DNA of 37,284 nucleotides, taken from positions 1-37,284 of the forward strand of contig ONYP01000048.1 in the NCBI GenBank assembly GCA_900322135.1, given 5' to 3'. Positions within the stretch are counted from its first letter, which is position 1; every line of letters starts with the position of its first letter. A program made the translations under genes and the position numbers. This DNA is from an uncultured Prevotellaceae bacterium (GTDB taxonomy: Bacteria; Bacteroidota; Bacteroidia; Bacteroidales; Muribaculaceae). Positions 1-37,284 of this stretch are shown here, piece by piece. The notes beneath the pieces were generated by a model, which was not told the origin of the DNA, did no database searches, and saw only the letters and a program-made list of their open reading frames with translations.

Positions 1-618
1 TATCATGGCGATGTGGTGATTCCCGCCAGCGTCACCTATCAAGGCACAACCTACCCGGTCACTGCCATCGACTACTATGCGTTCAATTACTGCCAGGGAT
101 TGACGAGCATCACCATTCCTGAATCCATCACCAGCATCAAGGATTGTGCCTTCTACCTGTGTACAAGCCTGACCTGTGTCAATCTTCTTACCCCTACGGT
201 TGTCATTGAAAAACACGCCTTCTCGATGTGCTCGGCATTGACAACCATCACTTGTCCCTTGACGACACCACCAGCGATGTACTATGAGGAATGCTTTGAC
301 AGCCCCCACTACGAGAGTGCAACCTTGTATGTTCCCGCCAATGCTGTAGAACTCTATCGCAATGCACCCGTTTGGGAAAAATTCGTCAATATCCAGCCTA
401 TAGATCCAGAAATGCTTCCTGGTGACGTGAATGGCGATGGCGAAACCAACGTCGCCGATGCCAACAGCGTGATCGACATCGTCGTCATGGGTGGCAACAA
501 CGGCCACACCCGCATGCCCTCCTACCAGGGCGAGATCATTGGCGACGTGAACGGAGACGGAGAGGTCACCATCTCAGACGTCAACGCCATCATCAATATG
601 ATTATCAATCATCAATAA
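1..618 (+). CDS. BspA-like LRR protein with C-terminal dockerin, 5'-truncated by window edge
   Basis: The reading frame is open from base 1, so the true start lies upstream; the first in-frame GTG at 13 is not convincing as a start. The visible part has two or three leucine-rich repeats of the BspA/LRR_5 type (residues such as AFNYCQGLTSITIPES), a cap with the WEKFVNIQPID linker, then a type I dockerin-like pair: two calcium-binding loops, each beginning DVNGDGE, at about 421-450 and 541-570. The protein ends eight residues after the second dockerin helix. BspA-like repeats are generally surface or secreted and bind proteins or host matrix; that role here is inference. The linker and first dockerin loop are almost identical in DNA to those of the large protein at 2042-4699, so the two are paralogues. 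A hairpin follows the stop. Confidence 0.85.
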   Translation, partial: YHGDVVIPASVTYQGTTYPVTAIDYYAFNYCQGLTSITIPESITSIKDCAFYLCTSLTCVNLLTPTVVIEKHAFSMCSALTTITCPLTTPPAMYYEECFDSPHYESATLYVPANAVELYRNAPVWEKFVNIQPIDPEMLPGDVNGDGETNVADANSVIDIVVMGGNNGHTRMPSYQGEIIGDVNGDGEVTISDVNAIINMIINHQ

Positions 619-620
619 TT

Positions 621-657
621 CAAGTTTCTAAAGTAGCAGCGCCACTTTAAAAACTTG
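621..657 (+). terminator. Hairpin after LRR-dockerin gene
   Basis: Arms at 621-634 and 644-657 pair over 14 bases with one mismatch around a 9-base loop (CAAGTTTCTAAAGT against ACTTTAAAAACTTG). It starts two bases after the stop codon region of the upstream gene, as expected of a terminator, but there is no T-run after it. Confidence 0.55.
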
Positions 658-660
658 AGG

Positions 661-810
661 ATCACGGATTAGGGATTAGAGATTAGGGATGCACGATTCA
701 CCGCCAGCAAACTGATAAAACCAATAAAATTTGAAAAATTTTCTTCCCTAACCTCTAACCGCTAACCTCTAACCTTCAAGTTTTGAAGTATTTACCACTT
801 CAGAAACTTG
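661..810. repeat. Heptamer-type intergenic repeats ending in a second CAAGTTT hairpin
   Basis: Positions 663-690 carry repeated ATTAGGG/ATTAGAG units and 747-776 carry the complementary-type units CCTAACC/TCTAACC. A second hairpin (arms 777-789 and 797-810) has nearly the same arm sequence as the one at 621-657. The whole intergenic stretch is therefore arranged as hairpin, repeat, spacer, inverse-type repeat, hairpin. No gene is seen in it. Confidence 0.6.
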
Positions 811-826
811 AGTCAATAAGAAAACT

Positions 827-1141
827 ATGAACACGACAAAGAAACAGTGCCTTTGGGCATTCCTGATGTCGGCTGCGATTTTTGCTGCCACATGCAGTGT
901 GCGTGCATACCATTCTACCGTGGAATGCGCTTGGGCCCAGGTGGTAGCCTATGCCGCCATTTCCTGGTTCCTGCTCGACAAGTGTGACCATAACACGAAA
1001 AAGCAGTTATGGGTTATCGCCAGCATCATTCTTGGGCGATTGTTCCTCGATGTGGCGGTGAGGTTGTTTCTTCCCGTCCCAATAGACACGGCATTTGAAT
1101 CGGTCATCGCCATCGCTACGATTCTATTGACATGGTTGTGA
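827..1141 (+). CDS. Small hypothetical membrane protein
   Basis: A 104-residue protein that I do not recognise. It starts MNTTKK, the same first residues as the large LRR protein at 2042, and has about three hydrophobic segments (roughly residues 9-25, 36-50 and 60-103), so an inner-membrane location is likely. Cysteines occur at positions 8, 23 and 34. It lies between two secreted-protein genes on the same strand. No promoter of the TAnnTTTG type is obvious upstream. The opposite-strand open frames here look like shadows. It may be a real small protein or a remnant of a longer membrane protein whose continuation is the short frame at 1156. Confidence 0.5.
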   Translation: MNTTKKQCLWAFLMSAAIFAATCSVRAYHSTVECAWAQVVAYAAISWFLLDKCDHNTKKQLWVIASIILGRLFLDVAVRLFLPVPIDTAFESVIAIATILLTWL

Positions 1142-1155
1142 GGACAAGAGAATTC

Positions 1156-1245
1156 ATGATAACAATCCTCGCCATTGTCTTCATCACCGTCTTGAATTCT
1201 GTTGTTCATCACGCATGGCTCGACTTTATCGCCACCCGCATGTAG
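1156..1245 (+). CDS. Possible 29-residue hydrophobic peptide
   Basis: ATG at 1156 opens a 29-codon frame ending TAG at 1243. The first half is hydrophobic (MITILAIVFITVLNSVV), consistent with a single membrane helix. It is 14 bases downstream of the preceding small membrane protein and in another frame, so it could be a separate microprotein or the frameshifted end of that protein. There is no further support. Confidence 0.2.
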   Translation: MITILAIVFITVLNSVVHHAWLDFIATRM

Positions 1246-1315
1246 AGAACACTGCCCAAGAAGTGTTAACAAAATGTTAAAATGGGGGGGGTAAAAGTTT
1301 TCCGATAATATTATG

Positions 1316-1323
1316 TATCTTTG
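1316..1323 (+). promoter_or_regulatory. Bacteroidota -7 promoter element
   Basis: TATCTTTG matches the TAnnTTTG -7 consensus, about 42 bases before the ATG of the lipoprotein gene at 1365. No clear -33 TTTG is seen. Confidence 0.65.
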
Positions 1324-1364
1324 CAAATCAGAACAATACTAAAACCGACTAATCAATTACAGAT

Positions 1365-2021
1365 ATGAAAAAGACATTATTTGGAATGGCAGTGTGTGCT
1401 TTGGCACTTGCCGGATGTGGGAATGACACGGCTTTTGACGAGCCTGTGCCCCAAGTCTATACCGCCGAGAACGATCCTGCGCTCGAGAAACTCGAGACGA
1501 ATGTCGGATACTATTACGGTGATAAGGGTGTCGACCTCACTCGCTTTGAATTTGCCTACCGTGCTGCGGGGCAGTATTGCATCTTCCCCAGGACCGAGGC
1601 GAGAACTCAGCAACTGGAACAACTGGCACAACAAGAGGGGACGCAGGTGAAGAAAGACAACGGTTTATATATCGTCACCGCCAGCCGTGACTTTATCACC
1701 AGCGATGACTATGTGAGCGATATGTATTTTGTGCAATACTACAATGACGAACCTGATTATTTGGTGATTGGCCCACGAATGACGGTTTGCGTTCCAGACC
1801 CCAAAACCAAGGATAAAATCCTGAAAGCCTACCGCGGGAAACTCAAGGAATCAACCAATTCAGAACAAGGCCATGTTACTTGGAATGGTCAATACCTCTA
1901 TAAGTTTGACTGCACGCTCAAGACATCGGAACAGGTAATGAACCTGGCAGACAAAATCTACAGGCGCGATGATGTGTCATGGGCAGAGGCCAATTTCCAT
2001 ATGAAAATCCATTTTAATTAA
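1365..2021 (+). CDS. Lipoprotein resembling a free-standing S8-protease N-terminal prodomain
   Basis: A 218-residue protein with a lipoprotein signal: a short basic start (MKK), a hydrophobic core and a lipobox ending LAGC with the lipidated cysteine at residue 18. The mature part resembles the N-terminal extension that precedes the catalytic domain in many Bacteroidota subtilisin-like (S8) proteases: an early YYYGDKGVDL strand, a middle region with YIVTASRDF, and a closing segment LADKIYRRDDVSWAEANF like the last helix and WAEPNF-type strand of those prodomains. No catalytic Asp-His-Ser domain follows; the protein simply stops. It may inhibit or chaperone a protease encoded elsewhere, or be a relic of one. 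The prodomain assignment is family recognition from memory. The next gene starts 20 bases downstream, so they are probably co-transcribed. Confidence 0.6.
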   Translation: MKKTLFGMAVCALALAGCGNDTAFDEPVPQVYTAENDPALEKLETNVGYYYGDKGVDLTRFEFAYRAAGQYCIFPRTEARTQQLEQLAQQEGTQVKKDNGLYIVTASRDFITSDDYVSDMYFVQYYNDEPDYLVIGPRMTVCVPDPKTKDKILKAYRGKLKESTNSEQGHVTWNGQYLYKFDCTLKTSEQVMNLADKIYRRDDVSWAEANFHMKIHFN

Positions 2022-2041
2022 TCACATAACTCACTGGAACA

Positions 2042-4699
2042 ATGAACACGACCAAGAAACTGATAGCACTGCTGCTGGCGATGCTGACGGCAAATGCGGC
2101 TTTGGCACATGACTTTGAGGTAGACGGCATTTTTTACAAATTCACTTTCTTGAATGAAGTGAGCGTTACCTACAAGGGAGTGTACTATGATACTGAAGAA
2201 AATGAGTACTCGGGGGTTGTGTCAATTCCTGAAACCGTCACGCATGAAGGCATCACCTATACAGTGACCGCAATTGGCGACTATGCGTTCTATAACTGCA
2301 CTGAACTGACGAGTGTCGAAATTCCATCCACAGTGACTAGAATCGGAGAGCGGGCATTCTGGCTTTGCCGGAATCTGACAGATATCGATATTCCTAATTC
2401 TGTGTCTTGTATCTGCTACGACGCATTTACCGCTACAGCTTGGTATGATAACCAACCCGATGGTTTAGTCTACGCTGGCCTGGTTGCTTATCACTACAAA
2501 AGCGACATGCCCGATGACACTTGCATTGTGATTAAAGATGGCACATTGGGCATATCAGGTCTTGCATTCTATAATTGCAGTGGCTTGACAAGCATTAAGA
2601 TTCCGAACTCAGTAACCAACATCTCTGATGGTGCTTTTAAGAATTGCAGTGGACTTGCTGAAATAGAGATTCCCAATTCGGTGACAACCATTGGTGTCCA
2701 GGCCTTTATGAACACGCCATGGCTTGATAACCAACCCGATGGCTTAATATATGCAGGTAGAGTTGCTTATATTTATAAGGGCACGATGCCTGAGAACACC
2801 AACATCACTCTAGATGAAGGCACTTTAGGCATTACGGACCTCGCGTTCCGTGGATGCTCTGGTCTTACAAGTATCATTATACCCGACGCTGTAACCAATA
2901 TCGGCATTTTTGCATTCCGCTCCTGCGATAACCTGAAAAGTGTAACTATCGGTAAATCCGTAGCGCTCATCGGTGAAGGAGCATTTAATCATTGTGAAGC
3001 CTTGACAAGCATCATCTGTCGGGCGTTGACTCCACCAGCGATGTTGCCGTATGATTATTACTTCGCGGATGAATGCTTCAATAATGCAGCCTTATTGGTT
3101 CCTAATGAAGCGATAGAGAGTTATCGGAATGCTCCCGTTTGGGAAAAATTCGTCCATATCCAGCCTATAGATCCAGAAATGCTTCCTGGTGACGTGAATG
3201 GCGATGGCGAAATCAATATCGCCGATATCAATGCCGTCACCGACATTATTCTGACCGACGCATCCGAGCCAAGCGGCGATGTGAATGGTGACGGTGAAAT
3301 CAACATTGCCGACATCAACGCCATCATTGACATCATCCTGGGCGGTTCTGCACCAAACCCTTCAGAAATCGAGACCATTACCGTGAATGGCGTGTCATTC
3401 AACATGGTTAAAGTTGAGGGAGGCACGTTCATGATGGGCGCAACCCCCGAGCAGGGCAGTTATGCCCTTGATTGGGAGTATCCTACCCATCAGGTTACAT
3501 TGTCGAGTTATAGCATTGGTGAAACCGAGGTCACCCAGGCGCTATGGGAAGCCGTGATGGGCAACAACCCAAGTTATAACAAGGGCAATAACAAACCTGT
3601 GGAGATGGTTACATGGAATGATTGTCAGGAGTTTATCACCAAATTAAATCAGTTGACAGGCAAGACTTTCCGTTTGCCTACCGAAGCCGAATGGGAGTAT
3701 GCCGCACGCGGCGGCAATAAGAGCCAAGGCTATAGGTATGCCGGCAGCAATAACATCGACGAGGTGGCATGGTACTTAAACAATATTCCCGCACAGTCTA
3801 GCGATGCAGAGAACTATGGTCCACAGATTGTCGCCACTAAGGCTCCTAATGAGTTGGGCATATATGATATGAGCGGCAACGTTAATGAGTGGTGTCATGA
3901 CTGGTTTGGTGATTACAGCAGTAATGCTCAGACGAACCCCATTGGTCCTGATGCGGGCTCTGAACGTGTACTCCGTGGTGGCTATTGGCACTATAAAGCA
4001 GATTACTGCCGCGTGTCGTATAGGAACTACGCTTACCCATGGGAAAAAGATGGTAGCACAGGATTGCGTCTTGTACTTAACCCTGATGTTGATGTTGCAG
4101 ACGGACACGAGTATGTTGACTTGGGCCTTCCCAGCGGCACGCTATGGGCCACAATGAACATCGGTGCCAGTGCTCCCGAGGAATACGGCGACTACTTCGC
4201 CTGGGGCGAGACCGCACCCAAGGACGACTATAACTGGAACACCAATAAGTGGGGGTACTATGACAATAACTCGAAGTTACATATCACAAAGTACAACACA
4301 AACAACGGTTACGGTCCTGTTGATAACAAGATTGAGTTGGATCCTGAGGACGATGCCGCATATGTAAACTGGAGCTCGTCATGGCGAATGCCGACCAGGG
4401 TTCAAATCAAAGAATTGATCAACAAGTGCTCTTGGGAGTGGACGACGAGAAACGGGATAAACGGGTATCGAGTCATCGGTCCGAACGGAAACGAGTTATT
4501 CTTGCCTGCTACGGGCTATCGCTACAACAGTTCACTTTACTATAGTTATTTTGAAGGTCATTATTGGTCTCGCGACCTCTACGATATCCATCCCGACTGT
4601 GCTTATCGGCTTCGCATTGCCGAAGGGGTTCGCAACTGTAATGTTTACAACCGCTACTTCGGATACGCTGTGCGTGCCGTGCGAGTAACACAGAACTAG
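2042..4699 (+). CDS. Secreted mosaic protein: LRR, dockerin pair, FGE/SUMF1-like and Fibrobacter-type domains
   Basis: The 885-residue product has a signal peptide (residues 1-22, ending ANAALA). Residues about 25-375 are BspA-like leucine-rich repeats, including an internal duplication around the two DNQPDGL segments. Residues about 380-437 are two dockerin-type loops (DVNGDGEINIADIN twice). Residues about 450-680 match the formylglycine-generating enzyme/SUMF1 fold: VEGGTFMMG, RLPTEAEWEYAARGG, YDMSGNVNEWCHDW, RVLRGGYW. Residues about 687-885 match the Fibrobacter succinogenes major paralogous domain (YVDLGLPSGTLWA, FAWGET, SSWRMPT, GYAVRAVR). In the FGE-like part only one of the two catalytic cysteine positions is kept (YKADYC; the earlier one is Tyr), so true formylglycine synthesis is unlikely and a carbohydrate or protein binding role is more plausible. 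The dockerin is internal, which is unusual. The start is supported by the signal peptide. Confidence 0.88.
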   Translation: MNTTKKLIALLLAMLTANAALAHDFEVDGIFYKFTFLNEVSVTYKGVYYDTEENEYSGVVSIPETVTHEGITYTVTAIGDYAFYNCTELTSVEIPSTVTRIGERAFWLCRNLTDIDIPNSVSCICYDAFTATAWYDNQPDGLVYAGLVAYHYKSDMPDDTCIVIKDGTLGISGLAFYNCSGLTSIKIPNSVTNISDGAFKNCSGLAEIEIPNSVTTIGVQAFMNTPWLDNQPDGLIYAGRVAYIYKGTMPENTNITLDEGTLGITDLAFRGCSGLTSIIIPDAVTNIGIFAFRSCDNLKSVTIGKSVALIGEGAFNHCEALTSIICRALTPPAMLPYDYYFADECFNNAALLVPNEAIESYRNAPVWEKFVHIQPIDPEMLPGDVNGDGEINIADINAVTDIILTDASEPSGDVNGDGEINIADINAIIDIILGGSAPNPSEIETITVNGVSFNMVKVEGGTFMMGATPEQGSYALDWEYPTHQVTLSSYSIGETEVTQALWEAVMGNNPSYNKGNNKPVEMVTWNDCQEFITKLNQLTGKTFRLPTEAEWEYAARGGNKSQGYRYAGSNNIDEVAWYLNNIPAQSSDAENYGPQIVATKAPNELGIYDMSGNVNEWCHDWFGDYSSNAQTNPIGPDAGSERVLRGGYWHYKADYCRVSYRNYAYPWEKDGSTGLRLVLNPDVDVADGHEYVDLGLPSGTLWATMNIGASAPEEYGDYFAWGETAPKDDYNWNTNKWGYYDNNSKLHITKYNTNNGYGPVDNKIELDPEDDAAYVNWSSSWRMPTRVQIKELINKCSWEWTTRNGINGYRVIGPNGNELFLPATGYRYNSSLYYSYFEGHYWSRDLYDIHPDCAYRLRIAEGVRNCNVYNRYFGYAVRAVRVTQN

Positions 4700-4711
4700 A
4701 AGGGGAAAAAG

Positions 4712-4731
4712 AACATCGTTTTTTGATGTCT
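4712..4731 (+). terminator. Weak hairpin after mosaic gene
   Basis: ACATC and GATGT flank a T-rich loop at about 4713-4727, followed by CTTT. It is short and only weakly supported. Confidence 0.25.
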
Positions 4732-4804
4732 TTGCGGAATTTGCTCTTGGCAGTAACATGCTGGCGGTTTCGCACAGGTTTTCACATCTTTTAGGGAGAA
4801 AAGG

Positions 4805-4835
4805 TTGTGAGGGTGAAAGATTGTGTGTATCTTTG
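4805..4835 (+). promoter_or_regulatory. Promoter of the NTPase-CYTH gene
   Basis: TATCTTTG at 4828-4835 matches the -7 consensus and TTG at 4805-4807 lies about 20 bases upstream as the -33 element. The ATG at 4882 is about 46 bases downstream. Confidence 0.65.
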
Positions 4836-4881
4836 GCTTTCTTTTTGTGAAAACCAGTTAGATATTATCCATTAGCAAAAA

Positions 4882-5979
4882 ATGACTGATAAGATCACCA
4901 ATAAAATCACTAAGATTGTGTTGACCGGTGGCCCCTGCGCCGGCAAGACGACGGCAATGGCCAGGATTATCGAGCACTTCAGCGGCCTGGGCTTCCAGGT
5001 GTTCGCCATCCCCGAGGTGCCCACGATGTTCAGCAGCGCCGGCATCAACTACCTGACGCAAAACAAGGCCCTGTTCTTTGAGGCCGAGAAATCGACGCTC
5101 AATATCCAGTTGCAGCTCGAGGACCACTTCGCCAAGATGGCGGAGCAGTGCAACAAGCCTGTGCTCATCGTGTGCGACCGCGGCACGATGGACATCAGCG
5201 CCTATGTATCTCCCGAGCTATGGGAGGCGCTGACCGAGGAGATGGGCACCAACACCGTGAAACTGCGTGACGCCCGCTACGAGGCCATCCTGCACATGGT
5301 GACCGCTGCCGCCGGCGCCGAGCAGTTCTACACCAACGAGAACAACAAGTTCCGCAGCGAGGATGTGGAACTGGCACGCGAACTCGACCGCAAGGTGCTG
5401 AGCGCATGGACGGGACATCCCCACCTGCGCGTCATCGGCAACCAAACCGACTTTGACGACAAGTTGCGCCAGGTGCTCAACGAGATTTCGACCGTGCTGG
5501 GCGTGCCCTGCCCCATCGAGCAGGAGCGCAAATACATCGTCAAGGTCACTGGCGTGATTCCCGAATATACCGAGAGCGAAATCACCCAGACCTACCTGCT
5601 GAGCGAGCCCGGCACCGAGATGCGCGTGCGCAAACGCGGCTGGCAGGGCAGCTATGTCTACTTCCAGACCATCAAGAAGACCGTCAGCAGCAACAAGCAG
5701 ATCGAGACCGAGCGCCGCATCACGGCCCAGCAGTATGTCGACCTGCTGCAGATTGCCGACCCCAATCGCAAGCCCATCAGCAAGATGCGCAAGTGCTTCG
5801 TGTGGAAGAACCACTACTTCGAGCTGGACACCTACATCGAGCCCAAACTGGGCATGCAGATCCTGGAGGTGGAAGGCATCAAGGAGGGCGACGAGGTGGA
5901 AATCCCGCCCTTCATCGAGGTGGTCGAAGACATCACCGGCAACGAGAAGTACTACAACTACCAATTGTCGCTGAGGTAG
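4882..5979 (+). CDS. P-loop NTPase fused to CYTH domain (Ttd14-like)
   Basis: A 365-residue cytoplasmic protein without signal or membrane segments. The N-terminal half is an AAA_28/NadR-like P-loop domain with Walker A GGPCAGKTT at residues 16-24 and a CDRGTMD motif near residue 98 that resembles Walker B. From about residue 212 follows a CYTH (triphosphate tunnel) domain: the diagnostic ExExK strand appears as EQERKY, then basic strands (MRVRKRG, YFQTIKKT, ETERRI) and ELDTYIEP and LEVEGI acidic strands. CYTH enzymes act on triphosphorylated or organophosphate substrates with metal. The same architecture occurs in the eukaryotic Ttd14 protein, which binds GTP and phosphatidic acid; the bacterial role is not known. 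It has its own promoter and terminator and appears monocistronic. Confidence 0.85.
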   Translation: MTDKITNKITKIVLTGGPCAGKTTAMARIIEHFSGLGFQVFAIPEVPTMFSSAGINYLTQNKALFFEAEKSTLNIQLQLEDHFAKMAEQCNKPVLIVCDRGTMDISAYVSPELWEALTEEMGTNTVKLRDARYEAILHMVTAAAGAEQFYTNENNKFRSEDVELARELDRKVLSAWTGHPHLRVIGNQTDFDDKLRQVLNEISTVLGVPCPIEQERKYIVKVTGVIPEYTESEITQTYLLSEPGTEMRVRKRGWQGSYVYFQTIKKTVSSNKQIETERRITAQQYVDLLQIADPNRKPISKMRKCFVWKNHYFELDTYIEPKLGMQILEVEGIKEGDEVEIPPFIEVVEDITGNEKYYNYQLSLR

Positions 5980-6060
5980 AGAAGAACATCCTCTAACCCC
6001 GCGAGCAACGCCAGCCCCCCCAACAATGGCTGCTTGCGGATTTAACGGGTAAAACTAAAA

Positions 6061-6092
6061 GGCTGCCGCACTCCTTCTGGAATGCGGCAGCC
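6061..6092 (+). terminator. Strong hairpin after NTPase-CYTH gene
   Basis: Arms 6061-6074 and 6079-6092 pair over 14 bases with one mismatch around the loop TTCT, followed by ATCTTT. The core CCGCACTC is shared with hairpins near 16743 and 20201. Confidence 0.75.
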
Positions 6093-6119
6093 ATCTTTAA
6101 CCTCTAAACTCTAACCTTT

Positions 6120-6241
6120 AACCTGCGAGCAACGCGAGCCTCCCAGCGGATGCCTCTCTAAACTCTAAACCCTAAACTCTAACCTGCGAGCAACGCGAGC
6201 CTCCCAGCGGATGCCTCTCTAAACTCTAAACCCTAAACTCT
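6120..6241. repeat. Perfect 61-bp tandem duplication with palindrome and heptamers
   Basis: Bases 6120-6180 and 6181-6241 are identical. Each 61-bp unit holds the imperfect palindrome GCGAGCAACGCGAGC, a short spacer and several CTAAACT/CTAAACC heptamers. A one-mismatch copy of the palindrome lies at 6001-6016. The stretch 5980-6310 contains no gene; it holds these repeats and two hairpins. Confidence 0.85.
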
Positions 6242-6245
6242 AAAC

Positions 6246-6303
6246 TTCAGTATACAAGAATCCCCCCAAGGCACAAGTCTTGGGGGGATTCTTGTATACT
6301 GAA
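6246..6303 (-). terminator. Perfect 25-bp inverted repeat, likely terminator of the glyQS-FKBP operon
   Basis: Arms 6246-6270 and 6279-6303 are perfectly complementary over 25 bases with an 8-base loop. It begins eight bases after the FKBP stop codon on the minus strand. The stem is longer than a usual Rho-independent terminator and is not followed by a T-run on either strand, so termination is inferred from position. Confidence 0.65.
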
Positions 6304-6310
6304 TAAATAC

Positions 6311-6847
6311 TTAATTGGCCTTGTACTTGTAGATGTCCACCAGCTTCATGTCAAAGATGAGGGCACTGTAAGGCAACAGCACTTCGCTCCTCTTGGTAGA
6401 GCCGTAGGCCTGCTGATAAGGAACGACGACCGTGCAGCTGTCGCCCACATGCATGCGGGTGAGCGCAATCATCCATCCTTCCACATTCTGGCTGACCATG
6501 GTACGGTAGATGCTGTCGGCAGGCGAGGTCAGATAATAGGACGAGTCCACCGGAGTGCCGTCATACAGGCGAACACGATACTTCACATCGACCGTCGATG
6601 AGAGCAAGGGCACCAGGTTGTCCTTGGTGAGTTCCTGGTCATTGTGCCAGCGGATGAGCACACAGGCCGATGGGTCCCAAGGCGCAATGAGCTTGGTGTA
6701 CTGGCCCGATGCTTCCTGCTTGCTAAACCACTCGTCGTTCTTCTCGCGCCAATCCTTGTACTCGTCATACACATTCTTACCGAGGCATGAGTCGAGCATC
6801 GTGACGGCCAAGAAAGCCAGGATGACAGTATAGAATAACTTCTTCAT
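6311..6847 (-). CDS. FKBP-type peptidyl-prolyl isomerase lipoprotein
   Basis: The product is 178 residues if translation starts at the ATG at 6847 (MKKLFYTV); an upstream ATG at 6883 would put 12 unlikely residues before the signal peptide and overlap glyQS. The N-terminus is a lipoprotein signal with lipidated cysteine at about residue 21 (TMLDSC; the Asp at -2 is atypical). The C-terminal half is an FKBP domain: VKYRVRLYDGTPVDSSY, VEGWMIALTRMHVGDSCTVVVPYQQAYGS, then a closing strand IFDMKLVDI. Such proteins speed proline isomerisation in the periplasm or outer membrane. It follows glyQS by 13 bases on the same strand, so the two are probably co-transcribed, and a long hairpin follows. Confidence 0.87.
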   Translation of the reverse strand: MKKLFYTVILAFLAVTMLDSCLGKNVYDEYKDWREKNDEWFSKQEASGQYTKLIAPWDPSACVLIRWHNDQELTKDNLVPLLSSTVDVKYRVRLYDGTPVDSSYYLTSPADSIYRTMVSQNVEGWMIALTRMHVGDSCTVVVPYQQAYGSTKRSEVLLPYSALIFDMKLVDIYKYKAN

Positions 6848-6860
6848 TGTCGTTAATAAT

Positions 6861-8405
6861 TTACATGAGTTTGCGCAGGACATTATTCAGGCTGCACTCG
6901 CGGGCGAGGATGGCGGGCAGGTCGGCGATAGCGACGCGCTCCTGCTGCATGGTGTCACGGTCACGCAGGGTGACGGTGTTGTCCTCGAGGGTCTGGCCGT
7001 CGACGGTGATGCAATAGGGAGTGCCGATGGCATCCTGGCGGCGGTAGCGCTTGCCCACGGTGTCCTTGTCCTCGTAGTGGCAGGCAAAGTCAAACTTGAG
7101 CATGTTCATGATCTCGTGAGCCTTCTCGGGCATGCCGTCCTTGCGGACGAGCGGCAGGATGGCGCACTTGATGGGAGCCAGAGCCTTGGGCAGGTGCAGC
7201 ACCACGCGGGTGTCGCCGCCCTCAAGCGGCTGCTCCTCGTAGCTGGAGCACATCACCGACAGGAACATGCGGTCCACGCCAATCGAGGTCTCGATGACAT
7301 AGGGGGTGTAACTCTCGTTCAACTCGGCGTCGAAGTACTGGATCTTCTTGCCCGAGAACTTGGCGTGCTGGCTCAGGTCGAAGTCGGTGCGGCTGTGGAT
7401 GCCCTCCACCTCCTTGAAGCCGAACGGCATCTTGAACTCGATGTCGGTGGCGGCGTTGGCATAGTGGGCCAGTTTCTCGTGGTCGTGGAAGCGGTACTTC
7501 TCGTCGCCCAGGCCGAGGGCCTTGTGCCAGCGCAGGCGCTGCTCACGCCAGTAGTCGAACCACTTCAACTCCTCGCCGGGACGCACAAAGAATTGCATCT
7601 CCATCTGCTCGAACTCGCGCATGCGGAAGATGAACTGGCGGGCAACAATCTCGTTGCGGAAGGCCTTACCGATCTGTGCGATGCCAAAGGGGATGCGCAT
7701 GCGGCCGGTCTTCTGCACATTCAGGAAGTTCACAAAGATGCCCTGTGCCGTCTCGGGACGCAGGTACACATCCATCGTCGAGTCGGCGCTGCTGCCCATC
7801 TGGGTCTTGAACATGAGGTTGAACTGACGCACATCGGTCCAGTTCTTGGTACCGCTCACGGGGTCCACAATCTCATAGTCCACGATAATCTGCTTCAGTT
7901 CGGCCAGGTCGTTGTCGTTCATGGCCTTCTCGTAGCGGGCATGCAGTTCGTCGCGCTTCTTCTGGTTGTCGAGCACGCGGGGATTGGTCTGGCGGAACAT
8001 CGTCTCGTCGAACTTGTCGCCGAAGCGCTTGGCTGCCTTCTCACACTCCTTGTTGATTTTCTCCTCGATCTTGGCAATCTCGTCCTCTATGAGCACATCG
8101 GCGCGGTAGCGCTTCTTGCTGTCGCGGTTGTCAATCAAGGGGTCGTTGAACGCGTCAACATGGCCCGAAGCCTTCCAGATGGTCGGGTGCATGAAGATGG
8201 CACTGTCGATGCCCACGATGTTCTCGTGCAGCAGGGTCATTGCCTCCCACCAGTAGCGCTTGATATTGTTTTTCAGTTCCACGCCGTTCTGAGCGTAGTC
8301 ATAGACAGCGCCAAGGCCGTCATAGATTTCACTCGAGGGGAACACAAAGCCATATTCCTTGGCGTGCGACACGATTTTCTTGAAAACATCTTCCTGTTTT
8401 GCCAT
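6861..8405 (-). CDS. glyQS: Glycine--tRNA ligase, single-chain dimeric type
   Basis: The 514-residue product is a class II aminoacyl-tRNA synthetase of the eukaryote/archaeal-like dimeric type used by Bacteroidota and Gram-positive cocci, charging tRNA-Gly with glycine. Visible signatures are the N-terminal YGFVFPSSEIYDGLGAVYDYGP-type region (here DYAQNG), the insert with EDEIAKIEEK, the FNLMFKTQMG strand, motif 2 around FRNEIVARQFIFRMREFEQME, motif 3 around ETSIGVDRMFL, and a C-terminal anticodon-binding domain (about residue 415 on). Length fits the family. The start at 8405 is supported by the conserved MAKQEDVFKKIVSHAKEYGF beginning and by a promoter about 60 bases upstream. The FKBP gene follows immediately. 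Confidence 0.97.
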   Translation of the reverse strand: MAKQEDVFKKIVSHAKEYGFVFPSSEIYDGLGAVYDYAQNGVELKNNIKRYWWEAMTLLHENIVGIDSAIFMHPTIWKASGHVDAFNDPLIDNRDSKKRYRADVLIEDEIAKIEEKINKECEKAAKRFGDKFDETMFRQTNPRVLDNQKKRDELHARYEKAMNDNDLAELKQIIVDYEIVDPVSGTKNWTDVRQFNLMFKTQMGSSADSTMDVYLRPETAQGIFVNFLNVQKTGRMRIPFGIAQIGKAFRNEIVARQFIFRMREFEQMEMQFFVRPGEELKWFDYWREQRLRWHKALGLGDEKYRFHDHEKLAHYANAATDIEFKMPFGFKEVEGIHSRTDFDLSQHAKFSGKKIQYFDAELNESYTPYVIETSIGVDRMFLSVMCSSYEEQPLEGGDTRVVLHLPKALAPIKCAILPLVRKDGMPEKAHEIMNMLKFDFACHYEDKDTVGKRYRRQDAIGTPYCITVDGQTLEDNTVTLRDRDTMQQERVAIADLPAILARECSLNNVLRKLM

Positions 8406-8464
8406 TGTTCAGTTGTCTTGTTATATTTATTGTTTTGGTTGATATTGTTCTTGTAATCAAGCCG

Positions 8465-8495
8465 CAAAGGTAGTGAAAGTTGAGAGCATAACAAA
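8465..8495 (-). promoter_or_regulatory. Promoter of glyQS
   Basis: On the minus strand TACCTTTG (8465-8472) is the -7 element and TTTG (8492-8495) the -33 element, with 19 bases between. The ATG at 8405 follows about 60 bases after. Confidence 0.75.
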
Positions 8496-8784
8496 CAAGT
8501 TTTACTTGTTTTTTATGCCGAAACGCATCCTACCTTCGCCACAATTAAGTGGCAAAATTACAATTTTTCCCTCAACATCACAACACATTGACGGATATTA
8601 GAGTTATTTAACGGGATTTGCTCGTCGCCAATTCACCCGAAGGGTGGCCTCTGAATAACCCCCAGTGGTGGCTGTGAGACGAGCGTAGCGAGTGAAACAG
8701 ACATCTCTGGGGGGAGCATGATGCCCTCAAGATGTCGTCTGCGGCGACCCCTCAGCCAATCAATACTTATAGCCTGTCTCTCTT
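8496..8784. other. Intergenic stretch with REP-like sequence and imperfect hairpin
   Basis: No gene is seen. At 8679-8692 the sequence GACGAGCGTAGCGAG resembles the GCGAGCGCAGCGAGC palindromes elsewhere in the window. At 8700-8736 GACATCT and AGATGTC bracket G-rich and C-rich runs that can also pair. This hairpin may end transcription of the MBOAT gene on the minus strand. Confidence 0.4.
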
Positions 8785-10260
8785 CTAGAACCGCGAGTAG
8801 AGGAACGGCTGGACGGTGGCGCTGGCAAACTGGAGCACCAGTTGGATGAGAACGATGAAGATAAGCAGCTTCACGACCCAGGGGGCAGCGACGAAACGGT
8901 CACGCAACTTGTCCCAGACGCGGCGAGGCACGAAGTGCAGTCCGAAGATAATGGCAAGCATCAGGCACCATGTCAAGCGGCGCTCGATGAACACACGCAG
9001 GTAAGCCCACTCAAAATCGGTGAAGATACCGCTGATGACCTGCCCTGCAGCCTGGAAGGTGTTTGCACGGAAGAAAATCCACAGCATGACTACAAAGGTG
9101 AAAGTCATCAGCCACGAGACGACACGGGTAACCGGATTGCCGGGAATCTTGTCGAGCCACGGTTTGCACAGCTTGTGGATACACAGGGCGATGCCGTGCC
9201 CGGCACCCCACACGACGAAGGTCCATGCCGCACCATGCCACAGGCCGCCCAGCAGCATGGTGACCATCAGGTTGAAGTGCTGGCGCACCTTGCCCTTGCG
9301 GTTACCGCCCAGCGGAATGTAGATGTAGTCGCGCAACCATGTCGATAGGGAAATGTGCCATCGATGCCAGAACTCGGTCACATTGAGCGAGCGGTAAGGA
9401 TAGTCGAAGTTGATGCCCAGGTTAAAGCCCATGATGCCGCCCAGGCCGATGGCCATGTCGCTGTAGCCCGAGAAGTCACAGTAGATCTGCATCGTGAAAC
9501 CCAGCACCGCCATCAGCAGCTCAAAGCCCGTGTAGCCCGTGGGATTACCAAACGCGATGTTGTTGTACTGGGCGATATAGTCGGCAAAGACGGCCTTCTT
9601 CAGGATACCCAGCATGACCAGGAACAGGCCTCCGTAGATCATCTCCCGCGTGGCGGGCTTGTTCTGCTGCAACTGGGGCATGAAGTCTCGCGCTCGCACG
9701 ATAGGGCCAGCCACCAGGCAAGGGAAATAGGACAGGAAGAAGAGGTAGTCGATATAGTCGTCGACGGGCTGTATCTTGCCCTTGTAGATATCCACCACAT
9801 AACTGATGGTGCGGAAGGTATAAAACGAGACGCCCACAGGCATAATCAGGTCCAACGGCTGGAAATTGCCGCCGATGAGCGACTCAAAATTGATCATGAA
9901 GAAGTTGCTGTACTTAAAAAACAGCAGCACACCCAACGACAACACCATCGACACGGTGAGCGCTATGCGACGCTCTGTGCGGTTCTTGCTCGAGTCGATA
10001 AACTGCCCAACCCACCAGTCGATAAACGAGGTCGCCACCAGCAGCAGGAAAAACCAACCGCTCGATTTGTAGAAGAAATAAAGGCTGAAAGCGATGACAA
10101 AGAGCATCATCTGCTTGCGGCGCGACTTGATGAGGGCATATAGCGGCAGGAACACCAGGAACAGTATCCAGAACAGTCCACTGGTGAACAGCATCGGCTC
10201 GTCACGGTTAAACGATAACAGTGACAGCATGTGGGTAATATCGATGGTATTCAGCAACAT
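8785..10260 (-). CDS. MBOAT family O-acyltransferase (AlgI/DltB-like)
   Basis: The 491-residue polytopic membrane protein has about ten or more hydrophobic segments and the MBOAT signature. The catalytic histidine is H342 in GGLWHGAAWTFVVWG, preceded by the conserved WHRWHISLSTWLRDYIYIPLGG region of AlgI-type proteins (residues about 295-318). These enzymes move acetyl or other acyl groups across the inner membrane onto a periplasmic acceptor such as a polysaccharide or wall polymer. The gene starts three bases after the stop of an SGNH hydrolase-like gene, the usual partner that completes the transfer. No polymer biosynthesis genes lie beside it, so the acceptor cannot be named. Confidence 0.92.
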   Translation of the reverse strand: MLLNTIDITHMLSLLSFNRDEPMLFTSGLFWILFLVFLPLYALIKSRRKQMMLFVIAFSLYFFYKSSGWFFLLLVATSFIDWWVGQFIDSSKNRTERRIALTVSMVLSLGVLLFFKYSNFFMINFESLIGGNFQPLDLIMPVGVSFYTFRTISYVVDIYKGKIQPVDDYIDYLFFLSYFPCLVAGPIVRARDFMPQLQQNKPATREMIYGGLFLVMLGILKKAVFADYIAQYNNIAFGNPTGYTGFELLMAVLGFTMQIYCDFSGYSDMAIGLGGIMGFNLGINFDYPYRSLNVTEFWHRWHISLSTWLRDYIYIPLGGNRKGKVRQHFNLMVTMLLGGLWHGAAWTFVVWGAGHGIALCIHKLCKPWLDKIPGNPVTRVVSWLMTFTFVVMLWIFFRANTFQAAGQVISGIFTDFEWAYLRVFIERRLTWCLMLAIIFGLHFVPRRVWDKLRDRFVAAPWVVKLLIFIVLIQLVLQFASATVQPFLYSRF

Positions 10261-10263
10261 GGT

Positions 10264-11049
10264 TTATTTCGGGGGTTGATAAATTACAATGCGGGAAGCG
10301 CGGCTGGTGCCCTCTCCTGGTTCTTCAAGCCTGATTGGGTGGGCACCCGATTTCCCGATCCACTTGACCACGCGGTCCATCCACTGCTGGGCCGACTTTT
10401 GAGTGGGGTGCGCGCCGTCACGCTTGCGCTCAAACTGGTCGTTGGCACTCAGGTAGAAACAGCCCTTGTCCAGATTCTCGGCAAGCATGTCGTTGATGCC
10501 CGTGTCCTCGTCCCAGTTGGGAGGTCCAATCCACACATAAGGGATATCCCCTATCTCAGCCAGTATCTTTTTAAGATACGGCTTGCGTGCGGTTTTGATG
10601 TCGGGGACATACAACTCATTGGCACCCAGGCACACAAAGATATAGTCAGGGTGATACTTGTTGATGAGTTCGGTCAAACGCGCCGTCTCGCTCCAGCACA
10701 GGGTGGAACTGCTGTACCAGATGACCTCGACCAGCGTGTGTCCGTTCTTGTCGCAATAGGATGCCAGACGAGGTGCCAGACCCTCCAGCATCGAGTCGCC
10801 GATAAAGAGGATGTTCTTGGTAGTGGTGTCCATCGGCGCGCGCCAACTGGACGAATCTTCGTCGGCTTTCTTGCTTTTATCCAGCGACCTGTCTTTTCCG
10901 AAGATATACTCTGAGGTCTGTTCGGCAAAGGAAGCCGTCTTGAGTTCAAAACCGCCAATGTTGATGCTGTCGCCCCAAAACGACAGGACGACAAAAAAAG
11001 CCAGTGCGACAAGAAGCAGGGCCCACAGCCCCCAGTATGGTTTGTTCAT
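10264..11049 (-). CDS. Membrane-anchored SGNH/GDSL hydrolase-like protein (DUF459/AlgJ-like role)
   Basis: A 261-residue protein with one N-terminal membrane helix (residues about 5-25) and a periplasmic SGNH domain. Visible blocks are FIGDSMLEG with the catalytic serine at S86, the CLGANE block, and DGAHPT with Asp211 and His214 completing the triad. In pairs with MBOAT proteins such domains act as the O-acetyltransferase that receives the acyl group and passes it to the glycan. The tight spacing (three bases) to the MBOAT gene supports a joint function. No promoter was seen directly upstream; a strong hairpin lies between this gene and the epimerase gene, so either a weak promoter or readthrough must supply transcription. 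Confidence 0.87.
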   Translation of the reverse strand: MNKPYWGLWALLLVALAFFVVLSFWGDSINIGGFELKTASFAEQTSEYIFGKDRSLDKSKKADEDSSSWRAPMDTTTKNILFIGDSMLEGLAPRLASYCDKNGHTLVEVIWYSSSTLCWSETARLTELINKYHPDYIFVCLGANELYVPDIKTARKPYLKKILAEIGDIPYVWIGPPNWDEDTGINDMLAENLDKGCFYLSANDQFERKRDGAHPTQKSAQQWMDRVVKWIGKSGAHPIRLEEPGEGTSRASRIVIYQPPK

Positions 11050-11082
11050 TCAGTGTTAAATCGTGTTGTGCTTTATTTGGGT

Positions 11083-11121
11083 GGTGACGGCTCCTGTGCT
11101 TGCTCTCATGGAGCCGTCACC
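11083..11121 (-). terminator. Terminator-like hairpin after epimerase gene
   Basis: GGTGACGGCTCC (11083-11094) pairs perfectly with GGAGCCGTCACC (11110-11121) around a 15-base loop. It lies 20 bases past the epimerase stop on the minus strand. There is no T-run. Confidence 0.7.
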
Positions 11122-11141
11122 ATTCAGTCTGTAATTCGGGG

Positions 11142-12311
11142 TTATTTCAGCAGTTCAATGCCAATGCCGGGACGGTCGTGCAGGGTAATCTTGCCGTTCT
11201 CGACAGTCATGCCCGTGAAGCGGTCGTTGGCAATAAGCAGGTTGCCGTCCAGGTCGGCATAGTCCACGACGGGCGACAGGTTGGCTGCAGCAGTCACGGC
11301 ACACGAGGTCTCGGTCATGCAGCCAATCATCACCTTCATGTCGAGAGCGCGGGCCAGGGTCACCATCTTGTGGGCCTCGTGCAGGCCGGTGCTCTTCATC
11401 AACTTGATGTTGATGCCGTCATACACGCCCTTGAACTTCACGATGTCGGGCAGACGCTGGAAGGCCTCGTCGGCGATGATGGGCAGCGGCGAACGCTCGC
11501 GCAGCCAAGCGGTCTCGTCAATCCAGGTCTTGTCGAACGGCTGCTCGACGAAGATGCAGTTGTGCTCCTTGAGCCAGTGGCACATCTCCAGGGCATACTC
11601 CTTGTTATTCCAGCCCTGGTTGCAGTCCACACAGATGGGCACATCGGGCATCATCTCGTTGATGATGTTGATGGTTGCCTGATCCTGGTCCAGACCCATC
11701 TTGGCCTTGATGAGTTTGTAGGGACGGGCCTCCTCAACCTTTTGGCGGACCACTTCGGGGGTGTCGATGCCGATGGTCATGCTGGTGACCGGGGTCTTGT
11801 CGGGGTTGTAGCCCCAAATCTTGTACCAGGGCTGACCCATGATTTTGCCCAACAGGTCATGCAGAGCGATATCGATACTGGCCTTGGCGGCACGGTTGTT
11901 CTCATCGACATGGTCCACATAGTCCAGGATATCCTCGATGCGGAACGGGTCGTTGAACTGGTCCAGGTCAAGTTTGTTGAGGAAAGTGGTCACGCTCTCA
12001 ACACTCTCGCCCAGGTAGGGAGGCATCGATGCCTCGCCATAGCCCTTAATGCCCTCATACTCGAGTGTCACCTGCACATCGGGCGTGGTGGTGCGGCTGT
12101 AACGAGCCAGATTGAAGGCGTGGCGCAACTGCAACTCATAGGGGAAGAACGAGAGTTTCAGTTTCCCTGTTTTAGGCACCTGGTTGACACGGGGCACCGA
12201 ACGACGGCGACGCCCTTTCTTGGCTACACGCTCAACAGCGTCGATTGACACGGGCGATGCGGCTGCGATGGCCGTCAGACCCATTCCTGCTAAAAATTTT
12301 CTTCTATCCAT
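11142..12311 (-). CDS. Dipeptide epimerase (L-Ala-D/L-Glu type), Tat-exported
   Basis: The 389-residue protein belongs to the enolase superfamily, muconate-lactonising subgroup. Visible catalytic elements are KAK (K202 and K204) in LIKAKMGLD, the metal ligands in VDCNQGW, VEQPF and IADEAF, and a second base lysine in NIKLMKSTG; this set is that of L-Ala-D/L-Glu epimerases, which convert murein-derived L-Ala-D-Glu to L-Ala-L-Glu. The N-terminus MDRRKFLAGMGLTAIAAAS has a twin-arginine type signal, so the enzyme is predicted to fold in the cytoplasm and act outside it, unlike the cytoplasmic Bacillus YkfB. It is third in an operon with a transglutaminase and an NlpC/P60 peptidase, supporting a role in peptidoglycan peptide processing. 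Confidence 0.9.
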   Translation of the reverse strand: MDRRKFLAGMGLTAIAAASPVSIDAVERVAKKGRRRRSVPRVNQVPKTGKLKLSFFPYELQLRHAFNLARYSRTTTPDVQVTLEYEGIKGYGEASMPPYLGESVESVTTFLNKLDLDQFNDPFRIEDILDYVDHVDENNRAAKASIDIALHDLLGKIMGQPWYKIWGYNPDKTPVTSMTIGIDTPEVVRQKVEEARPYKLIKAKMGLDQDQATINIINEMMPDVPICVDCNQGWNNKEYALEMCHWLKEHNCIFVEQPFDKTWIDETAWLRERSPLPIIADEAFQRLPDIVKFKGVYDGINIKLMKSTGLHEAHKMVTLARALDMKVMIGCMTETSCAVTAAANLSPVVDYADLDGNLLIANDRFTGMTVENGKITLHDRPGIGIELLK

Positions 12312-12351
12312 AATCTACTGAATTTTAAGTTATTGACTAACTGGATTGGTT

Positions 12352-12415
12352 AGATGCTCTAGATGCTCTAGACCGGTAAACTCCTAACTTCTAACCCCTA
12401 ACTCCTAACTTTAAA
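12352..12415. repeat. Short tandem repeats in operon gap
   Basis: AGATGCTCT occurs twice in tandem at about 12352-12369, followed at 12379-12413 by four CTCCTAACT/TCTAACC-type units, related to the heptamer repeats elsewhere in the window. Confidence 0.6.
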
Positions 12416-13562
12416 AGTACCACGGGTGGTTCTTGAGAGCGACGATGCCCTTGGTGCCCACCATGCCCTTGATGCGGCTGGCGCTCAACGGCGAGTACAG
12501 GTAAGGATAATCGCTGGCCGTGGGAATCAGGCTATTGATTTTGACCTGACCCGAGCAGTGGATGTACTTGCCGTCACGCAGGTAGATGCCCACATGGGTC
12601 ACGCGGCCCGTCTTCTCGTTGCCGAAGAACAGCAGGTCGCCGGTTTCATACTGGCGCCAGTCGGTGCCCTTCTTCATAATCTTGCCCGTAAGCGCCTGCT
12701 GCGAGGCATCGCGCTGCAGGATAATGCCGTTGCTCAGGTAGCACACCTTGGACAGTCCCGAGCAGTCGGTCACCTTGGTCGAGGTGCCGCCCCACAGGTA
12801 ACTCGAGCCCATCATGCGGCGGGCCGTCTTCTCGATTTGTGCGGCACTGAAACCCTGCTGGCTCCACTGCGACAATTCGGCGACATCGGCAGCATCCACC
12901 CAGCCAGTGCGGCCATCGGGAGTGGCGAGCTTGAGCCAGTTGCCTTGCTCGGCCTTGAACTCAAGGATGTTGCCCATCACCAGGTCGCTCACCGTCTCAT
13001 CGCCATGGGCCTCGGTGACCAGACGCGAGTCATAGGCAGTGACGATATAGCGCTTGGCCTTGCGCCACGCCTTCATCTGCGACTCGGTCTTGAATGCCAA
13101 TGAACTCTCGGGTACATAGGCGATGTAGTCATCAGCCATTTGCACGCGGTACCAGTCGTCACACTTCTGCAGCACCTTGACAGGTGCACCCATGATGCCC
13201 TGTGTCGCGATTTCGGCGCTGTGCTTGGGCTCGGTGCGCAGCGTGGCGATGCTCAGTTTGACCAGCGCCCACTTGCGCGAGGCGGGGATGCCGTCCTCGA
13301 GGACCGTGATTTTGTCGGTATACTTGCAACCGCTCTTGAGCATAGCCGCCACGATGGCTTTCTTCTGCGCCTGCGTGCCCACAGTGCCCGAGAGCACCCA
13401 CTTACCGCCCTGCTGAGCGGCCGAGACATCCCACACAGCGGTGCGTTTGTCGGGAGCGATGCGTTGTTTGAGGTCGCTGAGCACATCGACGGGTGTCACT
13501 GCCAGGGCTGCAAAACTCGTCACGGCGAGCAGCACAGCCAATATTATTGACTTGATTCTCAT
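12411..13562 (-). CDS. NlpC/P60 peptidase with SH3 domains (YkfC-like)
   Basis: The 383-residue product has a signal peptide (about residues 1-21), an N-terminal region of about 90 residues, two SH3-like segments (about 95-155 and 170-235), and a C-terminal NlpC/P60 domain. The catalytic cysteine is C267 in TDCSGLSK, with H323 in VTHVGIY and H335 in YIHCSGQV. This architecture matches gamma-D-glutamyl-L-diamino acid endopeptidases such as YkfC, which release L-Ala-D-Glu from murein peptides, the substrate of the epimerase encoded downstream. Its start ATG overlaps the stop of the transglutaminase gene by four bases (ATGA), showing translational coupling. The 99-base gap to the epimerase gene holds short CTAAC-type repeats. 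Confidence 0.92.
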   Translation of the reverse strand: MRIKSIILAVLLAVTSFAALAVTPVDVLSDLKQRIAPDKRTAVWDVSAAQQGGKWVLSGTVGTQAQKKAIVAAMLKSGCKYTDKITVLEDGIPASRKWALVKLSIATLRTEPKHSAEIATQGIMGAPVKVLQKCDDWYRVQMADDYIAYVPESSLAFKTESQMKAWRKAKRYIVTAYDSRLVTEAHGDETVSDLVMGNILEFKAEQGNWLKLATPDGRTGWVDAADVAELSQWSQQGFSAAQIEKTARRMMGSSYLWGGTSTKVTDCSGLSKVCYLSNGIILQRDASQQALTGKIMKKGTDWRQYETGDLLFFGNEKTGRVTHVGIYLRDGKYIHCSGQVKINSLIPTASDYPYLYSPLSASRIKGMVGTKGIVALKNHPWYF

Positions 13563-14983
13563 TTCTTTATCGGTGTTATTGAATTAACTTTCAGATGGCT
13601 GTCCCACTTGTCATAGAACAGGTTACCCTTGCGCCACTCGACCTCGCCGGGCTGGAAATCGACGGTCTCGCTGCGGATGTAGGTCTTGGCAGGGCTCAAC
13701 TTGTCGCCAACGCCCTCGTTGGTCGCCATGCGGTACACATCGATGCCCGTGGCATAGTAGTCGTTGAGCGGGGTGCCCACGGCGCTGCGCCCGAATGACG
13801 GGTCGGTGGGAATCCAGCCGATGCCCTCAAAATAGGTCTCGCACCAGTCGTGCCAATTGATTTCGTCAGGATGCAGCATCCAGCCGCTCTCCCAGCGTGC
13901 GGGAATGCCCAGCGAGCGTGCCAAGGTGATATACAGCAGTCCCACTTGGCCGCAGTCGCCGTGATTGTTCTCGAGGACATACTGCGGGATGTTGGACAGC
14001 GTGCTGTACTCACGGGCACCGGCCCACGGCAGGTTGTAACCAATCCACTCATAGATCTTGGCGGCCTGCAGCACGGGGTTGGTCTCGTTGCCCACGATTT
14101 TGCGGGCCAGGGCGCGCATCTCGTCGGTGATGATGACATGACGCGGCTCGTCGCCGGCATAGCGCTTGTACAATGCGCTGTTGGTATCGTAGGGCTCCAA
14201 CATGGCGATGAGGTCCTGCTGGCTGTAATGGCGCTCTCCCACATCATAGGAGAAGGTGTACTCAAAGTGCGTCGGCTTGCCCTTTTCGGCCACCGCCTCC
14301 ATGTAGACGGTGTGGTGCAGGCTGCCCTCGCTGTAGGTCACCGGGCGGTTGCTGCTCTCGAGGCGGATGTTGCGCTGGCGCAGGTTCTCGTAGGGGAACG
14401 GCATCCACACGCGCAAGGTCTCGCCAGCAGGCACGGCATCGGCATTGACATCGAGGACGAATGTGATGTTCACATGGCGCCAGTCACGCACATTGTTAGC
14501 GTCGGCGGGCGTGTGCATCGCCTCCAGGTAGTACTTGCGGCGGGTAAGGAAACTCTCGTGGTTATCGGCAGCATTCTGCTCGGCAAACTCCTTGCCCAGC
14601 AGCCACAGGTTGCCCACGCTCTTGCGGAACCACATCTCCTTGCCGTCGATGTTCATCACCTCGAGGGCTCGGGTGTCTTTCCAGTGCTGGATTTGGGCAT
14701 CGGTGGCCTCGGGCATCTTCTCGCGAATCATCTTCACTCCCTCCTCGGGGGTGATGCGGAAGTCAGTGCGGATGCGCTGCATGATGGTGCGCAACGAGTC
14801 GATGCGCACGGCATCGGCCTGGCGCACCTTCTTGGGCAACGATTTCATCAACTTCTCGGCGCGAGCAAACTCGCCTTGCGCGATATACTGGTCCACTTGA
14901 GGCTGCCAGTCTGGGGTTATCGCCATACCCACAAATGCCAATGCGCTGGCAATCAATGCCAACAAACATTTTTGACCTTTCAT
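13559..14983 (-). CDS. Secreted transglutaminase-like cysteine peptidase
   Basis: The 474-residue protein has a signal peptide (residues 1-21, ending GMA) and a transglutaminase core in the C-terminal half. The triad is C344 in NHGDCGQVGLL, H378 in INWHDWCETY and D394 in PTDPSFG. The N-terminal half is alpha-helical then beta-rich, without a domain I can name. Transglutaminase-fold proteins next to NlpC/P60 enzymes in Bacteroidota commonly act as peptidases or amidases on wall peptides; substrate here is inferred from the operon. It is the first gene of the three-gene unit and has a clear promoter 26 bases upstream. The stop overlaps the start of the NlpC/P60 gene. Confidence 0.85.
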   Translation of the reverse strand: MKGQKCLLALIASALAFVGMAITPDWQPQVDQYIAQGEFARAEKLMKSLPKKVRQADAVRIDSLRTIMQRIRTDFRITPEEGVKMIREKMPEATDAQIQHWKDTRALEVMNIDGKEMWFRKSVGNLWLLGKEFAEQNAADNHESFLTRRKYYLEAMHTPADANNVRDWRHVNITFVLDVNADAVPAGETLRVWMPFPYENLRQRNIRLESSNRPVTYSEGSLHHTVYMEAVAEKGKPTHFEYTFSYDVGERHYSQQDLIAMLEPYDTNSALYKRYAGDEPRHVIITDEMRALARKIVGNETNPVLQAAKIYEWIGYNLPWAGAREYSTLSNIPQYVLENNHGDCGQVGLLYITLARSLGIPARWESGWMLHPDEINWHDWCETYFEGIGWIPTDPSFGRSAVGTPLNDYYATGIDVYRMATNEGVGDKLSPAKTYIRSETVDFQPGEVEWRKGNLFYDKWDSHLKVNSITPIKK

Positions 14984-15008
14984 AATACCTGAACTTTTAT
15001 TTAACAGG

Positions 15009-15039
15009 CAAAGATATGATAATTATTTGAATCACCAAA
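15009..15039 (-). promoter_or_regulatory. Promoter of the transglutaminase-NlpC-epimerase operon
   Basis: On the minus strand TATCTTTG (15009-15016) and TTTG (15036-15039) are spaced by 19 bases, a good match to the Bacteroidota sigma-ABfr promoter. The start codon at 14983 is 26 bases away. Confidence 0.75.
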
Positions 15040-15082
15040 CGCGCAGGGCCGAATAGTTATCAACATCTGTTAACGCCCTGTT

Positions 15083-16489
15083 TCATTTCTTCTCCAGCAG
15101 GGCGACATTCTCGACATGGTGGGTGTGCGGGAACATATCGACGGGTTGGATTTCAACGACACGGTATTTCTTATCGAGCATGGCAATGTCGCGCGCCTGG
15201 GTGGCGGGGTTGCAACTCACATAGACCAAGCGCTGAGGCTCGGCGTTGAGAATCACCTGAACGACATCCTCGTGCATGCCGGCACGCGGCGGGTCGATAA
15301 TCATCACCTCGGGGCGGCCATGCTCGGCAATGAAGCCGTCGGTGAGCACATCTTTCATGTCGCCAGCATAGAACAGGGTGTTCTCGATGCCGTTGACGCG
15401 GGAGTTCAACTTGGCGTCCTCGATGGCCTCGGGGACATACTCGATGCCAATGACCTGGCGGGCCTGGCGGGCAACGAAGTTGGCGATGGTGCCCGTGCCG
15501 GTGTACAGATCATAGACGAGTTCATCGCCCGTGAGGGCAGCCATGCGGCGCGCCACCTTGTAGAGCTCATAGGCCTGGCGGGAGTTGGTCTGGTAGAACG
15601 ACTTAGGACCGACACGGAACCGCAGCCCTTCCATCTCCTCCTCGATGTAGTCGCGCCCGCTGTAGGTGATGAACTCCTGGTCGGCCAGCGAGTCATTGAC
15701 CTTGAGGTTGACGACATAGAGCAGCGAGGTAATCTGCGGGAAACGGTCGCGCACGGCGCTCATCACATCCTCGATGGCAGCACGGTTGTCCTCGCCGAAG
15801 ACGATGACCTCCATCACCTCGCCCGTCGAGGCGGTGCGCGTCATGGTCATGCGGATGAAGCCCTGCTGACCGCGGATGTCATAAAACGAATATCCCCGCT
15901 CGACGCAGAGGCCACGGATGAACAGACGCAGCTCGTTGCTGATGTCATCCTGCAGCCAGCAGCGCTTGATGTCGAGCACCTTGTCAAAGGCGCCGGGGAT
16001 GTGGAAGCCCGCGGCGTTGCGGTCGGGGAACTCGACGCCGCTGTCGAGCTGCTCGCGGGTGAGCCAGCACTTGTTGGAGAAGGTGAATTCCAGTTTATTG
16101 CGGTAATGCGTCGTTACCGCCGAGCCCAGGATGGGGTTGATGGCAGGGATGGGTACCTTGGCGATGCGCTCCATGGCGTCGACCACCTGCTGCTGCTTGC
16201 ACTGCAACTGGTACTCATAGGGCAGGTGCTGCCACTTGCAGCCTCCGCACAGCCCGAAGTGCTCGCACATCGGCTCCACGCGCAGTGGGCTGGGTTTGAC
16301 CAGGCGCTCGATGTGGCCCTCGGCATAACTGTGCTTCTTGCGGTCGATTTTCAGGTCAATCACATCACCGGGAGCGCCATAGGGGACAAACACCACCAGG
16401 TCGTTCCAGCGGCCCAGGCTCTTGCCCTCGGCCGCCACGCCCGTTATCTCAAAATTCTCAATTACCGGAATATCTTTCTTCTTTTTCAC
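15083..16489 (-). CDS. rlmD: 23S rRNA (uracil-C5)-methyltransferase
   Basis: The 468-residue protein has an N-terminal TRAM domain (about residues 10-66), an iron-sulfur cluster site with cysteines 75, 81 and 84 (CEHFGLCGGCKW) and 177 (KRCWLQ), and a C-terminal SAM-dependent Rossmann domain with LYTGTGTIANFVA, IDPPRAGMHEDV and the nucleophile C426 in YVSCNPATQARD. This is the RumA/RlmD/TrmA family, which makes 5-methyluridine in 23S rRNA; in Bacteroidota the same family may modify more than one uridine, so exact position is by analogy. The start MKKKKDIPVIENFEI is typical. The upstream 379 bases contain no gene and no clear TAnnTTTG box. Confidence 0.94.
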   Translation of the reverse strand: MKKKKDIPVIENFEITGVAAEGKSLGRWNDLVVFVPYGAPGDVIDLKIDRKKHSYAEGHIERLVKPSPLRVEPMCEHFGLCGGCKWQHLPYEYQLQCKQQQVVDAMERIAKVPIPAINPILGSAVTTHYRNKLEFTFSNKCWLTREQLDSGVEFPDRNAAGFHIPGAFDKVLDIKRCWLQDDISNELRLFIRGLCVERGYSFYDIRGQQGFIRMTMTRTASTGEVMEVIVFGEDNRAAIEDVMSAVRDRFPQITSLLYVVNLKVNDSLADQEFITYSGRDYIEEEMEGLRFRVGPKSFYQTNSRQAYELYKVARRMAALTGDELVYDLYTGTGTIANFVARQARQVIGIEYVPEAIEDAKLNSRVNGIENTLFYAGDMKDVLTDGFIAEHGRPEVMIIDPPRAGMHEDVVQVILNAEPQRLVYVSCNPATQARDIAMLDKKYRVVEIQPVDMFPHTHHVENVALLEKK

Positions 16490-16868
16490 TCTGCCCCCTA
16501 AAAAAAGGAAAACAAGAAAACATGCACCACGGCCTCACGCCAAGCCCCAAAAGCCGGTAAGTCTTGTATCGGCCTGACGGCCTAGAAATTAACAAAAAAT
16601 TTCAGGTAACGATATCGCAGTTGGCCCATCAGTTATATCAACCGCCACATGGGCGGGAAAACTTGTGTACGCCTAAGGCAAATGAACTTGATATTGTCCT
16701 GTTTTGTCTTTCTTGTCTTCTAAAACCAGACACCCGGATATAGGCTTCCGCACCCTGCCGGAGTGCGGAAGCCATATAATCAGTCGTCTTGAAAAGTTGT
16801 CCGCGTTGCCTGAAAAGACTTTCCGGCTTTGCGGCTTAGCGTGTGGGAAAAAGGAGGATGCCGGTGCC
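16490..16868. other. Intergenic stretch with 17-nt motif and hairpin
   Basis: No gene is recognised. It holds the exact motif TTGTCTTTCTTGTCTTC at 16704-16720 (also at 20295 and 36359) and the TPR gene's hairpin at 16743-16773. Bases 16520-16620 have several GGCC/CGGCCTGACGGCC-type short inverted repeats of unclear meaning. Confidence 0.5.
16743..16773 (-). terminator. Hairpin after TPR gene
   Basis: GGCTTCCGCAC (16743-16753) pairs perfectly with GTGCGGAAGCC (16763-16773). It lies about 100 bases beyond the TPR gene stop on the minus strand and shares the CCGCAC core with hairpins at 6061 and 20201. Confidence 0.55.
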
Positions 16869-17801
16869 TTATTGCTCGTTGAGGGCTTGGTTGATGTAGT
16901 CGCGGCTCAGGCCGAGCGACACGGCGGTATCGATGTCGCGGTTCATGTCGTCACGCTGGAAGCGTAGTTTATTCAGTTTGGCACGCAACAGGTACAGATA
17001 GGGATCGCCGGGTGACATCTCGAGGGCGGTGCGGATGTCTTCCTCGGCATCGTTGAGGCGTTTCATCGCCAGGTAGCAGTCGGCGCGGTGTCCCAGCAGT
17101 TGGGCGGTGGGCTGCACCTTGATGAGTTGACTGAACAGTTCCGCCGCACGGGCATGGTTGCCGTTGCGCTTGTGCAGCAGGCCCATCCCCTCGTGATAGA
17201 GGCCCGAATTGGGGTTGATGCGCTTGATTTCGTTGAACAGGTCCTCAGCACGATTGGTGTCTCCGCGTTCCATGGCCAGAACGCCCAACGAGTAGCGCGC
17301 CTCGGTATTGTAGAAGTCGAGCTCACACACTCGCTCATAGTCATCGATAGCACGCTGCACGATGTCCATCTCAACATAGAGCGCGGCACGGTTCAGCAGC
17401 AGCGTCACGGCATGGGGTGTCATGTCCAGTGCCAGCGTGTAATTCTTCACGGCGTCGGCAAGCTTCCCCTGATAGCGCTGCAGGGTGGCTATATTGCTCA
17501 GTACCATCGAGTTACCAGGATTGTCGGGGTCGGCCTTGAATGCTTTGAGGAGCCACTGCTCAGCCTGGGGCCAGTCGTGGCTGTAGATGCAGGTCTGCGC
17601 CGAGTCGATATATTGGAAATAAGGTGTCTCGGTGTCCAAGTCGGCGATATAGGGATTCCCAGCCTTTTTCTCTTGCGGTTTCATGCCCTGGGGCACCTTC
17701 ATGTTCTCGTCGCCGATGGAGTTGACCACCTGCGCCCCACTCTGCTGCCCCATCGCCAGCACAGCCACAATCACCAATAACCGTAATAACTGATTCTTCA
17801 T
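16869..17801 (-). CDS. Secreted tetratricopeptide repeat protein
   Basis: Starting at the ATG at 17801 (MKNQLLRLL) the product is 310 residues; a TTG nine bases upstream would add three residues and is less likely. A signal peptide ends near QQSGAQ (residue about 23). From residue about 60 to the end there are five to six TPR units, with typical pairs such as YTLALDMTPHAVTLLLNRAALYVEM and the A-Y-L-G-type pattern in YSLGVLAMERGDTNRAEDLF. TPR arrays hold protein partners together in the periplasm; the partner is unknown. It follows the MscS gene by 29 bases on the same strand and is probably co-transcribed with it. Confidence 0.83.
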   Translation of the reverse strand: MKNQLLRLLVIVAVLAMGQQSGAQVVNSIGDENMKVPQGMKPQEKKAGNPYIADLDTETPYFQYIDSAQTCIYSHDWPQAEQWLLKAFKADPDNPGNSMVLSNIATLQRYQGKLADAVKNYTLALDMTPHAVTLLLNRAALYVEMDIVQRAIDDYERVCELDFYNTEARYSLGVLAMERGDTNRAEDLFNEIKRINPNSGLYHEGMGLLHKRNGNHARAAELFSQLIKVQPTAQLLGHRADCYLAMKRLNDAEEDIRTALEMSPGDPYLYLLRAKLNKLRFQRDDMNRDIDTAVSLGLSRDYINQALNEQ

Positions 17802-17830
17802 TCCTTTCAATCAATCACAACTCCTGACTA

Positions 17831-18892
17831 TCAACTGTTAATGTGCACATCGACTTGCGGGTACGGGAAGTGGATGCCATGCTGCGGGAACTGCTTGTAA
17901 ATCTTCTCGTTCACATCGTAGAGGACATTCCAATAGTTGCCAATTTCGGTCCATGCCCTCACGATGAGCGTCACTTGGCTCTCGTCCAGGCTCTCGACGG
18001 CAACCACAGGCTTGTAGTTGGGCTTGGGAACCAGCGCCTCGAGTTTTGCCTCCTGCTGCTCGTTCCATTGCTCGACACGGCGCCGTTGCCAGTGGAAGAC
18101 GCGCTGCCACCACGGCGCCGGCTTTTCCTCCTGCTGGTGACGCTCTTCAGTCTGTTGAGGCTGTTCTGCCTCGTGGACATCGGCATCGGTGTGAACGACA
18201 CGCTCATCGGCAGCCAGGATGTCAAGGGCGACTTTACGGGCCACCTCCACATCGTCACCATAGGTGATGCCCACACGCCACTCCACACGGTGGTAAGGCT
18301 CGGCTGTGAAGTTCTTGAGCGAACTGGTCGAGAGCCCTCCGTTGGGAATCACGATGCGGTCGTTGTTGTAGGTATTGATGACCGTGTTGAATATCTGGAT
18401 TTCCTTGACGGTGCCCTTGAACTCGCCAAACTCGATGTAGTCGCCCACCTTGTAGGGCTTGAGCAACAGGATGAGGACACCACCGGCAAAATTCTGCAGT
18501 GTGCCGCTCAGCGCCATGCCGATGGCGACACCGGCACTGGCAAAGATGGCGATAAACGAACTCGTCTCGATGCCCAGCACGCCAATGACGGTGATGACGA
18601 GCAGGAACAGCAGCGTGATGCGGATGAATGACAACAGGAACGATGTCAACGAGCGGTCAAAGCCCTTGGCCACCATGATGGCGCGCACCACATTATAAAA
18701 CTTGTTGATGATGAACTTACCGATGTAGAAGACCAGGATGGCGGCGACGATACGCAACCCCAGCGAAATCAACTGGCTCGACAACGATGTCATCAAGTCA
18801 CCCACATCCAGGTAGCGGAACCTGTCCACCAGTTCATTGGCGGTAGTTGCATCAGACTGCAGCAACAATAGTTTATCAGATATCATAAACAT
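17831..18892 (-). CDS. MscS-family mechanosensitive channel
   Basis: An open frame extends to 18958, but a TACCTTTG promoter box lies within that extension, so the start is taken at 18892 (MFMISDK; MISDK at 18886 is an alternative), giving about 353 residues. Three membrane helices occupy roughly residues 30-140; the third is the glycine/alanine-rich pore helix (ASAGVAIGMALSGTLQNFAGG), followed by the MscS beta domain with VGDYIEFGEFKGTV and VIPNGGLSTSSLKNF. The C-terminal alpha/beta domain is split by a strongly charged insert of about 55 residues rich in Glu, Gln and Arg (VHEAEQPQQTEERHQQEEKP and onward), which is unusual for small MscS proteins. Such channels release solutes on osmotic downshock. 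Confidence 0.9.
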   Translation of the reverse strand: MFMISDKLLLLQSDATTANELVDRFRYLDVGDLMTSLSSQLISLGLRIVAAILVFYIGKFIINKFYNVVRAIMVAKGFDRSLTSFLLSFIRITLLFLLVITVIGVLGIETSSFIAIFASAGVAIGMALSGTLQNFAGGVLILLLKPYKVGDYIEFGEFKGTVKEIQIFNTVINTYNNDRIVIPNGGLSTSSLKNFTAEPYHRVEWRVGITYGDDVEVARKVALDILAADERVVHTDADVHEAEQPQQTEERHQQEEKPAPWWQRVFHWQRRRVEQWNEQQEAKLEALVPKPNYKPVVAVESLDESQVTLIVRAWTEIGNYWNVLYDVNEKIYKQFPQHGIHFPYPQVDVHINS

Positions 18893-18916
18893 CTCGTTTG
18901 ATTGGTTTGTTGCTGG

Positions 18917-18924
18917 CAAAGGTA
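18917..18924 (-). promoter_or_regulatory. Promoter -7 element of the MscS gene
   Basis: TACCTTTG on the minus strand, 25 bases before the chosen ATG. It decides against the longer reading frame. Confidence 0.6.
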
Positions 18925-18958
18925 ATACCAATCCATCTAAAAAAATCTTAAATCCCAA

Positions 18959-19237
18959 CTAAATATCGTCAACACCGGGAAAAAAGCACGCCACATCGCC
19001 GCCCACAATCCCCTACGCACTGGAATAAGTGATGACACCCGATCGGCCCGCTTTATAGCAACGCATAATTATGCACACCTACTGGAGTCGGATGGCTAAC
19101 GCGAGGATTCGTCTTATAGGTATCGCCGGACGCAAGGTTCTTGCAATCGGCGTTTGCACCGCACAGGTCAGGGCTGGCCGACATACCATTTGTGCTAAAA
19201 GACCGCATCCATCATCGGGGCGAGAGAAATTTTGTTG
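18959..19237. other. Intergenic stretch, no convincing gene
   Basis: Divergent region between the MscS and phosphatase genes. A short open frame from 19071 overlaps the promoter of the phosphatase gene and has no family features. A perfect 12-base palindrome GCATAATTATGC at 19063-19074 could be a protein-binding site. Confidence 0.35.
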
Positions 19238-19245
19238 TACCTTTG
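19238..19245 (+). promoter_or_regulatory. Promoter -7 element of the acid phosphatase gene
   Basis: TACCTTTG, 35 bases before the ATG at 19280. No -33 TTTG is obvious. Confidence 0.65.
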
Positions 19246-19279
19246 CGCCAAAATATTATTACAACCATCCATCATCAAT

Positions 19280-20131
19280 ATGAAAAAGATTTTTGCTTTA
19301 TTCATGGCCTCCATCATGGTTGCCATGACGATGAATGCACAGAACGAGGTGCAGCCCTATTTCACGGTCGACGAGTTACCCGACCTCATCAAGTGCCTGC
19401 CCGCTCCGCCAGCATTTGACAGTCCTGAGTTTGCCTACGACATGATGCGTTTCGCCTGGGGCAAGCAGCAGCGACTGGACGAGGAGCGCGCCGCAATCGC
19501 CAAGCGCGATGCCGTGTGGTCCTACGAGGCCCTGCTGGCCGAGTTTGATGTCCCCTTCGGGCTGCACATGAGCCCCGAGGACACGCCCGAAATCTGGAAA
19601 CTGATGGTGACCAGCCTCACCACTACCGACGCCATGCGCGTCGCCCCTAAGGCTTACTATCACCGCCAGCGCCCATTCGAGCGATTCCAGGACAAGATGC
19701 TCACCGACGAGGAGGCCGATCTGGCTGGCGAGGGGTCCTATCCCTCGGGCCACACCATGCGAGGATGGACAGCCGCCCTGCTGCTGGCAGAGGTCAACCC
19801 TGCCGCTGCCGACACCATCTTTGCACGCGGCTGGATGTACGGTGAGAGCCGCGTCATCGTGGGTGCCCACTGGCAGAGCGATGTGGATGCCAGCCGTGTC
19901 GCCGCCAGCATAGCCTATGGCGCATTGCATGGCAGCACCGAGTTCCGCGAGCAGATGTCCAAGGCCCAGGAAGAATACCGTGTGAAGACGGGCCAGCAGG
20001 CTGGCATCGGCAATGTGCCCGCAACTGCCGTTCCCGCCAGCAGCCAGCCCTTTCGCCAGAATGGCGACTTGGCCTCCGAGGACACCCGCGGCATCATCTC
20101 CCAAAACGGAAAGAAAACCCTCAAGAACTGA
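19280..20131 (+). CDS. Secreted PAP2-family class A acid phosphatase
   Basis: The start is set at 19280 (MKKIFALFMASIMVAMTMNAQ), a clear signal peptide just downstream of a promoter; the longer frame from 19232 overlaps that promoter. The 283-residue product has the three-part PAP2/vanadium haloperoxidase phosphatase signature: KAYYHRQRP, then SYPSGHTMRGW with His158, then SRVIVGAHWQSDVDASR with His197 and Asp201. Class A non-specific acid phosphatases remove phosphate from many organic phosphomonoesters in the periplasm. The last 45 residues after the domain are low-complexity and of unknown role. A strong hairpin follows. Confidence 0.93.
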   Translation: MKKIFALFMASIMVAMTMNAQNEVQPYFTVDELPDLIKCLPAPPAFDSPEFAYDMMRFAWGKQQRLDEERAAIAKRDAVWSYEALLAEFDVPFGLHMSPEDTPEIWKLMVTSLTTTDAMRVAPKAYYHRQRPFERFQDKMLTDEEADLAGEGSYPSGHTMRGWTAALLLAEVNPAAADTIFARGWMYGESRVIVGAHWQSDVDASRVAASIAYGALHGSTEFREQMSKAQEEYRVKTGQQAGIGNVPATAVPASSQPFRQNGDLASEDTRGIISQNGKKTLKN

Positions 20132-20395
20132 AACACTCCGCTGGTCCCCACCCTAGTGCTCATCAGACAACACTGACAACCTAGACAACTGATCATCAAG
20201 CATCCGCACTCTGTCCAACGGGGTGCGGATGTCTTTGTCCTTTGCTTCTGGGGTTTGGCTTCAGGTGTCAAACAATAAAAAATAATTGTCATCTTTGTCT
20301 TTCTTGTCTTCAAGTTAAAGTACTTAAGTACTTGACTGAAAGGCATGCAGGAGACACCTCGACATAAAAAAAGAATAAATTCTTTTTATTCTGTG
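20132..20395. repeat. Intergenic GACAAC repeats and 17-nt motif
   Basis: Upstream of the hairpin, 20164-20189 holds three GACAAC units at about 11-base spacing. Downstream, 20295-20311 is TTGTCTTTCTTGTCTTC, identical to copies at 16704 and 36359, and 20316-20334 contains AGTACTTAAGTACTT, a near-perfect palindrome. No gene is seen. Confidence 0.6.
20201..20231 (+). terminator. Terminator hairpin after acid phosphatase gene
   Basis: Arms 20201-20213 and 20219-20231 pair over 13 bases with two G-U pairs around a 5-base loop, followed by TCTTTGTCCTTT. It shares the CCGCACTC core with the hairpins at 6061 and 16743. Confidence 0.8.
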
Positions 20396-20425
20396 TTTGG
20401 CTTGCACAAATTTTATGTACCTTTG
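20396..20425 (+). promoter_or_regulatory. Promoter of ileS
   Basis: TTTG at 20396-20399 and TACCTTTG at 20418-20425, separated by 18 bases, match the -33 and -7 elements. The ATG at 20460 lies 34 bases downstream. Confidence 0.78.
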
Positions 20426-20459
20426 CGCCCATATTTGGATAATTACATTATTAAAAAAG

Positions 20460-23400
20460 ATGAAAAAATTTAACGAGTATAACGGGTTTAACCTGTCAGA
20501 TATCAACAAGGAAGTCCTGCAACAGTGGGACAAGGAAGATGTTTTTGGCCGTAGCATCAGCGAGCGCGAGGGTGCTCCTTCATATGTTTTTTATGAGGGT
20601 CCTCCCAGCGCCAACGGCATGCCGGGCATCCACCATGTGATGGCCAGGACCATCAAGGACATCTTCTGCCGCTACAAGACGATGCAGGGTTACCAGGTAC
20701 ACCGCAAGGCCGGTTGGGACACCCACGGCCTGCCCGTGGAACTGGGCGTGGAGAAGGCCCTGGGCATCACCAAGGAGGATATCGGCAAGAAAATCTCGGT
20801 CGATGAGTACAACGCCACCTGCCGCAAGGAGGTGATGAAATACACCCGCGAGCACCATCCAGCCTTACTCACCCGCTGCCGGTACCGGGCTGAGCAGCCA
20901 CGAGCTGAACCTGCCGGGCTGCTACCGCGATGTGAAGGACCAGACGGTTACCGCACAGTTCACCGTGCTGAGCGGCGACGAGCATCCTGTCATCAAGAGA
21001 ATCAGCGAGGCCGCCGACGAGGGCTTCAACGATGCCTATGTGCTGGCATGGACGACCACACCCTGGACCCTGCCGAGCAACACCGCCCTGTGTGTGGGCA
21101 ACAAGATTGACTATGTCGCTGTCGAGAGTTTTAACCCCTACAGCGGCAAGCCCGCCATCTACCTGCTCGCCGAGGCACGCGTCGATGCCTACTTCAAGGC
21201 CGACGGCAAGGACCAGCCGATGGAGTACAACGCCGGCGACAAGGTGGTGCCCTGGAAGGTCATCGCCTCGTTCAAGGGCCAGGACCTGCTCGAGATGCGC
21301 TACGCCCAACTGTTCCCCTGGGTGAAGCCCGTGGACAAGGTCGACGGCAAGGTCGTGGGCAACGACAACGGTTTCCGTGTCATCCCCGGTGACTATGTGA
21401 CCACCGAGGACGGTACCGGTATCGTGCACATCGCTCCCACCTTCGGCGCCGACGATGCCCGCGTGGCCAAGGCTGCCGGCATACCCGCCCTGTACATGAT
21501 CATCAAGAAACTGGAGACCCGCCCCATGGTGGACCTCACAGGTAAATATTACAAGATTGAGGACCTGGACGAGGAGTTCGCAAAGAACTTCGTCAATGTA
21601 GACCTCTATCAGGAATATGCCGGCCGCTGGGTCAAGAACGCCTATGACCCGCAGTACACCGTGGGAGGCAAGTTTGACGAGGCCGCCGCTGCCAAGGCCG
21701 AGGACCTCAACATCTACATCTGCATCCGCATGAAGCAGGAAGGCACCGCCTTCAAGATGGAGAAGCACACCCACAACTATCCCCACTGCTGGCGCACCGA
21801 CAAGCCCGTGCTTTACTACCCGCTCGACAGCTGGTTCATCCGCGACACGGCATGCCGTGACCGCATGATTGAACTCAACCACACCATCAACTGGAAGCCC
21901 GAACACACGGGTACCGGACGATTTGGCAAGTGGCTGGAGAACCTCAACGACTGGAACCTGAGCCGCAGCCGCTACTGGGGCACACCGCTGCCCATCTGGC
22001 GCAACGAGGACGGTGAGGAGAAGTGCATCGGCAGCATCGAGGAACTCTACAACGAGATCGAGAAGGCCGTGGCTGCCGGCGTGATGAAGAGCAACCCCTA
22101 CAAGGACAAGGGCTTCGTTCCCGGCGACTACAGCGAGGAGAACTACAACAAGATTGACATCCACCGCCCCTATGTTGACGACATCATCCTGCTGAGCGAC
22201 ACGGGCAAGCCCATGAAGCGTGAGCTGGACCTCATCGATGTGTGGTTCGACAGCGGTGCCATGCCCTATGCCCAGCTGCACTACCCGTTCGAGAACAAGG
22301 AGGCTGTGGACAACAACGGTTTCTTCCCCGCCGACTTCATTGCCGAGGGTGTGGACCAGACGCGCGGTTGGTTCTTCACGCTGCATGCCATCGCCACGAT
22401 GGTGTTTGACAGCGTGGCCTATAAGAATGTCATCAGCAACGGTCTGGTGCTCGACAAGGTGGGCGCCAAGATGAGCAAGCGACTGGGCAACGCCGTTGAC
22501 CCGTTCAAGGCCATCGAGGCCTACGGCAGCGACCCCCTGCGCTGGTACATGATCAGCAACTCGTCACCTTGGGACAACCTCAAGTTTGACGAGGCTGGCG
22601 TGATTGAGGTCGCCCGCAAGTTCTTCGGCACCCTCTACAACACCTACTCGTTCTTTGCACTGTATGCCAATGTGGATGGCTTCGACCCCGAGGCTACGCA
22701 GGTGCCCCTGGCCGAGCGTCCCGAGATTGACCGCTGGATCATCTCGCTGCTCAACTCGCTCATCGCCGAGGTGCAGGCCGACCTCGAGGACTATGAGCCC
22801 ACCAAGGCCGCACGCGCCATCAGCACCTTTGTGGGGGACCACCTGAGCAACTGGTATGTGCGTCTGAACCGCAAGCGTTTCTGGGGCGGAGAGATGACTC
22901 AGGACAAGCTGGCTGCCTACCAGACGCTGTACCAGTGCCTGACCACCGTGGCCCTGCTCATGGCTCCCGTATCCCCCTTCTACAGCGACCGCCTGTACCG
23001 TGACCTGACCCACAGCGAGAATTCCGTCCACCTGGCCAACTTCCCCAAGAGCGACGCCAGCGTTATCGACAAGCAGCTCGAGAAACGCATGCAGGCCGCA
23101 CAGGATGTCACCTCGATGGTACTGTCACTGCGCCGCAAGCAGAACCTCAAGGTGCGCCAGCCGCTGCAGGCCATCATGGTTCCCGTGCTCGACGACAACC
23201 AGCGCAACGATGTCGAAGCCGTTGCCGACCTCATCCGCAACGAGGTCAATGTTAAGGAAATCAAGCTCGTGGGCAATGATGCAGGCATCCTCGTCAAGCG
23301 CGTGAAACCCGATTTCAAGAAACTGGGACCGAAGTACGGCAAAATCATGAAGGCCCTTGCCGCACGCATCGCCGGTATGACGCAGCCCGAAATCGCACAG

Positions 23401-23817
23401 TTCGAGAAGGACGGCATGTTTGCTGTTGACATCGACGGCCAGCAGGCACAAATCGAACTTGCCGATGTCGAAATCATCAGCGAGGACATCCCCGGCTGGC
23501 TCGTCGCCAACGAGGGCAACCTGACCGTCGCACTCGACATCACAGTGACCGATGAGTTGAGACTCGAGGGTATCGCACGCGAACTGGTGAACCGCATCCA
23601 GAATCTGCGCAAGAGCAAGGACTTTGACATCACCGACAAAATCTCTGTCACCATCGCTCCCGACGAGCGCACCGACGAGGCCGTCAAGGCCTTTGGCGAC
23701 TATATCGCCCATCAGGTGCTCGCCACCAGCATTACAGTGGCTCCTGTCGACAGTGAGTCGGCCGACGAACTCGACATGGACGGCTGGACGCTGCCCGTCA
23801 AGGTCGAGAAAGTGTAA
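20460..23817 (+). pseudogene. ileS: Isoleucine--tRNA ligase interrupted by an apparent 137-bp deletion and frameshift
   Basis: The N-terminal part (20460-20852, 131 codons) carries the class I HIGH-type motif in PPSANGMPGIHHVMA and DTHGLPVE, ending KYTRE. After one extra base the reading resumes in the next frame at 20854 with TIQPYSPAAGTGLSSHELN and runs 987 codons to 23817, with the editing domain, the KMSKR loop near 22468, and a full C-terminus. In IleRS relatives about 46 residues (the WEDLTRKMGYWVDM to LLYKGY segment) lie between these two parts; their loss minus one base equals 137 bp. The first frame continues with unrelated residues to 21110. Translation as it stands would not give active enzyme. 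The downstream part could start at ATG 20932. The cause could be real mutation, a second functional ileS elsewhere, or an assembly error. Confidence 0.9.
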
Positions 23818-23858
23818 CATCAACCGACATCAACAACTATAACAATAAACTACTGATT

Positions 23859-24245
23859 ATGGCTACCAAGCAAGAGAAGACAAGGTATAGCGACGAGGAG
23901 CTGCAAGAATTCAAGGAGCTCATCATGGCCAAAATTGAGCAGGCCGAGGAGAACTACAAGCGCCTCAAGGACACCATCATGGTCGATGAATCCAACCCCA
24001 CATTCAAGATGATGGAAGAGGGAGCATCTACCTTGCAGAAGGAGGTCTCCAGCCAACAGGCCGAGCGCCAGCTGGACTTCATCCGCAAACTCCAAGCCGC
24101 TCTCGTACGCATCGAGAACAAGACCTATGGCGTGTGCCGCATCACGGGCAAACTCATCCCCAAGGAGCGCCTTCAGGCTGTGCCCCACGCCACCCTGTCT
24201 ATCGAGGGCAAGGAGATTGAGGCACAACGCAAAAAGAAATCCTGA
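23859..24245 (+). CDS. DksA/TraR-family protein without a complete zinc site
   Basis: A 128-residue protein with a long N-terminal coiled-coil region (residues about 10-85, rich in Glu, Lys and Gln) and a C-terminal segment like the DksA/TraR zinc finger: TYGVCRITGKLIPKERLQAVPHAT. Of the four expected cysteines only C93 is present, so metal binding as in classical DksA is unlikely; this is a common form in Bacteroidota. DksA-type proteins enter the secondary channel of RNA polymerase and alter its response to ppGpp; that function for this variant is inference. It starts 41 bases after the ileS stop and 15 bases before lspA, probably one transcript. Confidence 0.87.
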   Translation: MATKQEKTRYSDEELQEFKELIMAKIEQAEENYKRLKDTIMVDESNPTFKMMEEGASTLQKEVSSQQAERQLDFIRKLQAALVRIENKTYGVCRITGKLIPKERLQAVPHATLSIEGKEIEAQRKKKS

Positions 24246-24260
24246 CGACAGCCAGCCCAC

Positions 24261-24947
24261 ATGAAACTGTCTAACGGCAAACTGGCAGCGCTCATCATCG
24301 CGCTGGTTATTTTCATCGACCAAGCTGTAAAGATTTGGGTCAAAACCCACTTCTATTATGGCGAAGAGGTGCAGATAACATCTTGGTTCAGGCTGCTCTT
24401 TATCGAGAACAACGGCATGGCATTCGGCATGGAGTTGGGCAGCAAACTGCTGCTCACCATGTTCCGCATCGTCGCTTCGGGAGCATTCATCTACTACTTG
24501 TGGCGGTTGCGCAACCGCATCGACATCCCCAAGGGTTATATCGTGTGCATCGCGCTGATTACCGCCGGCGCATTGGGCAATGTCATCGATTGCATCGCCT
24601 ACGGCCTGATATTCAATGCGCCCGCACCGCCCCAAGTGGCACAGTTGTTCCCGCCCGACGGGGGTTACGGCACGCTGTTCAACGGCCGTGTCGTGGACAT
24701 GTTCTATTTCCCGCTGTGTGAATGGGACTGGCCCCAGTGGATGCCCTGGATTGGCGGTCAACACTTCGTGTTCTTTCAGCCTATCTTCAATGTTGCCGAC
24801 GCCGCACTCAGTGTGAGTGTCATCGTCCTCATTCTGTTCTACACGCGCTATCTGGCCAAATCGACATCAGAGACGGACGAGAGTAAAACTACTGAACAAG
24901 ACGGCGAGGCCCTGGCCAACGACGACAATTCCCTGTCACATGAATAA
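24261..24947 (+). CDS. lspA: Lipoprotein signal peptidase
   Basis: The 228-residue membrane protein has four hydrophobic helices and the signal peptidase II signatures: FIDQAVKIWV near the start, ENNGMAFGM, then GNVIDCIAYG with catalytic Asp110 and FNVADAALSV with catalytic Asp180. It cleaves signal peptides of diacylglyceryl prolipoproteins in the inner membrane. It is longer than the Escherichia coli enzyme because of a periplasmic insert between the two aspartates (about residues 116-170, Pro/Trp rich), as is usual in Bacteroidota. Several lipoproteins in this window would be its substrates. The stop overlaps an ATG of the next reading frame by eight bases. Confidence 0.96.
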   Translation: MKLSNGKLAALIIALVIFIDQAVKIWVKTHFYYGEEVQITSWFRLLFIENNGMAFGMELGSKLLLTMFRIVASGAFIYYLWRLRNRIDIPKGYIVCIALITAGALGNVIDCIAYGLIFNAPAPPQVAQLFPPDGGYGTLFNGRVVDMFYFPLCEWDWPQWMPWIGGQHFVFFQPIFNVADAALSVSVIVLILFYTRYLAKSTSETDESKTTEQDGEALANDDNSLSHE

Positions 24948-24954
24948 TACTGCC

Positions 24955-25842
24955 ATGCGCAACATCTGTATCTACACATCTCTATTGGCGCTGGCCTTGT
25001 CGCTGCTCTCCTGTGACAAGACGCCACACGGTGTGTTGAGCGTTGACGACATGGCCGACTTGATTGTGGACCTGCAAATCGCCGATGCCTACATCGAGAG
25101 CCACATCGGCGACTACCCCAACGACTCTTCCAAGATGGTGTTGAAACAGTCCATCTTCAAGAAGCACGGCATCACCTTGCAGGATTATGACAGCTCACTG
25201 GTGTGGTATGCCCACAACATGGAAGACTACACCAAGGCTTATGACAAAGCATTGACCACCCTTAACAAACGGCACGAGAAAATCAAGAAAGGCGACAACA
25301 ACATGCCCGGCGAAATGATGGACACTCCCGGCGAAATGCAGGGTATGCCCACCCATGCGGCAACACCGCGCGGCGCTTCAGGCAAACCCAAGCACTTGAA
25401 AAAACTGGGCACCACCAATGTACAAGGCGACACCACCGACATGTGGCAAGGCAAACGCAGGTACATGCTCACCCAGGGCGCACAACGGGGATTCATCACC
25501 TTTGACCTGCCGCCCGATGCAGGGAAACAGCGTGGCGACCGCTACCAGCTGACCTATAAGCTCACCCGGGGTGGCAATGAATTCAAGGTGAGCCTGAATA
25601 TCGACTACACCGATGGCGGCACTTCACAGATTAGCCGCGGCACCAACAGCGACGGTTGGGTAAACATCGATGTGCAAAGTGACTCGGCAAGGCAAGTGAG
25701 ACGCGTCTACGGCTACTTGAGTTACAACATCAAGCGCGGCCACACGGCCTATGTCGACAGCATCATGCTCATCCGCACCCACCTCAACAAGAGCAACTAC
25801 GGCTACATCCACGCGCAACGCAACTATGAGCGCAACAAGTAA
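24955..25842 (+). CDS. DUF4296 lipoprotein
   Basis: A 295-residue lipoprotein from ATG 24955 (MRNICIYTSLLALALSLLSC); ATG 24940, overlapping lspA, would add five residues. The lipidated cysteine is at residue 20. Residues about 27-115 match DUF4296: VDDMADLIVDLQIADAYIES, then KQSIFKKHGITLQDYDSSLVWYAHN. The family commonly follows lspA in Bacteroidota, as here, but has no known function. The C-terminal half (about residues 170-290) is beta-rich with a carbohydrate-binding-like look (ITFDLPPD, YQLTYKLTRGG), not typical of the short family members. A Met-rich segment (GEMMDTPGEMQGMP) joins the parts. Confidence 0.82.
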   Translation: MRNICIYTSLLALALSLLSCDKTPHGVLSVDDMADLIVDLQIADAYIESHIGDYPNDSSKMVLKQSIFKKHGITLQDYDSSLVWYAHNMEDYTKAYDKALTTLNKRHEKIKKGDNNMPGEMMDTPGEMQGMPTHAATPRGASGKPKHLKKLGTTNVQGDTTDMWQGKRRYMLTQGAQRGFITFDLPPDAGKQRGDRYQLTYKLTRGGNEFKVSLNIDYTDGGTSQISRGTNSDGWVNIDVQSDSARQVRRVYGYLSYNIKRGHTAYVDSIMLIRTHLNKSNYGYIHAQRNYERNK

Positions 25843-25859
25843 CAGCCTCCAAGCCAGCC

Positions 25860-26447
25860 ATGCAAAACCTGTATCTGCAACTGTTTCTTACCTTTGCCAA
25901 AATCGGAGCCTTCACCTTTGGCGGCGGCTGGGCGATGATCAGCATCATCCAGCGCGAGATTGTCGAGAAGCACAAGTGGATTGAGGAGGCCGAGTTCCTG
26001 GACCTGCTCGCCGTAGCACAGTCCATGCCCGGCATTCTGGCAGTAAACATCAGCGTGGTCATCGGGGACCGTCTCAAGGGGCTAAAGGGCAGCATCTGTG
26101 CCGCCATCGGCACCATCCTGCCGTCGTTCCTGATGATTCTCGCCATCGCCATCTTCCTCACGCCCGACACCATCAAGAACAACGCCGTGGTGGCACGCAT
26201 CTTCAAGGGCATACGCCCTGCCGTGGTGGCGCTGATTGTCGCACCGGTGCTCACCACAGCCCGCAGCGCCGGCATCAACTGGAAGACCGTCATCATCCCC
26301 GTGGCAGTGGCTCTGCTCATCTACAGCAAGATTCCCTACATCTCCAACCCCATCGTCTACATCGTGATGGGGGCTATCGGGGGGTACATCTACTACATGC
26401 ACACATTATTAAAAGGGAAAAACGGAAAGGAGGCTGCCGATGCTTGA
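25860..26447 (+). CDS. Chromate transporter family protein, first half-size subunit
   Basis: The 195-residue membrane protein has the CHR-domain pattern: FAKIGAFTFGGGWAMISIIQREIVEKHKWI at the start, then LDLLAVAQSMPGILAVNISVVIGDR, and several helices. It is one CHR domain only; a second CHR gene overlaps its end by eight bases, so the two probably form a heterodimer equal to a full-length ChrA. The family moves chromate in known members, but many Bacteroidota homologues have unproven substrates. It starts 17 bases after the DUF4296 gene. Confidence 0.9.
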   Translation: MQNLYLQLFLTFAKIGAFTFGGGWAMISIIQREIVEKHKWIEEAEFLDLLAVAQSMPGILAVNISVVIGDRLKGLKGSICAAIGTILPSFLMILAIAIFLTPDTIKNNAVVARIFKGIRPAVVALIVAPVLTTARSAGINWKTVIIPVAVALLIYSKIPYISNPIVYIVMGAIGGYIYYMHTLLKGKNGKEAADA

Positions 26448-26982
26448 CAATTACCTGAAACTCATCTGGGCCTACCTGAAAATCGGCCTGTTCGGTTTTG
26501 GCGGTGGCTACGCGATGCTCTCGCTCATCCAGCGCGAGGTGGTGGATTCGGGATGGATTTCCAGCCAGATGTTCACCGACATCGTCGCCATCTCGCAGAT
26601 GACGCCGGGCCCCATCGGCATCAACAGCGCCACCTACATCGGCTATGTCGTCACCGGCAGCGTGCTGGGCTCACTGGTAACCACCCTAACCGTCGTGTTG
26701 CCGCCGTTTGTCCTCACGCTCATTGCCGCCCACTACATCGACCGCCATCGACAGAGTCCGTTCATCAAGGGCGCTTTCATGGGTTTGAGGCCCGTGGTCG
26801 TCGGACTCATCGCCTCGGCCGCCCTGCTGCTGATGAACAGCGAGAACTTCGGCCATGAAATCAACGAGCGCATCATCACCATCGCCATCTGCATCGTCTC
26901 GTTCTGCATCGTCTATTTCACACGCGTCCATCCCATCCTGGTCATCATCCTTGCAGGCATCACCGGTCTGCTCGTGTTCTGA
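26440..26982 (+). CDS. Chromate transporter family protein, second half-size subunit
   Basis: The 180-residue membrane protein repeats the CHR pattern: LKIGLFGFGGGYAMLSLIQREVVDSGWI, then FTDIVAISQMTPGPIGINSATYIGY, with five to six helices. The Pro-Gly-Pro-Ile-Gly motif is typical of the partner half. The eight-base overlap with the preceding gene indicates translational coupling. A hairpin ends the unit. Substrate is not shown by the sequence. Confidence 0.9.
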   Translation: MLDNYLKLIWAYLKIGLFGFGGGYAMLSLIQREVVDSGWISSQMFTDIVAISQMTPGPIGINSATYIGYVVTGSVLGSLVTTLTVVLPPFVLTLIAAHYIDRHRQSPFIKGAFMGLRPVVVGLIASAALLLMNSENFGHEINERIITIAICIVSFCIVYFTRVHPILVIILAGITGLLVF

Positions 26983-26988
26983 TACAGC

Positions 26989-27026
26989 AACCCCGCCTGT
27001 CACCCGAGTGGGGATGGGCGGGGGTT
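26989..27026 (+). terminator. Terminator after chromate transporter pair
   Basis: AACCCCGCC (26989-26997) pairs with GGCGGGGGTT (27017-27026, one bulge), followed by GATTTATTTTT. It would end the ileS-to-transporter transcript. Confidence 0.75.
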
Positions 27027-27088
27027 GATTTATTTTTCCCTTGACTGGGAATCTGTTACCTTATTCTATATATTGAGGGGGCTCATTC

Positions 27089-28360
27089 TCAGCCCAACAC
27101 AATCTCGATAATCAAGACAATATCATCAATATCAATCAGCAGGTCTTTGTTGATGTCAAAACACTCATCATATTCTTTCCTGTCCTCGGGCTCAATTCGA
27201 CCTAGCACATAATCAATCAACAGGATTACATCGTCGATATCAACCATGCCATTGCCGTCACAGTCGCCGGGAGCAACCTCGTTCTCAACCGCAAGTGCCA
27301 GATAGACGGGTTTTCCAGGCTGCAACTCCAGACTGGTGATGCTGAGCCATGCCGTGTTGGCAGCCATGTAGGTACCTTCCTCTTGGGGGACAAAGGCCAG
27401 CTGCCCCTCGTCATCAACACCCAGGGCAAGGAAACAATCCTTGGCCGGAGTTGCCTGCTCGGGAATGTAGTCTATCATGTAGGTGATGTCATCGCTCGAG
27501 CCGTGGTTCTTGAAAATGCTGAAGTAGTTGCCCATTAACAGGTCCTGGGCGATAGGCATATCACGATGGTTGGCAATCTCTTCCACCGGGACCAACTTGT
27601 TGCCACTCATGTAAGGCGACTCGCAACGGAGCAGCACCGGAGTAGCGGCTGGAACCACCTCGCCGCGGCCGTAGACCTTAACAGCCTGAGCATAGTTCAG
27701 ACCATCTTCACCGGTCAACACCTCACGCACGGTATAAGCGCCCTCAACACCGCCCTCGGCAGGAATCAGGAGCGCGAAATCACAGCACAGGGTAGTCCAG
27801 TAATAGCCGTCGGCATCCTTCATCAGGTCGCTGACAGGCTTCACGGCAAAATAGGAACTGTCCATCGAACCCTCATTGACAGGCTCAATCCACCAGTGGG
27901 ACTCGGCTCGACGGGGACTGCTGCCGGCAGTCATGCCGAAGCCCTGGTCGCGGAAGTAACACGGGAAAAACTTGCCCGGATTACCCTCGGGGTCAGGCTC
28001 ATATTGCGTATAGGCAACATAGGTGGGCAACCCGTTCTGCATCACGGGAGCGGGATGCACATCAAGCGGCAGCGTGGTCAATGTGTAGGTATCCACACCC
28101 TGACTGTACAGGCCCACCTGGATCGTGTCGGGAATGTAGATGATTGAACCGGGGTCATTGACCTGGGCAGAGTCTTTCTGCATCAACGCACAAGGCCAGA
28201 AAGCATCCGGGTTGGTCGAACGCTCATAATGGGTACCCTTGATACAGATGTAGCTATCGGTGTACACATTGTGAACACGATAGAAACCGGGACCGACAAA
28301 CTGTGCCGATGCAACAATAGCCACCAGCATAGCGCTTAGTAATAAGGTTAATTTTTTCAT
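27089..28360 (-). CDS. Secreted protein with C-terminal type I dockerin
   Basis: The 423-residue product has a signal peptide (residues 1-19, ending IVASA). The body (about 20-350) has no domain I can name; it opens with FVGPGFYRVHNVYTDSYICI, a form often seen in Bacteroidota proteins with beta-trefoil or lectin-like folds, but I do not claim that here. Residues about 357-423 are a dockerin: PGDCDGNGMVDIDDVILLIDYVLG and FDINKDLLIDIDDIVLIIEIVLG, each with the Asp-rich calcium loop. The frame ends at the dockerin. A promoter box lies about 150 bases upstream and the gene diverges from the GH9 fusion gene, so both may respond to the same polysaccharide signal. Confidence 0.85.
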   Translation of the reverse strand: MKKLTLLLSAMLVAIVASAQFVGPGFYRVHNVYTDSYICIKGTHYERSTNPDAFWPCALMQKDSAQVNDPGSIIYIPDTIQVGLYSQGVDTYTLTTLPLDVHPAPVMQNGLPTYVAYTQYEPDPEGNPGKFFPCYFRDQGFGMTAGSSPRRAESHWWIEPVNEGSMDSSYFAVKPVSDLMKDADGYYWTTLCCDFALLIPAEGGVEGAYTVREVLTGEDGLNYAQAVKVYGRGEVVPAATPVLLRCESPYMSGNKLVPVEEIANHRDMPIAQDLLMGNYFSIFKNHGSSDDITYMIDYIPEQATPAKDCFLALGVDDEGQLAFVPQEEGTYMAANTAWLSITSLELQPGKPVYLALAVENEVAPGDCDGNGMVDIDDVILLIDYVLGRIEPEDRKEYDECFDINKDLLIDIDDIVLIIEIVLG

Positions 28361-28507
28361 ATAATCCTATAGGTTAAACACAATTCATCAGCAGCGCTTC
28401 AAACAAAAAATTCTGATGTGCTTCACGCACTTCATCCATTCCTTTCACTGCACCAGCATGTTAAAGCCCTCAATCACACCAGTGAGCAGCGCTTATTATT
28501 AAGTTCG
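28361..28507 (-). other. Long leader of the dockerin gene
   Basis: If transcription starts just after the box at 28508 the mRNA leader is about 140 bases, much longer than others in this window. The 9-mer GCAGCGCTT occurs twice (about 28392 and 28487). No riboswitch is recognised. Confidence 0.4.
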
Positions 28508-28515
28508 CAAAGATA
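28508..28515 (-). promoter_or_regulatory. Promoter -7 element of the dockerin gene
   Basis: TATCTTTG on the minus strand, about 148 bases before the start codon. The divergent promoter of the GH9 gene is about 108 bases away. Confidence 0.6.
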
Positions 28516-28622
28516 TGTACAATAATGAAAACCTGCAATACTTTAGCGCCAAAATTATTGAAATTTTTCCATATTTAGGGGAAATTAAGGGGGCTTCGAG
28601 TGAACGGTAAGGCTATTTTTAC

Positions 28623-28630
28623 TACCTTTG
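28623..28630 (+). promoter_or_regulatory. Promoter -7 element of the GH9 fusion gene
   Basis: TACCTTTG, 70 bases before ATG 28701. No clear -33 element. Confidence 0.62.
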
Positions 28631-28700
28631 TCACAGTTCATTACAGGCAATGCCGCAATAGCTGGCATTGAATATTACAAGTCAAAAAACACTGATAACA

Positions 28701-31217
28701 ATGAGTCGATATTTAATAACCCTTACGGCAATCATCCTGGCAGGATGTGCTGCACTACATGCCGAGGGATGGATACGCATCAATCAGTTGGGGTACCTGC
28801 CCGATGCCACCAAGGTGGCTGTCCTCATGAGTCAGGACAAGGTGCATGTCACTGAATTCGTGCTGGTGGATGCCTACACCCAAGAGACCGTCTATCGCTC
28901 GACCGCGACCCGCGACATGGGACCTTGGGGACAGATGGCGGCGACTTGCCGCCTGGACTTCAGCAGCTTCCACGGCGTGGGGGCCTTCCGCATCGTGGCT
29001 TGCGGCATTGAGTCGCCGGTGTTCCCCATCAACAACCGGGTGTGGGACGGCACAGCCGACTTTGTGCTGAACTACATGCGGCAGCAGCGCTGCGGCTACA
29101 ACCCGTTCCAGCGCGACAGTTGCCACACCAGGGACGCCTATGTGCGCTACCACCCCGATAAGGAGGGGCAGCGCATCGATGTCACAGGCGGCTGGCACGA
29201 TGCGGCCGACCTGCTGCAATACACCACGACGAGCGCCAACGCCATCTACCAGATGATGCTGGCATGGCAGCAGTGCCCGTCGGCCTTCGGCGACCACTAT
29301 CAGGCTAACGGACTCGAGGGCGCCAACGGCATCCCCGACATCATCGACGAAATCTACTGGGGCCTCACCTGGCTCGACAAGATGAATCCGTCAAAAGGCG
29401 AGTTATACAACCAGATTGCCGACGACCGTGACCACATCGGCATGAAACTGCCTAAGGACGACCCTGCCGACTATGGCTGGGGACCCAATAACGGGCGGCC
29501 TGTCTACTACATCGACGGCAAGCCGCAGCAGCGCGGCAAGTTCATGAACGCCACGATGGGCGCGGCTAGCACGGCAGGCAAGTTCGCCAGCGACTTTGCC
29601 CTGGGAGCCGAGGTACTGGAACCGTATTATCCCGAGTTTGCCGCAAAAATCCGCAGCAAAGCCGCCGATGCCTTCCAGGTGGGCATCGACAAGCCCGGCA
29701 ATGCCCAAACGGTGAGCGTCGTCTCACCCTACATCTATGAGGAGGACAACTGGGTCGACGATATGGAACTGGGGGCCGTGGAACTCTACCGCATGACGGG
29801 CGACAGCAGTTATCTGACCCAAGCCGTGGAATACGGCCGCCGTGAACCCGTCACGCCGTGGATGGGTGCCGACAGTGCGCGCCACTACCAGTGGTACCCC
29901 TTCATGAACATGGGACACATCCGCGTGGCACAGCAAGCCGATGGCAACCGCCAGCTGCAGGCCGAGTTCGTCCGCAACATCCGCGCTGGCATCGAGCGCG
30001 TGCAGCTGCGCGCCGAGCAGACGGGCAACCCTTTCATGTGGGGCGTGCCCGGCATCTGGTGCAGCAACAACCTGACCACGGCGATGCTCACCCAGTGCAT
30101 CCTATACCGCCAACTGACGGGCGACAGCCAGTTCTTGGAGATGGAAGCGGCCTTGCGCGACTGGCTGCTGGGCTGCAACCCCTGGGGCACGAGCATGATT
30201 GTGGAACTGCCCCGAGGCGGCACCTACCCCCATGCGCCCCACAGCAACTATGTGATGGAACGCGTCGGGATGCCCACGGGAGGACTGGTCGACGGCCCGG
30301 TCTATGCCACCATCTTCAACAGCCTCAAGGGCGTGAACCTGGCCGATGACATGCTCAACATCGAGGGCAACACCTACGACCTGTTCCAGCCCGGCGATGT
30401 AGTCTATCACGACAACACCCACGACTACAGCACCAACGAGCCCACCATGGACGGCACAGCCTCGCTGACCTTCCCCTTCTCGTTCTACGAGACCGAGGGC
30501 CACGGCACCAGCGGCGACTTCCTGTGGGACGAGGGCGCCATCGTGCGCGGCGACGCGACCAAGAAGCGGCTGTGCCTCGTCTTCACCGCCGACGACAGGG
30601 CCGACGGTGCCGACCGCATCATCTCGACGCTCAAGAAAAACGGTATCAAGGGGGCTTTCTTCTTCACGGGGCGCTTCTTTGACATGTATCCCGATGTGGT
30701 GCAACGCCTCGTCAACGACGGCCACTATGTGGGCTGCCACAGTTACGGTCACCTGCTCTACTGTGATTGGGGGAAGCGTGACTCGCTGCTGGTCACCAAG
30801 CAGGAATTCCGCGACGACCTCGTCAAGGGGTATGCCAAACTTGCCCAATTCGGCATCACGCCGCAACAGGCACCCTACATGATTCCGCCCTACGAGTGGC
30901 ACAATGCCACCATTGCCGCCTGGGCTCGCGAGATGGGTGTGCAACTCGTCAACTTCTCGCCCGGCACTGCCAGCAGCAACGACTACACCTACCCCGGCAT
31001 CACCGGCAGCAACCCCTACCGCGACAACCGCTGGCTGTGGGACCGCATCATGCGCTGCGAGCAGGAAAAGACGCTCAACGGACACCTGCTGATGATACAC
31101 TTCGGGACCGACGAGCGACGACCCGAAAAATTCTACGACCGCTTGCCAGCCCTCATCAAGGAACTCAAGCGCCGCGGCTATTCGTTCGTCTCAATCAACG
31201 AACTGCTGAACAAATAA
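28701..31217 (+). CDS. Glycoside hydrolase family 9 fused to NodB-type polysaccharide deacetylase
   Basis: The start is ATG 28701 (MSRYLITLTAIILAGC), giving 838 residues; the upstream in-frame ATG at 28668 precedes the signal. LAGC at residue 16 suggests a lipoprotein, though ALHA could be cleaved instead. Residues about 23-105 are the Ig-like CelD_N domain (INQLGYLPDATKVAVL). Residues about 110-590 are GH9: GGWHDAADLLQY with Asp167 and Asp170, and DYSTNEPTMDGTA with the acid Glu580. Residues about 620-838 are a NodB/CE4-like domain: FTADDRADGADRI (Asp631, Asp632), GCHSYGHLL (His680, His684), PPYEWHN, and LLMIHFGTDERRP. Motif 1 has Asp-Asp but reads TADDR instead of TFDDG. GH9 enzymes cut beta-1,4-glucans; the second domain would deacylate a glycan. 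No SusC/D pair is adjacent. Confidence 0.93.
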   Translation: MSRYLITLTAIILAGCAALHAEGWIRINQLGYLPDATKVAVLMSQDKVHVTEFVLVDAYTQETVYRSTATRDMGPWGQMAATCRLDFSSFHGVGAFRIVACGIESPVFPINNRVWDGTADFVLNYMRQQRCGYNPFQRDSCHTRDAYVRYHPDKEGQRIDVTGGWHDAADLLQYTTTSANAIYQMMLAWQQCPSAFGDHYQANGLEGANGIPDIIDEIYWGLTWLDKMNPSKGELYNQIADDRDHIGMKLPKDDPADYGWGPNNGRPVYYIDGKPQQRGKFMNATMGAASTAGKFASDFALGAEVLEPYYPEFAAKIRSKAADAFQVGIDKPGNAQTVSVVSPYIYEEDNWVDDMELGAVELYRMTGDSSYLTQAVEYGRREPVTPWMGADSARHYQWYPFMNMGHIRVAQQADGNRQLQAEFVRNIRAGIERVQLRAEQTGNPFMWGVPGIWCSNNLTTAMLTQCILYRQLTGDSQFLEMEAALRDWLLGCNPWGTSMIVELPRGGTYPHAPHSNYVMERVGMPTGGLVDGPVYATIFNSLKGVNLADDMLNIEGNTYDLFQPGDVVYHDNTHDYSTNEPTMDGTASLTFPFSFYETEGHGTSGDFLWDEGAIVRGDATKKRLCLVFTADDRADGADRIISTLKKNGIKGAFFFTGRFFDMYPDVVQRLVNDGHYVGCHSYGHLLYCDWGKRDSLLVTKQEFRDDLVKGYAKLAQFGITPQQAPYMIPPYEWHNATIAAWAREMGVQLVNFSPGTASSNDYTYPGITGSNPYRDNRWLWDRIMRCEQEKTLNGHLLMIHFGTDERRPEKFYDRLPALIKELKRRGYSFVSINELLNK

Positions 31218-31231
31218 TCAAGGAAATAATA

Positions 31232-32263
31232 TCAATTGTCGGTCTTGGCGCCATCAGCGACGGTGGCCTCAACGGCCGCTGCGGTGCGTTTCGTCCGCTT
31301 GCGCCAGCCCATCCGGCTGATGGCGTAGCAGATACCCAAGATGATGATAAGTACGACGAGGACGATGGGGATGTTGAGGAAAAATACCCGTGCCATATCG
31401 CCCTGCTGCTCGCGCAACAGGTGAATGGCGTAATTGGTGTTCAGCAGGGCCGACAGTAAGGTAAAAGCACACACAAAGGCGGCTATCACACGCCACAGGG
31501 TGCCCCACACGCCGTAGCCGAACAACTGCTTGTAGGTCATGAAAACCATAACGGCTCCAAGCAACAACACAAGCAAGCCCAGTGCAGTGATATCGTACAG
31601 CATGTTCAATATCATGAATACAGCCGTACTGAACACCTGGACAAAGAAGCCCTGAGGCAGGGTGTGAAATGTGTTGCGCGGTGCATAACGGAAGATGAAA
31701 TAATTGGGGATGATCAGGAACGACAACAGTATCAGCGACAGAATGTCGGGGTGGGTGTTGAGCCACATGAACACATCGTTGAGATAATCGCTGGGCGGCG
31801 GGAATGCACCGTTGAAGTGGACATTGAGCCACTCGAACACATCATTGATATAGCCCAACCTGTCGTTATGTGCCATATGCACCATGCCGTGGATGGCACC
31901 CGTCAGAAAGTCGACAATCACACCAAGCACGGCGATGATGGCCAGCATCTTGACAGGCGGGAAACTCACCTGACGCTTGCCGCTGATGTAGTCGCTGATG
32001 AAATAGCCCGGGCGCAGGAACAACTGAACCAACGAGTAGAGCAACGAGCGGTTGTGCATGCCCCACACCTCGCCGATGCTCCTGAACACACTTTTCCATG
32101 TAATAGGGCCAAGGCCCGACTTCTGGGAGCAGTAGGGGCAGTAGTTGCCCACAAAGTCGTGGTCGCAGTTGCTGCAATGCTGCGTGTCGTGGGAACTGAA
32201 CTCGTGATCATGCGGTTTCAGTTGCCAACGCTTGAAGCGATTGTATGTTTTCCTGATATCCAT
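31232..32263 (-). CDS. DUF3667 membrane protein 1
   Basis: The 343-residue protein starts with a short basic region and a zinc ribbon with four cysteines (C30, C33, C42, C45: CSNC and CPYC), then the DUF3667 signature VFRSIGEVWGMHNRSLLYSL and RPGYFISDYISGKRQVSFPP, then about five hydrophobic segments. The C-terminus is basic and alanine-rich. The function of the family is unknown. It ends 14 bases from the convergent GH9 gene and is preceded 60 bases upstream by a close paralogue on the same strand. Confidence 0.87.
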   Translation of the reverse strand: MDIRKTYNRFKRWQLKPHDHEFSSHDTQHCSNCDHDFVGNYCPYCSQKSGLGPITWKSVFRSIGEVWGMHNRSLLYSLVQLFLRPGYFISDYISGKRQVSFPPVKMLAIIAVLGVIVDFLTGAIHGMVHMAHNDRLGYINDVFEWLNVHFNGAFPPPSDYLNDVFMWLNTHPDILSLILLSFLIIPNYFIFRYAPRNTFHTLPQGFFVQVFSTAVFMILNMLYDITALGLLVLLLGAVMVFMTYKQLFGYGVWGTLWRVIAAFVCAFTLLSALLNTNYAIHLLREQQGDMARVFFLNIPIVLVVLIIILGICYAISRMGWRKRTKRTAAAVEATVADGAKTDN

Positions 32264-32323
32264 TGTCGGCCAAAGTCTAACTCATCATGTCCCTGATGAA
32301 GCAAAAAACCTTTTAAAGATGAT

Positions 32324-33202
32324 CTATACATCGGAGTTGGTCAACATCCTCCCGAGCAGTTTCACAAAGAGTTTAAAGCCAGAGACAAAATTGTCGTCTC
32401 CCACCTGTATCATGTGGATGCTGAAGTCGATGCCCAACATCAACAGCGCCAGCAGGTGGGCACAGACCAGTGTTGCAACCATGCGCCACAGGGTACCCCA
32501 ATAGCCGTAGCCGAAGAGTTGCTTATAAGCAAAGAATTGCCATAGATTTCCCAGCACATACGCAACCCAAATCAGTGAGGTGAGGTCATAGAATATGTTG
32601 ATGACCAGAAACGCTATCGCAGTGAACACCTGGATAAAGAAGCCCTGCGGCAGGGTGTGGCGCGTGTTGCGCGGCGCATAGCGGAAGATGAAGTAGTTGG
32701 GCAGGACCAGATAGCACAGCAAGATCAGCGACATCACATCGGGGTGCAGGTTCATCCACTCGAAGGCATTGTCGATGAACAGCATCTTGTCGCCCGCAAA
32801 ATCGAAGTCGTTGTTGAACATGCCGCTGATGGGAGAGCCGATAAGATAGTCGACCAACACCCCAAGCAGGGCGATGAGCGCCAGCATCTTGACGGGCGGG
32901 AAACTCACCTGCCGCTTGCCGCTGATGTAGTCACCGATGAAGTAGCCCGGACGCAGGAACAGTTGCACCAGCGAGTAGACCAGCGAACGGTTGTGCAGGC
33001 CCCACACCTCACCGATGCTCCTGAACACACTGCGCCATGTGATGGGACCCATGCCCTCACGCTGCGAGCAGATGGGGCAGAAGTTGCCCACAAACTCGGT
33101 GCCGCAGTTGCTGCAACGGTGCGACGACGGACTTTTGGCCTTGTAATCAAACGGGTCGAGTTGCCATCGCCTGAAACGCCGATATGCTGCCTTGATATCC
33201 AC
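32324..33202 (-). CDS. DUF3667 membrane protein 2
   Basis: The 292-residue paralogue has the same plan: basic start MDIKAAYRRFRRWQL, zinc ribbon with cysteines 30, 33, 42, 45 (CSNC, CPIC), conserved RPGYFIGDYISGKRQVSFPP and membrane segments with the APRNTRHTLPQGFF loop. Sequence is very close to protein 1 in the first 110 residues and diverges later, showing tandem duplication. It lies 79 bases downstream of a PepSY-like gene on the same strand. Function unknown. Confidence 0.87.
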   Translation of the reverse strand: MDIKAAYRRFRRWQLDPFDYKAKSPSSHRCSNCGTEFVGNFCPICSQREGMGPITWRSVFRSIGEVWGLHNRSLVYSLVQLFLRPGYFIGDYISGKRQVSFPPVKMLALIALLGVLVDYLIGSPISGMFNNDFDFAGDKMLFIDNAFEWMNLHPDVMSLILLCYLVLPNYFIFRYAPRNTRHTLPQGFFIQVFTAIAFLVINIFYDLTSLIWVAYVLGNLWQFFAYKQLFGYGYWGTLWRMVATLVCAHLLALLMLGIDFSIHMIQVGDDNFVSGFKLFVKLLGRMLTNSDV

Positions 33203-33281
33203 TCTTGCTTGATGAAAAGGGAGGAAATGCCACTATTTGGTCATGCCATTCCCTCCCCGTGTGATTGTTACTGTAACGGGA

Positions 33282-33722
33282 TTAGTCGTCGTAGTCCACG
33301 CCGATGAACTGGAAATTGCGGTTGAACTCAACCTCCAAGCCATTATTGAGTTTCACCTCAAAGATGCTGCGATGGCGCTCAATTTTAACGACACTCTTGC
33401 CGGGATAGTTCTGGGTGAGGTAGCTGTTGATCTGCTCAGGGATAGCGCCAGTGGGGACCTTGGTGTTGTAGCACTCGATCTCCTTCCACTCTCCATTCCT
33501 GTCAAACTCTATTTTCTCACCACTCTCATACCTGATGGTGAAATCGTCCCAGTCGGCGGTCACCAACAAGGGAGCCTTAGCAGCAAAATTCGCCTTGTGA
33601 AACGCCTGTGCAGCCTGCGGCAACTGATCAAAGGTGATCACGCGGTCGTCGTCATCGGCACTCATCGTCAGGCCCATGGTCATGACCATAGCCATCAACA
33701 GTAAATACTTTAAATACTTCAT
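33282..33722 (-). CDS. PepSY-like periplasmic protein (BLIP-like fold)
   Basis: The 146-residue product has a signal peptide (residues 1-22, ending LTMSA) and two tandem PepSY-like units (about 27-80 and 90-146): PQAAQAFHKANFAAKAPLLV with YESGEKIEFDRNGEWKEIEC, and PEQINSYLTQNYPGKSVVKI with VKLNNGLEVEFNRNFQFIG. This is the family of exported proteins related to beta-lactamase inhibitor-like folds in Bacteroidota, function not established. It precedes two DUF3667 genes on the same strand and follows a second PepSY-like gene. Confidence 0.85.
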   Translation of the reverse strand: MKYLKYLLLMAMVMTMGLTMSADDDDRVITFDQLPQAAQAFHKANFAAKAPLLVTADWDDFTIRYESGEKIEFDRNGEWKEIECYNTKVPTGAIPEQINSYLTQNYPGKSVVKIERHRSIFEVKLNNGLEVEFNRNFQFIGVDYDD

Positions 33723-33814
33723 TGTTTCAGTTCTATAAAAGGTGATTATTATTAGTTTCTAATTATTCTCTCAAATCATTGGTTTGGTCTCGCTAAGAAC
33801 GAGGAGCCTCTTTA

Positions 33815-33927
33815 ACCTCTAAACTGCGAGCGCAGCGAGCATCAACGCGGAGCTTCTCTAAACTCTAAACTCTAACCTCTAAACTGCGAGCAACGCGAGC
33901 ATATAACCTGCGAGCAACGCGAGCATA
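33815..33927. repeat. Heptamer and palindrome repeats between PepSY-like genes
   Basis: Three palindrome units are seen: GCGAGCGCAGCGAGC at 33826-33840, and GCGAGCAACGCGAGC at 33886-33900 and 33910-33924, separated by runs of CTAAACT/CTAACCT heptamers. They are the same families as at 6120-6241. Confidence 0.8.
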
Positions 33928-33929
33928 AA

Positions 33930-34364
33930 CTAGTCGTCCATTTCCATCAAGGCACCCGCCTGGTTGAACTTGAGTTCAAGTCCGTTGGCCAGTTCAACCT
34001 CATAATCTGTATTATCCTTATCAATCTTGAGAACCATCACCGCGGGGTAATTGCCCTGCAGATAGGTCATGATGGGTGCAGGAATCAATGCAGCGGGAAC
34101 AGGTTTCGTCATCGGGCTCTGGATTTTGTCCCACATCTGGTCGGTGTCAAACTCAATCTGCGTGCCATCGGCAAGCACCACATCATACTGCCAGCCAGTG
34201 ATTTCAAGGTCCTTCTGGGCAAATGTGATAGCCTGATCAGGGAAATTCTGCTGGATGAAATTGGTAATGGCCCCAGGCAACTGGGCAGGAGCAACCGGCT
34301 TGTCAGAGCAAGATGTCATCAATAAAACCAAGGCGAAAAAGCCTGTCAGAATATAACTCTTCAT
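33930..34364 (-). CDS. PepSY-like lipoprotein
   Basis: The 144-residue protein has a lipoprotein signal with lipobox LMTSC (cysteine 19) followed by two PepSY-like units: PGAITNFIQQNFPDQAITFA with VLADGTQIEFDTDQMWDKI, and PAPIMTYLQGNYPAVMVLKI with VELANGLELKFNQAGALMEM. It ends DD, as do the other two in the cluster. A promoter box lies 27 bases upstream. About 207 bases of repeat DNA separate it from the next PepSY-like gene, so both may have separate promoters. Function is not known. Confidence 0.85.
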   Translation of the reverse strand: MKSYILTGFFALVLLMTSCSDKPVAPAQLPGAITNFIQQNFPDQAITFAQKDLEITGWQYDVVLADGTQIEFDTDQMWDKIQSPMTKPVPAALIPAPIMTYLQGNYPAVMVLKIDKDNTDYEVELANGLELKFNQAGALMEMDD

Positions 34365-34390
34365 CTTTTTAGAAAGTTTTAAAATTTCTG

Positions 34391-34398
34391 CAAAAATA
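34391..34398 (-). promoter_or_regulatory. Promoter -7 element of the PepSY-like lipoprotein
   Basis: TATTTTTG on the minus strand fits TAnnTTTG, 27 bases before the start codon. Confidence 0.5.
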
Positions 34399-34564
34399 CA
34401 CTTTTTATTGATAACAACACAAGAATCTCACAAAATAGTGTAGTATTTCCATCATGAGGCCCCGGGAACGCCCGTCCTGCGCCACAGGATTCTCTTGTCA
34501 AGGTAATTGCTGCACAATTGTCGGTTTTTGAGGGATTAAGGGTTGTTTGCTGACGATTTTTGTG

Positions 34565-34572
34565 TAATTTTG
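34565..34572 (+). promoter_or_regulatory. Promoter -7 element of DUF3667 gene 3
   Basis: TAATTTTG fits TAnnTTTG. It excludes the ATG at 34575 as the likely start and supports 34605 or 34620. Confidence 0.55.
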
Positions 34573-34619
34573 CAATGACTAAAAATTCAAGCGCAAGATA
34601 TCCAATGAACCTGCAACGA

Positions 34620-35456
34620 ATGAAAATACGCTTTGAACTCTTCAAGCGCTGGGCACGACGCACTCCCGCGTTCCGTCCCTTGAGCGAAGAGGAGCACCAA
34701 TGCCAATGCTGTGGGCACCGTTATCAGGGGAACTATTGCCCACGCTGTTCCCAAAAGGCGGGGCGCGGGCGCATGACATGGAGCAGTGTCGCCAAGGGTG
34801 TGATGGATGTCTGGGGACTGGGCTCGCGAACGATGCCTTTCTCAATCTGGCAACTCTTGTGTCGCCCGGGCTATTTCATAGGCGACTATATCAGCGGCAA
34901 GCGGCAGTTGTGCTTTCCGCCTGTCAAGATGCTGTTCATCATCACTTTTATCTATGCTAATATCTACTATTGGTTTTTCCCCGAAGTGTTGAGCCTGCCG
35001 TTGGAGGGACAGGGAGTGACAGGGTATAAGTTGTGGATCAGGGAGCACTACAGTTTGGCCATGCTGGCCATGTCGGCTTTAGCCATTGTCCCCACATGGG
35101 TCATCTTCAGGAACTCGCCACGCAACTCACACCACACGATCCCCGAGGGTTTCTTCGTCCAAGTGCTCCTTCAAACGCTCACCATCGTGGTGTCATTACT
35201 GACAATACCGCTTGACTTCACCCAATCCTTATTCAGCACTGCTGTTTACGACTTGATTATTATGGCCTATTATTTCATCAGTTATAAGCAATTGTTCGGT
35301 TATGGGATATGGGGCACCCTGTGGCGCCAATGTTTGGTTTCAATCTGCATAGTTCTTTCCTTTATGCTATTGATCTGGTTGTTCTTCCCCACGATGATAG
35401 ACTCGATTATCGAAGCGCTGGACATCGTCGGTTATTATACCGAATATATCTTATAA
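34620..35456 (+). CDS. DUF3667 membrane protein 3
   Basis: The start at 34620 (MKIRFELFKRWARR) aligns with the first residues of the two minus-strand paralogues; ATG 34605 is possible. The 278-residue protein has a zinc ribbon (C28, C31, C40, C43; CQCC and CPRC), then the family motif RPGYFIGDYISGKRQLCFPP and about five hydrophobic segments with the NSPRNSHHTIPEGFF loop. It is more diverged than the other two. It is on the plus strand, 61 bases before a PepSY-like gene, so the pair mirrors the minus-strand group. Function unknown. Confidence 0.87.
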   Translation: MKIRFELFKRWARRTPAFRPLSEEEHQCQCCGHRYQGNYCPRCSQKAGRGRMTWSSVAKGVMDVWGLGSRTMPFSIWQLLCRPGYFIGDYISGKRQLCFPPVKMLFIITFIYANIYYWFFPEVLSLPLEGQGVTGYKLWIREHYSLAMLAMSALAIVPTWVIFRNSPRNSHHTIPEGFFVQVLLQTLTIVVSLLTIPLDFTQSLFSTAVYDLIIMAYYFISYKQLFGYGIWGTLWRQCLVSICIVLSFMLLIWLFFPTMIDSIIEALDIVGYYTEYIL

Positions 35457-35461
35457 ACCCA

Positions 35462-35490
35462 TTGTGGTTCCAAGAATTGTTGTAACTTTG
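35462..35490 (+). promoter_or_regulatory. Promoter of the third PepSY-like gene
   Basis: TAACTTTG at 35483-35490 is the -7 element and TTG at 35462-35464 a possible -33 element, 27 bases before the ATG at 35518. The gene can therefore be transcribed separately from the DUF3667 gene. Confidence 0.6.
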
Positions 35491-35517
35491 CCACATTAAC
35501 AATAATATTCAAACAGA

Positions 35518-36042
35518 ATGAAAAAGTTTAGTTACATGATCTTATTGGCCATTGGCCTGCTTGCCTGCACAGGCAACAACGACAACCAGCAAATGCAACA
35601 GCAAGCCCCCGTGACCACGGCACAGCAACCGGCACAGACCCCTCCTGCCGACGCCCAGGCCCAGCCCGCTGCCACCGCAGCCACGCCTCAGGCCGTGCCC
35701 GAAGCCATCAACGCTTTTGTCAAGCAGTATTTCCCCAATGCCACGATAGCCGGCGTCGAGCCCGACAACGATCATGGCGGCATGGAATATGACATCTATC
35801 TGAGCGACGGCACCGAAGTCGACTTTGATGCCAACAACCAGTGGGAAACCATTGAATCCAGAGCAAAAGGCGTTCCCGCGGCATTTATTCCGCAGGCTAT
35901 CGCCACCTATGTAAAGAGCAACTATCAGAACATGGCCGTCGCTAAAATCCACAAGGAGCACTATGGCTATGAGATAGAGCTGACCAACGGGCTTGAGCTG
36001 AACTTCGACAAATCAGGCCAATTCATGGGAATGGACGACTGA
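35518..36042 (+). CDS. PepSY-like lipoprotein with Gln/Pro/Ala linker
   Basis: The 174-residue protein has a lipoprotein signal with lipobox LLAC (cysteine 17), then about 45 residues rich in Gln, Pro and Ala (a flexible tether), then two PepSY-like units: PEAINAFVKQYFPNATIAG with YLSDGTEVDFDANNQWETI, and PQAIATYVKSNYQNMAVAKI with IELTNGLELNFDKSGQFMGM, ending DD. It is the plus-strand partner of DUF3667 gene 3. A strong terminator follows. The tether suggests the domain must reach away from the membrane. Confidence 0.86.
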   Translation: MKKFSYMILLAIGLLACTGNNDNQQMQQQAPVTTAQQPAQTPPADAQAQPAATAATPQAVPEAINAFVKQYFPNATIAGVEPDNDHGGMEYDIYLSDGTEVDFDANNQWETIESRAKGVPAAFIPQAIATYVKSNYQNMAVAKIHKEHYGYEIELTNGLELNFDKSGQFMGMDD

Positions 36043-36100
36043 TGCTCGCTGCGCTCGCAGTTTAGAGAGGCATCCACGCTCTTGAGATTAAAGACAACTT

Positions 36101-36150
36101 AAACAACGGTTACAACTGTTCTCGATCATGTTGTAACCGTTGTTTTTTTA
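36101..36150 (+). terminator. Rho-independent terminator of the PepSY-like gene
   Basis: Arms 36101-36116 and 36130-36145 pair perfectly over 16 bases with a 13-base loop and are followed by a T-run to 36149. It is the clearest terminator in the window. Confidence 0.92.
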
Positions 36151-36394
36151 CCATTGCCACGCACCGCATGGTTAGCATTTCTTGCTTTTCTTGTCTTTTA
36201 AAAAACGGCGGATGGCAGACGCAAACTCAATAAGACAACAGATTTTTCTTAAATATCTGATTATCAGCACATTCAGATTATTCAGTTGTTATAAAACAGT
36301 TGTAAGAGTTGTCTAAGTTGTCTTTAAATCCCGCTACAATCCTGATGGCTTGTATATGTTGTCTTTCTTGTCTTCCAAACATGGGGATAAAACG

Positions 36395-36421
36395 AGTGCC
36401 GGGGCTGTAGGCCTCGGCACT
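36395..36421 (-). terminator. Terminator of pnp
   Basis: Arms 36395-36405 and 36411-36421 pair over 11 bases with one G-U pair and a 5-base loop. On the minus strand it is followed by CTCGTTTTATC, and it lies about 30 bases after the pnp stop. Confidence 0.75.
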
Positions 36422-36449
36422 TGCTATTGTTAAATGTGTTGTCGCAGGA

Positions 36450-37284
36450 TTACTCGTCGTCGCGGCGATCGTCACGGCGGGGACGACGCGGGCCGTTGGG
36501 ACGGGGACCACGGTTGCCACCCATGGGACGGTTACCGCCGCCATTGGGGCGAGTACCACGGTTGCCACCGTTACCATTGCCATTGCCGCGGGGACCACGG
36601 GAGCCGCCACCCTGGCGACGCTCGTCATAACCCTCGGGCTTGTCCTGCAGGGCACGCATCGACAGGCGGAACTTACCGGTCTTCTTGTCAATCTCGATGA
36701 GCTTGACAGTGACCTCGTCGCCCTCGTGCAGGCCGCTGGCCTCCATGCTCTCGAGGCGGTCCCAACTGATCTCGCTGATGTGCAGCAGACCGTCACGGCC
36801 AGCCATGAACTCAACGAAGGCACCGAACTCGAGGATGCTGACCACCTTACCGGTGTAGATCTGACCCTCCTCGGGAACTGCGGTGATGGCCTTGATGCGG
36901 GCCACGGCAGCCTCGATGCTCTCCTTGTTGGCAGCAGCGATCTCGACGATTCCCTTGCCGTCAACCTCCTCTATGCTGATGGTAGTACCAGTCTCTTCCT
37001 GCAGACCTTGGATAACCTCGCCACCCTTGCCGATGACGGCACCAATGAATTCCTTGTCGATCTCCATGGTGACGATGCGGGGCACATGAGGCTTGTAGTC
37101 CTCGCGGGGTGCGGGAATGGCCTCGTTGATGAGGTTCAGGATGTGGAGACGGCCTTCCTTGGCCTGGTGCAGTGCCTGCTCGAGAATCTCGTAGGGCAGA
37201 CCGTCGCACTTGATATCCATCTGAGTGGCGGTGATACCGTCGACGGTACCCGTCACCTTGAAGTCCATATCACCCAGGTGGTCC
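36450..37284 (-). CDS. pnp: Polyribonucleotide nucleotidyltransferase, C-terminal part
   Basis: The reading frame runs off the right edge; the first visible residues are [13 protein letters not shown], the conserved catalytic aspartate region of the second RNase PH domain, so the ATG at 37268 is internal. Next come the end of that domain, a KH domain ([23 protein letters not shown]), an S1 domain ([35 protein letters not shown]), and a tail of about 55 residues rich in Gly, Arg, Asn and Pro with RGG/RGP-like repeats ending in Asp/Arg. PNPase degrades RNA 3' to 5' using phosphate. The tail is probably an extra RNA-binding segment and is unlike that of Escherichia coli PNPase. A terminator follows the stop. 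Confidence 0.96.

Follow-up and report, generated by a model that had tools for sequence, protein, structure and literature searches.

An ileS gene split by a missing 137 bp in a draft Muribaculaceae genome, most likely through an assembly or consensus error

According to the abstract of PMC11017572, many apparent pseudogenes arise from assembly. For the synthetase IleRS, part of the text of PMC10485003 reports the G/AXHH motif only in IleRS2 and links it to mupirocin hyper-resistance. The locus described here touches on both subjects: an ileS gene that carries GIHH (20625-20636), a non-canonical form of the class I HIGH motif with G/A-X-H-H in place of HXGH, is interrupted in a draft genome.

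The window, meaning the whole stretch of DNA analysed (37,284 bp), is an entire contig (C98) of a draft Muribaculaceae genome of 3,094,031 bases in 145 contigs, which is estimated to be 82.55% complete and 2.08% contaminated. The gene is the ordinary housekeeping ileS of a Sodaliphilus-like Muribaculaceae, and its broken state most likely reflects an error in the draft sequence rather than biology. Among the best 80 of 591 named IleRS loci, the nearest records are metagenome-assembled Muribaculaceae or Bacteroidales, many of them ruminant-derived, and two carry the name Candidatus Sodaliphilus; these records suggest that the window genome belongs to a rumen or gut relative of Sodaliphilus.

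The split ileS gene and the missing 137 bp

On the forward strand of the window, ileS is split over two frames, 20460-20852 and 20854-23817. The ATG lies at 20460 and the first frame runs for 131 codons to 20852, ending in KYTRE; this 5' part matches positions 3-126 of the TIGR00392 profile with 165.7 bits. Similarity to the IleRS family picks up in a different frame at 20854 (TIQPYS), and this frame is open until the stop at 23815-23817. The 3' part (20853-23817, read from 20854) contains KMSKR at 22468-22482 and matches profile positions 175-860 with 754.7 bits, which by itself exceeds the curated cut-off of 621.4 bits. The core segments of the profile are not all found in a single frame: positions 127-174 are absent and the frame changes.

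The ileS locus was searched for with blastn in the window genome and 40 relatives, 24 of them from the same genus. By blastn coordinates, the window falls a net 137 bp short of every one of the 18 same-genus loci in which both flanks are present (L010-L027); L028, which is without the 5' part, lies outside this count. The same excess is given by blastn coordinates for G016 and G021. In the remaining four same-genus genomes, only a later part of ileS (G008) or no match (G003, G014, G019) is found. The earlier note, which had read from the window two IleRS parts meeting at KYTRE and TIQPYS with a frame shift and a loss of 137 bp, or about 46 residues, is borne out by these comparisons. It had also taken 20853 for an extra base; this base is in fact where the right flank of the relatives begins in the alignment, and the deletion edge falls at 20852/20853.

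The multiple alignment consists of six relatives, the other 12 loci (minus strand) having been dropped from it. In these six, neither edge of the missing piece has a base in common with the window. Judged from the letters of relatives rather than those of the window's own lineage, the joint appears blunt; it contains no N run and is collinear with relatives on both sides. The exact joint pattern occurs only in the window genome among 101 genomes of the genus. A match with two mismatches in G048 was discarded, as its letters differ and the ileS of G048 is full length elsewhere. When the missing segment was sought elsewhere in the window assembly, only its two flanks matched.

Repeat-mediated loss was considered and rejected, as no repeat that would explain a false join was found at the edges of the missing piece in a relative (L013, genome G024). 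In the one direct repeat found at this locus (10 nt, 90%), one copy lies at the right edge and its partner 20 nt into the missing piece; with that partner inside, the repeat does not bracket the piece. Two weak inverted pairs (16 nt, 81%; 11 nt, 91%) do bracket the piece, more than 60 nt from its edges. Folded as single-stranded DNA, this stretch does better than shuffled versions of it, none of 200 of which folds as well (z -2.45). Such folding could ease a copying jump, and the edges are not placed by it.

The missing segment is strongly conserved. A protein alignment of 78 rows comprises 77 full-length named loci and the G024 protein (probably the record of L030, so that one row may count twice); the segment is free of gaps in every row, with 24 invariant columns out of 47 compared to 396 out of 1164 in the whole protein. 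Relatives lacking the segment in frame, which the earlier note had named as grounds for giving up the deletion, do not occur among these 78 rows. Among the named loci (best 80 of 591), 77 are open in full, in one frame of 1090 codons or more; of the other three, L059 and L105 are cut by a contig end and L073 has a frame change elsewhere. A protein without this segment should not work as an IleRS.

The remainder of the gene is well preserved. The dN/dS of the 3' part is 0.080-0.121 against nine relatives, compared to a mean of 0.094 (range 0.058-0.166) in the 36 pairs of relatives. The window is changed at 8 of 809 positions of the 3' part that are invariant in the nine relatives (1-14 per relative), and at 0 of 113 such positions of the 5' part (0-2 per relative). 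By these measures, the rest of ileS is under ordinary purifying selection with no decay. This agrees with the earlier view of an intact remainder under selection, with GIHH and KMSKR present; it also means that the lesion is either very recent or absent from the cells.

A survey of 101 genomes of the genus finds ileS full length and in one frame in 78, cut by contig ends in nine, without an IleRS-level match in nine and altered inside a contig in five; the 87 genomes above the IleRS cut-off agree with these classes. The five altered copies are that of the window genome (G000), a 2-bp loss with frame shift in G066 (L122), a 26-bp tandem duplication with a 15-bp gap in G098 (L121), a run of 759 N in G021, which may stand for masked or unknown sequence, and a 15-bp tandem duplication with a 75-bp gap in G020 (L124), where the frame is kept. 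Among genomes with an uncut copy, the gene is altered in 5 of 36 with completeness below 90% and in 0 of 47 with completeness of 90% or more and contamination no higher than 5% (Fisher p 0.013); leaving out G021 and G020, the figures are 3 of 34 and 0 of 47. Broken markers can slightly depress the completeness estimate itself.

Further interrupted genes in the assembly

Comparison with relatives shows that the assembly contains at least four further deletion-interrupted genes besides ileS. The metG gene is interrupted within contig C103 at about 15295 (L007, L247), where positions 2-305 and 308-529 of the MetRS model lie in different frames; there is a 5-bp gap against all six aligned relatives. 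MetRS is found in one frame without a stop in 21 of 24 other genomes; of the other three, G014 has one stop, G030 has only part of MetRS and G008 has none.

A TrpB-like gene (C101, about 9009; L211) is 1 nt shorter than in all seven relatives compared, each of which has it in one frame. A SusD-like gene (C102, about 1667; L212) has a net 64 bp fewer than all 13 other genomes with both flanks; this gap is upheld in four of four aligned sequences, including one at 98% identity, and its edge has three shared bases. A CotH-like gene (C47, about 14970; L151) is 121 bp shorter than three of three aligned homologues, and the same spacing is seen in six of six homologues at 44-79% protein identity, which are homologues rather than proven orthologues.

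With G007 (L249, L265), identity is about 98% for the TrpB-like and SusD-like genes and about 90% for ileS. This contrast perhaps reflects recent exchange between species.

Frame changes were sought with a codon-usage scan of 938,954 bases of the window genome and 840,000 bases of G017, which gave 37 candidates (ileS included) and 25 candidates, respectively. The metG stretch was scanned and is absent from the 37; it was met by chance while other matches were being checked, so the scan misses real cases. Five more candidates of the window genome were picked by eye, and three (C47, C101 and C102) were borne out against relatives; the others are on C72 and C87. Five G017 candidates were also picked by eye; 0 of their 10 fragments matched a Pfam family.

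When 624 proteins of G017 were compared with the window genome, each genome being represented by a sample, 220 had matches: 94 that stay in one frame across 85% or more, one multi-frame (ileS), eight at ends and 117 weak or partial. The reverse comparison gave 96, 1, 1 and 126 in the same four classes. Since ileS alone is multi-frame among 95 orthologues, the lesions are scattered and errors are not dense.

Within the window, a second lesion was considered at 6848-6853, in the region separating proS from an FKBP gene, and was set aside because the difference is intergenic. The window also holds an intergenic tandem array at 6094-6243 (period 61, 2.5 copies, 94% matches); units resembling it occur in short form near 33856-33927 and in G007.

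Origin of the interruption

The absence of the 137 bp is very probably an assembly or consensus error. Such an error would have dropped the segment from the draft, with the living population presumably carrying an intact ileS; the lesion would then not be in the cells, and ileS and the other deletion lesions would share a technical cause. An error is the preferred reading since deletions also break at least four other genes of the same draft, including the essential metG. With five genes interrupted in this way by losses of 1 to 137 bp, and two essential synthetases among them, errors are the better explanation. The earlier note had offered a recent event or an assembly error, and it is the latter half that gains from these further breaks. 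A viable cell is not expected without both IleRS and MetRS. The lack of decay in the rest of ileS, the lack of another IleRS in the assembly and the restriction of altered ileS copies in the genus to genomes less than 90% complete also count for an error. On the other hand, the joint is clean and blunt in collinear surroundings, without an N run, and there is no edge repeat to explain a false join; ileS is the only multi-frame gene among the orthologues shared with G017, and the same scan gave 25 candidates in G017 against 37 here. Among 71 contig termini, overlaps of 99 bases are found in two pairs and of 77 bases in one; this hints at the assembler's k, without explaining the blunt joint.

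The blunt joint in its correct, collinear context would fit a real but rare deletion molecule that became the consensus, whether it came from a small share of unfit cells or arose as a chimera in the library. The 99-base overlaps suggest short-read graph assembly, in which case some reads should carry the joint. However, the same would have to recur for metG and the other genes, and this origin is unlikely. That the gene works as it is, with its two pieces made separately or the joint bridged by a reading trick, is barely credible: both parts are under purifying selection, but the missing codons are absent from the DNA and hence beyond any reading trick, and about half of the columns of the ever-present segment are invariant. 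A real and fixed deletion, in which an unseen second IleRS in the unassembled part of the genome has replaced the cell's own enzyme, is very improbable. The assembly is incomplete and seven small sampled contigs are N throughout, which leaves room for such a gene; against this stand the undecayed remainder of ileS and the interruption of metG, which would need a second rescue. If the loss were fixed, the metG and other interruptions would also have to be real or separately explained.

The search for a second IleRS is also unfavourable to a fixed loss. A TIGR00392 profile search of the window genome gives nine stretches; two are the parts of the interrupted ileS, and the remainder belong to ValRS (C73), LeuRS (C105), MetRS (C103) and CysRS (C87). 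No second IleRS was found in the assembly at its 82.55% completeness, with the seven sampled contigs all N. Among the matches listed, 0 of the 78 genomes of the genus with full-length ileS have a second match above the cut-off. A stretch of G064 (C1:43071-45476; L233) matches the ileS model across most of its length and was rejected as an IleRS; it scores 343 bits, below the cut-off, and by eye its start reads like the ValRS of the window genome. The acquired types MupA and MupB (NF000257, NF000258; cut-off 1900 bits) are not matched by the interrupted gene, the two parts of which reach at most 128 and 554.3 bits.

GIHH is found in 77 of the 80 named relative loci (best 80 of 591); of the three without a counted GIHH, two are truncated ahead of the motif, and for the third the script picked out a different stretch. 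The GIHH-bearing ileS therefore looks like the ordinary enzyme of the group. Since the interrupted gene is itself of the GIHH type, rescue by a separate resistant type loses its point; the mupirocin-resistant second IleRS suggested by the earlier note, of which none was found in the incomplete assembly, is not upheld.

An assembly or consensus error thus remains the preferred explanation. Where a draft genome seems to have lost an essential gene, other genes of the same assembly may be broken as well, and the loss should be read with caution; here the broken genes number at least five in total, ileS included, with two synthetases among them. A real loss would mean that an essential enzyme had been replaced, a rare event that has no support here.

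Enzyme type and likeness to described systems

The window gene resembles the type 2 IleRS of PMC10485003 in carrying GIHH, and differs from it in being without the 137 bp. The best solved-structure matches of an intact relative are IleRS chains of 1032 residues, one of which shows GVHH in the alignment. Placed by motif rather than by tree, the enzyme of this bacterial group would be IleRS2. The word start 'bacteroid' is absent from the main text of PMC10485003, and a literature search for Bacteroidetes IleRS and mupirocin found no paper.

The abstract of PMC11017572 describes frameshifts and internal stops, and no deletions as long as the 137 bp of the window. In other respects the locus is like the assembly-made pseudogenes of that abstract: an essential, otherwise conserved gene is broken, and other interrupted genes (metG and the TrpB-like, SusD-like and CotH-like genes) are found in the same draft assembly.
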